Shown: positions 1-64,000 of the stretch, piece after piece
How positions within the stretch are numbered: the first letter of the stretch is position 1
Layout of the letters: every line of letters starts with the position of its first letter
From: Amphritea sp.
Lineage (GTDB): Bacteria > Pseudomonadota > Gammaproteobacteria > Pseudomonadales > Balneatricaceae
Reading direction: 5' to 3'
Assembly: GCF_016744155.1 (NCBI RefSeq)
Contig: NZ_JADGEW010000006.1
Coordinates: 1 to 64,000 of the forward strand
DNA: 64,000 bases
Program-made: the position numbers and the translations under genes
Notes under the pieces: generated by a model
Told to the model about the DNA's origin: nothing
What the model saw: the letters and a program-made list of their open reading frames with translations, nothing else
Databases searched by the model: none

Positions 1-1
1 A

Positions 2-1096
2 GAAGTAGAACCTGCTCGTGCTAAAGCTGAAGCGCTGGGCGTTAAAGAGATCTACATTGAAGACTTGCGTGAAGAGTTTGTCCGCGACTTCGTATTCCCT
101 ATGTTCCGTGCGAATACCATCTACGAAGGTGAGTATCTGCTGGGTACTTCAATCGCTCGTCCACTGATCGCCAAGCGTCTTATTGAGATCGCTAACGAGA
201 CCGGCGCTGATGCTATCTCACATGGCGCGACCGGTAAGGGTAACGATCAAATTCGCTTTGAGTTGGGCGCATACGCACTGAAGCCTGGCGTTGAAGTCAT
301 TGCGCCATGGCGTGAATGGGATCTGACTTCCCGTGAAACCCTGATGAAATACTGTGAAGAGCATGATATTCCAGTTGATTTCTCCAGCAACAAGAAGAAG
401 AAATCTCCGTACTCTATGGACGCTAACCTGCTGCACATCTCTTATGAGGGTGACATTCTGGAAGATCCATGGGCTGAAGCTGAAGATGATATGTGGCGTT
501 GGTCTGTATCTCCTGAGGAAGCTCCTGATAAAGCGACCTATATGGAGCTGACTTATGAGAAGGGCGATATCGTTGCTATCGATGGTAAAGCGATGAGCCC
601 GGCTACTGTTCTCGAGTACCTGAATAAGGTTGGTGGTGAGAACGGTATCGGTCGTCTGGATATTGTTGAGAACCGTTTTGTCGGTATGAAGTCCCGTGGT
701 TGTTATGAAACCCCAGGGGGCACTATCATGCTGCGTGCACACCGTGCCATTGAATCCATTACATTGGATCGTGAGGCTGCGCATCTTAAAGATGAGTTGA
801 TGCCTCGTTATGCTAAAGTTATCTATAATGGTTTTTGGTGGTCTGAAGAGCGTAAAATGCTTCAGAATATGATCGATGCATCTCAGCGTTATGTTAACGG
901 TGATGTTCGTCTGAAACTGTACAAGGGCAATGTAACAGTGGTTGGACGTCGTTCCGATGACACATTGTTTGATGAAAACATCGCTACATTTGAGGATGAT
1001 GCAGGCTCTTACGATCAAAAAGATGCAGCTGGCTTTATTAAACTGAATGCGCTGCGTATGCGTATTGAAGCAGGTAAGGGCCGCGATCTATCATAA
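2..1096 (+). CDS. argG: Argininosuccinate synthase, 5' end cut off by window
   Basis: Joins citrulline and aspartate using ATP to make argininosuccinate, the penultimate step of arginine synthesis, in the cytosol. The frame is open from base 2 with no start, so about 364 residues are visible and roughly the first 40, including the N-terminal nucleotide-binding loop, lie outside the window. The visible part has the family stretches GTSIARP and [10 protein letters not shown], which bind substrates. An ATG at 65 falls inside the conserved domain and is not the real start. A strong hairpin terminator follows 33 bases after the stop, so the gene ends its transcript here. Confidence 0.96.
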
Positions 1097-1129
1097 GTCG
1101 GTCTTTTGATCTGTATCGGTAAACCGAAA

Positions 1130-1162
1130 GCCTCGTTATGTCACCATAACGGGGCTTTTTTG
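1130..1162 (+). terminator. Rho-independent terminator after argG
   Basis: An 11-base stem (1130-1140 with 1145-1155, one G-U type mismatch) with a 4-base loop is followed by six T. It directly follows argG. Confidence 0.9.
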
Positions 1163-1242
1163 TGCCTTAATCCCGTGGGTAGCGCTTTGATAATTGTCTG
1201 ATTTATATGATACTTTGATATACGTCCCTTAATGTAGAGTTT

Positions 1243-2832
1243 ATGGAAATCAGCTACTCAGATAAGTCAGTACTGATTGTTGATAATCGCCTGGAAGATC
1301 TTGCTGAACTCAAGATGATCCTGGGGAGCATGGGCGTGTCTAAAATTCAGGTCGCCTCCTCAGTTAATATGGCTCTGGTTCTGCTGCGGGAGCTGCAATT
1401 TGATCTCTGTTTTGTTGTTTATGATCTGGGAAAAGATCACAAGAACGGACTACAGCTGATTCAAGAAGCAACGGCTGAGGGAATCCGTAAGTTTTCTACT
1501 ATCTTTACACTTGTTGTTGATCCGGAGCGTTCTAAACTTTTATTTGGTTCACTGGACAGCTCCCCAGATACCTACATATCTAAACCTTATGCTGAGCCTA
1601 AACTTCGTTTTCGTATTGAAAAGATTATGCGGATCAGAGAAGTGTTGTTGCCGCTGGAAGAACAACTGGACCAGGGTGAACTACAAGCGGCGCTGGAGAT
1701 GTGTGGCAAGCTGATTCAAGGTTATCCGGGGCTGCATATGTATATTCAGCGGTTACGGGGAATTATTCTTCTTGAGTTGGGCCTTTACTCAGAAGCGGTA
1801 CACCTGTTTGAAACTATTGTTGCTCAAAGAGACCAGCCCTGGGCCAGGGTAGGTCTGGGAATGTCCTTGTGCCATCTGGGTCATTATCTGAGCGCCCGTC
1901 ACGCTTTGCAGCATGTAATTGATGAGTCCCATTTTTGTGTTGAAGCCTATACCTGGCTGGCCAGAACGTATAAAGCGTTGGGGGAACGGGGTGAAGCGAT
2001 TGGACTGTTGCGCAAGGCAATTATGCTGCAGCCGACGGTGTCTGAATTACAGGGGGGGCTCGGTAGTTTGGCGGGGCAAAATCAGGAATGGAATGTTGCG
2101 ATAGAGGCCTATGATAGCGCTATCCGATATGCACGTAATAGCTGTTTTCAATCAGACGAATACTATTTCAGTCTGGTTGCTGCTTTGTTAGCGCGGGATA
2201 AATTTGATAGCGAGATTGAAGAACATGCTATCAGGACGCTTGAAGATGTGGTGCTGGCTTTTCCGGAAGAGCCAATTGTTCAGTTTAAATCCCGTCTTAT
2301 GGTCGCTCAGGTCTACCATAAAAGTGGGTCTTCAGATCGGGCTAATCTTGCGGCCAGGAGTGCATTTGATCTTTTTTGCGGGTTGGAACTGACCGAGAAG
2401 GCGGAGTGGGTTGAGCCATTTCTTGAAGGAATGGAGGGGACCGCTGTTGCCGCAGACGCTCAGGCGATGAAGCAGCAAGTGAATCGGGACAGTGCAGCGC
2501 TTGAGTGGGGGAAACTAAACCTTCAGGGGATGCTGGCTTATCGAAAGAAAGAGTACCGCAAAGCGCTGGGGTTCTTTGTGCGTGCTGATGGGATTTTACC
2601 GAACAATCCCAGTCTGACATTGAATTTAGTGCAGACGGCTCTGGAGCAGGCTCGGCATCCCGGTCCAGAATGTCATGAGTTACTGCTGCAGTGTGATAAT
2701 GCAATGTATAGCATTAATTATGGTTCTTTGAGTGTGCGACAGCAGAAGCGTTATCTCTCTCTGTCCGATCGTTGCGCTGAGATGATTCGCTCTAAGGCGC
2801 AGTTAAAGCATGAGACTGAAACCGGTCTTTGA
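1243..2832 (+). CDS. Response regulator with receiver domain and TPR repeats
   Basis: A 529-residue cytosolic protein. Residues 8-130 form a CheY-like receiver: VLIVDN near residue 10 with acidic D14, a likely phospho-acceptor D61 in the YDLGK stretch, and the conserved lysine in the SKPY motif near residue 123. The rest, from about residue 150 to 500, is helical with tetratricopeptide-like repeats (for example EAVHLF, GEAIGLL and KALGFF units). There is no DNA-binding or enzymatic output domain, so it probably acts by protein contacts, as REC-TPR proteins do. No sensor kinase lies beside it. The partner and signal are unknown. ATG start with a weak ribosome site. Confidence 0.8.
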   Translation: MEISYSDKSVLIVDNRLEDLAELKMILGSMGVSKIQVASSVNMALVLLRELQFDLCFVVYDLGKDHKNGLQLIQEATAEGIRKFSTIFTLVVDPERSKLLFGSLDSSPDTYISKPYAEPKLRFRIEKIMRIREVLLPLEEQLDQGELQAALEMCGKLIQGYPGLHMYIQRLRGIILLELGLYSEAVHLFETIVAQRDQPWARVGLGMSLCHLGHYLSARHALQHVIDESHFCVEAYTWLARTYKALGERGEAIGLLRKAIMLQPTVSELQGGLGSLAGQNQEWNVAIEAYDSAIRYARNSCFQSDEYYFSLVAALLARDKFDSEIEEHAIRTLEDVVLAFPEEPIVQFKSRLMVAQVYHKSGSSDRANLAARSAFDLFCGLELTEKAEWVEPFLEGMEGTAVAADAQAMKQQVNRDSAALEWGKLNLQGMLAYRKKEYRKALGFFVRADGILPNNPSLTLNLVQTALEQARHPGPECHELLLQCDNAMYSINYGSLSVRQQKRYLSLSDRCAEMIRSKAQLKHETETGL

Positions 2833-2860
2833 GTCTCATGCTTCTTCTAATTAGCTTAAA

Positions 2861-3214
2861 TTAGATAGTGTCATCATCAGTAAGAATAGAGTTCGCAAGA
2901 GAACGTTTTTCCGGGCTGGTATCGTAAGCTGAACGTGCGAGTTTACGGGTCAGGAGCTTCTGTTGCGCGGCTTCTGGAAGGTCAGTAAACAGGATGGTGT
3001 TTTTTGAGATTAATAGCTCGATAAGATCCTCAATGATTCGGCTGACATCAGCATCTGATTTTTCCAAAAACTCTTGAGGGCTGCTAGCTTCATTGCTGTT
3101 GGATAGGAAGCTTACAACTTCAGGATCAGTTATATCCGCTACGGCAGAGTTGCCAACCTGATGCATTGACAGAGAAGTGATCTGTCCCTGTTCATTTCTG
3201 ATTGCGTAGAGCAT
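2861..3214 (-). CDS. Small conserved protein often named 'tryptophan synthase beta-like'
   Basis: A 117-residue acidic cytosolic protein of a family common in Pseudomonas relatives that is often mislabelled as tryptophan synthase beta-like. It shows the family signature: an N-terminal MLYAIRNEQGQI strand segment and a C-terminal helix with LIELLISKNTILFTDLP followed by AAQQKLL and a basic patch. The frame stays open to 3355, but the upstream part looks non-coding and the family begins at MLYAIR, so ATG 3214 is chosen; its ribosome site is weak. Function is unknown. It lies between a plus-strand regulator and the divergent mevalonate operon. Confidence 0.7.
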   Translation of the reverse strand: MLYAIRNEQGQITSLSMHQVGNSAVADITDPEVVSFLSNSNEASSPQEFLEKSDADVSRIIEDLIELLISKNTILFTDLPEAAQQKLLTRKLARSAYDTSPEKRSLANSILTDDDTI

Positions 3215-3313
3215 ATCCTGATTTCCGCTGTTGTCTGGTTTAGTAAAGGCGCAAGTATGGCTGGGGTTATTCTGGGTGGTCAAGTCTGAACTGGCAGATT
3301 GAGTACAAAAGGT

Positions 3314-3346
3314 AAGGCCTGCTGAATTACTCACCCGACAGGCCTT
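3314..3346. repeat. Inverted repeat abutting the mevalonate promoter
   Basis: AAGGCCTG at 3314-3321 is mirrored by CAGGCCTT at 3339-3346 with 17 bases between. The right arm touches the putative -35 box of the mevalonate operon. It could be an operator or a terminator for minus-strand RNA; neither is proven. Confidence 0.45.
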
Positions 3347-3374
3347 TGATTGCATATTAAGCAGCGGCTATATA
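3346..3374 (+). promoter_or_regulatory. Putative sigma-70 promoter of the mevalonate operon
   Basis: TTGATT at 3346-3351 and TATATA at 3369-3374 are 17 bases apart. Transcription would start near 3381, giving a leader of about 87 bases with no evident leader peptide. Position and spacing fit, but the -35 is only moderately good. Confidence 0.5.
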
Positions 3375-3403
3375 AAATCCCCACTCAATACGAGCTTCCT
3401 AAA

Positions 3404-3451
3404 GGGGTGCAGTGCAGATCAATCCAAAATTGATCGCGGCAGCCCTTTTTT
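3404..3451 (+). terminator. Terminator-shaped hairpin in the mevalonate leader (candidate attenuator)
   Basis: The inner stem is perfect: GATCAAT (3417-3423) with ATTGATC (3429-3435) and a 5-base loop. An outer stem pairs GGGGTGC (3404-3410) with GCAGCCC (3439-3445) with one G-G mismatch. Six T follow at 3446-3451. It ends 16 bases before the mvaA ATG. The nearest plus-strand gene upstream ends at 2832 with a minus-strand gene between, so premature termination of the operon's own leader, or a short leader RNA, is the simplest reading (inference). Confidence 0.6.
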
Positions 3452-3467
3452 ATTGTGTCGAGAGATT

Positions 3468-4505
3468 ATGAAATCCCATAAAGTTCAGCAAGCCCCCATT
3501 CCTATGCGGACAGTAGGTCCGATTAAAATTAGTGGGCATGTCCTTAACGAAAAGATAGCGGTACCACTGGCTACTTATGAAACTCCTCTTTGGCCCTCTG
3601 TTGGCCGGGGAGCCCGAATCTCGGTGCTGGCAGAGGAGGGAATTAAAACGACGGTTATTGATGAGCGGATGAGTCGCTCTATTCTGCTGGAAGCTGATGA
3701 CGCTTTAGAGGCGCTTAAAGCGCTTGAATCGATTAAAGCCCGTAAAGATGATCTTAACGAGGTTGTAGCAACAAGCAGTCGTTTCGCAAAATTAATCGAT
3801 ATGAACAGTCAGATTGTCGCCAATCTGATCTACCTGAGACTTGAATTTAATACCGGTGATGCGTCGGGGCATAATATGGTGACTAATGCCGCCGATAAGT
3901 TGATTCCCTGGATTCTTGAAGAGTACCCACAGCTTCGCTATTCATCTATTTCTGCTAATTACTGTTCCGATAAGAAGGCCACAGCGGTTAACGGTATTCT
4001 CGGTCGCGGTAAGTATGTAGTGAGTGAGATTTTGATCCCCCGGGATGTTTGCGAGCGACGCCTTAAGACTACACCTGAAAAAGTGGTTGATCTTAATATT
4101 AAGAAAAACCTGATTGGTACTATTGTGGCGGGTGGCTTACGCAGTGCGAATGCCCACTTTGCTAATATGTTATTGGCGTTTTACCTGGCGACGGGGCAGG
4201 ATGCCGCTAATATTATTGAAGGCTCGCAGGGTATTGTGCACGCGGAAGTACGTGGCGGAGACCTGTATTTCTCATGCACATTGCCCAACCTTATTATGGG
4301 TAGTGTGGGTAACGGTAAGGGAATCGACTTTGTTGAGGAAAATCTCCGTAAGCTAGGTTGTAAAGATGACCGGGAACCGGGCGCGAATGCACGTCGTTTG
4401 GCGGCTATCTGCGCTGCGACGGTACTCTGTGGAGAGCTTTCTTTGATGGCGGCTCAGACCAACCCGGGTGAGTTGATGGAATCTCACCTTAAAATGGAAC
4501 GCTGA
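3468..4505 (+). CDS. mvaA: Hydroxymethylglutaryl-CoA reductase, class I type
   Basis: Reduces HMG-CoA to mevalonate with two reduced nicotinamide cofactors. The 345-residue protein has the catalytic set in order: E38 in ATYE, the lysine of SDKK (169-170), D245 in GQDAA and H340 near the C-terminus in ESHLK. The nucleotide-binding stretch NTGDASGHNM (128-137) resembles the class I DAMGMNM motif. These features look like class I (archaeal or eukaryotic style) rather than the class II of cocci; this is judged by eye. ATG 3468 is preferred over an in-frame TTG at 3453 because a GAGAG site precedes it. First gene of the mevalonate operon; its stop overlaps the next start. Confidence 0.93.
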   Translation: MKSHKVQQAPIPMRTVGPIKISGHVLNEKIAVPLATYETPLWPSVGRGARISVLAEEGIKTTVIDERMSRSILLEADDALEALKALESIKARKDDLNEVVATSSRFAKLIDMNSQIVANLIYLRLEFNTGDASGHNMVTNAADKLIPWILEEYPQLRYSSISANYCSDKKATAVNGILGRGKYVVSEILIPRDVCERRLKTTPEKVVDLNIKKNLIGTIVAGGLRSANAHFANMLLAFYLATGQDAANIIEGSQGIVHAEVRGGDLYFSCTLPNLIMGSVGNGKGIDFVEENLRKLGCKDDREPGANARRLAAICAATVLCGELSLMAAQTNPGELMESHLKMER

Positions 4506-5536
4506 TGTCTGATCAGACTAATGATCGAAAGATAGAACATATCAGGGCAATTGAAAACGATCCGTTAACAGATCGGGATGGGCGCTATTTTGATCAAATC
4601 CAGCTGAGCCACCGAGCACTGCCAAATCTAGCGTTGGATAGTATTGATACTTCGGTTGAGTTTCTCGGGAAGAAGCTGAGTTTTCCACTGCTTATCTCTT
4701 CGATGACCGGTGGTGACCATACGCTGATTAAAACTATCAATCGTAATCTGGCGGAAGCAGCTGAGCGCACCGGAGTTGCATTAGCGGTGGGCTCTCAGCG
4801 TGTTATGTTTACCCAGCCAGCGTCCCGTGAAAGTTTTGATCTGCGCCGTTATGCGCCTAGTACTGTGTTGCTGGGTAACATAGGAGCGGTACAGCTTAAT
4901 TATGGTTTTTCTTTGGAGCAGTGTCAGCAGGCGGTAGAGCTGTTAGGGGCTGACGGGCTATATTTGCATCTCAATCCACTGCAGGAAGCGGTACAGCCGG
5001 AAGGTGATACCGATTTTTCTGAACTTCAGGCAAAAATTGCCGCAGTTTCAGCGGGTCTGAATGTGCCTGTTCTACTAAAAGAGGTAGGGGCAGGGCTTTC
5101 TCCGCAGGATATCGAGGCGGGTCTGTCCGCCGGTATCAAGTGGTTTGATCTGGCGGGTTGCGGCGGTACCTCCTGGAGTAGAATAGAGCATCATCGGGGT
5201 GCGGATAGGGGTGATGATCTGGGGCTTTGTTTCCAGGATTGGGGTATTCCCACTCCTCAGGCGCTAAAATTGGCCCAACCCTATCAAAATAGTGCAGGTT
5301 TCATCGCTAGCGGCGGTCTCAGGGATGGGATTGATATGGTTAAATCTGTTATACTCGGCGCCTCGCTGTGCGGCATGGCCGCTCCCTTCCTCAAACCCGC
5401 GATGGATTCTGCGGATTCTGTGGTTAAGGTGATAGAACAGCGCCGGCGTGAATTCACCACAGCGATGTTTTTGCTGGGCATGCCGGATGTGAATAGTTTA
5501 TTTATGAATCGGGCTCTCATTCTGGGCGAGCGTTGA
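4505..5536 (+). CDS. fni: Type 2 isopentenyl-diphosphate isomerase (FMN-dependent)
   Basis: Interconverts IPP and DMAPP using reduced FMN and Mg. The 343-residue TIM-barrel has the family marks: SSMTGG (65-70), the phosphate and metal loop NPLQE (157-161, with Q160 the expected catalytic residue and E161 a metal ligand), LKEVG (191-195), DLAGCGGTSW (215-224) and the FMN phosphate loop SGGLRDG (269-275). The start overlaps the mvaA stop in a TGATG arrangement, showing translational coupling. It provides the DMAPP that a mevalonate route cannot make directly, so the operon is self-sufficient for both C5 units. Confidence 0.95.
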   Translation: MSDQTNDRKIEHIRAIENDPLTDRDGRYFDQIQLSHRALPNLALDSIDTSVEFLGKKLSFPLLISSMTGGDHTLIKTINRNLAEAAERTGVALAVGSQRVMFTQPASRESFDLRRYAPSTVLLGNIGAVQLNYGFSLEQCQQAVELLGADGLYLHLNPLQEAVQPEGDTDFSELQAKIAAVSAGLNVPVLLKEVGAGLSPQDIEAGLSAGIKWFDLAGCGGTSWSRIEHHRGADRGDDLGLCFQDWGIPTPQALKLAQPYQNSAGFIASGGLRDGIDMVKSVILGASLCGMAAPFLKPAMDSADSVVKVIEQRRREFTTAMFLLGMPDVNSLFMNRALILGER

Positions 5537-5551
5537 GGATTTTAAGTACGT

Positions 5552-6718
5552 ATGTCCGTCGGTATTGATGAAATCAGCTTTTACACCTCTAATTATTTTC
5601 TGGATCTGAAGAACCTTGCAACGGTTCAGGAAATTGATGCTGAAAAGTATTATCAGGGGATAGGCCAAGAAAAAATGGGCATGCCTGCCCCGGATGAAGA
5701 TGTAGTGACTATGGCTGCAAACGCTGCCCTGCCTCTCATAGAGCGGGTGGGTACAGATGCTATCAGCACTGTGATGTTTGCGACCGAGACTGGTATCGAT
5801 CAGTCAAAGTCTGCTGGTGTCTACGTTCACCGTTTGCTTGGTTTAACGCCGAATTGTCGCGTCGTTGAACTGAAACAGGCATGTTATAGCGCCACCGCAG
5901 CGATCCAGATGGCTTGTGCTCTTGTTGCTCGCCAGCCGGAAACGAAAGTGCTGGTGATTGCGTCAGATGTTGCCCGCTATGATTTGGGTACTTCCGGTGA
6001 GGCGACTCAGGGCTGTGGTGCTGTTGCGATGCTGATTACAGCGAACCCTCGTCTGGTTGAACTGGACCCCGAGGTCGGCAACCACACCGAAGATGTGATG
6101 GACTTTTGGCGCCCTAACTACCGTTCTACCGCACTGGTTGATGGTAAGTACTCCACTAAAATTTATTTGAAATCGCTGAAATATGCCTGGGCTCACTTCC
6201 GTGAAGTCAGCTCGGTGGCGTTTAGTGATATGCAACATTTCTGCTACCACCTGCCTTTTACCCGTATGGCTCAAAAGGCACATAAGCATCTGGCGCGTAT
6301 TAATCAGAGTAATCTGACACCCGAGCTGCTGGATCTTCAGGTAGAAGATACCCTGTTATATAACCGTATCATCGGTAATAGTTACACCGCATCGATGTAT
6401 ATTGGCCTGGCGTCACTGCTGGAAAACTGTAAGCAAAATCTGGCCGGTAACCGGGTAGGTTTTTTCAGTTACGGTTCCGGTTGCGTTGCAGAGTTTTTCT
6501 CAGGCACGGTTGTTGCCGGTTACGAGAACTACCTGCACAAAGACCGTCACCAGTTGATGCTAGAGGCACGTAGCGAAGTCTCTTATGATGAATATCTGAA
6601 GCTTTATAATGATGTCGATCCGGTTGATGGTGGCGAGCATGTTAAGGCTGAAGGTACCACCGGGCGATTCCGTCTAGTGGGTATCTCCCATCATAAACGT
6701 GAATACATCTCCTGCTAA
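5552..6718 (+). CDS. mvaS: Hydroxymethylglutaryl-CoA synthase
   Basis: Condenses acetyl-CoA with acetoacetyl-CoA to HMG-CoA. The 388-residue thiolase-fold protein has the catalytic triad of the bacterial enzyme at the expected positions: E79 in ATETGID, C111 in KQACYSA and H233 in CYHLPF. Length matches the bacterial family (about 385-390). It lies 15 bases after fni and 12 before the kinase. No acetoacetyl-CoA thiolase is in this window, so that activity must come from elsewhere in the genome. Confidence 0.96.
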   Translation: MSVGIDEISFYTSNYFLDLKNLATVQEIDAEKYYQGIGQEKMGMPAPDEDVVTMAANAALPLIERVGTDAISTVMFATETGIDQSKSAGVYVHRLLGLTPNCRVVELKQACYSATAAIQMACALVARQPETKVLVIASDVARYDLGTSGEATQGCGAVAMLITANPRLVELDPEVGNHTEDVMDFWRPNYRSTALVDGKYSTKIYLKSLKYAWAHFREVSSVAFSDMQHFCYHLPFTRMAQKAHKHLARINQSNLTPELLDLQVEDTLLYNRIIGNSYTASMYIGLASLLENCKQNLAGNRVGFFSYGSGCVAEFFSGTVVAGYENYLHKDRHQLMLEARSEVSYDEYLKLYNDVDPVDGGEHVKAEGTTGRFRLVGISHHKREYISC

Positions 6719-6730
6719 GGAACCCTCTTC

Positions 6731-7732
6731 ATGAAGGCGTGTGCCCCGGGTAAGCTGATTCTCAGTGGTGAACACTCAGCAGTTTACGGGGCCCCGGCTA
6801 TCGCTTTGGCGGTAAACCGTTATATCAAATGCAATGCAGAACAGACTCAAACCGACGGCCTTAGTTGGCATCTGCCTGAAGCGGGTTGGCAAGGGCACAT
6901 CGGTTGGTCAGATCTGCGTCAGTTAGTCTCCTACCTCGATTATCGTTTTAGCCTCTTTGAAGCGGGTGAATTAACGGCCGGTGATATCCTTGAAGCGCCT
7001 CAGCAGTTGGCTTTGTATGCTTTGGGGCTGTGTCTGCCTGACGCTTCTCCTGAAACTGGATTGCAGCTGGAGATCTATTCTCAATTGCCGCTCGGATCAG
7101 GTATGGGTTCTTCCGCAGCGCTGGGTGCCGCGGTTACCTCTCTCGGTCAAAACCTCTTTTCTAAACCTTTCAATACCGCTGAGCTTTTTCAACGGGTGCG
7201 TTACTGTGAACGCCTGTGTCATGGGCGTGGCGGGCTCATCGATGCCGCGACCGTGAGTTATGGTGGTCTTGTGAAGGTCACTAACGGTCAGGTTCAGCCA
7301 TTGTCGCTACAGCTGGGTGCAGGTTGGTACTATATTCACAGTGGAACACCTGAAGCCGGCACCGGCGACTGTGTCGATTTTGTCCGTAGTCGTTTCGGCC
7401 AGTCTAGTATCTGGCAGGATTTTAGTGCGATTACCAAACAGCTGACGGATGCTATCGTTAAAGGTGATGACCCCCGTGAACTACTTAGGGAAAATCATCG
7501 CCTATTAACTCAGATCGGGGTAGTGCCAAAACCGGTCCAGCAGTTTATTGCTACGGTTGAACAATTGGGTGGTGCTGCGAAAGTGAGCGGAGCCGGTTCT
7601 GTTAAGGGTGTTGGGGCCGGTGCTTTGATCGCCTATTCTCCAGAGATCGACCTTGCAGAGCTTTGTGAACAAAACGGTTATTCAATCATGGCGATTGAAG
7701 AGGACAGTGAAGGAGCCCGTCTTGAAGATTAA
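6731..7732 (+). CDS. GHMP kinase, probable mevalonate kinase
   Basis: A 333-residue GHMP kinase likely to phosphorylate mevalonate at the C5 hydroxyl. It has the N-terminal APGKLILSGEHSAVYG (5-20), the ATP loop LPLGSGMGSSAALG (119-132), the likely catalytic D171 within HGRGGLIDAATVSYGG, and a C-terminal KVSGAGSVKGVG motif. The first and third motifs favour mevalonate kinase over phosphomevalonate kinase. The end overlaps the next gene by 11 bases. Assignment between the two operon kinases rests on motif reading only. Confidence 0.8.
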   Translation: MKACAPGKLILSGEHSAVYGAPAIALAVNRYIKCNAEQTQTDGLSWHLPEAGWQGHIGWSDLRQLVSYLDYRFSLFEAGELTAGDILEAPQQLALYALGLCLPDASPETGLQLEIYSQLPLGSGMGSSAALGAAVTSLGQNLFSKPFNTAELFQRVRYCERLCHGRGGLIDAATVSYGGLVKVTNGQVQPLSLQLGAGWYYIHSGTPEAGTGDCVDFVRSRFGQSSIWQDFSAITKQLTDAIVKGDDPRELLRENHRLLTQIGVVPKPVQQFIATVEQLGGAAKVSGAGSVKGVGAGALIAYSPEIDLAELCEQNGYSIMAIEEDSEGARLED

Positions 7733-8663
7733 AGTCACAGCCCCTGGTAGTCTGATGTTGATGGGGGAGCACGCAGTCTTGTTTGGGCAGCGGGCGCTGG
7801 CCTGTGCAGTGGACAAACGTATCGCGGTCACGCTAACTCCTCGCACAGATCGCAACGTTAATATCGATTCAGCTTTGGCTCAGTACCACTCGAGTCTTGA
7901 CCCGTTGAAGTCTGAGCCGGCGCTCAGTTTTGTTCTGGCCGCGATAGAGCGCCAGGCTGCACGGTTACCGAGTGGGTTCGATCTGCAGATACGTTCTGAA
8001 TTTTCTCATACCGTGGGGTTGGGTTCTTCTGCGGCGGTAACGGTGGCGGTTGTGACCGCGCTGCAAGCTTATACAGGCAGTAGGTGTGAAGATCAGCAGG
8101 CGCTGTTTAATGAAACCCTGGCGGTGGTCCATCAGGTGCAGGATGGTCGGGGGTCAGGTACCGATCTGGTAGCTGCGGTCTTTGGAGGTGTGGTTGGGTA
8201 TACCGTTGCCACTGCCGATACCGCCCCTCAGATACGGGCATTGCAGGGCATACCCACTATTAGCCTTTTTTACGTCGGTTATAAGATGAAAACCCCGGAT
8301 GTATTGAAGCGGGTTGAAGGCTTCTCGGCTCAGTCGCCGGAACTCTATGCTGAACTGTACCGCTTGATGGGGCAAACCGCCGAGCAAGCCGAATTGGCTG
8401 TGGATAACACGGACTGGCCGCAATTTGGTCGCCTGATGAATATCTACCAGGGACTAATGGATGCGCTGGGCGTAAATGACCGCAACCTGGCCGAGATAAT
8501 CTATGCATTAAGAAGTTCTCCAGATGTCCTTGGTGCCAAAATATCCGGTTCAGGCCTGGGTGATTGTGTTCTGGCTCTAGGGAACCCATCAGACTATCAG
8601 TTATCTTATGAACAAATACCTGTGGCTGTTTCTCAGAAGGGTGTGACCGTTGAATATATCTAA
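7722..8663 (+). CDS. GHMP kinase, candidate phosphomevalonate kinase
   Basis: A 313-residue GHMP kinase with TAPGSLMLMGEHAVLFG (6-22), the ATP loop HTVGLGSSAAV (96-106), GRGSGTDLVAAVFGG (142-156) and a C-terminal GAKISGSGLGDC. The N-terminus is mevalonate-kinase-like, but GSG-x-D recalls phosphomevalonate kinases; since the pathway needs that step and a probable mevalonate kinase lies upstream, phosphomevalonate kinase is inferred. The start is a TTG at 7722, chosen because AGGAG lies 6 bases before it and the homologous region begins there. It overlaps the previous gene by 11 bases, so it is probably translationally coupled. It could be a second mevalonate kinase or another mevalonate-phosphate kinase. 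Confidence 0.65.
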   Translation: MKIKVTAPGSLMLMGEHAVLFGQRALACAVDKRIAVTLTPRTDRNVNIDSALAQYHSSLDPLKSEPALSFVLAAIERQAARLPSGFDLQIRSEFSHTVGLGSSAAVTVAVVTALQAYTGSRCEDQQALFNETLAVVHQVQDGRGSGTDLVAAVFGGVVGYTVATADTAPQIRALQGIPTISLFYVGYKMKTPDVLKRVEGFSAQSPELYAELYRLMGQTAEQAELAVDNTDWPQFGRLMNIYQGLMDALGVNDRNLAEIIYALRSSPDVLGAKISGSGLGDCVLALGNPSDYQLSYEQIPVAVSQKGVTVEYI

Positions 8664-9669
8664 AGACAGCTCTAAAGCTATCACTAAAGAAAGCGTAATC
8701 GAACGCTATCTGCCAGCTACTGTAGTGCCGGTGGCGGACAGCATAGATACCGTATTTGCACCGAGCAATATTGCCCTGTGTAAGTATTGGGGTAAGCGTG
8801 ATGCTGAGCTTAATCTGCCGATTAACAGCAGTTTGTCGATATCTCTTGCCCATCTGGGTAGTAAAACCCGTATCTCGGTTAGCGATACTGATCAGGTCTG
8901 GCTGAATGGCAATTTGGTGGCTGCGGATGATAAGTTTTCCCGCAAAGTTATCAACTTTATTGAGCTGTTTCGCCGTGGTGCCGCTCACCCAGTTAAAGTA
9001 GAAACCGAGAATAATATTCCTACCGCTGCCGGATTGGCCTCATCCGCTTCCGGCTTTGCGGCATTGATGCTGGCGGTTAACGCTTTCTATGGCTTGGATT
9101 TGGAGCCTCAAGTGCTGTCCGCTTTTGCCCGTATGGGTAGTGGCAGTGCTAGTCGTTCCCTCTATGAAGGCTTTGTCGAATGGCAGATGGGAGTTCGCGA
9201 AGATGGTATGGATAGCTTTGCGCTGCCGTTAACGAGTCGCTGGAGCGATTTGAGAATCGGCCTGGTAAAGGTGAGCACCGGAGAGAAGGCAGTAGATTCC
9301 CGTTCAGGCATGAATCGGACAGTAGATACCGCTCACCTGTATCAGAGTTGGCCATTGCAGGCAGCGGCGGACCTTGAACGATTACACCGGGCGATTGCCG
9401 ATCAAAATTTTACTCTATTGGGTGAAACCGCCGAGCAAAACGCGCTCTCTATGCATGCAACGATGATAGCTTCCTGGCCGCCGTTACTCTATTGGCAACC
9501 GGACTCCGTCGCTGCAATGCAAAGCATCTGGCAGGCAAGGGCAGAAGGCGTCGAGCTCTATTTCACTATGGATGCGGGGCCGAATATAAAACTATTGTTT
9601 ACCGCTGATGCTGAAGCTGAAGTTATACAGCGTTTCCCTGGCCTGGAGGTTGTTGCCCCCTTTGGCTGA
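8650..9669 (+). CDS. mvaD: Diphosphomevalonate decarboxylase
   Basis: ATP-dependent decarboxylation of 5-diphosphomevalonate to IPP, the last step of the mevalonate route. The 339-residue GHMP protein has the diagnostic SNIALCKYWGKRD (39-51), the ATP loop PTAAGLASSASG (124-135), GSGSASRSLYEGFVEW (163-178) and the C-terminal TMDAGPNIKLL. These fit the decarboxylase closely. The start is TTG 8650, with an AAGGG site upstream and a 14-base overlap with the preceding kinase. The N-terminus is about 35 residues longer before the first motif than in cocci, so a slightly later start is possible. Confidence 0.92.
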   Translation: MNISKDSSKAITKESVIERYLPATVVPVADSIDTVFAPSNIALCKYWGKRDAELNLPINSSLSISLAHLGSKTRISVSDTDQVWLNGNLVAADDKFSRKVINFIELFRRGAAHPVKVETENNIPTAAGLASSASGFAALMLAVNAFYGLDLEPQVLSAFARMGSGSASRSLYEGFVEWQMGVREDGMDSFALPLTSRWSDLRIGLVKVSTGEKAVDSRSGMNRTVDTAHLYQSWPLQAAADLERLHRAIADQNFTLLGETAEQNALSMHATMIASWPPLLYWQPDSVAAMQSIWQARAEGVELYFTMDAGPNIKLLFTADAEAEVIQRFPGLEVVAPFG

Positions 9670-9673
9670 GCCA

Positions 9674-12055
9674 ATGCGGTCTAATCAGCCTAAGTCTGGG
9701 GAACATAGCGAAGCCAGCGGCTTTATTCTCACGCGTCAGCAGTTTGATACTTCTGAGGGAATTAGCTTTCAGTTTTGGCTGAAAGGTCCTCAGGGTGCAT
9801 TTCCCGTTACGGTGGCTGGTCAGGAAGCGGTCTTCTTTGTCCTCGAAGAGGATTTTCCCCGAATCGAGCCATTACTCGAACCTGTTACCGATTGGCGCTT
9901 AAAACCCCTACCTCTGAAAGATCTTGAACAACGTTCCATCTGTGGCATTTACAGCCGTTCAATCGCCACCTATCGAAAACTGACAGACCTGTTGCAGACC
10001 TATGGTATCTCGATGATCGAGGAGGATATACGTCCTGTTGATCGTTTTCTCATGGAGCGTTTCATTCAGGATAGTGCCCGGGTGCGTTTCTCTGAAAATT
10101 CGGCACAACTGCTACCGACAGATTATGACCCTCAGCTGACGATGCTATCGGTGGATATTGAAACCACGATGCGGGCAGACCGAATTTTCTCCATTGGACT
10201 CTATTCAGACCGATACAGTAAAGTGCTGATTGTCGGCGAGGGGCCGAATGAACCCTGGCTAGAGTATGTAAACGATGAGCGAGCATTGCTGCAGGCGTTT
10301 ATTCGGGAAGTAGAACGCTGTGATCCCGATATATTCATCGGTTGGAATGTCGTCGGGTTCGATTTTCGGGTGTTGGAAGAACGGGCCCGAAGACTCCAGG
10401 TGCCCATGAATCTGGGCCGTGATCGCAGTCGTATACAGGTTATTCAGTCGGGCAATGGGAAGTGGTTTTGCCGTATTGCCGGACGGGTGGTGCTGGATGG
10501 TATCGATACCCTGAAGGGCGCAACCTATCAATTTGAAAGCTTCTCCCTTGAGAATGTCTCTAATCAACTACTGGACAGAGGCAAGTTGCTCGGTCATCAG
10601 CAAGATGATGGACTCACCCTAAATAAGGGGGAAGAGATTCAGCAGGTTTACCGGGAAAACCCCCGTCAGTTGGCAGAATATAATCTGGAAGACTGCAAGC
10701 TGGTCTGGGATATATTTGAACACGCTAAGTTGCTTCATTACCTGATAGAGCGCAGTCGTTTGACCGGTCTGCCATTAGATAAGGTGGGCGGTTCTGCGGC
10801 TGCTTTTGATAATCAGTATCTGCCTCGTCTGCATCGCAAAGGTTATGTTGCTCCTGTGTATGCCTCCGGTGAATCGCAGATGGGCGCCCCCGGCGGTTAT
10901 GTAATGGAATCCCGGCCCGGTCTCTATAATCAGGTACTGGTGCTGGACTTTAAGAGCCTGTATCCCAGTATTATTCGTACTTTCATGATCGATCCTTTTG
11001 CATTGGCGGAAGGGACCGGCACCGAGTGTCCCCCGGAAGAGTTGGTGCCGGGTTTTAATCACGCCATTTTTAATCGTAAAGAGGCGATACTGCCCGGTAT
11101 TATCGAACGGCTGTGGCAGGCAAGAGATCGTGCAAAAGCTGAAAAGAATGCGCCGTTGTCCCAGGCGATTAAGATCATCATGAATAGCTTTTATGGGGTA
11201 CTCGGCTCCAATGTTTGTCGCTTCTTTGATCAGCGTCTTGCCGGCTCAATTACCCTGCGAGGCCACGAGATTCTCATCCGTACCCAGGAAAAAATCGAGG
11301 AAGAGTTTGGTTACCAGGTGATCTATGGCGATACCGACTCGGTGTTTGTCTGGCTGGGAGATGATTTCCCTTTGGATAAAACCCAGCAAGAGGGGCGTCG
11401 CCTGGAAATCTTTCTTAATCAGTGGTGGCAGGAAGAGGTGCAACAGCGTTTCGGCTTGCCCTGTCATCTGGAACTGGAATACGAAACCCATTACCGACGT
11501 TTTTTTATGCCGACCATGCGAAACTCTGAGAAAGGCACTAAGAAGCGTTATGCGGGTATTCGTCATTTTGTCGATGGCAGTGAAGAACTCGTTTTCAAAG
11601 GGCTTGAAACGGTACGCTCAGACTGGACGCCCCTGGCACGAAGGGTGCAGCGAGAGCTTTACCGGTTAATTTTCAGTGATACACCCTATACCGATTACCT
11701 TAAGCAGATCGTTATTCAGATGAAAGCGGGGGAGTTGGATGAAGAGCTGGTTTATCGTAAACGCCTGCGCCGCCCGTTAGATGAGTACAGTAAGAATCGT
11801 CCGCCCCATGTGCAGGCGGCCCAAAAACTATTTGACCATCTTTCTAAAAGAAGAAAGTTGGATACTTTCTCTTCCGGGACTTATATCGAGTACCTGATCA
11901 CTGTGAATGGCCCAGAACCGGTCTCTATCACAACCTCTTTAATCGATTATCAGCACTATTTTGATCGCCAGTTGGTGCCTATCGCCGATGGAATATTGAT
12001 GTTCATGGATGACAGTCTTGATGGCATCGCCGCTCCCCAGATCAGTCTTTTCTGA
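9674..12055 (+). CDS. polB: DNA polymerase II, family B
   Basis: A 793-residue family B polymerase with 3'-5' proofreading; in Escherichia coli the 783-residue homologue is an SOS-induced repair polymerase. The N-terminus has GFILTRQQFDT, as in PolB. Exonuclease motifs: D161 and E163 in SVDIET, GWNVVGFD (223-230), and YNLEDCKLVWD. Polymerase motifs: DFKSLYPSI starting at residue 425, NSFYG, and the catalytic YGDTDS (551-556). ATG 9674 is chosen because upstream codons overlap mvaD; it lies 4 bases after the mvaD stop. No LexA box is evident just before it, so it probably rides on the mevalonate transcript. Confidence 0.95.
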   Translation: MRSNQPKSGEHSEASGFILTRQQFDTSEGISFQFWLKGPQGAFPVTVAGQEAVFFVLEEDFPRIEPLLEPVTDWRLKPLPLKDLEQRSICGIYSRSIATYRKLTDLLQTYGISMIEEDIRPVDRFLMERFIQDSARVRFSENSAQLLPTDYDPQLTMLSVDIETTMRADRIFSIGLYSDRYSKVLIVGEGPNEPWLEYVNDERALLQAFIREVERCDPDIFIGWNVVGFDFRVLEERARRLQVPMNLGRDRSRIQVIQSGNGKWFCRIAGRVVLDGIDTLKGATYQFESFSLENVSNQLLDRGKLLGHQQDDGLTLNKGEEIQQVYRENPRQLAEYNLEDCKLVWDIFEHAKLLHYLIERSRLTGLPLDKVGGSAAAFDNQYLPRLHRKGYVAPVYASGESQMGAPGGYVMESRPGLYNQVLVLDFKSLYPSIIRTFMIDPFALAEGTGTECPPEELVPGFNHAIFNRKEAILPGIIERLWQARDRAKAEKNAPLSQAIKIIMNSFYGVLGSNVCRFFDQRLAGSITLRGHEILIRTQEKIEEEFGYQVIYGDTDSVFVWLGDDFPLDKTQQEGRRLEIFLNQWWQEEVQQRFGLPCHLELEYETHYRRFFMPTMRNSEKGTKKRYAGIRHFVDGSEELVFKGLETVRSDWTPLARRVQRELYRLIFSDTPYTDYLKQIVIQMKAGELDEELVYRKRLRRPLDEYSKNRPPHVQAAQKLFDHLSKRRKLDTFSSGTYIEYLITVNGPEPVSITTSLIDYQHYFDRQLVPIADGILMFMDDSLDGIAAPQISLF

Positions 12056-12184
12056 CTTTTTACTTCTCTTCTCTGCGTAAAGTTGATGATATTCTGATCG
12101 GTAATGATGAGGGCTTGAAGGTTAGAATGTGGACTGGCAATTAGATGAGGTGATCAAGATACGTATCTCTACTGGCGAGAAACC

Positions 12185-13069
12185 GTGACACTGACGGCAT
12201 TTATATTGATTTTAATCTCTGCATTGTTTCATGTGGGTTGGAATCTGATCGGCAAAAGGGTTGCGCAAACGCTGCTTTTCTATATCTGGGCGATGGCGGC
12301 AGGTGGGTTGATGTTCAGCCCGATTCTTATTTTTCATGATGTTCGATTGATGGGGCTTCCAAGGGATTTCTGGTGGTTGCTCTGTTGCTCCGGCTTGTTT
12401 CAGGGGCTCTATCTTATCGGCTTAGCACGGGCCTATCGTTCCGGGGATATGAGTATGGTGTATCCCCTGGCTCGGGCGCTACCGGTAATTCTGGTACCGC
12501 TGGTAATCGTGATCCTCCACGGCAGTACTGCGGTTACCGCTGTTGAAGGCCTGGGAATGTTGTTGATTCTGACTGGTGCGATCGCCTTGCCTCTGAGCCG
12601 CTGGAAAAACTGGCGCCCCAGGTTCTATCTGCAACCGGTGATGTTCTGGGTTCTGCTCGCAGCGGCGGGTACTGCAGGTTACTCCATCGTTGATAGTATG
12701 GCGCTGAAGATTATGCGCGATACAGGTATGAGCGCGTTTCAGGCGGGCAGTAGTTTTGTTGTACTGCAGGCTGTGACAACGGTTAGCTGGATGGTTCTGC
12801 TGATTGGCATGATACCGGGCGAGCGACTCAGGGGGCTGCAACAGAAGAGGATGGCCATATTGGCCGGTGTCTTTATCGTCGGCACCTATATGCTGGTGCT
12901 GACCAGTATGACTCTGGTTACAGAAGTCAGCTATGTGGTGGCCCTGCGACAGATCAGTATCCCACTGGGTGTGATTATCGGTGCAATCTGGCTGCAAGAA
13001 AAAATGAGTCTGCCCCGTATTCAAGGCACAGTGTTAATGCTAACCGGTCTGCTGCTGGCTTCTATTTAA
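12185..13069 (+). CDS. EamA/DMT-family inner-membrane transporter
   Basis: A 294-residue membrane protein with about ten hydrophobic segments in two similar halves, as in the drug/metabolite transporter superfamily. The second half has the typical ending of a charged loop (QEKMS) before a last helix. The substrate cannot be read from sequence; export of an amino acid or small metabolite is common in the family. The start is a GTG at 12185 with a GGCGAG stretch upstream. Gap of 129 bases after polB; no terminator seen between them. Confidence 0.8.
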   Translation: MTLTAFILILISALFHVGWNLIGKRVAQTLLFYIWAMAAGGLMFSPILIFHDVRLMGLPRDFWWLLCCSGLFQGLYLIGLARAYRSGDMSMVYPLARALPVILVPLVIVILHGSTAVTAVEGLGMLLILTGAIALPLSRWKNWRPRFYLQPVMFWVLLAAAGTAGYSIVDSMALKIMRDTGMSAFQAGSSFVVLQAVTTVSWMVLLIGMIPGERLRGLQQKRMAILAGVFIVGTYMLVLTSMTLVTEVSYVVALRQISIPLGVIIGAIWLQEKMSLPRIQGTVLMLTGLLLASI

Positions 13070-13126
13070 AGATAGATCCTGAGTAGTCTATTAAAAAGAA
13101 CGTTGTTCTGATCCCATTGGTTATTG

Positions 13127-13492
13127 TCATCGTTCGAATCTATCTTTGAAAAATCGATCGTTTTCTCTGTATATAGCACGCCCCATCTTATCTGGCAGGA
13201 ATAAACGATCCTTCTCAGATCTTACGCCTTTAATATCAGCCAAAGTCTCAAGCGACAGCTTCCTGATGCCGAGCGATTGAAGCTCAGCAGGTATCTGGAA
13301 TTGATTAAGAATTTGCAAACAGTTTGAATCATTACAAATCAGATCAAGCGATCGGGGTGCGCTAGTGCCAATTTGAATCCCGCTCCACTTTTCACCTTGT
13401 ATAAGGCTGTATTCGGCTTGTATTGAGGCCGACAGGGGTAGAGTAAACAAAAGCACCATAACCAGCGCTGAAAGCCTATTTTTTCTAGACAT
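13127..13492 (-). CDS. Small secreted protein of unknown function
   Basis: A 121-residue protein with a clear N-terminal signal peptide: positive MSRKNR, a hydrophobic core, and likely cleavage after SIQA (about residue 26). The mature part of about 95 residues has two cysteines (CNDSNC), which could form a disulfide in the periplasm, and a charged, aromatic C-terminus. No family is recognised. The start is supported by GGAGGA 3 bases before the ATG. It is flanked by unrelated genes and appears to be transcribed alone. Confidence 0.65.
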   Translation of the reverse strand: MSRKNRLSALVMVLLFTLPLSASIQAEYSLIQGEKWSGIQIGTSAPRSLDLICNDSNCLQILNQFQIPAELQSLGIRKLSLETLADIKGVRSEKDRLFLPDKMGRAIYRENDRFFKDRFER

Positions 13493-13689
13493 AGATCCTC
13501 CATAAAACTAAATAAAAAGGCGATACTGCAACCGTTCTTCGGGTACTTATTAGGACCAAAGGCCGAGCATATCGTTCATATTATGGGTAAAAGACGCTGA
13601 TTTACCTTGGCTGTGGTTTAGGTAATACCTCTGAGCTGTTGTGCTGATGTCTCGATAACTGCTCCATTGGCCAGGCTAACGCTATAAGT

Positions 13690-14373
13690 TTATCGTAAAC
13701 GACGGGCTTTAAATGCCTGCCATAGTAATGCGAAGGGCAGCAACACTTCGCCTAAAAATGTATATTGCGCAATAAGGTATTCGTCGGTCGCAAAAGCGAA
13801 AAAGGTGAGGGTATCCACGCAATAGCCAACCCCCGCAATGACCAGTAACACGCCAATGATTTTTGGCAGAAAGTCACTGCGATACACCAGATATCCCATC
13901 GGTATTAACCAAAGCCCCCAGAATATATGAGCGATCATGATGCCCTGCTCATGTAGCTGTAACAGAAACAGGGCTGTAGCTTGAATCTGTTCCGATGAGA
14001 ACAGGTCGCTCAGGCCATCAGATCTGATGATAAGCAGTGCTGCGAGATTACTGATTTCATTCAACATGGCTATGGGTACGGATACCAGGGTGAATAACAG
14101 CATAAATAGTGCAGCGACTGCACCGTATGGGCGCAGCAAGTAATAGAGTGCAGCGACCAAGAACAACTGAACGACCTGAATGGCGAACGCGCTCAGAACG
14201 CTGAATCGTATGACTGTCTCATAGTCTGTCAGGTTGGTAAAAGTCTTGGCTGCGTCACCCGCAACGTGCACGAATTCTGGAACATACATGATACCGAATA
14301 TGCCCATCGGAATGAGTAGCAGGTATAAGCTGCCTGCCAGTTGTGCCAGGCGAATATCGTTCAATGACTTCAT
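13690..14373 (-). CDS. DUF4386 family membrane protein
   Basis: A 227-residue inner-membrane protein with about six hydrophobic segments. The opening RLAQLAGSLYLLLIPMGIFG, the FWGLWLIPMGYLVYRS stretch, and the following LPKIIGVLLVIAGVGY are typical of DUF4386. The function of the family is unknown. ATG start with an AAAGGT site upstream. The gene diverges from a LysR regulator beginning at 14529; the shared 155-base gap suggests the regulator may control it (inference). Confidence 0.8.
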   Translation of the reverse strand: MKSLNDIRLAQLAGSLYLLLIPMGIFGIMYVPEFVHVAGDAAKTFTNLTDYETVIRFSVLSAFAIQVVQLFLVAALYYLLRPYGAVAALFMLLFTLVSVPIAMLNEISNLAALLIIRSDGLSDLFSSEQIQATALFLLQLHEQGIMIAHIFWGLWLIPMGYLVYRSDFLPKIIGVLLVIAGVGYCVDTLTFFAFATDEYLIAQYTFLGEVLLPFALLWQAFKARRLR

Positions 14374-14528
14374 GGTTACCTTTCCAGTATTACTTTTGTA
14401 GATGATTGAATTAAGTTTACCTAGTACTTTATGCAGGTTAAATTGACGTTAATTGCCTAATAGATATGCGTATTTGCATGGCTTGTTGTGTTAGATGGTC
14501 GGCATAAATGATTGGTGTGGAGTGTTAT

Positions 14529-15425
14529 ATGGACTGGCAAACAGTTAATTTTGACTGGAATCGGGCACGGGCGTTTTTAGTCACCGTAGAAGAGGGGTCG
14601 CTATCGGCGGGTGCCAGAGCACTGGGTTTAACTCAACCGACACTGGGGCGGCAAGTGACGGCTTTGGAGCAGGAATTAGGTGTCACCCTGTTTGAACGTC
14701 TGGGGCAGGGGTTAAAACTGACTGAATCTGGGGCTGAGCTGGTGGCACATGTGCAGGCGATGGGAGCCGCGGCCAGCCGCTTTTCAATGGTGGCATCGGG
14801 TCAGTCACAAACTCTTGAGGGCACTGTCACTATTGCTGCCAGTGAACTCGAAGCTGTGTTTATGCTACCTGCTGTGATTGAACGTATACGCACTGAACTG
14901 CCCGGTATCACATTGGACCTACAGATATCTCACGAAGTGGCCAACCTGAAACAGCGTGAAGCGGATATCGCCCTACGCAGCTTTCGCCCCACTCAACCCG
15001 ATTTGATCGTACGTAAACTCTGTGAAACGCCGATCTGGCTCTACGGGACAGCGCAATATCTGGCGCCCTACGTAGATGCCAATTCTGCCGATGAGTTAAA
15101 AAACATACAGATTATCGGTTTTGAACAAAACAACAAACTCCAGGAGCTGCTGAACAATAGCGGCAATGGTTGGTCGCTATCTGCTACAAATCAGAAGGTA
15201 TCAACACTATCGCAAATGCTGCAGTGGGAACTGGTTAAGCGTCACCAGGGCCTTGCGCTTTTCCCCGAATCGATAGGTGACAGAGAAGTATCCTTTGTTA
15301 GAGCCTTTGAGTCCTTCGGCCCACCCATTACCTTGCCCTTGTGGCTGGTCTGCCACAGAGAGTTGCATACCAGTCTGCGAGTAAGAAAGGTTTTTGATGT
15401 TATTGCTGAGATGCTATCGAGTTGA
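14529..15425 (+). CDS. LysR-type transcriptional regulator
   Basis: A 298-residue DNA-binding regulator. Residues 5-65 form the winged helix-turn-helix (RAFLVTVEEGSLSAGARALG and LTQPTLGRQVTALEQELG), followed by a linker helix and a substrate-binding domain from about residue 90. ATG 14529 is preferred over one at 14508 because GGAG lies 6 bases before it. It resembles the LysR group often annotated next to DUF4386 or oxidoreductase genes. The inducer is unknown; the divergent DUF4386 gene is the natural candidate target. Confidence 0.88.
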   Translation: MDWQTVNFDWNRARAFLVTVEEGSLSAGARALGLTQPTLGRQVTALEQELGVTLFERLGQGLKLTESGAELVAHVQAMGAAASRFSMVASGQSQTLEGTVTIAASELEAVFMLPAVIERIRTELPGITLDLQISHEVANLKQREADIALRSFRPTQPDLIVRKLCETPIWLYGTAQYLAPYVDANSADELKNIQIIGFEQNNKLQELLNNSGNGWSLSATNQKVSTLSQMLQWELVKRHQGLALFPESIGDREVSFVRAFESFGPPITLPLWLVCHRELHTSLRVRKVFDVIAEMLSS

Positions 15426-15556
15426 AAAGTAGTTAAGCGGCCCCTTAGGCCTTCAGGGAGCGGTGGTGATGGCGGTGTTATAGATGAGGGTAAGTATAGG
15501 GATTTAACCTGTTCACTCTAAGTATAGGGTGCTCGTCTGTTTAATTCGGTATTTTA

Positions 15557-16234
15557 TTAGCTGTCTAACTCGCCGAAAAACAGGATTGATGCCGGCTCAT
15601 TAGTTATTGGATTTATTGGTTCATTTATCTTGCTCAGTTTGAATCCGTTGGCATCAAACAGTGCTTTCCATGATTTTATGGTTCTGAAATACCAAGGGGC
15701 GGGCGATGTGAAGTTTTCGTTGAACCCTGCCCAGGATCCTTCCCTCCAACCATCTTCGTACTTGTTATTACCGCAAGCCATAATTGGGTGGATTGTTTGC
15801 ACGATAAACACGCCTTTGTCGTTTAACAGTGCAGGAATTTGTTGAAATAAAATATTAACCGACGTCTCCCCAAGTAATGAAAAATTACAAACGACCACAT
15901 CAAATTTTTCCTTTAGCTGGTGATGCGATGTTTCCTCGTAGGGCAAGACTTTGAAACGTCCTACTTTTTGCTTAGATGCGCTTTCTATAAATTCTGGAAT
16001 AACATCAATACCGAGGGCATCAATCCCCTTAGGGATTAATTCACGTACTAGCCACCCCTCGCCGCAACCAACATCGAGGACAGCCTTTGGTGAGGGTTTT
16101 GTGATGGCATCTATTATTGCCTGGTTTGTAACCTGGATTCTTGTGGCGATTTCAGCATTATGGATCGCTGTTATCCAGGGTTGAACATTTTTCTGCCAAG
16201 ATTCAATTATTGCAGCTTCAGTAAGTGTTTTCAT
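15557..16234 (-). CDS. Class I SAM-dependent methyltransferase
   Basis: A 225-residue cytosolic protein. Motif I is VLDVGCGEGWLVREL (about 73-87), followed by an acidic end of strand 2 at LGIDVIPEF and motif IV VVVCNFSLLGET. The C-terminal part is rich in aromatic residues (WAGFNENF, APWYFRT). The substrate is not evident; the overall shape fits the methyltransferase type 11/12 group acting on small molecules. It stands alone between the LysR gene (convergent) and a small membrane protein. Confidence 0.82.
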   Translation of the reverse strand: MKTLTEAAIIESWQKNVQPWITAIHNAEIATRIQVTNQAIIDAITKPSPKAVLDVGCGEGWLVRELIPKGIDALGIDVIPEFIESASKQKVGRFKVLPYEETSHHQLKEKFDVVVCNFSLLGETSVNILFQQIPALLNDKGVFIVQTIHPIMACGNNKYEDGWREGSWAGFNENFTSPAPWYFRTIKSWKALFDANGFKLSKINEPINPITNEPASILFFGELDS

Positions 16235-16373
16235 GAGTAGCTATCCTTCTTGTGCTGATAATGTCTAGCTATGCGGTAATAACAACGTCCGGCTCATCGG
16301 GAAAATTTATCACATGTTCTTGCCCTAAAGGTGATAGCTAAAATTGGTTCGGTACAGTCGTTGCTTCTGTGTT

Positions 16374-16811
16374 TTATAGAGTAGTCCATCGTGTAGCCAC
16401 ACCTATTAAGTGAATTAAGCCGATGACCAAGCAAACGGCTGAACTCCAAATCCAAAAGGCAGTGCTGTTTTGTTTTACTTGAGGATGGTTCGTTACAAAT
16501 GGAGCCACTAAACCGCCTAAACCTCGAAGTAAATAGATAGCGGTAATTGTTGGTAAAGCTAATTTTATAAAAGGCATTCTAGGTAAATAACCAGCACCAG
16601 ACCAAGCATAGCCACCCCAAATAGTTAAAGCCAGGGCAATGCCAAGCGTTATAACCGTTGGTTTCAGCGAACCCTGTTCCGCCATCAGTGCCATTGACTC
16701 CCCGGCACCGAAAAAACGATACCAGTTGGGGCCTCCAATAACGACGCCAATATGTAAGACGGCGGCCAAAAAGCTAAATAAGCCAGCGATTATCAAAAGA
16801 TCAAAATCCAC
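16374..16811 (-). CDS. Small four-helix membrane protein
   Basis: A 145-residue inner-membrane protein with four hydrophobic segments (about 5-27, 52-70, 80-101 and 118-138). Conserved-looking features are VVIGGPNWYRFFGAGE near residue 24 and IYLLRGLGGL near residue 92. It resembles small uncharacterised membrane proteins of other gammaproteobacteria, but no function is known. The start codon is GTG. No partner genes are apparent. Confidence 0.65.
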   Translation of the reverse strand: MDFDLLIIAGLFSFLAAVLHIGVVIGGPNWYRFFGAGESMALMAEQGSLKPTVITLGIALALTIWGGYAWSGAGYLPRMPFIKLALPTITAIYLLRGLGGLVAPFVTNHPQVKQNSTAFWIWSSAVCLVIGLIHLIGVATRWTTL

Positions 16812-17187
16812 TAAAAGTATCCATAATGCTCATGTATATAATGCTACAGACAACGGAGCGCTACGCGTGTTCAGTCATAGGGCAAACTGCGTCAGCCTAC
16901 CTCGGAAATAAAACTGTATTTAGTGGATAGCTGGCTGGATATGTCGGAAGTCGAGTGTAATCGACAGTGAGCTTTAACAAGATATTCATTCTGGTTCGTG
17001 TTTGATTGTAGTACCGATTGTTGAGGTAACAGATGAGGTGGTTGAGCATACAGTCTGGATGAAAAAAAACGACCTAACTAGCCCGGAGTACTTGGCTTTT
17101 TCAAGCGGGTTCTTGTGCAACGTTGTGGTGCCTCTGTCAGAGGCTAGTGCGTTATGATGAAATAGTGTAATTTGTTCGATTTATTAC
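16812..17187. other. Intergenic stretch with one palindrome
   Basis: No credible coding frame. The one visible element is a 15-base palindrome, GCCTCTG-T-CAGAGGC, at 17130-17144, with no T-run after it. The 3' end leads into the FliA-type promoter of the next gene. Confidence 0.5.
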
Positions 17188-17213
17188 TCAAGGTTTTCTT
17201 TTTCTGCCGATAT
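17188..17213 (+). promoter_or_regulatory. Putative FliA (sigma-28) flagellar promoter
   Basis: TCAAGGTT at 17188-17195 and GCCGATAT at 17206-17213, separated by 10 bases. This is close to the sigma-28 consensus (TAAAGTTT or TCAAG-type, then GCCGATAA). It sits 27 bases before a YjfB-like gene, which strengthens both calls. Confidence 0.72.
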
Positions 17214-17239
17214 CATTTATATCGCGTAGGAGTATTACG

Positions 17240-17437
17240 ATGGAAATAACAGCGGCTTCCGCTTCGGCTTATCAGCAAGCTTCGTTACAGAATGATGTTG
17301 CGCTGGCTGTTGCAGGTAAAGCAAAAGATAGTCTTGAGTTGCAAGGTGCAATGGCGTTACAACTGCTGGAAAGTGCTGCGCTGGCCGCCGTCGATCCTGC
17401 CTCCCCGCTGGGGCAGAGTATCGATATACTGGCTTAA
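17240..17437 (+). CDS. YjfB-like putative motility protein
   Basis: A 65-residue, alanine-rich, mostly helical protein that fits the small YjfB_motility family, so named because members co-occur with flagellar genes. The pattern is a short N-terminus, then NDVALAVAGKAKDSLELQGAMALQLLESA as an amphipathic helix, then a proline-containing tail. TAGGAG lies 7 bases before the ATG. The FliA-type promoter just upstream supports expression with late flagellar genes. A strong terminator follows, so it is a single-gene transcript. Biochemical role unknown. Confidence 0.75.
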   Translation: MEITAASASAYQQASLQNDVALAVAGKAKDSLELQGAMALQLLESAALAAVDPASPLGQSIDILA

Positions 17438-17452
17438 CCGCTAGCCTTGATC

Positions 17453-17478
17453 AAAACCGCCTATTGGCGGTTTTTTTG
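17453..17478 (+). terminator. Rho-independent terminator of the yjfB-like gene
   Basis: AACCGCC (17455-17461), TATT loop, GGCGGTT (17466-17472), then a T-run. Confidence 0.92.
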
Positions 17479-17486
17479 TTTTTAAG

Positions 17487-20400
17487 CTAGATCATGTAGT
17501 CAGTAGAGGCCTCTGAAAATGAAGTTGCTTCTATCTGCCTTATGGCACTGGGGAGTTCCTCAGCCGGGATGGGCTTACTGAGAAGGAAGCCCTGTATGTT
17601 CTGGCAATTTAGCTGCTCCAGGTATTTAAACTGTTCAATGGTTTCTACCCCTTCTGCGATTAGCTCTAACCCCAGGCTTTTTGACATCGCCGCAATGGCA
17701 TTGACCAAAGAGGCATCTTCCGCATTGTCTGGCAGATCGCGAATAAAGGCGCGATCAATCTTTAACTTATCGATGGGGAACTGTTTGAGATAGCTCAGGG
17801 ATGAATAGCCTGTGCCAAAATCATCAATCGCCAGTTTTGCCCCCATCTCTTTCAGTTGATTCAGCCAGCTGATCGCTTCATTTGAGCTTTCCAGGAACAT
17901 ACTCTCAGTTATTTCGAAAATTATTTTTGTAGGGTCTGCCCCGGTTTTAGCGATAATTTCTCCTGCGACCTGAGCATTAAAACCAAGATGGCGCTGGCTG
18001 CTGGAAACGTTTACAGAGACTGACAGGTTATCAATGCCCTGATCTTTCCATTTTTTAAGTTGCTCACAAGACTGCTGAAATACCCATAACCCGATAGGCT
18101 GTATCAGGCCTGTCTCTTCTGCAAGAGGAATAAACTCTGCCGGACTGATCAGCCCCCGCTCTGGGTGATGCCAGCGAATCAATGCTTCTGCTGCGGTGAC
18201 TTTGCTTTCTTCGCAGTTGTAGATCGGCTGATAGAAGAGTTCAAACTCTTCATGCACAATTGCATGGCGCATAGACTGTTCCAAATCAGTCTGGTTTCTA
18301 ATATGTTCGCGCATTTTGGTATTAAAAAATTGGTGTTGATTTCGCCCGCTGTCTTTCGCCAGGTACATGGCCATATCTGCGTGGCGAAGCATCGCTTCAC
18401 CATTTTCTGCATCACTGGGATAGCATGATATCCCCACGCTTGCGCCGATATATAATGTACGACCAGCCAGTTGAAAGGGGGGGCGCAACGCTTCAATAAC
18501 TCTTTTAGCCCTAAGAGCGGCATCTTCGGGCTCTGCAATATCTTGTAATACAATGACAAACTCGTCTCCACCGAAACGGGCTAGGAAATCATTTTCGCGA
18601 ATAACTGATGCCAGCCTTTGACTGACCTGTTGGAGCATATTATCTCCCACTGAATGCCCCAGGGTATCGTTAACCGCTTTGAAGCGATCAAGATCGATAA
18701 ACAGCAGTGCGCAGGCGGTTTTTTGTTCTTTGCAGTGGCTTAATACTTGCTGAAGTTCTCGCTTAAGCATGATGCGGTTAGGCAGTTCTGTGAGAGCATC
18801 GTAATTGGCTTGTTGACGGATTTTCTCTTCATCTGCCTTACGTTGAGACATATCTGAGAACACTGCGACATATTGCTCTAGTACCCCATCACTATTACGG
18901 ACGGCAGCAATAGAAAGCCATTGAGGGTAAGTGGTGCCGTCACGCCGCTGATTCCAAATCTCTCCTGACCAGCTGTGATTCTGCTCAAGGATCTTCCACA
19001 TCTCTTTGTAGTTGATTTCCTTCTGCCTTTTAGCCTGAAAAATCTGAGGTGTTTTACCCACAACCTCTTCAGCGGTGAAGCCAGTTATTTCAGTAAACGC
19101 AGGATTGACCGAGATGATTCGAGTATCCGGCGAGGTGATCATGATCCCCTCATTGGTGGTTTCAAAGACAGCAGCGTTCATTCGCAACTGCTCTTCGGTG
19201 GAGCGTCGTTCGGTAATATCTTCTTTAACGGCTACAAAATGCGTTATTTCCCCCAGTGGATCTCGGACAGCAGAAATAGTAGCGGCCTCCCAGTAGAGCT
19301 GTCTGTTTTTGCGCCGGTTCAGGAAGGTGCCTTGCCAGACTTTTCCGTCCAGCATTTTCAGCCACATATCCTGATAATTGGTTGGGGAGATATCGCCGGA
19401 ACTAAATATGCTAGGTCGCTCTCCGAGTACTTCCTGGAGTGAATAACCGCTAATCTCTTCTGCTTTGGGGTTGATGTATTCGATGATACCGTTGATATCA
19501 GTAATGACGACTGCAGCAGGGTTTTGTTCCAGTGCTCTTGAGAGCTTTCGAAGCTCCTGTTCCTGCGATCGAGCATCGGTCATATCGACCCTTACCCAAA
19601 CTTCACCACCCTCATTCGTTGGACTGTTACTGCAAAGATAGCAGTCTCCATTCTCTAATATCTGTAAAGACCTGGAAGCAGAATCACTGTCTTTCTGATA
19701 ACTGCATTTTTGGTCGATTGCGGTCTGTAAGTCAGCTTTAGGTGTCCCGGGTATGAGTAGCTCAGCTATCCAGGGGTAGTAGTTGCTGAAAGTGCGGTTA
19801 CACAGAACTAGTTGATTATCCCCATCGAACAGGGCAAACGCTTCGTTTATGCTATCGACGCCATCTTTAAGACGTTTTTGAGCCTGGTCTTTCAGGCTAT
19901 GAAATCGTATTAATCGGAGATAGAGAAAGGTCAATAGGAGCACTAGAGTAGCAGTCAGACCGATCAAAGCTGAGTTTAGATATTCTGTCTGCGTCTCTAC
20001 TTTGCTGCGATAGCTTAGATAGGCACTGTATAGCTGATTAAATGCAGCCTTGTTGGGTATCTGTTTATATTCTTCAATCAATTGAGTTAATTGGGTTTGG
20101 GTATTCAGGTTTGCTGTGATGTGAAGTTTTAGCTCTTCAATACTTCCACTGCCATTGTCAGTGAGCGAGTTGAGACTTTTTTTAATCTCGTTGGCATCCA
20201 GGCCGCTTCTGAATATATGGTACTGATAAAGCGTATTAACTATATTTCTGGCCTGAGTCAGGCTGGCTAGATTGTCTTCTGAAACAGACTGAAGCAGCAT
20301 CGGCATAAAGTTAAGTCCGTTGCGAACAATAGCTGCACTGGTCTTAAGTCGTTCTAGTAGTGCGGTACGCTGGTGCAAAGTTGTACGATATTGTTTAAGT

Positions 20401-20696
20401 TTTGCGGTTAATGCTGTGGGTAGATTGAGAAACAGTTTTGCGGTTTCCGGATCATACTCTTGTTGATTTAGCTGGCTGACAAGATGTACTACCTCATCAT
20501 AATTTTGCTGCCCCATCGAGCTAATGAGCGACACTTCCAGGTCCAGGGCATTATCCAGTGCCTGTAGCTGTAGTAAGACCTCAGAACGTCGTTGGTCAGG
20601 CTGTGTGCGTTCCCCGTGTACCAGATAGAAAAGCCAGGCGAGCAACATGAGGGCAAACAGTGATGTCAGGTAGAGGCGGGTTTTAGACCAGGTCAT
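17487..20696 (-). CDS. Membrane PAS-GGDEF-EAL cyclic-di-GMP signalling protein
   Basis: A 1069-residue sensor with both cyclic-di-GMP synthase and phosphodiesterase domains. A first helix (about 7-23) and a second (about 243-262) enclose a helical periplasmic region. Three PAS-like domains follow (roughly 275-380, 385-500, 510-625). The GGDEF domain is intact at about residue 704 (ARFGGDEF) with an upstream RxxD inhibitory site (REND). The EAL domain is intact at about 835 (AEALIRW), with EITES, DDFGTGYSS and AEGVET all present, so phosphodiesterase activity is expected. Its ATG overlaps the stop of the peroxidase gene upstream by 4 bases, so the two are coupled. Confidence 0.93.
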   Translation of the reverse strand: MTWSKTRLYLTSLFALMLLAWLFYLVHGERTQPDQRRSEVLLQLQALDNALDLEVSLISSMGQQNYDEVVHLVSQLNQQEYDPETAKLFLNLPTALTAKLKQYRTTLHQRTALLERLKTSAAIVRNGLNFMPMLLQSVSEDNLASLTQARNIVNTLYQYHIFRSGLDANEIKKSLNSLTDNGSGSIEELKLHITANLNTQTQLTQLIEEYKQIPNKAAFNQLYSAYLSYRSKVETQTEYLNSALIGLTATLVLLLTFLYLRLIRFHSLKDQAQKRLKDGVDSINEAFALFDGDNQLVLCNRTFSNYYPWIAELLIPGTPKADLQTAIDQKCSYQKDSDSASRSLQILENGDCYLCSNSPTNEGGEVWVRVDMTDARSQEQELRKLSRALEQNPAAVVITDINGIIEYINPKAEEISGYSLQEVLGERPSIFSSGDISPTNYQDMWLKMLDGKVWQGTFLNRRKNRQLYWEAATISAVRDPLGEITHFVAVKEDITERRSTEEQLRMNAAVFETTNEGIMITSPDTRIISVNPAFTEITGFTAEEVVGKTPQIFQAKRQKEINYKEMWKILEQNHSWSGEIWNQRRDGTTYPQWLSIAAVRNSDGVLEQYVAVFSDMSQRKADEEKIRQQANYDALTELPNRIMLKRELQQVLSHCKEQKTACALLFIDLDRFKAVNDTLGHSVGDNMLQQVSQRLASVIRENDFLARFGGDEFVIVLQDIAEPEDAALRAKRVIEALRPPFQLAGRTLYIGASVGISCYPSDAENGEAMLRHADMAMYLAKDSGRNQHQFFNTKMREHIRNQTDLEQSMRHAIVHEEFELFYQPIYNCEESKVTAAEALIRWHHPERGLISPAEFIPLAEETGLIQPIGLWVFQQSCEQLKKWKDQGIDNLSVSVNVSSSQRHLGFNAQVAGEIIAKTGADPTKIIFEITESMFLESSNEAISWLNQLKEMGAKLAIDDFGTGYSSLSYLKQFPIDKLKIDRAFIRDLPDNAEDASLVNAIAAMSKSLGLELIAEGVETIEQFKYLEQLNCQNIQGFLLSKPIPAEELPSAIRQIEATSFSEASTDYMI

Positions 20697-21706
20697 TTAG
20701 CCAGCTCCGGATGCTCGCCCGCCAGAGAAACAATAAACGCTTTGATGGCTGAGACATGCTCATCAGGGATTTCGCGGCCTAACTGAAAGCGTCCCATTAT
20801 CTTGATTGCATCGGCTAGCTCAGCAATCGAACCATCATGGAAGTAGGGGGCAGTAAGAGAAGCCAGTCGAAGGCTGGGCACTTTAAACAGATACCTGTCT
20901 ACCGGGTTATTGGTATCTGTATAGCGACCATAATCTGTGTTGCTAAGGGGGGTGCCCCGGTCGTGGAAGTAGGCTGAAATATCTTTAACTGCGCCGAAGT
21001 AGGCATACATATTTCCTCCTACATTCTTGCCCTGGTGACAGCTAATACAACCATAGGATTTAAACAGGCGGTAGCCCTGCACCTGATCATCAGAGAGTGC
21101 TGTAGAGTCACCGGTTAACCAGCGATCAAAAGGAGAGTTGTGGGTGTTCAGGGAGTGCTCGAACTGGATTATTGCATCCTGTATGTTCTCAATACTGATG
21201 CCATCGCTATAGGTTGTAGTGAATTCTGCTTGTAATTGCTTGTCCTGGCTGAGCCGATCGATTATCTCGGGCCAGCTGCTATTCATCTCTACGGGATTAT
21301 GAACGGGACCATTAACCTGCTCGTTGAGGTTTTGTGCCCGGCCATTCCAAAACTGTACAAAATTCAGACTGCTATTGTATACGGTCGGTGTATTCGCGCT
21401 GCCAGCGGCATTATTCACACCGAAAGAGACAGCGCCCTTATCCGCTCCTCCGGTATTAAGGTCATGGCAACTGGCGCAGCTGATACTGTTATCTGAAGAA
21501 AGTCTTGGGTCGTGGAATAGGTCTCTGCCAAGCGAGACCTTAGCCTGGTCTAATCCTAGGTTTGGTTGAATCGGGGAGATGGGTTCAGAGCCCAGATCTA
21601 TTGCCTGGACAGAACTACAGCAGAGGCTTAGTAGGAAGATTCTAATGACAGCGATAGATCTGTTACATCGAAGCAATATCTTTAAATACAGGGCCATCGG
21701 CTCCAC
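20693..21706 (-). CDS. Dihaem cytochrome c peroxidase family protein
   Basis: A 337-residue periplasmic protein of the CcpA/MauG family. A signal peptide (about 1-35, ending SSVQA) is followed by two haem c attachment sites, CASCH at 77-81 and CISCH at about 222. Such proteins reduce hydrogen peroxide with electrons from cytochrome c, or oxidise protein partners as MauG does; which applies here is not clear. GTG 21706 is chosen because AAGGA lies 7 bases before it; ATG 21697 is the alternative. The gene ends in a 4-base overlap with the PAS-GGDEF-EAL gene, so the two are co-translated. Confidence 0.88.
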   Translation of the reverse strand: MEPMALYLKILLRCNRSIAVIRIFLLSLCCSSVQAIDLGSEPISPIQPNLGLDQAKVSLGRDLFHDPRLSSDNSISCASCHDLNTGGADKGAVSFGVNNAAGSANTPTVYNSSLNFVQFWNGRAQNLNEQVNGPVHNPVEMNSSWPEIIDRLSQDKQLQAEFTTTYSDGISIENIQDAIIQFEHSLNTHNSPFDRWLTGDSTALSDDQVQGYRLFKSYGCISCHQGKNVGGNMYAYFGAVKDISAYFHDRGTPLSNTDYGRYTDTNNPVDRYLFKVPSLRLASLTAPYFHDGSIAELADAIKIMGRFQLGREIPDEHVSAIKAFIVSLAGEHPELAK

Positions 21707-21786
21707 AAAAACATCCTTTTGGATATGTTAGAGAGGCTGTATTTTTCCTGAAAGGATTCTCTATGGCCAGAACGAGGGTCATAAAA

Positions 21787-21834
21787 AAGGTATATAGCCC
21801 CATCTTTTTTAAGGATTAGGGCTATAAATGAGTT
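21787..21834 (-). terminator. Probable terminator of the lut operon
   Basis: On the minus strand TATAGCCC and GGGCTATA pair across an 18-base loop, followed by a short spacer and six T. It lies 13 bases after the lutC stop. The loop is long, so the call is moderate. Confidence 0.55.
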
Positions 21835-21846
21835 TTTACTGCTTAC

Positions 21847-22542
21847 TTAGTCGTTGATCATCAGGATGACCAGATTTTTAGGGCCGTGAGCGCCCATTTG
21901 CAGTTTCTGTTCGATGTCAGCGCTACGGGAGGGACCGGTAATCATGTTTACAGTACGGGGCATAGTGTTACCGTATTTCTCTCTGGTTTTCTTCCATGCC
22001 TCTTCATAGACACCGACAATGGTTGAACGCCGTAGTATCACCAAGTGGTTATCGGGTAAGAAATTCAGGGTTGTTGGGCTCTGGGGGCCCGAATGAAGCA
22101 TCACAGTGCCGGTTTCGGCTATTCCGGCAAAACTGGAAGTAAGGCTGGCAATATCTCCAGCCTGAGCGACGCGTTCTGTACGGAGTATCTGCTGTTGTTC
22201 CAGTGGATTCCAATCTAATGTGCTTAGCTCAGAGTCACTGGCGCTGATCAGTTGCTTGATCCCTTGGCTGGATAGCCAGTCGGCACAAGCCTGTGGAACC
22301 TGGTCGAGACTATCGAGTTCGATCAGTTCGGCCAGTGCTTCATGGATCATCGCTTTAAACAGCTCAACTTGTTCTGCAAAGGGTAGCTGTGCCCTGGCTG
22401 GAATTAAGTTATCCGCTTTGGCGGCGAGTCGGTTAGACACGGCTTGCTGGCGCTGACTGTCATCCTGGCTACGGTTAAGTCCGCTACGGATGTTGCCCAG
22501 AATCGCTGCGCGGCTCATGGCTGTTGTATTTTCTGCGCTCAT
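21847..22542 (-). CDS. lutC: Lactate utilisation protein C (LUD domain)
   Basis: Third gene of the lutABC set, which encodes an iron-sulfur L-lactate dehydrogenase complex. The 231-residue protein has the LUD domain, with the conserved segment AGIAETGTVMLHSGP (about 139-153) and the C-terminal MITGPSRSADIEQKLQMGAHGP typical of LutC/YkgG. Its start overlaps the lutB stop by 4 bases. Cytosolic or loosely membrane-associated. The family's role in lactate oxidation is known from Bacillus and Shewanella; here it is inferred from the intact gene set. Confidence 0.92.
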   Translation of the reverse strand: MSAENTTAMSRAAILGNIRSGLNRSQDDSQRQQAVSNRLAAKADNLIPARAQLPFAEQVELFKAMIHEALAELIELDSLDQVPQACADWLSSQGIKQLISASDSELSTLDWNPLEQQQILRTERVAQAGDIASLTSSFAGIAETGTVMLHSGPQSPTTLNFLPDNHLVILRRSTIVGVYEEAWKKTREKYGNTMPRTVNMITGPSRSADIEQKLQMGAHGPKNLVILMIND

Positions 22543-23957
22543 GGCTGCTCTCCGGCTTTTTGTTGCTCTTTCCAGGCCTGCATAAAGGTTGTTCCTTGTG
22601 GTGCAGGCATATCCCGCCAGTCGGTCCAGCCGCCGGCAAGTGGTAGTTTCTTGATACGTCCTTTCTTTCCGGCCAGGCGTTTCATAAACCAGCTGGCCAT
22701 GCGGGTGTAAGGTTTGTACAGGGTAGGGCGTTTAGCCAGGAAGGCCCATCCCGCCAACCCGTAGCGGGCTGCTTTGGGTTGCAGGTGTTTTTGAAACTCA
22801 TCTTCACGCCAGTGACGCATCAGCTTGGGTAGAGGGATCTTAACCGGGCAAACAGATTCACATTTGCCACAGAAGGTGGAAGCGTTAGGCAGCATGCCGC
22901 CTTTTTCGATACCGATCATCTGTGGTGTTAGTACTGAACCCATTGGGCCTGGGTAGACCCAGCCGTAGCTGTGTCCGCCAACCGCGCCGTAGACAGGGCA
23001 GTGGTTCATACAGGCAGAGCAGCGAATGCAGCGCAACATATCCTGGAATTCGCTGCCGACCATCTCGCTGCGACCATTATCAACCAGTACCACGTGGAAG
23101 TTTTCCGGGCCATCCTGATCGCCTTCGCGGCGAGAGCCTGTGGAGAGGGTGTTATAAACAGTGAATTCCTGTCCGGTTGCTGAGCGGGCCAGTAAGCGCA
23201 GGAACAAAGTCATATCTTCGAGCGTTGGGACCACTTTTTCGATCGAGGTGACTACAATATGGGTCTTGGGCAGCGTCTGGGTCAGATCACCATTACCTTC
23301 GTTGGTGACGATAATGGTCGAGCCGGTTTCGGCGACACAGAAATTTGCCCCGGTGATACCCACATCGGCGGCGACAAACTTATCTCGCAACACTTCGCGA
23401 GCTTCCTGCATCAATACCGCAGGGTCGTCTGATTTAGGTCGGTTATGGTGTTTGTGGAAGGTTTCAGACACGTCTTCCAGATTCAGGTGTATTGCCGGGG
23501 CAATAATGTGACTCGGGTGATCGCCCCTCAGTTGCAGAATGTATTCACCCAGGTCGGTTTCGACCGGTTGAACACCGTTTGCTTCGAGAAAATCGTTCAG
23601 GCCGATCTCCTCTGTCACCATGGACTTACCTTTAGTGACGGTTTTTGCGTCGACCTGCTTACAGAGGTCGAGAATGATCCTGTTAGCATCTTCAGAAGTA
23701 CGGGCCCAGTGAACCTGACCGCCATTTTCGATGACTTTACTTTCAAACTGTTCCAGATAGAGGTCCAGATGCTCAAGGATATGGTTCTTGAGATCGCGAC
23801 CCTGATTTCGAAGCTCTTCAAATTCAGGCATCCGCTCGACGGCGATAGCGCGCTTTTCCGGGAAGCCGGCTTTTAAATTGCCCAGCGCCTTCTGTAGGTT
23901 TTCATCTTTTAATGCATCGTGAGCACGTTGTTTAAAGAACGGGGTATTAATCTCCAT
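22539..23957 (-). CDS. lutB: Lactate utilisation iron-sulfur protein B
   Basis: A 472-residue subunit with an N-terminal LUD domain and two 4Fe-4S binding motifs: CIRCSACMNHCPVYG and CGKCESVCPVKIP in the C-terminal half. The VAETGSTIIVTNEGNGDL stretch near residue 208 is the LUD signature. It passes electrons within the LutABC complex that oxidises L-lactate to pyruvate. The C-terminal 90 residues follow the DUF3390-like tail. ATG start 11 bases after lutA ends. Confidence 0.94.
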   Translation of the reverse strand: MEINTPFFKQRAHDALKDENLQKALGNLKAGFPEKRAIAVERMPEFEELRNQGRDLKNHILEHLDLYLEQFESKVIENGGQVHWARTSEDANRIILDLCKQVDAKTVTKGKSMVTEEIGLNDFLEANGVQPVETDLGEYILQLRGDHPSHIIAPAIHLNLEDVSETFHKHHNRPKSDDPAVLMQEAREVLRDKFVAADVGITGANFCVAETGSTIIVTNEGNGDLTQTLPKTHIVVTSIEKVVPTLEDMTLFLRLLARSATGQEFTVYNTLSTGSRREGDQDGPENFHVVLVDNGRSEMVGSEFQDMLRCIRCSACMNHCPVYGAVGGHSYGWVYPGPMGSVLTPQMIGIEKGGMLPNASTFCGKCESVCPVKIPLPKLMRHWREDEFQKHLQPKAARYGLAGWAFLAKRPTLYKPYTRMASWFMKRLAGKKGRIKKLPLAGGWTDWRDMPAPQGTTFMQAWKEQQKAGEQP

Positions 23958-23968
23958 GGTCTCGCTCC

Positions 23969-24772
23969 TTAAAGTTGTTGTGCTAGATCGTAATCGGCTT
24001 CACCGATTGCGGGAATGTCGGTCATGCCGGCCAGAATTTCGACGACGTGACGGGCTTCAACTTGTTTACCTTCGCGTTTGAGTTTGCCTGCCATGTTCAG
24101 CAGGCAACCCAGGTCACCGCCAAGTAGGGTGTGGGCTCCGGTATTACTAATATAGTCGGTCTTATTTGAAACCATCCGGTTTGATATCTCCGGGTACTTA
24201 ACGCAGAAAGTGCCGCCAAATCCGCAGCAGGTTTCGGCCTCTTCCATCTCTTCTAGTTCAATACCCTGAACTTGCTGAAGTAGCTGCCGGGGTTGCTGCT
24301 TAATCCCCATCTGTCGCAGTCCGGAACAGGAGTCGTGGTAGGTGACTTTATGGTTAAACTGCAACTGCTTCAGTTGATCCTGCAGAACGTCTGCACCAAT
24401 CACATCGAACAGAAACGAGGTAATTTCAAAGCTGCGACTTTTCAGATCCAGAGCGCGTTGGTAGTAGCTGTCAGCAGGATCAAATACCTCAGGATAGTAG
24501 TGCAACATGCCGATACAGGAGCCAGATGGGCCGACAACGTATTCATAGCCATCGAAGGCGTCGATGGTTTGTCGGGCGATGTCTGCAGTGGTTTTGCGAT
24601 CACCGGAGTTAAAGGCGGGCTGGCCACAGCAGGTTTGACGTTCAGGCACTTCAACGGAACAGCCTGCCTGCTCTAGTAGTTTAACAGTAGCAAAGGCGAC
24701 TGAAGGGCGAAACATGTCCGCCAGACAGGTTACAAAAAGCCCGACGCGTGGACCTGAAGGAGTATTCGGCAT
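23969..24772 (-). CDS. lutA: Lactate utilisation protein A (CCG domain)
   Basis: A 267-residue heterodisulfide-reductase-like subunit with two cysteine-rich CCG domains: TCCGQPAFNSGD near residue 47 and TCCGFGGTFCVKYPE near residue 180, the usual iron-sulfur ligands. First gene of the lutABC operon and, with LutB and LutC, part of the L-lactate dehydrogenase complex. The 122-base gap upstream is shared with a divergent FadR/GntR-type regulator and contains a perfect FadR-class palindrome, so repression relieved by lactate is likely (inference). Confidence 0.94.
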   Translation of the reverse strand: MPNTPSGPRVGLFVTCLADMFRPSVAFATVKLLEQAGCSVEVPERQTCCGQPAFNSGDRKTTADIARQTIDAFDGYEYVVGPSGSCIGMLHYYPEVFDPADSYYQRALDLKSRSFEITSFLFDVIGADVLQDQLKQLQFNHKVTYHDSCSGLRQMGIKQQPRQLLQQVQGIELEEMEEAETCCGFGGTFCVKYPEISNRMVSNKTDYISNTGAHTLLGGDLGCLLNMAGKLKREGKQVEARHVVEILAGMTDIPAIGEADYDLAQQL

Positions 24773-24882
24773 TTAGGTTACCATTTTTATAGTTATCGGC
24801 TCGTTACAGAGATTCAGACTGCTCTGTTGTTGCTAGTAAAGATAGTTAATGAAGGCAGGGAAAGAAATGCTACACTGCTAAC

Positions 24883-24893
24883 TGGTCTGACCA
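24883..24893. promoter_or_regulatory. FadR/LldR-type operator between lutA and its regulator
   Basis: TGGTCTGACCA is a perfect palindrome matching the FadR-subfamily consensus TGGT-N3-ACCA. It lies just downstream of a possible -10 box (TACACT, 24871-24876) for the regulator gene and in the shared gap with lutA. Confidence 0.72.
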
Positions 24894-24915
24894 AGTGGCA
24901 CGGGGATTTCACGCG

Positions 24916-25611
24916 ATGGATAAAAGTTTAAGCGAAAGCCTGTTACAGCAGCTGAAAGAGAGTTTCTTTTCAGGTGAGCTGTTGCCCGGGACTGAGTTGG
25001 TGTCGCAGCGGCGTATGTCAGAGTCTAAAGGGCTGTCACGTTCTACTGTCCGTGAAGCGATAGGTCAGTTGGAAGCCGAGGGATATGTGGAGGTTCGTCA
25101 CGGAGGGAAAACCCGGGTAAAAAACTTACTGGAACCCTATTTTAATATGCCGATAGAAGGTGTTTCTGCCCTTGGGGATAACGTAGACTTTCAACGCCAG
25201 GTGATGGATGTGCGAGCGATGTTGGAAGGGGAGGCTGCATTCTATGCGGCTACCCGCGCTACCGATGCTCAGTTACAGGCACTGGATGCAGAGTATCAGC
25301 GGATGCAGAAACGGGGGCAGGGTGAAACGACGCTGGAGAAGGCGAAGGACGATCTGCGTTTTCATATGATGATCGCTGAATCATCTCACCATTTGTTGAT
25401 AATCTGCTTTAGTCAGCTGTTCTATACCCGTTTTTTTAATGCTATTTACGGTGTGTTAACCCGTACCCTGCAAAAATACGGTCGTTATCCTGATGGTATT
25501 CGCTCTCAGCATGGGGCTATACATCAGGCAATTATGGCAAGAGAGGCTGAAAATGCCCGCACAGCCGCTACCGAACATATCCTCTATACACGACGTCATC
25601 TCGATGAATAA
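24916..25611 (+). CDS. FadR-subfamily GntR regulator, probably of lactate genes
   Basis: A winged-helix regulator of 231 residues from ATG 24916. The N-terminal domain has LSRSTVREAIGQLEAEGYVEVRHGGKTRV, the GntR recognition helix and wing, and the C-terminal all-helical FCD domain (from about residue 85) has metal or effector ligands in ARAMLEGEAAF and KDDLRFHMMIAESSHH. An in-frame GTG at 24895 would extend it by 7 residues, but that codon nearly touches the operator palindrome and ATG 24916 has a GGGGA site. Placed divergent to lutABC, as LldR and LutR genes are. Confidence 0.85.
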   Translation: MDKSLSESLLQQLKESFFSGELLPGTELVSQRRMSESKGLSRSTVREAIGQLEAEGYVEVRHGGKTRVKNLLEPYFNMPIEGVSALGDNVDFQRQVMDVRAMLEGEAAFYAATRATDAQLQALDAEYQRMQKRGQGETTLEKAKDDLRFHMMIAESSHHLLIICFSQLFYTRFFNAIYGVLTRTLQKYGRYPDGIRSQHGAIHQAIMAREAENARTAATEHILYTRRHLDE

Positions 25612-25665
25612 ACACTCGCTGTTTTTATCTCTGTATAAGGTCACTTGAATCTTATTGAAATAGCT

Positions 25666-25725
25666 TTGTAGCAGGGTTTCCGGTAGAATGCGCCGCCTTA
25701 ATACTGCTACTTGGTTTGTAGCAGT
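25666..25725 (+). other. thrS upstream region with mutually exclusive hairpins
   Basis: GTAGCAG occurs at 25668-25674 and again at 25718-25724, and CTGCTAC at 25704-25710 can pair with either copy. The second pairing is an 8-base perfect stem with a 7-base loop. This could be a leader switch, or simply DNA symmetry around a promoter (TTGGTT 25711-25716, TTTATA 25734-25739, spacing 17). Start of transcription is not known. Confidence 0.4.
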
Positions 25726-25785
25726 GACTGAATTTTATAAGGTGGCCTCTGGTACTGGTCACCGCTGAGCAGATAGGAAAAGACG

Positions 25786-27702
25786 ATGCCTGTTATTACC
25801 CTTCCCGATGGCAGCAAACGCGAGTTTGCTAACGCTGTTACTGTATTTGATGTTGCCGCTGATATTGGCGCTGGTCTGGCTAAGGTTGCCCTGGCTGGAA
25901 AAGTAAATGGTGAGCTGGTGGATACCTCCCACACCATTACTGAAGATGCTGATCTGGCCATTGTTACCCCTCGCGATGCGGAAGGTTTGGAGGTGATTCG
26001 CCACTCTTGTGCTCACCTGATGGCGATGGCAGTACAGCAGCTGTTCCCGACGGCCCAGGTTACTATCGGCCCTGTCATCGAAGATGGCTTCTATTACGAC
26101 TTTGCTTATGAACGTCCGTTTACGCCGGAAGATCTGCTGAAGATCGAAGCGGAGATGAAGAAGTTGGTTAAAGCCAATCATCCAATCTCCCGCTCTTTGA
26201 TGACTCGCGATGAAGCTGTGAAGTTGTTCAATGAGAAAGGCGAGAAATACAAAGTTGAGCTGTTGGAAGCGATTCCGGCAGATCAGGATCTGTCCTTCTA
26301 CTCGCAGGGCGACTTTATTGACCTCTGCCGTGGCCCACATGCGCCATCGACCGGACATATTAAAGTATTCAAACTGATGAAGCTGGCGGGTGCCTACTGG
26401 CGTGGTAACTCTGACAATGAGATGTTACAGAGGATCTATGGTACTGCCTGGGGTGATAAGAAAGACCTTAAAGAGCATCTGCACCGTTTGGAAGAGGCTG
26501 AAAAGCGCGACCATCGTAAGCTGGGCAAACAGCTAAACCTGTTCCATCTACAGGAAGAAGCACCGGGTATGGTGTTCTGGCATCCAGATGGCTGGAAACT
26601 GTATCAAACGATTGAACAGTACATGCGTATCAAGCAGCGTCAGCATAACTACGATGAAATTAAGACGCCGCAGGTTGTTGAACGTTCTCTGTGGGAAAAG
26701 TCTGGCCATTGGGATAAGTTCTCTGAAGAGATGTATACCACTCACTCTGAGAACCGTGACTTTGCTATTAAGCCGATGAACTGTCCTTGTCACGTACAGG
26801 TATTCAATCAGGGACTGCGTTCATACCGAGATCTGCCCCTACGTCTGGCAGAATTTGGTTGCTGCCACCGTAATGAGCCTTCAGGTGCGCTGCACGGTAT
26901 TATGCGCGTCCGTGGATTTGTTCAGGATGATGCGCACATCTTCTGTGCCGAAGACGCTATTCAAAGTGAAGTAGCGAAATTTATCGATTTCCTACACGAA
27001 GTTTACGCAGACTTTGGTTTCTCTGAGGTTATTTATAAGCTGTCTACCCGTCCTGAAAAACGGGTAGGTTCTGATGAAGTTTGGGATAAAGCAGAGAAAG
27101 CCTTGGGCGATGCGTTGGATGCAGCCAAACTGGATTGGGATGAGTTGCCAGGCGAGGGCGCTTTCTACGGACCAAAAGTAGAGTTTTCGCTGAAGGATTG
27201 TCTGGGTCGTGTATGGCAGTGTGGTACTATTCAGGTAGACTTCTCTATGCCTGGCCGTTTAGGTGCTCAATTTGTTAACGAATCCGGTGATCGTGAAACA
27301 CCGGTTATGTTACATCGTGCAATTCTGGGTTCATTTGAGCGATTTATCGGTATTCTGATCGAAAACTTTGCCGGTGCGCTGCCAACCTGGTTAGCCCCTC
27401 AGCAAGTGGCAATTTTGAATATTACCGACAAACAGGCGGAATATTGCAGCGAAATTGAAGAAAAACTGACAGAACTTGGATTCTTTGCGTCTGCGGACTT
27501 GAGAAATGAGAAAATCGGCTTTAAAATCCGCGAGCACACAATTCATAAAGTTCCTTATCTGCTGGTAGTCGGTGATAAGGAAGTAGAAGCCGGGTCGGTG
27601 GCTGTTCGTACCCGTACCGGTGAAGATCTCGGCACAATGTCGATTGAAGCGTTTTGCGATCACCTGAAGCAGGATGTTGCTCAGAAAGGTCGCAAAGAAT
27701 AA
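25786..27702 (+). CDS. thrS: Threonyl-tRNA synthetase
   Basis: Charges tRNA-Thr with threonine in the cytosol. The 638-residue class II enzyme has the N-terminal TGS domain, the editing domain with [16 protein letters not shown] (about 74-89), and the catalytic core with the zinc cysteine in [11 protein letters not shown], motif 2 [18 protein letters not shown], and motif 3 region near [11 protein letters not shown]. Length matches the E. coli enzyme (642). ATG start with an AGGAAAAG site. It heads the thrS-infC-rpmI-rplT-pheST-ihfA block. Confidence 0.98.
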
Positions 27703-27724
27703 TTAATAGATTGGAGATACAGCT

Positions 27725-28267
27725 ATCAAGCGAGATAACAGAAGAGGGCGTAATGAGCGGAATAAGCCGCCTATAAATGAGAATATCAGCGCCCGCGAGT
27801 GTCGGTTGATTGGTCCAGATGGAACACAGATAGGTGTCGTGCCTATTAAAGACGCCCTAGAGGCGGCACAAGAAGTTGGCCTTGACCTGGTACAGATTTC
27901 TGATTCAGATCCTATCGTTTGTAAGGTGATGGATTACGGTAAATATCAGTACGAGAAGAAGAAAGAAGCGAATGCTGCTAAGAAGAAGCAAACGCAGATG
28001 CAGGTTAAGGAAGTAAAATTCCGTCCAAATACGGAAGTAGGGGATTATCAGGTAAAACTACGCAACCTGATACGTTTCCTTGAAGGTGGCGATAAGGCTA
28101 AGGTAACACTTCGTTACCGCGGTCGTGAAATGGCACACCAGGAGTTAGGCATGCAGCTATTAAACCGGATCGAAAAGGATCTGGAAGAGCTGGGTGTCGT
28201 TGAGCAGCGTCCGAAAATGGAAGGCCGCCAACTGATTATGGTCATAGCTCCGAAAAAGAAAAAGTAG
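27725..28267 (+). CDS. infC: Translation initiation factor IF-3, with AUC start codon
   Basis: IF-3 binds the 30S subunit and rejects non-standard start codons. The 180-residue protein matches the family end to end: N-terminal IKRDN then [16 protein letters not shown], the linker [12 protein letters not shown], and C-terminal [17 protein letters not shown]. No ATG, GTG or TTG occurs in frame before residue 28. The reading begins at ATC 27725, with GGAG 8 bases before it, exactly where Pseudomonas IF-3 begins (IKRE). Rare starts on infC (AUU in E. coli) let IF-3 repress its own translation; the same autoregulation is inferred here with AUC. Starting at TTG 27806 would lose conserved residues. 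Confidence 0.94.
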
Positions 28268-28281
28268 TCTGACTTAAGCGT

Positions 28282-28325
28282 AAAACCCGTGCTGGCTCTT
28301 CACGAGACAGATACGGGTTTTGTTG
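28282..28325 (+). terminator. Terminator-shaped hairpin between infC and rpmI
   Basis: AAAACCCGT (28282-28290) pairs perfectly with ACGGGTTTT (28313-28321), followed by GTTGTTT. The loop is 22 bases. It lies 45 bases before the rpmI start and may be a partial terminator, a ribosomal-protein leader element, or both. Confidence 0.6.
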
Positions 28326-28370
28326 TTTGCTCAGGTGAAAAATAATTAATGAATGCGTGGGGATTTAGTA

Positions 28371-28565
28371 ATGCCTAAAATGAAATCTTGCAGCGGTGCT
28401 GCAAAACGTTTTAAAAAGACTGCTAGCGGCTTTAAGCACAAGCAATCTCACACAAGCCACATCCTGACTAAGAAGTCGACTAAGCGTAAGCGTCAGCTAC
28501 GTCCGATGATGCAAATTGCAGCTTCAGACAAAGCACTTGTTAAACGCATGCTGCCTTATATCTAA
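28371..28565 (+). CDS. rpmI: 50S ribosomal protein L35
   Basis: A 64-residue basic protein of the large ribosomal subunit. It has the L35 signature [16 protein letters not shown] followed by a lysine-rich middle and the MLPYI end. ATG 28371 gives the normal family length and MPKMK start; an in-frame ATG 18 bases earlier lacks a ribosome site, while GGGGA precedes 28371. Usual neighbour of infC and rplT. Confidence 0.97.
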
Positions 28566-28605
28566 GTCGAATTATTTACAAAATCTAAGTTAGGAATAAA
28601 GAATT

Positions 28606-28959
28606 ATGGCACGTGTAAAACGTGGTGTTATCGCACACCGTCGTCACAAGAAGATCCTGAAAAAAGCTAAAGGTTATTACGGAGCTCGTAGCCGTGTATT
28701 CCGCGTAGCTAAACAGGCAGTTATCAAAGCGGGTCAATATGCATACCGCGACCGTCGTCAGCGTAAGCGTCAGTTCCGCGCGCTGTGGATTGCTCGTATC
28801 AATGCTGCTGCCCGTATCAATGGTTTGTCCTACAGCCGCTTTATTGCTGGTCTGAAGAAAGCATCTATCGAGATCGATCGTAAGGTGCTGGCTGATCTGG
28901 CTGTTCACGAAGCGCAAGTTTTTGCTGCTATCGTTGAAAAAGCTAAAGCTGCACTGTAA
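28606..28959 (+). CDS. rplT: 50S ribosomal protein L20
   Basis: A 117-residue, strongly basic primary-binding protein of the large subunit. The opening [18 protein letters not shown], the [19 protein letters not shown] stretch and the [14 protein letters not shown] core are classic L20. In E. coli L20 also represses rpmI-rplT translation; whether the infC-rpmI spacer here binds L20 is not shown. 40 bases after rpmI. Confidence 0.98.
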
Positions 28960-28995
28960 GACACCCTTACCTTCTGGTAAGTATTGATCGTTGTG

Positions 28996-29030
28996 ATAGG
29001 GGAAGGGTGCAAACTCTTCCCCTATTTTTA
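28996..29030 (+). terminator. Terminator-shaped hairpin just before pheS
   Basis: ATAGGGGAAG (28996-29005) pairs perfectly with CTTCCCCTAT (29016-29025) over a 10-base loop, then TTTTTATTT. It ends about 14 bases before the pheS ATG. E. coli pheST has an attenuator in the same place with a Phe-rich leader peptide; here the 36 bases between rplT and the stem hold no such peptide. Confidence 0.85.
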
Positions 29031-29043
29031 TTTGGAGCGGTAA

Positions 29044-30027
<984 letters not shown>

Positions 30028-30103
30028 GTATTTGTTTACTGAGCTTGCAGTTGAGACGCATAAGACGTCGATGAATAGATAAGAATTTTTCGGAATCAGA
30101 ATT

Positions 30104-32494
30104 ATGAAATTCAGTGAAAAGTGGTTACGTGAACTGGTAAATCCGGCGACTGATACACAAGGTATTGCCGATCAGATTACGATGGCGGGACTGGAAGTTG
30201 ATGAAGTCCTTCCGGTGGCAGGTCAGTTCAGCGGTGTGGTGGTAGGTGAGATCCTCTCCGCCGAGCGGCATCCCAATGCTGACAAGCTGCAAGTATGTCA
30301 GGTATCCGATGGCAGCGAGCAGTTTCAGGTGGTTTGCGGTGCGCCAAACGCCCGTGCCGGTCTGAAAACCGCCTTTGCCAAAGTCGGAGCAGTGTTGAGC
30401 ACTCCCGACGGTGGTGATTTTAAAATTAAGAAGGCGAAGCTACGTCAGATTGAGTCTTTCGGTATGCTTTGTGCTGATGATGAGCTGGGCATCTCCGATG
30501 ACCATGGCGGTATCATGGAGCTGGCCGCTAATGCACCAGTGGGTGCTGATCTGCGTGACTTTCTTCAGCTCGATGATTTTGTCATCGATGTTGACCTGAC
30601 GCCTAACCGGGGTGATTGTCTGTCGATTGCTGGTTTGGCGCGCGAAGTCGGCGTATTGAACAAAGCGGCGGTGTCTTATGTTGACGTTGAGCCGGTTACA
30701 CCGACTATCGACGATACTTTCCCGATTACGCTGGAAGATTCAGAAGGTTGTCCTCGCTATCAGGGTCGAGTGATACGTAATGTGAATATGTCTGCTGAAA
30801 CTCCACAATGGATGGTTCAGAAACTGCAGCGTTGTGGTGTCCGTTCAATCGATCCGGTTGTTGATGTAACCAACTATGTTCTGTTGGAGCTAGGTCAGCC
30901 GTTGCATGCGTTTGACCTGGCTAAGCTAAGCGGCGGTATTGTTGTTCGCAAAGCGAAGCCTGCTGAGAAGCTAACGCTGCTGGACGGTAATGAAGTTGAG
31001 TTAAACGACAAGACTCTGATTATTGCTGATGCGGAGAAAGCCGTAGCGATGGCAGGAATTTTCGGTGGTGCTGAGACCGGCGTTACTGAAGACACTAAGG
31101 ATATTTTCCTGGAGTGTGCTTACTTTAACCCGATCACTATTGCCGGTCGTGCACGTTCTTATGGACTGCATACTGACGCCTCTCACCGTTACGAGCGCGG
31201 TGTTGACTGGCAACTGCAGGGTCGAGCTACTGAACGCGCTACTCAGCTGTTGCTGGATATCGTTGGTGGTGAAGCGGGCCCTGTGGCTGAAGCGGTGGCT
31301 GAAGATAGTCTGCCGACAGCCTCAACGGTTACTTTGCGTCAGAGCAAAGTTAATCAGGTATTGGCGTTTGCGATGCCTGCGGATGAGATTGAAGAGATTC
31401 TGACTCGTCTGGGTATGATTGTTGAGCAAGGCGCTGAGGGTGAATGGACTGTTCAGGTGCCTTCTTACCGTTTCGATATTAGTATTGAGATTGATCTGAT
31501 CGAAGAGCTTGCACGGGTCTATGGTTATAACAATCTGCCCGTTAAAGTACCTACAGCTGAGTTGAACATGATTGCTCATGATGAGTCTAAAGTGACTCTG
31601 AAGAGCGTCCGCAACCAGTTAGTGGGGCGCGGATATCAGGAAGCGATCACCTACAGCTTCATTGAAAAGGGTCTGGCGGCTCAGTTTGATGATAAGCATG
31701 AGGCTAAGGCGCTGGCTAATCCGATCTCTGCTGAGATGGCAGTCATGCGGACCAGTATCTGGCCTGGGTTGGTTAAAGCGTTGCAATACAATCAGAACCG
31801 TCAGCAGCCGCGTGTGCGTCTGTTTGAGACCGGTCAGCGTTTCCTGCCTGAAGGCGATGAGCTGATCCAGGAAAACGTCGTAGCGGGTCTTGTGTGCGGT
31901 CCTCGTCAAGCGGAAGGCTGGAGTGCAGATACTGCTGTTGTGGATTTCTACGACCTTAAAAGTGATGTGGAGACACTGCTTGAGCTGGGCGGCTGTGCTG
32001 AGCAGTTTAGTTTTGTTTCTGAGCGTCATGTGGCTTTGCATCCGGGACAGTCTGCAGCGATTCAGCGTAACGGCAAAACCGTCGGTTATATGGGGGCTCT
32101 GCACCCTGAGCTGGTTAAGTCATTAGGACTGACCGGTCCGGTGTTCCTGTTCGAAATTGTTCAAGCTGTGTTGCTGGACGGTGAGTTGCCGCGCTTTAAT
32201 AACTTGTCTAAATTCCCAGAGAGTCGTCGTGACCTGGCGTTGCTGGTTGATGAAAATGTCGCCTTTGCTGACATCCGTAATCTGGCGCTGCAGAAAGGTG
32301 GTGAATTCCTTAAAGCGGCTACATTGTTCGATGTTTATCAGGGCAAAGGTGTTGAACCTGGTCAAAAAAGCATCGCATTGGGCTTGACCTGGCAGCATCC
32401 TTCGCGCACTCTTAATGATGAAGAGATCAACGAAGTCATTGATTTTGTTGTGTCTGCGCTGAAAAATGAGTACGGTGCTACATTAAGAGAATAA
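30104..32494 (+). CDS. pheT: Phenylalanyl-tRNA synthetase beta subunit
   Basis: 796 residues, as in E. coli (795). Domains in order: an OB-fold tRNA-binding domain near residues 40-150 (VVVGEILSAERHPNADKLQVCQV), the B3/B4 editing domain (TPNRGDCLSIAGLAREVG then VDVTNYVLLELGQPLHAFD), a B5 domain, the catalytic-like core, and a C-terminal ferredoxin-fold anticodon-binding domain (LPRFNNLSKFPESRRDLALLVD). The beta subunit hydrolyses mischarged Tyr-tRNA-Phe. 76 bases after pheS. Confidence 0.98.
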   Translation: MKFSEKWLRELVNPATDTQGIADQITMAGLEVDEVLPVAGQFSGVVVGEILSAERHPNADKLQVCQVSDGSEQFQVVCGAPNARAGLKTAFAKVGAVLSTPDGGDFKIKKAKLRQIESFGMLCADDELGISDDHGGIMELAANAPVGADLRDFLQLDDFVIDVDLTPNRGDCLSIAGLAREVGVLNKAAVSYVDVEPVTPTIDDTFPITLEDSEGCPRYQGRVIRNVNMSAETPQWMVQKLQRCGVRSIDPVVDVTNYVLLELGQPLHAFDLAKLSGGIVVRKAKPAEKLTLLDGNEVELNDKTLIIADAEKAVAMAGIFGGAETGVTEDTKDIFLECAYFNPITIAGRARSYGLHTDASHRYERGVDWQLQGRATERATQLLLDIVGGEAGPVAEAVAEDSLPTASTVTLRQSKVNQVLAFAMPADEIEEILTRLGMIVEQGAEGEWTVQVPSYRFDISIEIDLIEELARVYGYNNLPVKVPTAELNMIAHDESKVTLKSVRNQLVGRGYQEAITYSFIEKGLAAQFDDKHEAKALANPISAEMAVMRTSIWPGLVKALQYNQNRQQPRVRLFETGQRFLPEGDELIQENVVAGLVCGPRQAEGWSADTAVVDFYDLKSDVETLLELGGCAEQFSFVSERHVALHPGQSAAIQRNGKTVGYMGALHPELVKSLGLTGPVFLFEIVQAVLLDGELPRFNNLSKFPESRRDLALLVDENVAFADIRNLALQKGGEFLKAATLFDVYQGKGVEPGQKSIALGLTWQHPSRTLNDEEINEVIDFVVSALKNEYGATLRE

Positions 32495-32512
32495 TCGACA
32501 GGGGTGTTTCTG

Positions 32513-32809
32513 ATGGGCTCTTTGACTAAAGCAGAAATGGCTGAGCGCCTGTATGAAGATCTGGGGCTCAATAAGCGGGAAGCAAAGGAGATGGTTGAAG
32601 CCTTCTTCGATGAGATTCGTATGAGCCTTGCCGAAAACGAGCAGGTAAAGCTCTCGGGTTTTGGTAATTTTGATCTGCGTGACAAACGTGAACGTCCAGG
32701 ACGGAACCCTAAAACCGGGGAAGAGGTGCCAATCTCTGCTCGCCGGGTGGTGACCTTTCGTCCAGGTCAGAAGTTGAAGGAACGTGTAGAGGCTTATGAA
32801 GGAGACTGA
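32513..32809 (+). CDS. ihfA: Integration host factor alpha subunit
   Basis: A 98-residue DNA-bending protein that works as a heterodimer with IhfB in transcription, replication and recombination. The family signature is present: [28 protein letters not shown], then [27 protein letters not shown] with the DNA-intercalating proline in the RPGRNP arm. ATG 32513 is chosen for family length and an AGGGG site; a GTG at 32504 is in frame. It follows pheT by 18 bases, as in other gammaproteobacteria. Confidence 0.97.
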
Positions 32810-33158
32810 TCTAGTCTCGGATGATCTGCCCAGTATTCCTACAAAGCGCTACTTCACCATCGGTGAAGTAGCGCATTTGTGTGAGCTCAAGCCCCATGTG
32901 CTGCGGTATTGGGAGCAGGAGTTTGAGCAGATTAATCCGGTAAAACGTAGTGGTCGACGCTATTATCAGCGCCAGGATGTACTGATTATCCGTCAGATCC
33001 AGGGTTTGCTGCATGACCAGGGTTATACCATCAGCGGTGCACGCCAGTGGCTGAGTGGTGATCAGGCGGTTGATGATACTGCCCGTTATAAGCAACTTCT
33101 GCGACAGACGATTACAGAGCTTGAAGATATTCGTAAGCTACTGAAATCCGTGAAGTAA
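32796..33158 (+). CDS. MerR-family regulator next to ihfA
   Basis: A 120-residue protein with an N-terminal MerR winged helix ([27 protein letters not shown], about 17-43, then [15 protein letters not shown]) and a short helical dimerisation tail. It has no metal-binding or ligand domain, so the signal is unknown. It overlaps the ihfA end by 14 bases. This ihfA-merR-tRNA-Pro order is conserved in Pseudomonas, where this short MerR-like gene is also uncharacterised. Confidence 0.88.
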
Positions 33159-33254
33159 ATCTGTTAAAAAGTTCTTTTCAGATGTTCAGTGTTGGCGTAA
33201 TATAGCCACCTCTGTTTGAGAGCTGAACTGTTTGAGTGTTTAGCTTCTCATCGT

Positions 33255-33331
33255 CGGGACATAGCGCAGCCTGGTAGCGCACTACTCTGGGGGAGTAGGG
33301 GTCGTGGGTTCGAATCCCGCTGTCCCGACCA
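33255..33331 (+). tRNA. tRNA-Pro (GGG)
   Basis: 77 bases including encoded CCA. The 7-base acceptor stem CGGGACA pairs with TGTCCCG, the anticodon stem CTACT/AGTAG encloses CTGGGGG with GGG at positions 34-36, and GGTTCGAATCC forms the T arm. Confidence 0.95.
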
Positions 33332-33341
33332 ATTATTTTAA

Positions 33342-33370
33342 AAAGCCTGCTATTTAGCGGGCTTTTTTGT
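33342..33370 (+). terminator. Terminator after tRNA-Pro
   Basis: AGCCTGC (33344-33350) and GCGGGCT (33357-33363) pair across a 6-base loop, with one G-T pair, followed by T residues. Confidence 0.88.
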
Positions 33371-33570
33371 GTCTGGCGTTTACTTAACTAACTTGATTTA
33401 CTTAAGTAGTAACCACTAATTTTGGTACTGTTTAATGGTTTAATCTGTTTGGAAGCAAAAAAGTAATAACGCTCGCTCTTTCTCCTGACTGTCAAAAAAG
33501 TACAATTGATAGATCTAATCGTCTATTCATTAACTCTCTTGTCCGAAGCAATATAGATGCAGGTCAATGA

Positions 33571-34823
<1,253 letters not shown>

Positions 34824-34856
34824 GGTAATGCTATAGGCGTTGCTTCATTTTAAACA

Positions 34857-34884
34857 AAATACCGGCCTGTGCCGGTATTTTTTT
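34857..34884. terminator. Bidirectional terminator between pobA and rarD
   Basis: AAATACCGGC (34857-34866) pairs perfectly with GCCGGTATTT (34871-34880) across a 4-base loop and is flanked by T on the plus strand and by A on the left, serving both convergent genes. Confidence 0.92.
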
Positions 34885-34903
34885 AGCTGGGCAAAAGTGC
34901 TAG

Positions 34904-35800
34904 TTAAGAGGATGTAGCTTTGTTTCTCCATATCCCTTCAGCTGTAAACAGAATCAGGCCGCTCCAGATCAATGCAAAGGTGACGAGCCGATTTGAATCC
35001 AGAGGTTCATGGTAGACAACGACTGCCAGTATGAAGGCGATACTGGGTGCAGTGTACTGTAGTAGTCCGTTGAGTGTCAGAGTCAGGCGTCGCGCTCCGA
35101 CTGCAAAGCAGATGAGTGGTAGGCTGGTAATAATCCCCGCAGCGACGAGTAGCAAGGATATTTCAATACTTTCAGACAGAAATGCCAATTGGTTTTGCTG
35201 GTTCAGCCAGAACAGGTAGAGCAGGGCGAAAGGGCTGAGCAACAAGGTTTCAATTAGTAGACCTGAGAACGGGTCAACGACTATTCGTTTGCGCAATAAA
35301 CCATAAAAACCAAAGCTGCAGGCGAGAAACAGAGCGACCCAGGGTAGGCTACCAACCAGAACAAGTTGATAGCCTACGCCTGCTACAGCCAATAGGATTG
35401 CTATCCACTGTGCTTTTCGAAGTCGCTCGCCGAGAAATATCATGCCTAATAGCAGGCTGATAAGTGGGTTAATAAAATATCCCAGCGATGTCTCGAGAAT
35501 ACGACCCTGTCCGACAGCCCAGATGAACACTAGCCAGTTAAGGGAAACCAAAATGGCTGAAACAGTGAGGCTTGCTATTAAACGTTTTTGACGGAAATTG
35601 TGAATCAATTCCTGCCAGCGCCCAGAAATTATGATGAACAGAGTCAGGAATACAACTGACCAGATAATCCGGTGGGAGAGGACCTCAAATGGGCTGACAG
35701 AGGCAACGCTTTTGAAATAGATGGGAAATAATCCCCACATCCCATAAGCAGATAGTGCAAACAGAATTCCTCGGTTTTGCTCCTGTGTGTCAGTTCGCAT
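34904..35800 (-). CDS. rarD: RarD-type EamA family transporter
   Basis: About 298 residues with ten hydrophobic segments. The start RGILFALSAYGMWGLFPIYFKS, the SHRIIWS stretch, and NWLVFIWAVGQGRILETSLGYFINPL are typical of RarD, a permease-like protein once linked to chloramphenicol sensitivity; its true substrate is unknown. ATG 35800 is preferred to 35821 on family length; neither has a good ribosome site. It overlaps the upstream membrane-protein gene by 11 bases or more, so the two are probably one transcript. Confidence 0.88.
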   Translation of the reverse strand: MRTDTQEQNRGILFALSAYGMWGLFPIYFKSVASVSPFEVLSHRIIWSVVFLTLFIIISGRWQELIHNFRQKRLIASLTVSAILVSLNWLVFIWAVGQGRILETSLGYFINPLISLLLGMIFLGERLRKAQWIAILLAVAGVGYQLVLVGSLPWVALFLACSFGFYGLLRKRIVVDPFSGLLIETLLLSPFALLYLFWLNQQNQLAFLSESIEISLLLVAAGIITSLPLICFAVGARRLTLTLNGLLQYTAPSIAFILAVVVYHEPLDSNRLVTFALIWSGLILFTAEGIWRNKATSS

Positions 35801-36797
35801 TGAGGTTATCTTTATCAGCATTGCTGAGAGAATTGAGAAGCCAGCGCTGTTGGAATGCTTCGGAGGTGTAGTTCAGCCAGCGGGTCATGATGGCGACAAA
35901 TAGAAAACTGAAAGCGAGCCGTGCCCATAGAACGCCAGACAGGTCAGCGCCAAGGGTCAAAACCAGTAAGGTGTCTTCAATTACGCTGTGGCAAAGACTT
36001 AACAGGCAGAGTGCGGAGAAGCAGTCTTTAGCGCTGATATGACCACTCTGAGCCTCACGGATGAGTAGTCCGCCACCGAAGGATAGCCCTAATGTCACGC
36101 CTATGATGGTTAAGGAGGTTGCCTGAGTGCTGATTCCCAGTAATTTTAACAGGGGTTGTAGCAGCCAGATCATCAGTCGTTCGATATGTATCCAGCGTAA
36201 AAAACGTAGCAGACTCATCAGCGCAGTGATGATCAGAATGATCATGGCAAAGCTTTTAAGCTGGCTTACTCCCCAGCTTAAAAGACTGTCATCGACCACC
36301 GGCGTCTGCCAGATTAGTTCTACGGGTTGTTGCAGCCAGTCTCCCCACTGATAACTTAGGTGTAGAACTATACCGAGCGCCAGTGCAGAGAGGATTCGGA
36401 TTAGCAGTGCGACGATAATTCTGACGCCGGCCTTCTGCACTATACGCAACTCAATTGGTAAGCTATGGGCGATTAACAGCATGCTGCTGAGGACAGTAAC
36501 CTGCGCTACGGTTAGATTTTCCTGTGGGGCTAACTGAAAGAAAATCAGCATGCCGCCATAGATGTTGGTCAGCAGGGTGGTGGTCCATACCAGTCCCATG
36601 GATTCAGGAAGGCCGACCAGATGCATAATAGGTTCCAGAGCCAAACTGATATAAGGGATGGCGCCCACTTCCTCCAATACCTTCACGACGATCAACACCG
36701 GAATCATTATTTTGAACAGCAGCAGGCATACTTCATAGATCTCCCGGGCCAGGCTGGGGAGTGTGTGAAAGAAAAACTGATTAAATAACTGCCGCAT
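35790..36797 (-). CDS. Nucleoside-recognition (Gate) domain membrane protein
   Basis: A 335-residue inner-membrane protein with about eight hydrophobic segments. Two Gate-like repeats are visible: LFKIMIPVLIVVKVLEEVGAIPYI near residue 27 and the second half around IILIITALMSLLRFLRW, each followed by a motif such as LLISHS-type (MLLIAHSLPIELRIVQ and LCLLSLCHSVIEDTLLV). It belongs with the spore-maturation and nucleoside-transporter Gate family; substrate unknown. It is divergent from an Lrp-type regulator, which may control it. Confidence 0.78.
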   Translation of the reverse strand: MRQLFNQFFFHTLPSLAREIYEVCLLLFKIMIPVLIVVKVLEEVGAIPYISLALEPIMHLVGLPESMGLVWTTTLLTNIYGGMLIFFQLAPQENLTVAQVTVLSSMLLIAHSLPIELRIVQKAGVRIIVALLIRILSALALGIVLHLSYQWGDWLQQPVELIWQTPVVDDSLLSWGVSQLKSFAMIILIITALMSLLRFLRWIHIERLMIWLLQPLLKLLGISTQATSLTIIGVTLGLSFGGGLLIREAQSGHISAKDCFSALCLLSLCHSVIEDTLLVLTLGADLSGVLWARLAFSFLFVAIMTRWLNYTSEAFQQRWLLNSLSNADKDNLNAN

Positions 36798-36940
36798 GAT
36801 GGCGTTCCGCTGGAATATTCATTACTGAGGCTAGTCTAAATGAGAATCATGTCTTATTATTTTAATTACTTCCTGTAAACGAAATAATATTTCATTTAAT
36901 GATCTATTAGTTTCTAAAAATTTCATTATTGAGTGCCTTT

Positions 36941-37405
36941 ATGTCATATAAGCTGGATCGAATAGATCGGAGTATTCTCAATATCCTGCAATTGGATAGT
37001 CGAATCAGCAACCAGGACCTGGCAGAACAGATAGGATTATCGCCACCGGCTTGTCTACGCAGAGTGCGTCGCTTGAGAGAGGAGGGGGTTATCATGGCGG
37101 AAGTGGCGCTAATAAATCCCCGAATGGTTGGTCGCTATATCAATATTATTGTTGAAGTTGAGATGGTGCGAGATCAGCTGGATATTTATGACGCTTTCAA
37201 GCGGAAAATGGATGGGGCGGCGGAAGTTACTCAGTGCTATCAGGTGACCGGAGAGGTAGATTTCCTGTTGATGCTCATGGTTGAGGATATGGAGAGCTAT
37301 GAGGCCTTTACTCGAAAGTATCTGTCTACGGATGCTAATTTGAATAAGTTTCGGACATTGATTTCTCTGCGACGGGACAAATTCAGTACTGCGATACCGT
37401 TATAA
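36941..37405 (+). CDS. Lrp/AsnC-family transcriptional regulator
   Basis: A 154-residue regulator from ATG 36941. Residues 4-50 form the helix-turn-helix (LDRIDRSILNILQLDSRISNQDLAEQIGLSPPACLRRVRRLREEGVI) and the rest a RAM domain with the ligand pocket segment YQVTGEVDFLLMLMVEDMESYEAF. These proteins form octamers sensing amino acids. A TTG at 36929 could add 4 residues. It is divergent from the Gate-rarD pair, a plausible target (inference). Confidence 0.92.
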   Translation: MSYKLDRIDRSILNILQLDSRISNQDLAEQIGLSPPACLRRVRRLREEGVIMAEVALINPRMVGRYINIIVEVEMVRDQLDIYDAFKRKMDGAAEVTQCYQVTGEVDFLLMLMVEDMESYEAFTRKYLSTDANLNKFRTLISLRRDKFSTAIPL

Positions 37406-37566
37406 ACAGAGACGTTTTCATATCTAATTAGTTGAACTAACACTATTTGGTAAGGGCGCTGGCTGATATATATCAAGCGGTAATAAGCTTATATCTATAT
37501 AATGCATCATTGGTTATTAATTAGACAGTGAAGGTCGCGCTAGCGTGACTGGCGGTTGGTGTAAGT

Positions 37567-38718
37567 ATGGATTTTGAGTGGTTGATCGATTATCTGGGCG
37601 AATCAGAAACCATGGCGTTTGGTGGTCTGGTACTGGGGTTTATGTTTGGAATATTTGCTCAACGTAGTCAGTTTTGCCTTAGAGCAGCGGTCTTAGAGTT
37701 TTACCAGGGTAAGCTAGGGCCTAAAGTGGCTATCTGGCTATTGACGTTTGCCGCCGCTGTGCTGGGTACTCAGACCCTGTTGTCGATGGGTGAACTGGAT
37801 ATCTCTGATTCTAGAATGCTGGCTTCCTACGGTAGTCTGTCAGGTGCTGTTATAGGGGGTGTGCTGTTTGGTTCAGGCATGGTCTTGGCGCGAGGCTGTG
37901 GTGCGCGCCTGTTGGTATTGGCAGCGACCGGAAACCTACGGGCGCTTTTTTCAGGACTTTTATTCGCAACAGCCGCTCAGGCTACATTGAGAGGGGCGTT
38001 TGCTCCGGCCAGAGACAAAGTGGCGGGGAGCTGGTTGTTGCATGATGATGGCGGCTTAGAAGCGCTTTCGTATCTGGGTTTGGGTGAGTATGCAGGGTTT
38101 TATATCGGCCTTATTTGTGCTGCTGTAGCGATTGCTATAGGGGTGCGTAGCAAGTTGAAAGCCTGGGGATGGATAGGTGCTATCGGTTTAGGTAGTTTGG
38201 TGGTCGGTGGCTGGTGGTTTACCTATCATATGTCTTATCAGGCGTTTGAACCGACGCAGGTTGAGAGTATGACCTTTACGGGCCCCTCGGCAGATACTCT
38301 GATGTATTTTTTAACTCCGGGCGGCGCGCCGATGGACTTTGATGTCGGTTTGGTGCCGGGGGTTTTTCTGGGGTCGCTTTTAGCCGCTATTCTGTCAGGT
38401 ACCTTTAAGCTGCAGGGCTTTAAAGACGGCCGTAGTATGGTGCGTTACATTGTCGGTGCAGTGTTTATGGGGGTAGGGGGAATGCTTGCAGGTGGTTGCG
38501 CGGTTGGTGCAGGCCTTACCGGTGGTTCAGCGTTCTCTATTACGGCTTGGATAGCACTGGCGTCTATGTGGGCTGGAGCGGGTATTACATACTTCAGTCT
38601 GGACCGCAGGGCAGAGCATGCCGAGCAAGCGCTGGTTGATGCTCAGGCTGCAGGTAAGCTGGATACCGATACGACTGCGGTTAATGAGAGATCGGAAAAA
38701 GAAGCCGTTGTGTCTTAA
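37567..38718 (+). CDS. YeeE/YedE-family sulfur-compound transporter
   Basis: A 383-residue inner-membrane protein with about ten hydrophobic segments. Two repeats carry the family marks: FMFGIFAQRSQFCLRAA (about 25-41) and GMVLARGCGARLLVLAATGN (about 103-122), with a second GGCAVGAGLTGGSAFS near residue 311. Cysteines in these repeats carry thiosulfate in the related TsuA; the same is likely here but not shown. No sulfur-relay (TusA-like) gene is adjacent. ATG start; weak ribosome site. Confidence 0.9.
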   Translation: MDFEWLIDYLGESETMAFGGLVLGFMFGIFAQRSQFCLRAAVLEFYQGKLGPKVAIWLLTFAAAVLGTQTLLSMGELDISDSRMLASYGSLSGAVIGGVLFGSGMVLARGCGARLLVLAATGNLRALFSGLLFATAAQATLRGAFAPARDKVAGSWLLHDDGGLEALSYLGLGEYAGFYIGLICAAVAIAIGVRSKLKAWGWIGAIGLGSLVVGGWWFTYHMSYQAFEPTQVESMTFTGPSADTLMYFLTPGGAPMDFDVGLVPGVFLGSLLAAILSGTFKLQGFKDGRSMVRYIVGAVFMGVGGMLAGGCAVGAGLTGGSAFSITAWIALASMWAGAGITYFSLDRRAEHAEQALVDAQAAGKLDTDTTAVNERSEKEAVVS

Positions 38719-38774
38719 GTTGTTTATCGTTGTTCTATAGATAAAAATAATACGATAAAATCATCGAAAAGAGC

Positions 38775-38803
38775 TTGACCAAAACAGGGCATATCAATAT
38801 GAT
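38775..38803 (+). promoter_or_regulatory. Strong sigma-70 promoter of the first tRNA pair
   Basis: TTGACC (38775-38780) and TATGAT (38798-38803) with 17 bases between, followed by a GC-rich discriminator (ACGCCCC) as in stringently controlled stable-RNA promoters. Confidence 0.85.
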
Positions 38804-38836
38804 ACGCCCCGTCTTCTGGAAACAGAGTCACACAGC

Positions 38837-38912
38837 GTCCCATTCGTCTAGTGGTCTAGGACACCGCCCTTTCACGGCGGTAACAGGGGTTCGAACCCCC
38901 TATGGGACGCCA
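38837..38912 (+). tRNA. tRNA-Glu (TTC), copy 1
   Basis: 76 bases with encoded CCA. Acceptor GTCCCAT/ATGGGAC; anticodon loop CTTTCAC with TTC. Differs from copies 2 and 3 by one base in the D loop (GGTCTAGG instead of GGCCTAGG). Confidence 0.97.
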
Positions 38913-38923
38913 TTTTTTTTGAC

Positions 38924-38999
38924 GCGGAATTAGCTCAGTTGGTAGAGCGGAACCTTGCCAAGGTTCAGGTCGTCGGTTCGAGCCCGATATTCCGCTCCA
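38924..38999 (+). tRNA. tRNA-Gly (GCC), copy 1
   Basis: 76 bases with encoded CCA. Acceptor GCGGAAT/ATTCCGC; anticodon stem GAACC/GGTTC around TTGCCAA, anticodon GCC. Confidence 0.97.
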
Positions 39000-39163
39000 A
39001 ATATCGCATCACTCCTCATTTTTCCTGTTTCATTCCTAATTTTATTGCTTCTCTTGTTATCCAATTGTTATCGCTGTTCGTTACGCTTTTTTGGTGTTTT
39101 TCCACATCGTTTTTCTGTGTGCTTCAGTTGTTCCAATTCGATAACTTTTTTGTTGTTTTTCTC

Positions 39164-39192
39164 TTGACGAAGGTAGGGTTAGTCATTAATAT
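39164..39192 (+). promoter_or_regulatory. Strong sigma-70 promoter of the second tRNA group
   Basis: TTGACG (39164-39169) and TAATAT (39187-39192) with 17 bases between and a GC-rich discriminator. It lies in the 233-base spacer between the first tRNA-Gly and the second tRNA-Glu, which otherwise holds no gene. Confidence 0.85.
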
Positions 39193-39232
39193 ACGCGCCT
39201 CCTCTGACGAGGAAAGTTGCAAATGTGACTGT

Positions 39233-39308
39233 GTCCCATTCGTCTAGTGGCCTAGGACACCGCCCTTTCACGGCGGTAACAGGGGTTCGAACCCCCTATG
39301 GGACGCCA
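39233..39308 (+). tRNA. tRNA-Glu (TTC), copy 2
   Basis: Same structure as copy 1 with GGCCTAGG in the D loop. Encoded CCA. Confidence 0.97.
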
Positions 39309-39319
39309 CCTTTTGTAAA

Positions 39320-39395
39320 GCGGAATTAGCTCAGTTGGTAGAGCGGAACCTTGCCAAGGTTCAGGTCGTCGGTTCGAGCCCGATATTCCGCTCCA
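39320..39395 (+). tRNA. tRNA-Gly (GCC), copy 2
   Basis: Identical by eye to the first tRNA-Gly; separated from tRNA-Glu copy 2 by 11 bases. Confidence 0.97.
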
Positions 39396-39421
39396 GATTT
39401 TATATCTGGCTGTTTTATTGC

Positions 39422-39497
39422 GTCCCATTCGTCTAGTGGCCTAGGACACCGCCCTTTCACGGCGGTAACAGGGGTTCGAACCCCCTATGGGACGCCA
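39422..39497 (+). tRNA. tRNA-Glu (TTC), copy 3
   Basis: Identical by eye to copy 2. Followed by a short T-run but no clear terminator stem. Confidence 0.97.
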
Positions 39498-39638
39498 CTT
39501 TTTTCCTCTGTATTATCTCTCTGTTAGTTCATCCTATTGTTAGTCCCCATATTGAACAGATTTTTTCTCTCGATTATGTTTTGTCCTTTAGGCTTCATAT
39601 ATACTTAGACCTAAATGTTTGATGAGTAATCATTTATT

Positions 39639-40067
39639 ATGGTTTCACTGATAAGGATATCACTGCTCTTTGTTGTGCTAAGTTTTCCCGTTGGGGAAGC
39701 GGTTGCCGATTCAGTGATTGTTTCGCAGGATGTGACAGAGCAGACCCTCAATAGAAATTTTCTTCTTGCCGTATTTTCAATGCGAGTAACCCGGTGGCCA
39801 GATGGACGGCCAATACGGGTATTTGTGTTACCTGACCGGCACCCTCTGCATGATCTGTTTGTGAAAGAACACCTGAAAATATTCCCCTATCAGCTAAGAA
39901 ACAACTGGGACCGCCAGGTTTACACTGGCACTGGCTCTGAACCTGAACAGGTAGATACCATGGACGGAATGTATCAAATGGTCAGTCAGACTGATGGGGC
40001 TATAGGCTATATCAGTCATTCTTTTAAACTGAACCTGGAAAAAGTGAGGGTTGTCGATGAGTTTTAA
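39639..40067 (+). CDS. Small PstS-like periplasmic protein
   Basis: A 142-residue exported protein. A signal peptide (cleavage likely after EAVA, about residue 23) is followed by DSVIVSQDVTEQTLNRNFLLAVFSMRVTRWPDGRPIRVFVLPDRHPLHDLF and a C-terminal SQTDGAIGYISHSF, which match a single lobe of the phosphate-binding PstS fold as found in short phosphate ABC substrate-binding-like proteins. It is too short to bind ligand as a full two-lobed protein. Its end overlaps the barrel gene by 11 bases, and a GGDEF-EAL gene follows, so it may be a periplasmic sensor part (inference). Confidence 0.78.
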   Translation: MVSLIRISLLFVVLSFPVGEAVADSVIVSQDVTEQTLNRNFLLAVFSMRVTRWPDGRPIRVFVLPDRHPLHDLFVKEHLKIFPYQLRNNWDRQVYTGTGSEPEQVDTMDGMYQMVSQTDGAIGYISHSFKLNLEKVRVVDEF

Positions 40068-41271
40068 GCATCTCCTACCCCTGATCCTTTCCGGGGTGAG
40101 TCTTTTGTGTGCGCCGGTTTCTCTCTTTGGCGCTGAAAACAAATTATCGGTTAACGGCTTTGTAACGCAGGGCTTTTTCTATACAGATAGTAATAATGTG
40201 TATGGTGAAAGTAGTGATAATGGCAGTTTCGATTTTCATGAAATCGGTTTAAATGCGGCATACAGGTTAACCCCAAAACTTCGGGCAGCGGCCCAGGTGA
40301 TGTCTAGACAGGCAGGAGGGGTTGATAATGGTGAGCCTCAGCTGGATTATGCATTGTTGGATTATCGTGTCAGTGACGCTGTCGATAAAGCATTTGGTGT
40401 TCGGGTGGGGCGTTTAAAAATACCCTTTGGCTTCTACAATGAAACCCGGGATGTGTCATTTACCCGTCCCAGTATAATGTTACCGCAATCGCTCTACTTT
40501 GATCAGGCCAGGGATCTGGAGCTTTCGATTGATGGCGCTATCTTGTATGGCTCTTTATCGGTGCCTGGTGGTTGGGTTGATCTTGACTTGTTGTATGGCA
40601 GCCCTCAAACAGATACCAATGTTGAATATGCGTATTTGGGGATGGATGCTGCAGGTAAGTTTAAAGACTCTGAAGGTTATATGGCGAGGGCTATTTATAA
40701 TTCAGACAGTGGTCGCTTTCGAATAGGCTTTACCAGCGCTAAGTATATTCTTAACTTCAAGCCAGGGGTTAATCCCGGGTGTTTGTACAATCTATGCGTA
40801 TTTGATGAGGGAGCCTTAAAACTTGGCGTTTCAGTATTCTCAGCGCAATATAACGAAGAAAACTGGAGTCTGACCGGCGAATACATGCTTCACGATATCG
40901 ACTGGACAGAAATGGGAGGGGTGTTTACTGCGCTGCCAAAACTTACCATGCAGTCGTACTATCTTCAGCTTCAATATCGCTTGAGCTATAACTGGGATCT
41001 GCTGCTACGTTATGATGAGCTATTGCTTGATAAAGATGACCCTCAGGGTGCTCTGAATCATCAGTTATTCCCTTTTAAACCTGCACATAATTTTTATGCG
41101 AAGGATGTTACGCTAGGGGTTGGCTGGCAGCCAAATCAGGACTGGTCTTTCCGGGCTGAGTTACACAATGTAAAAGGTACCGGATGGGCGGCAGAGCAGG
41201 ACAATCCAGATCCTTCTAAATTAAAAAAACACTGGAATATTTTTGCCTTACAGGCAACCTATCGTTTTTAA
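40057..41271 (+). CDS. Outer-membrane porin-like beta-barrel protein
   Basis: A 404-residue exported protein. Signal peptide (about 1-25, SLFGA then ENKLSV) and then alternating strands typical of a barrel: LSVNGFVTQGFFYTD, LRAAAQVMSRQAGG, AFGVRVGRLKIPFGFYNETRD, and a C-terminal HWNIFALQATYRF ending in phenylalanine, as outer-membrane proteins do. The GRLKIPFGFYNE and PQSLYFDQARD stretches recall phosphate-selective or general porins. ATG 40057 is preferred to a TTG at 40051. It is the middle gene of a three-gene unit with the PstS-like and GGDEF-EAL genes. Confidence 0.82.
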   Translation: MSFKHLLPLILSGVSLLCAPVSLFGAENKLSVNGFVTQGFFYTDSNNVYGESSDNGSFDFHEIGLNAAYRLTPKLRAAAQVMSRQAGGVDNGEPQLDYALLDYRVSDAVDKAFGVRVGRLKIPFGFYNETRDVSFTRPSIMLPQSLYFDQARDLELSIDGAILYGSLSVPGGWVDLDLLYGSPQTDTNVEYAYLGMDAAGKFKDSEGYMARAIYNSDSGRFRIGFTSAKYILNFKPGVNPGCLYNLCVFDEGALKLGVSVFSAQYNEENWSLTGEYMLHDIDWTEMGGVFTALPKLTMQSYYLQLQYRLSYNWDLLLRYDELLLDKDDPQGALNHQLFPFKPAHNFYAKDVTLGVGWQPNQDWSFRAELHNVKGTGWAAEQDNPDPSKLKKHWNIFALQATYRF

Positions 41272-41297
41272 ACTATGTGGTCGTGAGATAACGCACT

Positions 41298-44144
41298 ATG
41301 GATGGCACTCACAGAAGTTTTTTGAGTTTAAGGTGGAAGATCTTCATCCTACTGGTCGTTGTGCTGGTAGGAGTCCAGGGGATGTATGCCTTTTTTTCGC
41401 TGTCGCAGCTGAATGATCAGTTCAAGCTGCAACGCAAGCAGATTAATACGGCGGAAGTTGCTCGGCTGAATGGTTCAGTCGAAGCGTCCTACCAGCGGTT
41501 GTTAGAAGCCGCAGAACTCTTGCCTCTTATTGATACCAGTCAGCATGAAGACTATATCATTCCGTTGGCGCGCCTAAGCCAGGCAATCAGTTTGAAATTT
41601 GATGCCTTTCAGTTGACCGGCTCTGTCAATGCCGCATACCTCTACGATAGTCATGCCCGGATGGTTGGTTTTTGGGGCGAGAAAGTACATATCAAAGAAG
41701 AGGAGATACAGCAGGTATTCGATACCGAACGGCCGCTGCGTAAGCTTGTTTGTAACACTATCTGTATTCGTTATGTTGCGATTCCGATTCAGTTGGACGG
41801 TTCAAAGCAGGGTGTCCTGATGGTGGGGCGTTTTTTGTATGATGTTATTCATGATATTAAACAGCAGACTACTCTGGACATAGGTCTTGCTCTGCAGGCA
41901 CCTGAAGGTGCTGGCGAGTTAGGCAACTGGGGGTTGCTGATCAACTCGCTCACTAATCGCTCGCAGAATCAGGAATTGCTTGAGAAGCTTAGCCGTGAAC
42001 AGCGCTTTGATCCAGCGGGCGGTAGTTATGTGCTGGATAATAATGATAGGCACTATGAAATTATTTTCTCTCCTTTGAATGGCGTACATGAGGGAGCTGC
42101 TTACTGGGTTATTCTGGATGACATCTCCGGTCATCTGTTGAGCATCCGGCAAAGTTTGGTGAGTTATCTGCTGATGGGTGCCGGCGGTATTTTGACTGCT
42201 TTAGTACTTCTCTCTCTCTTGTTGCAGAAACCGGTTCGCTTCTTCTCTCTGCTGTCGACTGAGCTATCGCAGCTAAGTCGAAGTGAATTTAGCGAGTTTC
42301 GTCAAACCATGGGGGGCTACCGTGACCGGGAGACACTTTTCGGACAGGATGAACGGGATCTCTTGGTTCACAGTGCAATGCAGCTGAGTGAGCAGCTTGA
42401 GCATCTAGAGGATGAAGTTGCTGAGAGGACCGATAGTCTTGAGAAAAGTCGTTTAGCGCTGACTAAAGAGCGAGATTTTTTGTTTGGCCTGTTAGAAACT
42501 GCACCGTTGGTCATTATTACTCAGAATAGAAAGGGTGATCTGCGTAGCGTAAATCATTTTGGTTTGCATCTGATGGACTTGGATGGCGGCTCCCTGCGCA
42601 AGGTTAATTTCCTGGATACACTGCAGCGTGAAGATGAGCGGCAGGATTTTCTTGCTCATACCAGTCGCTTAATGGATGGCCTTGAACCCGAGGTTCGAAC
42701 CGATAGTGTGCTCTTGGATCGTCTGGGGCATCGGCACGATATCTCCTGGTTGCACGCACGCCTGCGGCATACTCGGGGAGATGAATCGTTAATGCTGAGC
42801 ATCGGCATGGATATTAGTGACCGTAAACGGGCCGAGCGTCGATTGCATTGGCTGGCTAATCATGACCCGCTAACAGAACGTCCCAACCGGCTTTTCTTTA
42901 TGAGTTGTCTTAATGATGCCATTGAAAAGAGTCGTTCTCAGAATGGTAATGTTGCGGTGCTGTTCATTGATCTGGACCGCTTTAAAGAGGTGAACGATTC
43001 TCTCGGTCATCAGATCGGGGATAAGCTGCTCAAGGTTGCGGCAAAGCGTATCAATGATTGTATCCGTGAAAATGATTTGCTTGCCCGTCAGGGTGGGGAC
43101 GAGTTTTCAGTGCTGCTAACCAGTGTCCGCGATCTGGAAGGTGCTGAAGTAGTCGCCAGTAAGATATTGCAGATATTCCAGCAACCTTTCTGGATTGGTG
43201 AGTATGAGATTGTCGTTACGGTGAGTGTGGGAATTAGCCTGTTTCCCGATCATGCTGCTGATGCTGCTGCACTGATTAAACATGCGGATGTAGCGATGTT
43301 TCAGGCTAAAGATTCCGGGAAAAACTGCTATTACATTTACGACGTTGAGAAAGATCATCAACGCTTTGAGCGTTTCTCTTTAGGGGCGGATCTGCGTAAA
43401 GGAATTCAGAATAACGAGCTGGTACTTCATTATCAGCCCCAGATTGACGCTGTCACAGAAAAGATTGTCGGTGTTGAAGCGCTGGTGCGTTGGCAGCATC
43501 CAACAGTAGGGTTGCTGTCTCCGGATCGTTTTATCCCTCTGGCTGAAGAGTTAGATCTGATTATCCCTCTGGGTGAGTGGGTATTGAAAGAAGCTTGTCA
43601 GCAGATGCAAACCTGGCTGCAGAACGGTGTGCCGGATATGAAAGTGGCAGTAAACCTTGCTGGCCAGCAGATCGCTCATGAACGGCTTATCCGTAGTGTG
43701 GAAGATGCTCTGGAGGAATCGGGTCTGAGTGCTAATAATCTTGAGCTGGAAGTGACGGAAAATTTTGTTATTCGTCAGCCGGAAGTTACCGTGGGTAAAT
43801 TAACCTATCTGCGGGAGCGCGGTATTACTTTGGCGATGGATGATTTTGGTACCGGATACTCTTCACTCAGTTATCTGAAAAAGCTGCCTATTGATCGACT
43901 GAAGATCGATCGTAGCTTTGTTAAAAATATCGGCATTGATAAGAGTGATGAATCTATTATTAAAGCAACCCTGGCAATGTGCCAGTCGTTGGGTTTGATG
44001 GTCGTTGCTGAAGGCGTAGAAACACCCGAGCAGCTTAGCTTTATGAAAGATAATAACTGCCAGATTATTCAGGGGTACTATTACAGTAAGCCGCTGCCTG
44101 CGGATCAGTTTATGGAGTATCTCTCCTCAACTGGACAGCTATAG
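41298..44144 (+). CDS. Membrane sensor with PAS, GGDEF and EAL domains
   Basis: A 948-residue protein. A first membrane helix (about 14-35) and a second (about 288-308) enclose a 250-residue periplasmic sensor domain with a CHASE4-like look (not certain). A linker and PAS-like region follow, then an intact GGDEF at about residue 598 (ARQGGDEF) with an REND inhibitory site, and an intact EAL at about 725 (GVEALVRW) with EVTEN, DDFGTGYSS and AEGVET. The usual LTxLPNR motif reads LTERPNR. Both cyclase and phosphodiesterase could be active. It follows the barrel gene by 26 bases. Confidence 0.93.
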   Translation: MDGTHRSFLSLRWKIFILLVVVLVGVQGMYAFFSLSQLNDQFKLQRKQINTAEVARLNGSVEASYQRLLEAAELLPLIDTSQHEDYIIPLARLSQAISLKFDAFQLTGSVNAAYLYDSHARMVGFWGEKVHIKEEEIQQVFDTERPLRKLVCNTICIRYVAIPIQLDGSKQGVLMVGRFLYDVIHDIKQQTTLDIGLALQAPEGAGELGNWGLLINSLTNRSQNQELLEKLSREQRFDPAGGSYVLDNNDRHYEIIFSPLNGVHEGAAYWVILDDISGHLLSIRQSLVSYLLMGAGGILTALVLLSLLLQKPVRFFSLLSTELSQLSRSEFSEFRQTMGGYRDRETLFGQDERDLLVHSAMQLSEQLEHLEDEVAERTDSLEKSRLALTKERDFLFGLLETAPLVIITQNRKGDLRSVNHFGLHLMDLDGGSLRKVNFLDTLQREDERQDFLAHTSRLMDGLEPEVRTDSVLLDRLGHRHDISWLHARLRHTRGDESLMLSIGMDISDRKRAERRLHWLANHDPLTERPNRLFFMSCLNDAIEKSRSQNGNVAVLFIDLDRFKEVNDSLGHQIGDKLLKVAAKRINDCIRENDLLARQGGDEFSVLLTSVRDLEGAEVVASKILQIFQQPFWIGEYEIVVTVSVGISLFPDHAADAAALIKHADVAMFQAKDSGKNCYYIYDVEKDHQRFERFSLGADLRKGIQNNELVLHYQPQIDAVTEKIVGVEALVRWQHPTVGLLSPDRFIPLAEELDLIIPLGEWVLKEACQQMQTWLQNGVPDMKVAVNLAGQQIAHERLIRSVEDALEESGLSANNLELEVTENFVIRQPEVTVGKLTYLRERGITLAMDDFGTGYSSLSYLKKLPIDRLKIDRSFVKNIGIDKSDESIIKATLAMCQSLGLMVVAEGVETPEQLSFMKDNNCQIIQGYYYSKPLPADQFMEYLSSTGQL

Positions 44145-44154
44145 ATATACTAAA

Positions 44155-44180
44155 AAAAGAGGCTGTTAGGCCTCTTTTGT
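44155..44180. terminator. Bidirectional terminator
   Basis: AAAAGAGGC (44155-44163) pairs with GCCTCTTTT (44170-44178) across 6 bases, with A to the left and T to the right, between convergent genes. Confidence 0.85.
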
Positions 44181-44202
44181 ATTGAGCTTGTTGGAGCCCT
44201 TC

Positions 44203-44598
44203 TTAGTTTTGTCCGAAAACACTCGCCCGGGAGTTGATGTAATCAAACTCTTCTTCTTTCTCTTCAGCAGCGAAGCGTAACTCATCCAGTTGCTGGAATT
44301 TTTCTAACTCTACATCAGCCATGTTATGCAAACAGTTGCCGCCGAAATACCACAACAGGTCACGCGCAATAAGGTGAGCCAGTTGTGGGTACATGCGAAA
44401 AGCTCGTTCGAGAAAGACTTCGCCATCCGCGTAGACATGTTCAGCGCCATTTTCAAACTCATGAATTAGCTGCTGAAAATCGAGAATAAACTGCTCCTCT
44501 TCAGCGGTGATCTCTTCCAGTGTGAAAGGCTCCTGCTTAATGAAGTTGTTGTAGGCGATCTTCAGGAAGTTAAGGTGGTGTAATTGGTAAGCTGTCAT
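44203..44598 (-). CDS. PA2817-family protein of unknown function
   Basis: An acidic cytosolic protein of about 131 residues. The segment YPQLAHLIARDLLWYFGGNCLHNMADVELEKFQQLDELRFAAE is diagnostic of the PA2817 family of Pseudomonas relatives. Function unknown. The frame is open to 44691, but the family begins near MTAYQLHHLNF, so ATG 44598 is chosen; 44676 is possible. It is divergent from the ABC exporter operon. Confidence 0.78.
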   Translation of the reverse strand: MTAYQLHHLNFLKIAYNNFIKQEPFTLEEITAEEEQFILDFQQLIHEFENGAEHVYADGEVFLERAFRMYPQLAHLIARDLLWYFGGNCLHNMADVELEKFQQLDELRFAAEEKEEEFDYINSRASVFGQN

Positions 44599-44744
44599 AT
44601 TGTCCCGAGACTGAAGTAATATTCTGGAAAGCGCTAGTTTAACGTAGAATTTGGCGCTAGTAACTGTTGAAATCATAACCTCTTGCCCCAATGTTAAGAG
44701 TTCGATTAAAACCTCTCCTCTTATTTGAAATCATAGGAAAATGC

Positions 44745-45692
44745 ATGACGACTGCGCTCTCCATTACAGACCTGCGTAAGGTCTATGACAATGGCTTCGA
44801 AGCTTTGAAGGGAATCTCCTTTGATGTTCAGGAAGGCGATTTTTTTGCGCTGCTTGGACCTAATGGAGCCGGTAAATCTACGACTTTAGGTATTGTCTCT
44901 TCACTGGTTAATAAAACCTCAGGTCAGGTCAGGGTGTTTGGCCATGATTTGGATAAGGACGCCAGTAAAGCAAAGTGTAAGCTGGGAGTCGTTCCCCAGG
45001 AATTTAACTTCAATATGTTTGAAAAAGTTGCGGATATTCTTATTACTCAGGCGGGCTACTATGGTATCCCTGCTGGAGAGGCAAAGCAGCGCTGCGAGTT
45101 TTATTTGCGCAAGCTAGGGTTGTGGGAAAAGCGAAACGAACCGTCTCGCAATCTGTCTGGTGGCATGAAGCGTCGGTTGATGATTGCCCGTGCGTTGATG
45201 CACGAACCCAGCCTGCTGATTCTTGACGAACCAACCGCCGGTGTGGACATTGAGCTGCGACGCTCTATGTGGGAGTTTTTGAAAGAGATCAATGCCGAAG
45301 GCACCACGATTATCCTTACCACTCATTATCTGGAAGAGGCGGAAAGCCTGTGCCGTAATATAGGTATTATCGATCAGGGCGTTATCGTCAAGAACACCAG
45401 CATGCGTAACCTGCTTCAACAGCTTAATACGGAATCCTTCATTATGGATATCAGTCCGGTACAGAGCCTGTGTCCGGTTATTGATGACTATCAGGTGACA
45501 ATGGAGGGTGACCATACCTTGCTGGTAGAGGTAGAAAAATCCCAGAGTTTGAATCCAGTATTTGCTCAGTTATCAGAGCAAGGTGTTGAAGTGACTAGTA
45601 TGCGAAACAAGAGTAACCGTCTGGAAGAGCTGTTTGTCTCTCTGGTTGATAAAACACTCGAAGAGAGTGTTGAGGGAGGCCAGTCAAAATGA
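44745..45692 (+). CDS. yadG: ABC-2 exporter ATP-binding protein (YadG-like)
   Basis: A 315-residue ATPase powering an ABC-2 type exporter. Walker A LLGPNGAGKSTT (about 36-47), Q-loop VVPQEF, signature NLSGGMKRRLMIARAL, Walker B LLILDEPTAGVD and the H-loop TTHYLEEAE are all present. The C-terminal 90 residues form the extra domain seen in YadG. ATG 44745 has an AGGAAAATGC context; an upstream in-frame ATG at 44691 overlaps the divergent gene. It overlaps the permease gene by 4 bases. Confidence 0.93.
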   Translation: MTTALSITDLRKVYDNGFEALKGISFDVQEGDFFALLGPNGAGKSTTLGIVSSLVNKTSGQVRVFGHDLDKDASKAKCKLGVVPQEFNFNMFEKVADILITQAGYYGIPAGEAKQRCEFYLRKLGLWEKRNEPSRNLSGGMKRRLMIARALMHEPSLLILDEPTAGVDIELRRSMWEFLKEINAEGTTIILTTHYLEEAESLCRNIGIIDQGVIVKNTSMRNLLQQLNTESFIMDISPVQSLCPVIDDYQVTMEGDHTLLVEVEKSQSLNPVFAQLSEQGVEVTSMRNKSNRLEELFVSLVDKTLEESVEGGQSK

Positions 45693-46462
45693 CTAACAGA
45701 CAACTGTTTATCGCCTTCTGGACCATTCTGGTGAAAGAGATTCGCCGCTTTACCCGTATTTGGGCGCAGACTCTGTTGCCGCCGGCGATCACCATGACAC
45801 TTTACTTTATCATTTTCGGTAACCTGATCGGTTCTCGGATCGGTCAGATGGGCGGCTTCAACTATATGGAGTTTATTGTTCCCGGTCTGATTATGATGTC
45901 GGTAATCACCAATTCCTATGGCAATGTTGTTTCCTCATTTTATAGCACTAAATTTCAGCGACACATTGAAGAACTGCTGGTTTCACCCACACCTAATTGG
46001 ATTATTTTGGCCGGCTATGTGATTGGTGGTTCGGTACGGGGCTTATTGGTCGGTCTGATGGTGACGTTGCTGTCGATGTTCTTTACGGAACTGCAGATTC
46101 ATAATATCTGGGTGATCGCTTCGATTGTGTTTCTGACCGCCATCCTGTTTTCACTGGGAGGCTTTATCAATGCGGTTTACGCCAATAGCTTTGATCATAT
46201 ATCGATTATTCCGACCTTTGTGCTAACACCGCTGACTTATCTGGGTGGTGTATTTTACTCTATTTCCTTGCTACCTGAGTTTTGGCAGAATGTCTCTCTG
46301 ATCAACCCGATCCTCTATATGGTTAACACCTTCCGTTACGGAATTCTGGGTGTCAGCGATATCGATATTGGCTTTGCTTATGGCATTATTATCGGGGTTA
46401 TAATCATACTGTTTAGTTACTCAATGCACTTGTTAAACACGGGTAAGGGTATTCGTAGCTAA
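45689..46462 (+). CDS. yadH: ABC-2 exporter permease (YadH-like)
   Basis: A 257-residue membrane subunit with six hydrophobic segments. FTRIWAQTLLPPAITMTLYFIIFGNLIGSRIG at the start and TPLTYLGGVFYSISLLPEFWQ near the C-terminus are typical of YadH-type ABC-2 permeases. Substrate unknown. The start overlaps the ATPase gene as ATGA. The following queF is 13 bases away, so exporter, queF, nitroreductase and thioesterase share a transcript, without an obvious functional link. Confidence 0.92.
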   Translation: MTNRQLFIAFWTILVKEIRRFTRIWAQTLLPPAITMTLYFIIFGNLIGSRIGQMGGFNYMEFIVPGLIMMSVITNSYGNVVSSFYSTKFQRHIEELLVSPTPNWIILAGYVIGGSVRGLLVGLMVTLLSMFFTELQIHNIWVIASIVFLTAILFSLGGFINAVYANSFDHISIIPTFVLTPLTYLGGVFYSISLLPEFWQNVSLINPILYMVNTFRYGILGVSDIDIGFAYGIIIGVIIILFSYSMHLLNTGKGIRS

Positions 46463-46475
46463 GAGCGGAGGTCGC

Positions 46476-47303
46476 ATGAAAGATAATCAAACAGGATTGG
46501 AACATGCTCCACTGGGTGCTGATACTGAGTATGTGAATCAGTATGATGCAGGCTTGTTGTATCCCATTGCCCGGGATCTGAACTGGAAAGCTCAGGGTGT
46601 TACCCGCAGTGAACTGCCGTTTCAGGGCGATGATATTTGGAACGCCTATGAAGTGTCCTGGTTGAATAGCAAAGGTAAACCGGTGGTGAGGCTGGCAGAG
46701 TTTCGGTTTTCTGCAGAGAGTCGCAATATTGTCGAGTCAAAATCATTCAAGCTCTATCTTAATTCCTTCAACCTGACCCGCTTCGATTCAGAATCTGAAG
46801 TACAGGTGCGCATGGTTGAAGACCTCAGTGCCGCCTCAGAAGGTGCTGTTGAAGTGATCTTCAGTCAGTTGGATCTTGATACGCCGATTGTTAAATTTAA
46901 CGGTGAGTGCCTTGATGAGCTGGATATTGAGATCACGGACTATAGTCCCGCACCTCAACGATTGAGTGCCGTCGGAGAGCCAGTAGAAGAGTCGCTGTAC
47001 AGTCATCTGCTGAAGTCTAATTGCCCGGTTACCGGCCAGCCAGATTGGGCCAGCATCTCCATTGAGTATCGCGGGGCGCCGATCGATCGTGAAGGCTTGC
47101 TACAGTATCTGATCTCTTACCGCGAGCATGGTGATTTCCACGAGCAGTGTGTGGAGTCTATCTTTATGGATATCTGGAACCGTTGCCATCCGGAAGAGTT
47201 GACAGTGTATGCCCGGTATTTGCGCCGGGGTGGATTGGATATCAACCCGTATCGTAGTAGCAAGGCCGGTCGGCCTGTTAACCTGCGTCTTAGTCGTCAA
47301 TAA
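46476..47303 (+). CDS. queF: NADPH-dependent 7-cyano-7-deazaguanine reductase
   Basis: Reduces preQ0 to preQ1 with NADPH in queuosine (tRNA anticodon base) synthesis. The 275-residue protein is the long two-domain type. The QueF substrate motif ESKSFKLYLNSFN (87-99) is present, as are the catalytic C183 (SNCPVTGQPDW) and D190. Length compares with 282 in E. coli. GGAGGTCGC precedes the ATG. No other queuosine gene is in the window. Confidence 0.96.
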   Translation: MKDNQTGLEHAPLGADTEYVNQYDAGLLYPIARDLNWKAQGVTRSELPFQGDDIWNAYEVSWLNSKGKPVVRLAEFRFSAESRNIVESKSFKLYLNSFNLTRFDSESEVQVRMVEDLSAASEGAVEVIFSQLDLDTPIVKFNGECLDELDIEITDYSPAPQRLSAVGEPVEESLYSHLLKSNCPVTGQPDWASISIEYRGAPIDREGLLQYLISYREHGDFHEQCVESIFMDIWNRCHPEELTVYARYLRRGGLDINPYRSSKAGRPVNLRLSRQ

Positions 47304-47313
47304 AGGAAGTAGA

Positions 47314-47865
47314 ATGGACGCTCTGGAAAATTTACACCAGCGGGTATCAATTCCGCTACTTGAAGGTCCGGCACCATCGTCGGAACAGCTTGATAATATC
47401 TTTCGGGCCGCTCTGCGAGCGCCTGATCACGGCGCTTTGAAACCGTTACGGTTTCTCAATGTTGAGGCTGAAGCCCGAAATAAGTTGGGGGAGCTGTTTC
47501 TGGATGCTGCCAGTGAAGATGATTCGCTGAGCGAAGAGCAACAAAATAAATTCAGAAATATGCCGTTAAGAGCTCCGCATATTATCGTTGCTATCGCGGT
47601 TATTCAGGATCATCCCAAGGTCCCTCGTACTGAGCAGCTTATTACTGCCGGTTGTGCAGTTCAGAATATGCTGTTGGCGGCTCATGCGCAGAACTTAGGT
47701 GCGATGTGGCGTACTGGCGTTCTGGCCTACCATCCCACCGTCATGGATGGTTTAGGCTTGCAGGCCCATGAAGAGATAGTTGGCTATCTGTATCTGGGTA
47801 CGCCAGCGCGAAGTCGCAAAGTGCCTCAGGTTGATGTTGAAAAGTTTGTTAGCGATTGGGGCTGA
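47314..47865 (+). CDS. Nitroreductase family protein (YdjA-like)
   Basis: A 183-residue FMN-binding oxidoreductase, the length of E. coli YdjA. Visible features are RVSIPLLEGPAPSSEQLDNIFRAALRAPDHGALKPLRF at the N-terminus, AGCAVQNMLLAAHAQNLGAMWRTG in the middle and the EEIVGYLYLGTPA end, which give a minimal nitroreductase fold. The natural substrate is unknown. ATG 47314 has AAAGGAAG 6 bases before it; upstream in-frame codons lie inside queF. Part of the queF transcript. Confidence 0.92.
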   Translation: MDALENLHQRVSIPLLEGPAPSSEQLDNIFRAALRAPDHGALKPLRFLNVEAEARNKLGELFLDAASEDDSLSEEQQNKFRNMPLRAPHIIVAIAVIQDHPKVPRTEQLITAGCAVQNMLLAAHAQNLGAMWRTGVLAYHPTVMDGLGLQAHEEIVGYLYLGTPARSRKVPQVDVEKFVSDWG

Positions 47866-47880
47866 TAAGGAGATAAGCGC

Positions 47881-48345
47881 ATGAGTAACTCTCAGAAAAC
47901 TGCCGAAGAGTTTATAGACTGGCTCAAAGGTCAGATTCCTCTGATCAATCACATGGGCTTCGAAGAACCGGCCTATGACGGTCGGTCGCTAACGCTGTCT
48001 GCCGCGTTGGCGCCCAACGTCAATGACAAAGGCACCGGCTTTGGCGGTTCACTGGCAACTTTAGCAACACTCTGTGGCTGGGCGATGGTGACGCTTTATC
48101 TAAAAGAGCAGGGGCGAGACTGCGATGTGATGATCCGTGACAGCCAGCTCAAATACCTGGCGCCGGTGACAGGAGACTTTTCTGCGATTACCGTACTCCC
48201 AGAACAAGCTGAGCTAGATACGTTTATCTCTTATATGGATAACAAAGGCCGTGGTCGATTGAATCTTGAAGTAGAGGTTCGACAGGGGGATAAAGTTGCG
48301 ATGACCCTCAGCGGAGCTTATGTGGCGGTGGAAAGACAGCCGTAG
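47881..48345 (+). CDS. Thioesterase of the YiiD C-terminal type
   Basis: A 154-residue hotdog-fold protein. The stretch PNVNDKGTGFGGSLATLATLCGWAMVTLYL (about 40-69) is the central helix and loop of the YiiD_C thioesterase family, and the later DSQLKYLAPVTGDFSA fits the following strands. It probably hydrolyses an acyl-CoA or acyl carrier thioester; the substrate is unknown. Fifteen bases after the nitroreductase and the last gene of the operon; the sequence beyond is a palindromic repeat region. Confidence 0.86.
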   Translation: MSNSQKTAEEFIDWLKGQIPLINHMGFEEPAYDGRSLTLSAALAPNVNDKGTGFGGSLATLATLCGWAMVTLYLKEQGRDCDVMIRDSQLKYLAPVTGDFSAITVLPEQAELDTFISYMDNKGRGRLNLEVEVRQGDKVAMTLSGAYVAVERQP

Positions 48346-48540
48346 CTCGTGGTTCGAACGTCACAAAGAGCGTGACTTGCTCGTTGCTCGAAAAGAAAAA
48401 GCTTAAAGAATCGTAGTTCGAACGATAAGAGCCGATGTCCGAACGTTACAAAAAGCGTGACTTGTCCGAGGTCCGCAAAAGCTTGTTTTCCGCCTTTTCG
48501 GACTTCGGACAAGTAAAGCGTTCGGACCTCGGATTGCAGT
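48345..48540. repeat. Palindromic intergenic repeat cluster
   Basis: Two direct copies of a 24-base unit (48356-48379 and 48441-48464; 22 of 24 match). CTTGTCCGAGGTCCG (48461-48475) is mirrored at 48499-48513 with one mismatch, and TCCGAGGTCCG (48465-48475) is mirrored perfectly again at 48523-48533. GTCAC/GTGAC hairpins also recur. It fills the gap between the thioesterase and cyclophilin genes and may act as a terminator. Confidence 0.7.
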
Positions 48541-48541
48541 T

Positions 48542-49102
48542 TTATTTCAAAACGACACTTTGAATAACAATCGGCTCTACCGGTACATTTTTGTATGGCC
48601 CCTGATTGCCAGTCTGTACATGGCCTATCTGTGTTAGCACATCCATACCGTTAACTATTTTACCAAATACGGCATAGCCGGGACGTTGGCCTTTAGCATT
48701 CAGGAAGTCGTTGTTCTTCAGGTTGATAAAGAACTGAGAGGTGGCGCTGTTTGGGTCATTAGTCCGGGCCATCGCGATAGTGCCGCGCATATTTGGCAGG
48801 CCGTTAGTTGATTCATTACTGACCGGTGGCAAAGTATCTTTACGCTCCATGTCGACGGAAAATCCGCCACCCTGAATCATAAAATTGTCGATTACCCGAT
48901 GAAAAATAGTCCCCGGGAAAAAATCATTTTCCACATAGCGAAGAAAGTTTGCCACTGTCAGTGGCGCTTGCTTGGGCATTAACTCCAATTCGATAACACC
49001 GGCGCTGGTGGTCATAACGACAACAGGGTTTATATCTTCAGCAAGTGCCGGGCTGAGTAAACCAACACTGAGCAGTAGGGACAGCAGATATTTCTTAAAC
49101 AT
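48542..49102 (-). CDS. ppiA: Cyclophilin-type peptidyl-prolyl isomerase, exported
   Basis: A 186-residue foldase that speeds proline isomerisation, probably in the periplasm. A signal peptide (about 1-21, SPALA then EDINP) is followed by the cyclophilin core: NFLRYVENDFFPGTIFHRVIDNFMIQGGGF, GTIAMARTNDPNSATSQFFINLKNNDFLN, and the active-site arginine in FHRV. The gene symbol assumes the PpiA type of periplasmic cyclophilin. 10 bases downstream of the DUF4197 gene and likely co-transcribed. Confidence 0.9.
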   Translation of the reverse strand: MFKKYLLSLLLSVGLLSPALAEDINPVVVMTTSAGVIELELMPKQAPLTVANFLRYVENDFFPGTIFHRVIDNFMIQGGGFSVDMERKDTLPPVSNESTNGLPNMRGTIAMARTNDPNSATSQFFINLKNNDFLNAKGQRPGYAVFGKIVNGMDVLTQIGHVQTGNQGPYKNVPVEPIVIQSVVLK

Positions 49103-49111
49103 TATGATTCC

Positions 49112-49888
49112 TTAAAAGTTGAATACTTGTTTCAGCAGATCAGTCGTGCGTGCCGCTGGATTTTCTCGGATCTTCTTCTCTTCTGCAGCCAACATGGTGA
49201 ATAGGCCGTTCAGAGCACCTTCGGTCACATGGTCTTCAAGATTATAGTTCTGCGCCATGCTGCCGACCATAGGCACTTCTTCTGCTTTTTTAGTCAGGTC
49301 ACCGTAATATTTAGTCACACCTACCTGATTCATAGATGTTTCAACAGAGGGGCGGAACAGTTCACTCAGTCGGGTCGAGGTTTTCTCACGGAAATACTCT
49401 GTGGCCGCATTATCTGGGCCGTTCAGAATAGTACGGGCATCTTCGATGCTCATCTCTTTGATTGCCGTGACCAGAATTTCAGTTGCTTCTGGTGCTGCCT
49501 GTTCCGCTGCACGGTTCATGCTGAGTTCGAACTGTTCAACCTGAGAGCCCAGACCAAATTTTTTCAGCAGACCACTAGCTTGCTCGAGTTGATCCGGCAG
49601 GGGAATCTTGATCTGTGCATTATCGAAGTAGCCACCTTTCTGGCTGACACTTTCAATTGCCTGGCGGCTACCCACCTCCAGTGCTTCTTTGAGTCCGGCT
49701 ATCACGGTGTCGTAATCGAGACTCGTTCCAGCGGTAGATGAAGCGGGTGCGGTCTGCTTCTGCTCAATGAGTTGTTTTCCGCCGTCTTCTATCTTTTTCA
49801 GCAGATCACCAAATCCTGCAAAAGCGGATGCTGTAATAGTACAAGAGAGCAGGATGACGCCCGCTTTTCCAATGGTTACTTTACGCAT
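49112..49888 (-). CDS. DUF4197 family exported protein
   Basis: A 258-residue protein with a signal peptide (SAFAG cleavage near residue 24). [15 protein letters not shown] followed by [56 protein letters not shown] is the typical DUF4197 opening, with the conserved [30 protein letters not shown] in the middle. It is periplasmic and mostly helical; the function is unknown. ATG 49888 has an AGGAAA site; a start at 49912 would precede it. Co-oriented with ppiA, 10 bases apart. Confidence 0.88.
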
Positions 49889-50098
49889 AATGTGTTTTTC
49901 CTGAGAAGTCACTGAAGGTTTGACTTAATTCTAAGCATTAAAGCTTAAAGTATCCTTAACAATATTGCTCTTCTGTTGAGAGCTTTTTCTGGCATGTTGT
50001 TAAAAATCATAACTTTACCTTTCTTTACACCTTAGTTACTTATCTTTTTAATAATTAATATTTAAAGTATACAGATAGTCATTCTAACGGAGTTAATC

Positions 50099-50638
50099 AT
50101 GGATAGTCGTTCACAACTCACTAAAACTACTGTGGTTTTACATTGGATTATTGCTATTGCAGTGATCGGTAGTCTTATTTTTGGTCTGTATATTGAAGAC
50201 CTGCCACGGGGGGCTGACAAGTTTGAATTGATCGGTCTGCATAAATCAGTGGGTGTGTTGGTGTTGGTTGTTGCTCTGTATCGACTGGCTTGGCGCATCC
50301 GCAATCGCTTGCCTGAGCGTCTGACGCCAGTTGCTGCCTGGCAGGAGAAAATCACGACAGTGGTTCACGTAATTCTGTTGGCAGGTACTGTGATGATGCC
50401 TATTTCCGGTATTCTGATGTCGATCGGTGGTGGTCACTCAGTGGCTGTTTTTGGATTTGAGCTGATTGCCAGCGGTGATGAGAGTGAGTTGCTGGGAGAG
50501 CTCGGTCATGCGATGCACGGGCTGGGTGGAAAGGTCATGATAGCTGCTGTAGCCCTTCATGTGGCAGCTTCAGCGAAACATCATTTTGTGACTAAAGATG
50601 GCACCTTACAACGGATTCTTGGGCGCAGGGTTGCCTGA
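50099..50638 (+). CDS. Cytochrome b561 family protein
   Basis: A 179-residue inner-membrane dihaem cytochrome b. Four hydrophobic segments carry histidines in the b561 pattern: VVLHWIIAIAVIG, LHKSVGVLVLVVALYR, VVHVILLAGTVMMPISG and MHGLGGKVMIAAVALHVAASAKHH. Such proteins move electrons across the membrane, often from ubiquinol to superoxide or a periplasmic partner. It ends with a strong terminator and is transcribed alone. Confidence 0.92.
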   Translation: MDSRSQLTKTTVVLHWIIAIAVIGSLIFGLYIEDLPRGADKFELIGLHKSVGVLVLVVALYRLAWRIRNRLPERLTPVAAWQEKITTVVHVILLAGTVMMPISGILMSIGGGHSVAVFGFELIASGDESELLGELGHAMHGLGGKVMIAAVALHVAASAKHHFVTKDGTLQRILGRRVA

Positions 50639-50670
50639 GTTTGATTGATTAGTTTTGTTTGAAGGGGATC

Positions 50671-50697
50671 AAAAGCCGCATTATGCGGCTTTTTTAT
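50671..50697 (+). terminator. Terminator after cytochrome b561
   Basis: AAAGCCGCA pairs perfectly with TGCGGCTTT around a 3-base loop, followed by T residues. Confidence 0.93.
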
Positions 50698-50713
50698 TGT
50701 TTAAGTGAATCGC

Positions 50714-51166
50714 CTATCGCCTAAGGCACCGAGTTGCCAGGGTGGTGTCGGCAGACAGGCTGAATCCCGTTTTATCTTCTTTATAGTGGGTGACTTCAGG
50801 ACAGTTATCAGGATTGATATCCACCCCCAGGTTTAGATCCCAGCCATTTTCGATGCTGGTGCCCTGTATCGATATTTTATAACCGAAGATAGAGCTGAAT
50901 TCTTTATCAACCGCCTGGCGGGACTCTTTTTTCAGGAATAGATGCCACTTTTCTGTGGAGCCAATGTAGTGTGGCTGGACTTTATAGGCCGATAGAATCC
51001 TTACTGAAAGTTGACGAAAGTCTGTTATGGCCTGTTGGGTAATCGAAAGGCTATCCTGGCTGTCTTGCGCGCTGACTAAGTGGCATTGGGTGCTCAAAAT
51101 CACACCGAAAATGGCTGAAGATATTTGTAACAACGTACGTTTATAAAAGAGAGATTTATACGGCAT
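50714..51166 (-). CDS. Small exported protein of unknown function
   Basis: A protein of about 150 residues from ATG 51166 (an earlier ATG at 51181 is in frame). An N-terminal signal peptide (RTLLQISSAIFGVILSTQCHLVSAQ) is followed by a helical and strand region with two cysteines near the C-terminus (NPDNCPEVT and ATRCLRR), likely a periplasmic disulfide. The closing LSADTTLATRC is distinctive, but no family is recognised. No partner gene is evident. Confidence 0.6.
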   Translation of the reverse strand: MPYKSLFYKRTLLQISSAIFGVILSTQCHLVSAQDSQDSLSITQQAITDFRQLSVRILSAYKVQPHYIGSTEKWHLFLKKESRQAVDKEFSSIFGYKISIQGTSIENGWDLNLGVDINPDNCPEVTHYKEDKTGFSLSADTTLATRCLRR

Positions 51167-51245
51167 ATATTTATACAACAAGTCCGGGCCTTAATAGCTT
51201 TTTGTCATAAGTTATGACTGCTGGTAATAGGAAAAATTCCATTTT

Positions 51246-51893
51246 TTATAAAGCGTTATGGTCTATCAACAGGTTATTTATCCTGATGGCCAGTTGTTGA
51301 TAACCCTGGTTATTAAAGTGAATAGGGTCTGACTTGTATTGGCTGTTGCGTAATAGCTCGGCAATTATCTCTGGCTCGATAATCAGTTGATACTCTTCGG
51401 CTAGTTCCCGATACAGCGGTGCGCTATCAGAGAACAGCTTTTTCTCCGGTACAGCGATCAAAATAACATCGGTATTCTGTCGTTGGGCTAACTCAATCAT
51501 CCGCGCCAGGTTCTGCTTAAGCTCGGCCTTATCCCGGTTGCGGAGAATATCGTTGCCGCCCTCCAAAAGAATAAGCAGGGCAGGTTGGTATTGGGTGAGT
51601 AGTTCAGGCAACCGCTGTAAACCTTCGGCGCTGACCTCTCCTGAGATACCGGCGTTGATCACTTTACGTCCGCTGAGTTGTTGCAGTTGATGGGGGTAAT
51701 CGCCATCGCCAGTGCTGCCGACACCCTGAGTCAGGCTGTCGCCAAATGCCAGTATGGTGCTGTCAGGCGGCAGAAAGCGAAGCTCTACCTGTTCGCTGCA
51801 ACCACTCAGTAAAAATAGCAGCGCTAAGGGTAGAACTGATAGCAGTGCTGGCCGTCGCCCATTAGTGAATAGCTTAGCGATTATTCCACGCAA
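51246..51893 (-). CDS. SGNH/GDSL hydrolase lipoprotein, arylesterase type
   Basis: A 215-residue lipoprotein. The signal peptide ends in a lipobox LLSGC, so the cysteine near residue 32 is lipidated. The SGNH blocks are all present: FGDSLTQG (catalytic serine), NAGISGE, EGGNDILRN and the DPIHFNNQGY histidine-aspartate. This resembles the TesA/arylesterase group. Substrates are unknown, likely short acyl esters or thioesters. It overlaps the end of the hisA-like gene by 20 bases. Confidence 0.9.
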   Translation of the reverse strand: MRGIIAKLFTNGRRPALLSVLPLALLFLLSGCSEQVELRFLPPDSTILAFGDSLTQGVGSTGDGDYPHQLQQLSGRKVINAGISGEVSAEGLQRLPELLTQYQPALLILLEGGNDILRNRDKAELKQNLARMIELAQRQNTDVILIAVPEKKLFSDSAPLYRELAEEYQLIIEPEIIAELLRNSQYKSDPIHFNNQGYQQLAIRINNLLIDHNAL

Positions 51894-52629
51894 TGCACTG
51901 CTCCAGAGTTACACCGCTGCCACCAAAGATATCCAGGGCACTGCCAATGGTGAGATCTACTTTGCCATTGGATAGTTGATCGACTAGTTTCAGGTCTTCA
52001 AGTGAGCGGGCGCCGCCTGCGTAAGTCACTGGGATAGGGCAGGCTTCACCCAGCAGCGTAACCAGGTCTTCATCGATGCCCGATTGCAGGCCTTCGACAT
52101 CAGCGGCATGGATTAGAAATTCTGCACAATGCTGGCTGAGTTCCGCCAGTGTATCCGCGCTGACCTGGGTTTCAGTAATGGTCTGCCAGCGGTCGGTGGC
52201 GATATTCCAGCCGCTTCCAGTTCGGCGACAACTCAGATCCAGAATAAGACGCTCTTTCCCGGTAATCGCTTTGATCTGTTCTAATCGCTGCCAACTAAAC
52301 TCCCCGTTATCAAACAGGTAAGAGGTGACGATGACGTGGGATGCGCCTGCCTCAATAAACTCAGCCGCATTGGTGTTATTTACACCGCCACCGAACTGAA
52401 GTCCTTCAGGCCAACCCGATAGTGCTTTGAGAGCCTGCTCTTTATTGCCAGGCCCCAGCGCGATCACATGGCCACCGGTCAGGAGGTGCTTGCGATACAG
52501 CTTTGCGTAGTACTCAGCGTCATACTGACTGACAAAGTTTGTTTCAGCACCCTGATCATTCAGGCTACCACCAACAATCTGTTTTACCTGACCCTGGTGC
52601 AGGTCGATACAGGGGCGAAACTGGGTCAA
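51874..52629 (-). CDS. ProFAR isomerase of the eukaryotic (HIS6) type
   Basis: Isomerises the histidine intermediate ProFAR to PRFAR. The 251-residue TIM barrel follows yeast and plant HIS6 rather than the usual bacterial HisA: CIDLHQGQVKQIVGGSLND at the start (catalytic D9), NFVSQYDAEYYAKLY, GGHVIALGPGN, and the C-terminal VDLTIGSALDIFGG with IHAADVEGLQSGIDEDL. D131 in LILDLSCRR is the second catalytic acid. It is alone, not in a his operon. Whether it replaces or duplicates the normal hisA cannot be told here. Confidence 0.88.
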   Translation of the reverse strand: MTQFRPCIDLHQGQVKQIVGGSLNDQGAETNFVSQYDAEYYAKLYRKHLLTGGHVIALGPGNKEQALKALSGWPEGLQFGGGVNNTNAAEFIEAGASHVIVTSYLFDNGEFSWQRLEQIKAITGKERLILDLSCRRTGSGWNIATDRWQTITETQVSADTLAELSQHCAEFLIHAADVEGLQSGIDEDLVTLLGEACPIPVTYAGGARSLEDLKLVDQLSNGKVDLTIGSALDIFGGSGVTLEQCIAWNNR

Positions 52630-52833
52630 AGCATATTCTCCGAAACACTGGGCTTAAAACACTAGATAAGAGCGGCGCATTGTAGCAGAAAGTGAGAATA
52701 CCACTAACTGGCGGGGGAAATCCTGTCCCGATTCAGGCATAATCCAACTGAACATTAAGCTCCGGTGATGGTCACAGCATCAGCCAATGGGGTTTTGAAA
52801 TAGTTGAGTAGTATTTAGGTAGAGTGGCAGCGT

Positions 52834-54180
52834 TTGAACATCGGGTATATCACTTCGCGACTGAAGTCGTTTTTTAACACAGCCATAACTTTGCTGAGCC
52901 ATCTGCCAACCCCGCACCGTATTGTGCTGGGTTGTGCTTCTCTTATATTGGCTGTGTCGTTAATGCTGTCAGATAACAGCTCTGCAGTACCGGTCTCGCC
53001 GGGTCAGTTTAGAAGTACACTCGACCTCAAACTCCAGGAGATGGATGTTTCTGCCTCTGAAGAGCTTTCTGAAAGCAGCAGTAAAAAGATAAAAGACTCT
53101 GATCCTGAGATCGGTTATGTGGTGCAAAAGGGCGATACCCTCAGTACCATTTTTGATCATCTGCGCATCTCTCAGCCTACGCTGTACAAACTGATGGAAG
53201 CAGACCTCAATATTCTGGCGCTGGATACTATTCAGCCAGGTCATCAACTGGGGTTTAACTTTGATGACGAGGGTAAGCTAAAGCAGTTTATCTTTCGCTC
53301 TGGTCTGACCTATAAAGTGCTGTTTGATCGCAGTAAAAAAGGAGACTTCGAGTATGAAGAGTTTATCGAAAAGGGTGGTTTTCGCCGGGAGATTATCAGC
53401 GGCACGGTAGAGGGTGATCTGCCCAGATCGATGAAGAGGGCAGGTGCACGAATCGCCGAAGCTTATCAGGTTACCAGTCTGTTGAAAGAACGGATGAACT
53501 TCAGAAGTCACCTGCGCGCCGGAGACAAGTTTCAGCTGTCAGTATCGCGCCAGTATGTCGAGGGTGAGTATACTGGTAACAGTGTTATCGAAGGCTTTGT
53601 CTATGATGGAGCTATTCGGAAACAGTCGGCATTTCTCTTTGATGATAACTATTTTGATGCCGAGGGTGAGAGCCTTGAGAAAGCATTCCAACGGATTCCG
53701 CTGCAGAAACGCTACCGTATCTCTTCAAGTTTTAACCCTAAGCGTAAACACCCTATCACCGGTTTAGTTCGGCCCCATAATGGCACGGACTTTTCTGTAC
53801 GCACAGGTACGCCAGTGCTTTCGGCAGGGGATGGCGTTGTCTCCCGTGTTATTAAACACCGTTACGCTGGGCTGTATATCGAGATTAAGCACGGCCGTAA
53901 GTATAAAACCCGTTATCTCCACTTGAGTCGAGCCTACGTGCGCAAAGGGCAGAAAGTCTCCCGTGGGCAGAAGATCGCCGCGTCTGGTAACTCGGGCCGC
54001 TCGACCGGAGCCCACCTGCATTATGAACTACATGTAAATAACCGACCGGTGAACGCGATGACAGCACCTATTCCCGTGGTGCAGACGATCTCCCGCAAAA
54101 AGCGTAATGCATTCAAAAAGCAGGTTGCTGTTCTGAAAACTCAGATGGCAGAGCAGTTGGCACTGGCTGAAAAACAGTAA
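52834..54180 (+). CDS. Cell-envelope M23 peptidase with LysM/OapA-like domain (MepM type)
   Basis: A 448-residue murein endopeptidase, probably cutting peptide crosslinks in the periplasm. A membrane anchor near residues 28-45 is followed by a LysM or OapA-like region (GYVVQKGDTLSTIF, about 88-101) and the M23 domain with metal ligands H315 and D319 in HNGTD and H394 and H396 in HLHYE, the complete lysostaphin-type set. The length fits the MepM/YebA family. The start is a TTG at 52834; no better in-frame ATG is seen upstream. Confidence 0.88.
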   Translation: MNIGYITSRLKSFFNTAITLLSHLPTPHRIVLGCASLILAVSLMLSDNSSAVPVSPGQFRSTLDLKLQEMDVSASEELSESSSKKIKDSDPEIGYVVQKGDTLSTIFDHLRISQPTLYKLMEADLNILALDTIQPGHQLGFNFDDEGKLKQFIFRSGLTYKVLFDRSKKGDFEYEEFIEKGGFRREIISGTVEGDLPRSMKRAGARIAEAYQVTSLLKERMNFRSHLRAGDKFQLSVSRQYVEGEYTGNSVIEGFVYDGAIRKQSAFLFDDNYFDAEGESLEKAFQRIPLQKRYRISSSFNPKRKHPITGLVRPHNGTDFSVRTGTPVLSAGDGVVSRVIKHRYAGLYIEIKHGRKYKTRYLHLSRAYVRKGQKVSRGQKIAASGNSGRSTGAHLHYELHVNNRPVNAMTAPIPVVQTISRKKRNAFKKQVAVLKTQMAEQLALAEKQ

Positions 54181-54387
54181 CTAAGTACTATGCTAACCGG
54201 TTTCCTCACGTGAGATCATTGCTTGCATATCGATGTCGATTCAAGCTGTGGATCTTTCCATACTTTTGCCAATAGCCGACCTGAGACCAGGGATTAAACG
54301 CTCCGGTAGAATATTGCCATAACCTATTAGCTTGTTTCTTCAATCGCACAGATTCATAGCCTGAGAGGGAATGAGGTGATTGGCGTT

Positions 54388-55452
54388 ATGTTAGCTATGT
54401 TCTCGAACTGTTTATTTATCCTGAAACTCCAGGTGAAGTCTAAAGCGATGCTTATCGAATTAATCTCAGCAGCAGTACTGTCGTCGGCTACTTCTGTGTT
54501 GGCCGAGCCTATACCGACCGTCCGTGTGGCGGTCTTACAGTTTGGTACTGTTAATTGGGAAATGGATGTTATTCGCCGCCATGAGTTGGATAAAAAATAC
54601 CATTTCTCCCTTGATGTAATCCCGGTCGGTGGCAAGAACGCCAGTGCTATATCCCTACAGAGTCATGCTGTAGATATTATCTATAGTGATTGGGTGTGGG
54701 TTAATCGCCAGCGATTCAATAACAGAATGTTTGGCTTTTCTCCGGTCTCTGCCGCTGCCGGTGGGCTCTATGCTCAGTCGAATAGCCCGGTCGTCTCTAT
54801 TCGAGACCTTGATGGCCAGCGGTTGGGAATCGCTGGCGGTTCCGTTGATAAGAGCTGGTTGTTGCTACAAGCCTATAGCAAGCAAACACTTGATCAGGAT
54901 CTTATGAAATCGGTTGAACCGGTATTTGCCGCGCCCCCCCTGCTAAACCAGTTAATGTATGACGATAAACTCCCGCTAATTCTTAATTTTTGGCACTACA
55001 GTGCCAGGCTCAAAGCGAAAGGTTTTAAAAAGATTATTAGTGTTCAGGAGATGATGGCTGGGTTAGGCGTTAATCGACAAGTACCGTTAGTGGGCTGGGT
55101 TTTCACCGAAGCCTGGCGGCAAGAGAATAATCAGCTATTGAGTAATTTTCTTAAAGCTTCCCGGCACGCCCGGGAGATTCTGCTGACATCTGACGGGGAA
55201 TGGCAACGAATCCGTTCGTTGACCCGTGCTGAAGATGATCAGGTTTTTGAAGCACTTAAAGAGGGCTACCGTGCAGGTGTTCAACGTCAGTTCGGTATAG
55301 ATGAGTTGGATGCACTGGAAAAACTATACGCCATCATGGCCCGTGAGGGTGGCGATAAACTTACGGGTGGCGCGAACACACTGGACCGATCACTGTTCTG
55401 GCTTCCAGATTCGGAAGAGGGCGTGATTCAGATAGGGCAAGGTGTGAACTAA
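54388..55452 (+). CDS. NitT/TauT-type ABC substrate-binding protein
   Basis: A periplasmic binding protein of about 354 residues. A long N-terminal hydrophobic region ends in a signal-like SSATSVLA (around residue 39), followed by IPTVRVAVLQFGTVNWEMDVI and later DIIYSDWVWVNRQR and GWVFTEAWRQEN, typical of the ThiY/NMT1 fold of nitrate, taurine and sulfonate importers. The substrate is not clear. ATG 54388 has GAGGTGA 8 bases before it; starts at 54376 and 54433 are possible. It is the first gene of a three-gene importer. Confidence 0.85.
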   Translation: MLAMFSNCLFILKLQVKSKAMLIELISAAVLSSATSVLAEPIPTVRVAVLQFGTVNWEMDVIRRHELDKKYHFSLDVIPVGGKNASAISLQSHAVDIIYSDWVWVNRQRFNNRMFGFSPVSAAAGGLYAQSNSPVVSIRDLDGQRLGIAGGSVDKSWLLLQAYSKQTLDQDLMKSVEPVFAAPPLLNQLMYDDKLPLILNFWHYSARLKAKGFKKIISVQEMMAGLGVNRQVPLVGWVFTEAWRQENNQLLSNFLKASRHAREILLTSDGEWQRIRSLTRAEDDQVFEALKEGYRAGVQRQFGIDELDALEKLYAIMAREGGDKLTGGANTLDRSLFWLPDSEEGVIQIGQGVN

Positions 55453-56216
55453 TGTTTGTACATCGGCTGAAAGGGATGCTATTTGGAGCGCTGCCACTGC
55501 TTGTGCTCTTTCTGTTCTGGCAGTCTGCAGCGATGCTGTTGGAGAGTAATAACTTTCCCAGTGTGATTCAGGTGTTTACCAGCTTGCACTTACATCTGTT
55601 TGACGGTGATATGTTGCACCATCTGCTGGTGACTATGATGAGGGTGACGGTCAGTTTTGTGATCGCAATGCTGCTGGGTGTCTTGATTGGTGTGATGATG
55701 GGGGCTTTTGCTCGCCTGAACTCGGCTTTTGATTCTCTATTAGTGATCGCGCTTAATATCCCTGCATTAGTTACCATCATCCTTTGTTATGTCTGGTTTG
55801 GCCTCGTCGAAGCGTCTGCCATAGCCGCCGTGGCCATTAATAAAATCCCCACAGTGGTCGTGATGGTACGCGAAGGGGCGAGGGTGGTTGACCGTGATCT
55901 GCTCGACGTCGCCAGAGTGTTTCAGGTTTCGCGGTTTCGTTATTTCTTCAAAGTTTATCTACCCCAGCTTTACCCCTTCATTATGGCATCGGCCCGTTCG
56001 GGGCTGTCTTTGATCTGGAAGATAGTGCTGGTGGTCGAGCTATTGGGACGAAGTGAGGGAGTCGGTTTTCAGTTAGGCACCTTCTTTCAGTTTTTTGATA
56101 TTGCCAGCATTCTCGCTTATACCCTGGCTTTTGTTGCTATCATCTTAGTGATCGAAGGGGTGATTATGCGACCACTGGACCGTTACATCGCTCGGGGTGG
56201 CTATGGTCAGTCTTGA
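55452..56216 (+). CDS. NitT/TauT-type ABC permease
   Basis: A 254-residue inner-membrane subunit with about six hydrophobic segments and the EAA-like cytoplasmic loop (VDRDLLDVARVFQVSRFRYFFKVYLPQLYPFIMASARSGLSLIWK) that docks with the ATPase. It belongs to the SsuC/TauC group. Its start overlaps the binding-protein stop by one base (TAATG), showing translational coupling. Substrate follows from the binding protein and is unknown. Confidence 0.92.
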   Translation: MFVHRLKGMLFGALPLLVLFLFWQSAAMLLESNNFPSVIQVFTSLHLHLFDGDMLHHLLVTMMRVTVSFVIAMLLGVLIGVMMGAFARLNSAFDSLLVIALNIPALVTIILCYVWFGLVEASAIAAVAINKIPTVVVMVREGARVVDRDLLDVARVFQVSRFRYFFKVYLPQLYPFIMASARSGLSLIWKIVLVVELLGRSEGVGFQLGTFFQFFDIASILAYTLAFVAIILVIEGVIMRPLDRYIARGGYGQS

Positions 56217-56946
56217 TATATCCATTCAGGGCAAAGTTTACCCAAACAGTCTTGAAAGAGTGCTGGATGGGTTAGACTTTAGCGTCTCTAAAGGCGAATT
56301 TGTTGCTCTGGTAGGGCCATCAGGCGCAGGCAAAAGTACGTTGTTGAATATGATTGCTGGGCTGGAAAAAAGTGACCCCGGCGAGGTTCTCTACAACGAC
56401 AGCTCTATGGAGAATAGGCCTCCCTGTAAAATTGGCTATATTTTCCAGCAGCCCAGGTTGATGCCCTGGCTGACCGTCGCTGAAAACTTACGTTTGGTTA
56501 TGCCGAAAGTCAGCGATACGCAGATAGAGACTACATTGACCCGGGTTGGCCTGAGCGGTAAGTCTGCCAGCTATTCGAAACAGCTTTCCGGCGGTATGCA
56601 GCGCCGGGTGAGCATTGCTCGTGCTTTTCTGACTCAACCTGAGTTGTTATTGCTTGATGAGCCTTTTGTTTCGTTGGATGGGCCGAATGCACAACGCCTG
56701 CGTGATTTGTTACTAGAGCTGTGGCAAGAGCATAAGCCTACGGTTGTGTTCGTCACCCATGATCTGAATGAAGCTATTCAATTGGCTGATCGGGTTCTGT
56801 TTCTATCATCTGCACCGGGGAGGGTGGTATTAGATAAGCTGGTTGATATTCAAAGGCCCCGGCTTAGCGAGGATAACGCTTTTCAGCAATGGAAAGCGCA
56901 GATGCTAAGTGAGCATTCAGGCTTATTGGAGGGAGACTCTCAGTAA
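56203..56946 (+). CDS. NitT/TauT-type ABC ATPase
   Basis: A 247-residue ATPase. Walker A ALVGPSGAGKST (about 32-43), signature QLSGGMQRRVSIARAF, Walker B LLLLDEPFVSLD and the switch histidine in FVTHDLNEA are intact; the FQQPRLMPWLTV segment is the SsuB/TauB-type Q-loop region. ATG 56203 is chosen over a GTG at 56197. It overlaps the permease gene by 14 bases. A perfect 14-base inverted repeat follows the stop, ending the operon. Confidence 0.94.
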   Translation: MVSLDISIQGKVYPNSLERVLDGLDFSVSKGEFVALVGPSGAGKSTLLNMIAGLEKSDPGEVLYNDSSMENRPPCKIGYIFQQPRLMPWLTVAENLRLVMPKVSDTQIETTLTRVGLSGKSASYSKQLSGGMQRRVSIARAFLTQPELLLLDEPFVSLDGPNAQRLRDLLLELWQEHKPTVVFVTHDLNEAIQLADRVLFLSSAPGRVVLDKLVDIQRPRLSEDNAFQQWKAQMLSEHSGLLEGDSQ

Positions 56947-56975
56947 GGTTGTTGTGCGTTAGAGTGAATGGGAGC

Positions 56976-57019
56976 GTGAATAAAACCTGGTGCAGGTGAC
57001 CCTAGCAGGTTTTATTCAC
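56976..57019. terminator. Bidirectional terminator-like inverted repeat
   Basis: GTGAATAAAACCTG (56976-56989) is mirrored perfectly at 57006-57019 with a 16-base loop. It lies between the convergent ABC ATPase and dioxygenase genes; the A/T-rich part of the stem provides T-runs on both strands. Confidence 0.72.
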
Positions 57020-57032
57020 AGCTAGGTTAGCG

Positions 57033-57920
57033 TTATACCGGGTGAACAGTGTAATCAGGCTTTTCTGATGGCATAAGCGGGAATACAACATTACATTGCC
57101 CGGTGCCCGAGCTTGGGAAGTACTCGGTCATGATCTCAGCTTCACCTTCATACTTATCCCAGCCCAGCAGGCCAAATAGCATAGCGGTGTCATGCATACC
57201 GCCTTCTCCGGAACAGTCTTCAGCGTATTTAGGCATGATATCAAGGAAGTCTTTAGTGCGACCCTGCTTCCACATATCCAATACCATCAGGTCGATCTCT
57301 TGATTCAGAGGACGGCTGATTTTGAACAAGTAGTCGCCGACAACTTTATTCGGTGGGATTCTGTGCGAGAGCGATCCACTCGCCAGAAAGGCAACCCGCT
57401 TGCCGGACTTCTTCACCGCATTTAGGATAGCTTCACCCACAACCTTAGACTCTTCCAGATCTGCGTCGTACATCCAGCCTGCGATAGAAACGACTTTTAT
57501 ATCTTTGTCGATCCCCATGTAGCGCAGTGGAACCAGAGTTCCGTACTGTATTTCCAGGGTGTCAATTTCATGATGGCAAAGGGTGGTGACACCGCTTTTG
57601 GTAGCCGTTTCAGCGATCAGTTGCCCTAGTTCAGGGTCGCCGGTATAGCTGTATTCCATATTGTTCAGGAAGTGAGGGAACTCAGTACTGGTGAATACAC
57701 CGGACATGTCAGGCTTGGCGTTGATATGGAATCCAGCGTTTACCAGCCAATGGGTATCGGCAATAACAATGGTATCTACTTTACGCTCACGGCACAGATC
57801 ACCAATCTTACGCAGACCTTCGATCGCGGCATCACGGATACCCTTTAGAGGGCCTTCCTGTTCAGAAATAAACATAGAAGGAACATGTGTCACTTTTGCT
57901 GCCAGTACTACTTCGCCCAT
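57033..57920 (-). CDS. hpaD: HpaD/HpcB-type extradiol ring-cleavage dioxygenase
   Basis: A 295-residue class III extradiol dioxygenase of the homoprotocatechuate 2,3-dioxygenase family. The match to E. coli HpaD runs along the whole chain: AAKVTHVPSM with metal-ligand H12, TIVIADTHWLVNAGFHIN, EIQYGTLVPLRYM, FLASGSLSHR and the C-terminal EYFPSSGTGQCNVVFPL. It cleaves 3,4-dihydroxyphenylacetate or a related catechol at the 2,3 bond in the cytosol. No other hpa genes are in this window, so the rest of the pathway must lie elsewhere or the natural substrate differs. An AraC gene lies upstream beyond a repeat region. Confidence 0.9.
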   Translation of the reverse strand: MGEVVLAAKVTHVPSMFISEQEGPLKGIRDAAIEGLRKIGDLCRERKVDTIVIADTHWLVNAGFHINAKPDMSGVFTSTEFPHFLNNMEYSYTGDPELGQLIAETATKSGVTTLCHHEIDTLEIQYGTLVPLRYMGIDKDIKVVSIAGWMYDADLEESKVVGEAILNAVKKSGKRVAFLASGSLSHRIPPNKVVGDYLFKISRPLNQEIDLMVLDMWKQGRTKDFLDIMPKYAEDCSGEGGMHDTAMLFGLLGWDKYEGEAEIMTEYFPSSGTGQCNVVFPLMPSEKPDYTVHPV

Positions 57921-58068
57921 AACTCACCTCAATTACTTGTTTTTTTGTTATTCGATTGTGCCGCTCCAAAAGCAAAGCCGTTTCGATATGAAGCGAGTAT
58001 ACGGAGGGTTGGCTGAGTGCCTTTGCCATTTAAAGCAAAGCTTTTACCATTTAAGACATTAGAGAGCG

Positions 58069-58257
58069 TTTCACCACAGAGGACACAGAGAGCACAGAGG
58101 AAGGGCTTCAGGAAAGAGCCAATGATTTACCTCGGTATTCTAGGTTGTGATATATGTGAGTAAGAGGTTTTCACCACGGAGAACATAGAGGAAGGGCTTG
58201 GATAAGAGTTAATGCTTTATCTCGGTGTCCTCAGTGTCCTCAGTGTCCTCTGTGGTT
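58069..58257. repeat. Intergenic repeat with tandem unit
   Basis: Two similar units begin TTTCACCAC at 58069 and 58169. Both contain GAGGAAGGGCTT (58097-58108 and 58188-58199) and a following AATG...TCGGT segment, about 91 bases apart. At 58225-58251 GTGTCCTC[A/T] repeats three times head to tail and ends TCTGTGGT, the inverse of ACCACAGA in unit 1. The gap 57921-58266 contains no gene. Confidence 0.75.
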
Positions 58258-58266
58258 AATGATTTT

Positions 58267-59331
58267 TTATAGATAACGTGTTCTGAAAGCAGTGGGCGTC
58301 TCTCCGGTCCAGCGCTTGAAGGCCCGGTTGAGATGGGCCGGGTCGGAGAACCCTAGTGAGTAAGCGATCTGGGTAATGTTCTGCCGGGAATGTTGCAGGT
58401 ACTTGCGGGCCAATTCTTCACGGATCTGGTCACGTAGTTTTTGAATCGTTGTGCCAGATTGGGTGAGTTTATATTGCAGGGTACGGGGCACGATATTTAA
58501 CTCAGTAGCGACCGCGTCTAAAGTGGTTAGTCCCAGCGGCATCAGATCGATCAGTGTATTGCGTACCTGGCCGGCCAGGTCAGCCATCTGTAATCGTTGC
58601 AGATAGTCTTCTACCAGCTTGTCATTTTGTTCAGCCAGCAGACTATTACCCGTCGGCAGATGTTCATTGAGTTGCGCAGCACTTAACTCAAGGCCGTTAT
58701 TGGGTTCACCAAAACTGACGGGGCATTGAAAATAATTTTCCCACAACTCAGGATTAGCCGGCGCTATGCGTGAGAATTTCACCGAGAGGGGAGAAAAGCT
58801 TTGATCAGACATATCGCGGAACATTTTGACTATCGCGCCGAGAAAATAATCGATTCCCTCAGCAACAACCAACGGCTGGTGGTCAGACTCTTTTATCTCC
58901 ATCGAGAAAGCAAAACTATCCGGGCCTGACTTACTGAGTGACAGACTACAACCATCATTGAGTAACAGATCAAAACGAACCATTCGCTGCAGGGCATCGA
59001 ACAAGCTGTTACTGGCCCATAGCGAAAAGCCCAGTGCATGAAACGTAGTCGGGCAGACATACCGGGCCACCTGTAAACCGATATCTTCCTGGCCTGTTTC
59101 GTTTAATGCCAATGCCCAAAGGGTACGGGTGTGGTCAGAACTGAAGCGCACATCGGTATCGCGCTTTTGCGAGATATCCACACCGGCAGCATGTAAGAGT
59201 TGAGCGCCGTTGTAGCCCAGCGAATCCAGAGCACGTCCGACAGCGACAGACCAGCCACCAACGACGGTTGATGATTGCTTACTATCGACTGCTGCAGATT
59301 GTTTCTGTCGGGTATTTTCGTCCATGCTCAC
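58267..59331 (-). CDS. AraC-family transcriptional regulator
   Basis: A 354-residue regulator. The N-terminal half is an arabinose-binding-like regulatory domain and the C-terminal 100 residues hold two helix-turn-helix motifs, with the second (ARKYLQHSRQNITQIAYSLGFSDPAHLNRAFKRWTGETPTAFR) typical of AraC/OruR-type proteins. The signal is unknown. The neighbouring HpaD-type dioxygenase is on the same strand downstream but separated by a repeat region, so control of it is only a guess. ATG start; weak ribosome site. Confidence 0.88.
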   Translation of the reverse strand: MSMDENTRQKQSAAVDSKQSSTVVGGWSVAVGRALDSLGYNGAQLLHAAGVDISQKRDTDVRFSSDHTRTLWALALNETGQEDIGLQVARYVCPTTFHALGFSLWASNSLFDALQRMVRFDLLLNDGCSLSLSKSGPDSFAFSMEIKESDHQPLVVAEGIDYFLGAIVKMFRDMSDQSFSPLSVKFSRIAPANPELWENYFQCPVSFGEPNNGLELSAAQLNEHLPTGNSLLAEQNDKLVEDYLQRLQMADLAGQVRNTLIDLMPLGLTTLDAVATELNIVPRTLQYKLTQSGTTIQKLRDQIREELARKYLQHSRQNITQIAYSLGFSDPAHLNRAFKRWTGETPTAFRTRYL

Positions 59332-59416
59332 TCTGTACCAAAAGGCCTTGAAACTGAGAGACTCAGTGTACCCCTAAGTTCAGATGAACCAAAGGATGGA
59401 AGCTGACGTTGAATGG

Positions 59417-59917
59417 TTAAAAATCAGCTGCGTTTATTGCCAGTTGCTCCGGAGTGAAGCGATAGATTGTCATCTCATCCACGCTATAAGCCCCCATGTT
59501 CCGATAGAAACTGATGGCGGGTTCGTTCCAGTCCAGGCAGCCCCATTCTAGTCGTTGGCATCCCCGCTGTAGTGCCAGTTTTGACAGATAGGCGATCATT
59601 GTTTTGCCAAGCCCTTTTGACTGAACAGGTTGATCGATAAAGAAACCATCAATATACAGCCCTGACTGCCCAGTGAAGGCCGAAGAGGTTTGGTAGAAAT
59701 AGATAAATCCGACGGTCTCACCCTTAAGTTCGGCAAAAACCACTTCACCCTTTTTATCGGTCAGTAACCGATGAATGTCAGCTTCAGTGGCGGTTATTTT
59801 ATCCAGCATCTTCTGATAAGCACCGAGTTTTCTCATGTACTCGACAACCAGACCTGCATCATCGGGCGTTCCTGGTCGTAATCGGCATTCACAATTCTTG
59901 GTTTGAATGAAATCCAT
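59417..59917 (-). CDS. GNAT family N-acetyltransferase
   Basis: A 166-residue acetyl-CoA-dependent acetyltransferase. LRPGTPDDAGLVVEYMRKLGAYQ is a GNAT opening; the acetyl-CoA-binding region is IDGFFIDQPVQSKGLGKTMIAYLSKLALQRGCQRLEWGCLDWNEPAISFYRNMGA. It is of the diamine or aminoglycoside-like GNAT group, substrate unknown. ATG start. Divergent from the 2-oxoglutarate dioxygenase gene, sharing the 233-base gap 59918-60150. Confidence 0.88.
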   Translation of the reverse strand: MDFIQTKNCECRLRPGTPDDAGLVVEYMRKLGAYQKMLDKITATEADIHRLLTDKKGEVVFAELKGETVGFIYFYQTSSAFTGQSGLYIDGFFIDQPVQSKGLGKTMIAYLSKLALQRGCQRLEWGCLDWNEPAISFYRNMGAYSVDEMTIYRFTPEQLAINAADF

Positions 59918-60064
59918 ATCGTTTTTCCTTAGTTAGAAATGTTGCCGAAAAACCCTTTAGATAAATCTGCTTGGCTCAGTCTGTTCCGGGGTGTCAATCC
60001 AGACGGGTTATAGCGAATAAACGATAGTGTTTCTAAACGATCGTTTTAATTGCTACAAATAGAG

Positions 60065-60099
60065 ACAAGAGGTCCGGATAGTGTCGGGCCTCTTGTTTT
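60065..60099 (+). terminator. Terminator-shaped hairpin before the dioxygenase gene
   Basis: ACAAGAGG (60065-60072) pairs with CCTCTTGT (60089-60096), followed by TTTTA. It stands in the gap of two divergent genes, 50 bases before the 60151 start, so it could be a leader attenuator rather than the end of a transcript. Confidence 0.6.
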
Positions 60100-60150
60100 A
60101 TGGACTGCAAAAAAAGCAGCAATTTACCAGCGCAAAGGAGTGACAATTTT

Positions 60151-60972
60151 ATGGAAACTTTTATAGCAAACAACGCCCAGCAAAACCACCTGCAAATTCC
60201 ACCACAGCCAATAGCTCAACAGGCAATTCAGCAACGTCAAAGGCGTTATTGGGATGCCCGGGTGTATGAAGAAGTCCGTGGTGATAACTGGAGCAGAACA
60301 AGTGTTGATAACCGCATAGATTTACAGGGCTGGCTACCCTATCTGGATCAGCTCCCCCGTGATCCCTATGTAGATACCCGCTGGAAACGGATGTCCTGGT
60401 TCTATCTGGATCAGTCAGGTGAGCCCCGCGTGTTAGCCGGTTGTCCTATGGCGCAGGGTGGAGCCTTCAATGACGCTGATACTATGGCCGATAAAGTTCG
60501 CCATTACGCGCCCCTGGAAGATCAGTTTATTCAGCGGGATGATGTGAGTAGTTTTATCAAAGGCTGGGCCGATCTGTGGGATATTCAACCGGGTGAACCG
60601 ATTCTGATGCAGATAAATGGCGTACGGGGAGATGAATTAACCGACCCATTACAGGGGCAGGGTATCCATAAGGATGGCAGTCAGTTTCTCAGTGTACTGG
60701 TGATCAATCGTGAAAACGTCAACGGTGCGACCAGCTCGCTATCGTTTGATAAGCAGGGTCGGCAAGAGATCATCTCGGCAGATCTGGCCCCGGGAGAGAT
60801 TTTGCATATTAAGGACGATCAGATCTATCACAGTGTTAGCAGTCTGAAACCCCTGGATACCAGTCAGCCATTCGAGCGGTTTATCATCATTATCAATTGT
60901 CGTTTCAATGATCAGTTTCAGAACCGAATTCTAAGGGAGCATTTTCCTGGGGCGGTGTTGAATGAGTGGTAG
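60151..60972 (+). CDS. 2-oxoglutarate-Fe(II) dioxygenase, PF10014 type
   Basis: A 273-residue cytosolic oxygenase that should hydroxylate a small molecule, using oxygen and 2-oxoglutarate. The iron site reads H173-x-D175 in GIHKDGSQF with the distal H227 in YHSVS; R243 (FERFII) is the probable 2-oxoglutarate anchor. This pattern resembles the isoleucine-4-hydroxylase (IDO) family, PF10014. The amino-acid substrate is unknown. ATG 60151 has AGGAG upstream; 60100 is an earlier in-frame ATG but without a site. Followed by a terminator. Confidence 0.88.
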   Translation: METFIANNAQQNHLQIPPQPIAQQAIQQRQRRYWDARVYEEVRGDNWSRTSVDNRIDLQGWLPYLDQLPRDPYVDTRWKRMSWFYLDQSGEPRVLAGCPMAQGGAFNDADTMADKVRHYAPLEDQFIQRDDVSSFIKGWADLWDIQPGEPILMQINGVRGDELTDPLQGQGIHKDGSQFLSVLVINRENVNGATSSLSFDKQGRQEIISADLAPGEILHIKDDQIYHSVSSLKPLDTSQPFERFIIIINCRFNDQFQNRILREHFPGAVLNEW

Positions 60973-61008
60973 GGCAGTAAGGAAAACAGGTCGGTAGAAA
61001 AATTGGTG

Positions 61009-61038
61009 TAAAAGGTGAATCTTGTGTTCGCCTTTTTT
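61009..61038 (+). terminator. Terminator after the dioxygenase
   Basis: AAAGGTGAA pairs with TTCGCCTTT (one G-T pair) across 7 bases, then T residues. Confidence 0.85.
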
Positions 61039-61089
61039 ATCCTGGTAAACCACGGGTCAGTTGACCCGCTGTTTAAAGCTTAACGAGGC

Positions 61090-61716
61090 TCAGCTCTTTC
61101 GATACATATTCGGTAATTTAATATGGAACTGAATGGCCAGCGCTCGAAGAATAAACGCGACCAGAAAGCCCCCCATCAGGTCATAGCTGTAGGGCAGGTT
61201 TAAGGTATTGAGTATCAGATAGGTAACCGATCCGACCAGCATAGGGGTGATATATAGCTCTTCATTCATCAGTGTCAGGTTGCTGCCACAGAGCAAGTCT
61301 CGGGCGATACCGCCAAAGCTACCGGTCATAACCCCCATGCAGACCGCAATCAGGGGCGATGTGCCAAACTTCAGCGCGATCTCTGTGCCCACGACAGCAA
61401 ACAGGGCAAGACCAACCGCATCCATCCAGATTAGTGCGCGTGTTCGCGAAGCCAGTTTAGGTGCAATAAAGTAGGTAATAGCTGAGGCGAGCAGGCAGAT
61501 GATGATCCAGATAGGTTCACGGATCCAGAATACCGGTAGTTTACCTAGCAGCACATCGCGCAGAGTGCCACCGCCCAGCCCGGTTGCGGTGCCGATCAAC
61601 ATCAAGCCCAGAATATCCATTTTCTGACGTGCGGCATCCAATGCGCCTGAAACGGCGAAAACACCTACGGCAGATAGCCCCATGATGCTGATAACCGCAG
61701 TAATATCGAAAGGCAT
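61090..61716 (-). CDS. TRIC-type channel protein (YicG/UPF0126)
   Basis: A 208-residue inner-membrane protein with seven hydrophobic segments. The two family repeats are clear: GTATGLGGGTLRDVLLGKLPVFW near residue 43 and GVMTGSFGGIARDLLC near residue 129, each with GGGxxRD or GGIARD. This is the YicG/UPF0126 family, related in fold to trimeric intracellular cation channels; some members are linked to glycine transport. The role here is not known. ATG start; convergent with the dioxygenase. Confidence 0.93.
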   Translation of the reverse strand: MPFDITAVISIMGLSAVGVFAVSGALDAARQKMDILGLMLIGTATGLGGGTLRDVLLGKLPVFWIREPIWIIICLLASAITYFIAPKLASRTRALIWMDAVGLALFAVVGTEIALKFGTSPLIAVCMGVMTGSFGGIARDLLCGSNLTLMNEELYITPMLVGSVTYLILNTLNLPYSYDLMGGFLVAFILRALAIQFHIKLPNMYRKS

Positions 61717-61886
61717 TAATTCGTTTCCTAAAGTGTGATTGGTGAGGCATAAAGGTTATGAAAGATGCGCTATATGTGGAGGCTGAATTATTTAGCATCA
61801 GGTTGTTATTTTAAGGGAGAAATCGATCAAGTGGGAGTGATCATTGTGATAGTCTAGCTGTATTTTTATGGTTACGGACGATCTGA

Positions 61887-63230
61887 ATGAAACTCCTACA
61901 TACGTCTGACTGGCATCTGGGTCAGAGTTTTTTTACCAAAAGTCGCAAAGCTGAACATCAGGCATTTCTTGCCTGGTTGCTGGAGCAGGTCGCTGCCCAT
62001 GATATCGATGCTGTCATTGTCGCGGGCGATATCTTTGATACTGGCACGCCTCCGAGCTATGCACGGGAGATGTATAACCAGTTCATCGTAGCGATCAGTC
62101 AGCTGAATTGCACGCTGGTGGTATTGGGTGGTAATCACGACTCAGTATCGACCTTGAATGAATCAAAACAGCTGGTGGCCTGTCTTAATACTCATGTCGT
62201 CGCTAACGTTGTCCCGAGTGCCGTTACCGCCGAAGTAACAGACGACACTGCCAGATCTGCACCGGATCATAATCAAATTATTGAGCTAAAAAACAGTACG
62301 GGTGAAACCGGTGTTATTCTCTGTGCGATTCCCTTTATCCGCCCCCGTGATGTTATACAGAGTCGTGCCGGCGAATCGGGCCTTGAAAAGCGTCAGGCAT
62401 TGGGCGAGGCGATTAAGCAGCATTATCATCAGCTGTATCAGGCAGCGCTGGCTGTCAGAGAAGAGAAACAATTGAATGTTCCTATCATCGCTACCGGCCA
62501 TCTAACGGCTTTGGGCGTGAGTCAGTCAGACTCCGTACGCGATATCTATATCGGTAGCCTGGATGGTTTTGCGGCGGATGGATTTCCCCCGGCAGACTAT
62601 ATTGCTCTGGGACATATCCACAGGCCACAGGTTGTCGCCAAATCAGAGCATATCCGTTATAGCGGCTCGCCCATTCCACTGAGCTTTGATGAACTTAAAA
62701 CCACAAAGCAGGTGGTGATAGTGGAGTTTGATCAGGCTGATCGGGTGGCTATTTCTCCCCTTGAAGTGCCACGGTTTCAGCCGATGGCCGTGATCAAAGG
62801 TGACCTCAGTAGCATCGAATCTCAGCTGAAAGCGTTTGACGCTAATACCAATGAAAGTGCGCCGCAGGCTAAGCCGGTTTGGCTCTGTATAGAGGTCGAA
62901 CTTCAGGACTATCTTGCGGATCTACCCCAACGTATCCAGACACTGATCGAAGGCTTGAGCGTCGAGCAGACAGTCGATCAATCAGTAAGCCCGTCGGTTG
63001 GCTTGTCCTTTGAAGTATTGCAGCTGCGGCGTTCACGTAACACCGCTAAGCAATCGTTAACCCAGACAGCGCGTGAAACTCTGGCGGAGTTAACGCCCGA
63101 TGATGTCTTTGCTAAGCGACTGGAGCTGGAGAACTTCGAAGGTGAAATAGAAACGTTGCGATTAGGCAGAATAAAGCAGCAATTTAAACAGATACTGTCG
63201 GAAGTTGAGAATCCGGAGCAGGGCGCATGA
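61887..63230 (+). CDS. sbcD: Exonuclease subunit SbcD
   Basis: A 447-residue nuclease subunit of SbcCD, which opens hairpins and trims palindromic DNA ends. The calcineurin-type metal sites are complete: D8 and H10 in TSDWHLG, AGDIFDTG, GGNHDS, GHLTALG and LGHIHRPQ. The ATG at 61887 begins the domain directly. It is longer than E. coli SbcD (400 residues), with extra residues near 330-400. Its stop overlaps the sbcC start as ATGA. Confidence 0.95.
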   Translation: MKLLHTSDWHLGQSFFTKSRKAEHQAFLAWLLEQVAAHDIDAVIVAGDIFDTGTPPSYAREMYNQFIVAISQLNCTLVVLGGNHDSVSTLNESKQLVACLNTHVVANVVPSAVTAEVTDDTARSAPDHNQIIELKNSTGETGVILCAIPFIRPRDVIQSRAGESGLEKRQALGEAIKQHYHQLYQAALAVREEKQLNVPIIATGHLTALGVSQSDSVRDIYIGSLDGFAADGFPPADYIALGHIHRPQVVAKSEHIRYSGSPIPLSFDELKTTKQVVIVEFDQADRVAISPLEVPRFQPMAVIKGDLSSIESQLKAFDANTNESAPQAKPVWLCIEVELQDYLADLPQRIQTLIEGLSVEQTVDQSVSPSVGLSFEVLQLRRSRNTAKQSLTQTARETLAELTPDDVFAKRLELENFEGEIETLRLGRIKQQFKQILSEVENPEQGA

Positions 63231-64000
63231 AGATATTAAGCCTGCAGTTCAAAAATCTGAACTCTCTGAAAGGCGAGTGGAAGATCGACTTCACTCAATC
63301 GCCCTTTGTGGATAACGGCCTGTTTGCGATTACCGGGCCGACCGGGGCGGGCAAAACCACCCTGCTCGATGCGATCTGTCTGGCGCTATACCATCAGACG
63401 CCCCGCTTAGGCCAGATCTCGGCGTCAACCAATGAGATTATGACCCGGGGCACCGCCGAGTGCTCCGCTGAAGTGCAGTTTGAAGTGAAAGGCAAAGCCT
63501 ATCGTGCCCACTGGAGCATGCGTCGTTCCCGAGGTAAGGCCGATGGTAATCTGCAACAGGCGGATGTCGAATTGGCTGAAGTCGCTACGGGCAATGTGCT
63601 GGCGACCCAGATAAAGCAAAAAAACGAGACGATTGAACGTATCACCGGTCTGGATTTCTCCCGTTTTACCAAATCGATGCTGCTCTCCCAGGGGGAGTTT
63701 GCTGCTTTTCTGAATGCCAAAGAAGCCGAACGAGCAGAGTTGTTAGAAGAGCTAACCGGCACCGAGATCTATGGGCAGATCTCTGAGCGGGTGCACCTGC
63801 ACTTTGCTGAGGCTAAGCAAAAGCTGGCAGAGCTGAACTCTCAGGCCAAAGGTGTGCAACTGCTCACTGATGAGGCTAAACAGCTACTCCAGGAAGAGTT
63901 AACCCAGCTTCAACAGCAACAGACTGAGCATAAGGCCAAAGTTACAGCTTCCAGTGCCCATTTAAGCTGGTGGCAACAGCAAGAGCGCGGGTTACAAGAG
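63227..64000 (+). CDS. sbcC: Exonuclease subunit SbcC, 3' end cut off by window
   Basis: Only the first 258 codons lie in the window. The N-terminal ATPase lobe has the Walker A motif ITGPTGAGKTTLLDAICLALYHQTPR (about 32-57) and the Q-loop region FSRFTKSMLLSQGEFAAFL with the following ERAELLEELTGTEIYGQIS; from about residue 190 a coiled coil begins. SbcC is an SMC-like ATPase partner of SbcD. The start overlaps the sbcD stop by 4 bases. Confidence 0.96.
   Translation, partial: MKILSLQFKNLNSLKGEWKIDFTQSPFVDNGLFAITGPTGAGKTTLLDAICLALYHQTPRLGQISASTNEIMTRGTAECSAEVQFEVKGKAYRAHWSMRRSRGKADGNLQQADVELAEVATGNVLATQIKQKNETIERITGLDFSRFTKSMLLSQGEFAAFLNAKEAERAELLEELTGTEIYGQISERVHLHFAEAKQKLAELNSQAKGVQLLTDEAKQLLQEELTQLQQQQTEHKAKVTASSAHLSWWQQQERGLQE

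Follow-up and report, generated by a model that had tools for sequence, protein, structure and literature searches.

Mevalonate (MVA) genes have been described from several lineages of the Gammaproteobacteria. Coxiella burnetii and Legionella pneumophila were reported to hold MVA genes without MEP genes, and Teredinibacter turnerae was named among the MVA carriers (PMC9803151). MVA was also reported to be present in Wenzhouxiangella (PMC7691419), and the HMG-CoA reductase (HMGR) of Legionella clusters with those of Borrelia, Flavobacteria and Lactobacilli (PMC13370337). A survey from 2026 described a recognisable phosphomevalonate kinase (PMK) as missing in all Legionella analysed and asked about alternative enzymes; it also listed several Streptomyces with HmgR alongside a complete MEP pathway (PMC13001223). 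A related mevalonate cluster was already published for Marinobacterium and 'Candidatus Liberibacter', with conserved gene order and >50% identity between the two, for which transfer was proposed (PMC5291501). The available passages of that article deal neither with family-wide MEP loss and DXS nor with the short HMGR and the question of the PMK. Marinobacterium was among the near relatives carrying the operon analysed here. The likeness to Liberibacter was taken from the published description, as was that to Legionella, Coxiella, Teredinibacter and Wenzhouxiangella, which are MVA carriers likewise. The operon of the marine bacterium Amphritea sp. adds a member to these published clusters.

The window, i.e. 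the whole stretch of 64,000 nucleotides that was analysed, contained a plus-strand run of six ORFs in the order hmgR-idi2-mvaS-mvk1-mvk2-mvaD, spanning positions 3468-9669. The six ORFs with the functions named in the initial annotation were confirmed by profile matches. All 20 other family loci fetched have the same gene order, a recurrence that puts the operon far beyond chance. The order was also found in 61 of 81 named loci. The operon start had been placed at 3346, which was wrong, as no possible start codon exists there. Although the frame has no stop codon from about 3303 onwards, its first ATG, GTG or TTG is TTG 3453, and the likely start is ATG 3468. A longer HMGR was rejected because of this lack of an earlier start codon and because all but one of 20 family proteins begin with MKxHK. 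An ORF on the minus strand was located 5' of the hmgR start, at 2861-3355.

The gene hmgR (3468..4505) encodes a short class I-type HMGR of 345 aa and overlaps by 1 base with idi2/fni (4505..5536), encoding a type 2 isopentenyl-diphosphate isomerase (IDI) of 343 aa (TIGR02151 359 bits, cut-off 281; PDB 2zru 222 bits). After a gap of 15 bases follows mvaS (5552..6718) for an HMG-CoA synthase of 388 aa (TIGR01835 513 bits, cut-off 360; PDB 3v4n 329 bits). A gap of 12 bases separates it from mvk1 (6731..7732), which encodes GHMP kinase 1 with 333 aa. The second GHMP kinase gene, mvk2 (about 7722..8663), probably starts at TTG 7722, preceded by AAGGAG, which gives an overlap of 11 bases; the first possible start of its ORF is 7653. 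It overlaps by 14 bases with mvaD (8650..9669, TTG start), encoding a diphosphomevalonate decarboxylase of 339 aa (TIGR01240 308 bits, cut-off 171; PDB 5v2l 232 bits). The products of idi2, mvaS and mvaD thus each exceeded the curated cut-off. All six genes are probably co-transcribed. DNA polymerase II, which does not belong to the mevalonate genes, is encoded on the same strand by polB (9674..12055; NF004421 1015 bits), with a likely ATG 4 bases 3' of mvaD. It may share the operon transcript. Among the 20 family loci, 17 have polB as the next gene after the operon, and one further locus was cut by a contig end. Scans for promoters (9 promoter-like sites, 10.7 expected) and terminators (13 sites, 9.3 expected, sd 3.1) were near chance and uninformative on transcription, and the composition of the sequence did not shift clearly at the operon.

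Amphritea and its family very probably make IPP and DMAPP through this operon, and most likely by no other route. As predicted from the protein matches, MvaS would form HMG-CoA, which HmgR would convert to mevalonate. Kinase 1 would yield mevalonate-5-phosphate and kinase 2 mevalonate-5-diphosphate, from which MvaD would produce IPP, and the type 2 IDI would convert IPP to DMAPP. The family ancestor would have acquired the operon and lost all of the MEP pathway, the usual bacterial route, except DXS. This enzyme would afterwards have become shorter by about 16-38 residues within a single internal stretch, and the operon would have descended mainly vertically since then. With 16 genera that exchanged one pathway for the other yet retained a single orphan enzyme, the family would be a natural experiment. 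A statement of this family-wide replacement was not found in the titles and abstract openings searched.

The HMGR of the window scored 282 bits with PF00368 (cut-off 27), the match beginning at profile position 40 of 368, and 278 bits with TIGR00533, under the cut-off of 442. Its alignment to human HMGR begins after the N-terminal domain, so that this domain with its ENVIG-type Glu is absent, and all 20 family loci likewise encode a short enzyme. The N-terminal Glu is regarded as catalytic in class I HMGR. The four full-length HMGRs from Gammaproteobacteria that were compared do have a Glu there. K170, D245 and H340, which we take to be catalytic residues, were invariant in 24 short HMGRs; K170 and D245 align with human HMGR and H340 was placed by the C-terminal SH motif. 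In all 24, an invariant His lies in GDA[SA]GHNM (GGAAGHNM in one row), whereas the human enzyme has GMNM. The predicted fold matches human and archaeal enzymes, with a TMq of about 0.75 to human HMGR. This model was moderate (mean pLDDT 75.5; segments 162-180, 222-224 and 246-253 under 50), and no residue-level conclusion was drawn from it. By its sequence, the family enzyme belongs to class I but is short, lacking both the N-terminal domain and the Glu located there. The initial statement that catalytic residues look intact was correct for three HMGR residues (Lys, Asp and His) but failed for the N-terminal Glu of this enzyme and for the motif-1 Lys, which kinase 2 lacks; integrity of the other enzymes was judged by whole-length matches only. 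Among the observations that count against the operon as the isoprenoid route are the HMGR without the Glu regarded as catalytic, the two kinases scoring under the model cut-off and, as described below, weak Dxr and IspG matches, three family loci with no mvaD close by and a genome with broken operon genes.

With TIGR00549, the mevalonate kinase (MVK) model with a cut-off of 163 bits, kinase 1 reached 137 and kinase 2 159 bits. The family profile of kinase 1 scored 217 against the actinobacterial MVK and 144 against the PMK, and the protein of the window retains APGKLILSGEH and CERLCHGRGGLID. Profile and motifs favour kinase 1 as most likely the mevalonate kinase. Kinase 2 was the sole match to the PMK model TIGR01220 in the window's genome, with a score of 60-64 bits that is under the cut-off of 166. 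Its loop GRGSGTDL resembles KGSGGDL of the Streptomyces PMK, making it a candidate non-canonical phosphomevalonate kinase. It is rather unlikely, but deserves weight, that kinase 2 acts as a further mevalonate kinase or is some other GHMP kinase, with the true PMK unrecognised elsewhere or the route running via phosphomevalonate decarboxylase and isopentenyl phosphate kinase. The higher score with the MVK model points that way, as do the nearest solved structures by sequence, which are mevalonate kinases (6mde, 4hac, 8teb), and a kinase 2 profile that is nearly level between actinobacterial PMK (194) and MVK (189). No canonical PMK exceeded the cut-off in 18 genomes searched, but none of the 14 control genomes did so either, so that a score below the cut-off is weak evidence against a canonical PMK elsewhere. 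On the other side, the motif-1 Lys of both actinobacterial kinases is missing from kinase 2 in 20 of 20 aligned proteins, while the signature of kinase 1 is MVK-like. No other protein of the window's genome matched the PMK model, MvaD scored 308 as the diphosphate enzyme and 130 with the phosphomevalonate decarboxylase model, and kinase 2 was found in 20 of 20 family loci. As a putative PMK, kinase 2 offers a testable candidate for the enzyme that some MVA pathways of Gammaproteobacteria reportedly lack. Neither this candidacy nor the short HMGR was found stated in the titles, abstract openings and passages searched.

Within the family, mvaS exceeded the cut-off in 112 of 116 genomes and was matched in 16 of 16 genera, one of which (g3) has a broken gene only. 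HMGR of some kind occurred in 73 of 369 sampled Gammaproteobacteria. These counts do not support the initial view of the mevalonate set as a rarity. A sample of the order contained mvaS in 17 of 341 genomes, 15 of which were all 15 family members sampled, and Dxr in 298. A phylum-wide search with the HMGR alignment matched 10 of 219 genomes, all of the same class and none of them Alphaproteobacteria. The HMGR of the window was 99% identical to one from an Amphritea MAG. The operon tree had 14 of 26-27 splits in common with the argG tree (at most 2 in 300 label shuffles) and 38 of 53 with the polB tree (at most 3 in 300), which argues for mainly vertical descent within the family. Outside the family, 326 genomes of the order were sampled, and prokaryotic-type HMGS exceeded the cut-off in two of them. 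On these trees and counts, the replacement is family-wide and no private acquisition by this Amphritea. In three family loci, two of Marinobacterium and one of Nitrincola, no mvaD was located within 3.9 kb after mvk2. Four of the six operon genes were broken in one family genome (G018), in which neither Dxr nor IspG was found, reflecting either an assembly error or a pathway that can be lost.

The hmgR and mvaS genes of Streptomyces and Microbacteriaceae nested inside the family (bootstrap 97-100; AU p 0.026-0.036). The Actinomycetota rows formed one clade (100/100), and the next branches below it were Balneatrix and Pokkaliibacter (100/100, then 98/92 and 97/91). The HMGR-only and mvaS-only trees both placed the actinobacterial rows with these two genera. 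This suggests a donor of the actinobacterial pair near Balneatrix and Pokkaliibacter, and the clearest transfer seen would go outward, from the family to Actinomycetota. The direction depends on the rooting alone; the outgroup was not on one side of a branch in one tree (G589 was elsewhere) and the bootstrap was not settled in another. The reverse, with Actinomycetota as donor of the hmgR-mvaS pair and Balneatrix and Pokkaliibacter or the whole family as recipient, is unlikely. In its favour are this dependence on the rooting, the two tree weaknesses just named, the test in which Balneatrix and Pokkaliibacter held together were not rejected (AU p 0.39), and 17 Streptomyces plasmid records with a short HMGR of 63-68% identity, which show that mobile actinobacterial copies exist. 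The position of the actinobacterial clade inside the family and the agreement of HMGR and mvaS speak against it. Moreover, Balneatrix and Pokkaliibacter fall within the family on the other four genes and share its operon order, and the actinobacterial kinases, mvaD and idi2 are only 23-44% identical to those of the window. A plasmid copy of S. xanthophaeus (L242), which we take to be a Streptomyces CL190-type cluster, likewise has a short HMGR (353 aa, 68% identical to that of the window) adjoining mvaS, clustered with type 2 IDI, MVK and decarboxylase. It differs in its order mvk-mvaD-pmk-fni-hmgR-mvaS and in having its own canonical PMK (TIGR01220 503 bits). If the tree with an outward transfer holds, Streptomyces-type terpenoid clusters would owe their HMG-CoA synthase and reductase to marine gammaproteobacteria, a claim not found in the titles, abstract openings and passages searched.

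The lineage-specific replacement proposed in the initial annotation was borne out by the MEP searches. The window's genome, a draft (99.6% complete, 48 contigs), had no match to the DXR C-terminal domain, and of the MEP enzymes searched it contained DXS, with Dxr and IspD to IspH not found. Neither Dxr nor IspG exceeded the curated cut-off in any of 116 family genomes, and 9 of 14 control genomes were positive in each search. Weak matches to Dxr (E about 9e-4) in two family genomes and to IspG in one were all far below the cut-off. Queries with E. coli DXS, IspD, IspE, IspF, IspG and IspH recovered DXS alone in the 20 family genomes tried and all six proteins in G116, G118, G187 and G351. That the operon is an accessory supply next to an overlooked MEP pathway is extremely improbable: the draft state of the genome and G351, a genome of the order combining all MEP genes with an HMGS-like gene, would allow it, but a hidden pathway was rejected on the Dxr, IspG and E. 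coli-query searches, and the recovery of DXS indicates that such searches work in family genomes.

DXS exceeded the cut-off in 104 of the 116 family genomes. Its product feeds thiamine and pyridoxal (vitamin B6) synthesis, and the family presumably retains it for these cofactors. The DXS of the window's genome (G000:C29:436489-438072, a 598-aa frame) is shortened in an internal stretch that corresponds to E. coli residues 186-249. All 32 Dxr-positive genomes measured had 64-65 residues in this stretch, compared with 26-48 in each of the 18 family genomes measured. Its length was 23-52 in four further lineages that carry MVA genes (G332, G317/G392, G401 and G589). We tentatively propose, with prospects a little short of even, that after a switch from MEP to MVA, DXS vanishes or persists for cofactors only, minus part of this stretch. 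On this view, the stretch would be a module that isoprenoid flux requires, be it for end-product control, for partner contact or for dosage, but that is dispensable for making DXP. If so, the switch would be a natural experiment separating two jobs of DXS, and the trimmed enzyme would mark a part of the MEP entry enzyme that may matter for isoprenoid supply only. The trimming was not found stated in the titles, abstract openings and passages searched. Among MVA carriers, G733, which like G589 was outside the Dxr searches, retained a DXS stretch of 65 residues.

The six-gene run reported in the initial annotation was recovered in full by profile matches on a single strand, with the order hmgR-idi2-mvaS-mvk1-mvk2-mvaD (3468-9669, forward). 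The start of hmgR had been placed at 3346 and was read instead at ATG 3468, or at TTG 3453 at the earliest. The first two genes overlap by 1 base, the next two junctions are gaps of 15 and 12 bases, and the last two are overlaps, of 11 and 14 bases if kinase 2 (mvk2) starts at TTG 7722, a candidate start preceded by AAGGAG. The DNA polymerase II gene polB (9674-12055) starts 4 bases past mvaD and was located directly downstream of the operon in 17 of 20 loci of the same family; one more locus, L085, ended too early. The operon is real and looks functional. It had been considered unusual, but is ordinary within its family, where mvaS matched at E <= 0.001 in 114 and exceeded the cut-off in 112 of 116 genomes from 16 genera, and such clusters are already known. 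The interest lies in its surroundings: an orphan, trimmed DXS, a non-canonical kinase 2 and a link to actinobacterial clusters.

The window corresponded to contig C20, from an assembly of 4.15 Mb with 99.6% completeness. Its HMGR was 99% identical to that of an Amphritea MAG (L162). Among named loci, the nearest came from Amphritea, Marinobacterium, Neptuniibacter, Neptunomonas, Nitrincola, Motiliproteus, Osedax symbiont Rs2, Pokkaliibacter and Balneatrix. We take the family (f1) to be Nitrincolaceae, a name borne by one contig title among these loci. Contig DDLT01000079.1, titled Lentisphaeria bacterium UBA2565 (L215), also carried a six-gene operon with 78% identical HMGR, reflecting either misbinning or another transfer.

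The MEP pathway is most likely replaced by the mevalonate pathway family-wide. Dxr and IspG were over their cut-offs in none of the 116 family genomes, with two and one weak matches, respectively. DXS was retained, with 104 of 116 genomes over the cut-off and 115 matching, although weak matches may be other transketolase-like enzymes. The lineage-specific replacement proposed initially, with a search for dxs, dxr and the isp genes, was thereby supported. Using six E. coli MEP proteins as queries, DXS was found in all 20 family genomes searched (of 116), and the other five proteins were not found in these 20; all six were found in G116, G118, G187 and G351. In the order sample, Dxr was over the cut-off in 298 of 341 genomes and mvaS in 17, comprising 15 family members and the genomes G439 and G332 of two other families. 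The latter two showed the same six-gene order as the family and were not among the Dxr-positive genomes. Four genomes of f39 (G153, G189, G217 and G383; 97-100% complete) were likewise not Dxr-positive and held no HMG-CoA synthase over the cut-off; the search with the six MEP proteins gave only weak transketolase-like matches in them.

In most of the matches listed, alignment of the family DXS broke into two segments around a gap at about profile positions 190-230. The stretch was measured between NDNxM[SA]I and YxGPx[DN]GH, anchors that were picked after the gap was seen. It comprised 64 residues in E. coli (186-249) and 64-65 in all 32 Dxr-positive genomes measured, drawn from 32 of the order's families. 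Pattern matching gave the length in 30 of these, and letters were counted in the two whose anchors differ; control G126, on a fragment, was excluded. Full MEP content among the Dxr-positive genomes was checked in the four genomes carrying all six proteins. All 18 family genomes measured had a stretch of 26-48 residues, read by pattern in 17 and by counting in the other. Beyond the family it was 36 residues in G401, 23 in G589, 35 in G332 versus 65 and 64 in G120 and G351 of the same family (f6), and 52 in G317 and G392, of one genus, versus 64 in G130 of the same family (f16). G733 was an apparent counter-case, with a short-type six-gene operon yet a stretch of 65 residues; among these mevalonate carriers outside the family, the Dxr search covered G332, G401, G317 and G392. 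Fisher's test comparing the family, G332, G317/G392 and G401 with 30 control families gave p = 2e-5, rising to 1e-4 when G733 was set against the trend; the test excludes G589, and its lineages are not fully independent. DXS was not over the cut-off in 24 of 30 non-family genomes of the mevalonate type searched.

The window HMGR was of the short class I type, with a Pfam match beginning at profile position 40 and a score below the TIGR00533 cut-off. The active-site Lys, Asp and His and the His of the GHNM motif were invariant in an alignment of 24 short HMGRs; the N-terminal domain and a counterpart of the ENVIG Glu were absent from the aligned short HMGR. HMGR was present in 73 of 369 sampled Gammaproteobacteria, about 30 of them with the short type as read from the match table. 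The AlphaFold model of the window protein (mean pLDDT 75.5) gave a TMq of about 0.75 against human HMGR. Streptomyces likewise has a short-type HMGR (353 aa), and the CL190 enzyme has reportedly been purified and found active.

Both kinases scored below their NCBIfam cut-offs. Kinase 1 (mvk1) kept a signature like that of mevalonate kinase, and its family profile scored 217 against actinobacterial MVK and 144 against PMK. The kinase 2 profile was near-equal for PMK (194) and MVK (189). None of the 20 aligned kinase 2 rows had the motif-1 Lys, and the consensus loop of kinase 2, GRGSGTDLAASxYGG, resembled that of Streptomyces PMK, KGSGGDLAASTWGG. No PMK-model match over the cut-off was obtained in 18 genomes (the window's own, 11 congeners and six of other families) or in 14 controls; Streptomyces PMK scores 503 on this model. 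Kinase 2 was the only PMK-model match in the window genome. By elimination, it is likely a non-canonical phosphomevalonate kinase, a candidate from sequence comparison. In a 2026 survey, PmvK was reported absent from all Legionella analysed, and alternative enzymes were raised as a question (PMC13001223).

Of the splits in the tree of the six joined proteins, 14 of 26-27 recurred in the argG tree (30 loci) and 38 of 53 in the polB tree (56 loci), versus at most 2 and 3 in 300 label shuffles, an agreement inflated by loci from the same or near-identical genomes in both sets. Since polB adjoins the operon, it is the weaker control. These trees suggest mainly vertical inheritance inside the family.

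Actinomycetota (Labedella, Pseudoclavibacter and kin) provided nine of 80 named loci, with 68-71% identical HMGR. They formed one clade grouping with Balneatrix and Pokkaliibacter in the HMGR, mvaS and joined trees. The cost of forcing the family together without them was 41.8 log units in one comparison (AU p 0.036) and 35.8 in the other (AU p 0.026), which is moderate evidence because the tested group was named only after the first tree was seen. Holding Balneatrix and Pokkaliibacter together was not rejected (p 0.39). The remaining actinobacterial pathway genes, where recognised, were only 23-44% identical to those of the window, and none was recognised in three Labedella loci. The hmgR-mvaS pair, rather than the whole operon, thus seems to have been transferred, probably outward from the family to Actinomycetota.

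Mevalonate clusters of Liberibacter and Marinobacterium are reported in PMC5291501, and the pathway in 12% of 4,249 species in PMC13001223, whose main text names neither Oceanospirill, Marinobacterium nor Nitrincola. 'Mevalon' was absent from the covered text of PMC9365125 and PMC10426996, on Amphritea and Neptuniibacter. The titles and abstract openings covered state no family-wide replacement, DXS trimming or donor claim; these may be in print elsewhere, such as in supplements or subscription journals.

All 20 family loci fetched showed the six-gene order, as did 61 of the 81 named loci, one Streptomyces plasmid included. The 20 remaining loci were ten Actinomycetota, seven that stop at the cluster or close to it, and three without mvaD. 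Marinobacterium L171 and L173 and Nitrincola L204 held five ordered genes with no mvaD or polB within 3.9 kb past mvk2; their mvaD may be elsewhere in the genome. The mevalonate cluster was of another kind in loci L067 (G317), L153 (G392) and L068 (G401), from two other families: it encodes a protein of 509-537 aa resembling HMG-CoA synthase, along with two GHMP kinases and a decarboxylase. These genomes were not among the Dxr-positive ones. G018, the sole genome of genus g3 (2.3 Mb, 96% complete), had a broken mvaS. In its locus L063 (G018:C4:338000-357000; operon at 6642-13025), hmgR, idi2, mvaS and mvk1 were in pieces, mvk2 and mvaD were open, and some long neighbouring frames (805 and 866 aa) were intact. 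DXS was present; Dxr and IspG were not found. The cause is either a local assembly error or genuine gene loss in a bacterium that depends on others. In another family genome (G085:C104:1486-2582), mvaS as assembled was in two pieces, with a TAG inside one. By domain scan, a 739-aa frame in L136 (G758, 7013-9232) fused HMG-CoA synthase with a mevalonate-kinase domain, and a 767-aa frame at the equivalent place in L137 (G543, 9636-11939) is probably the same fusion.
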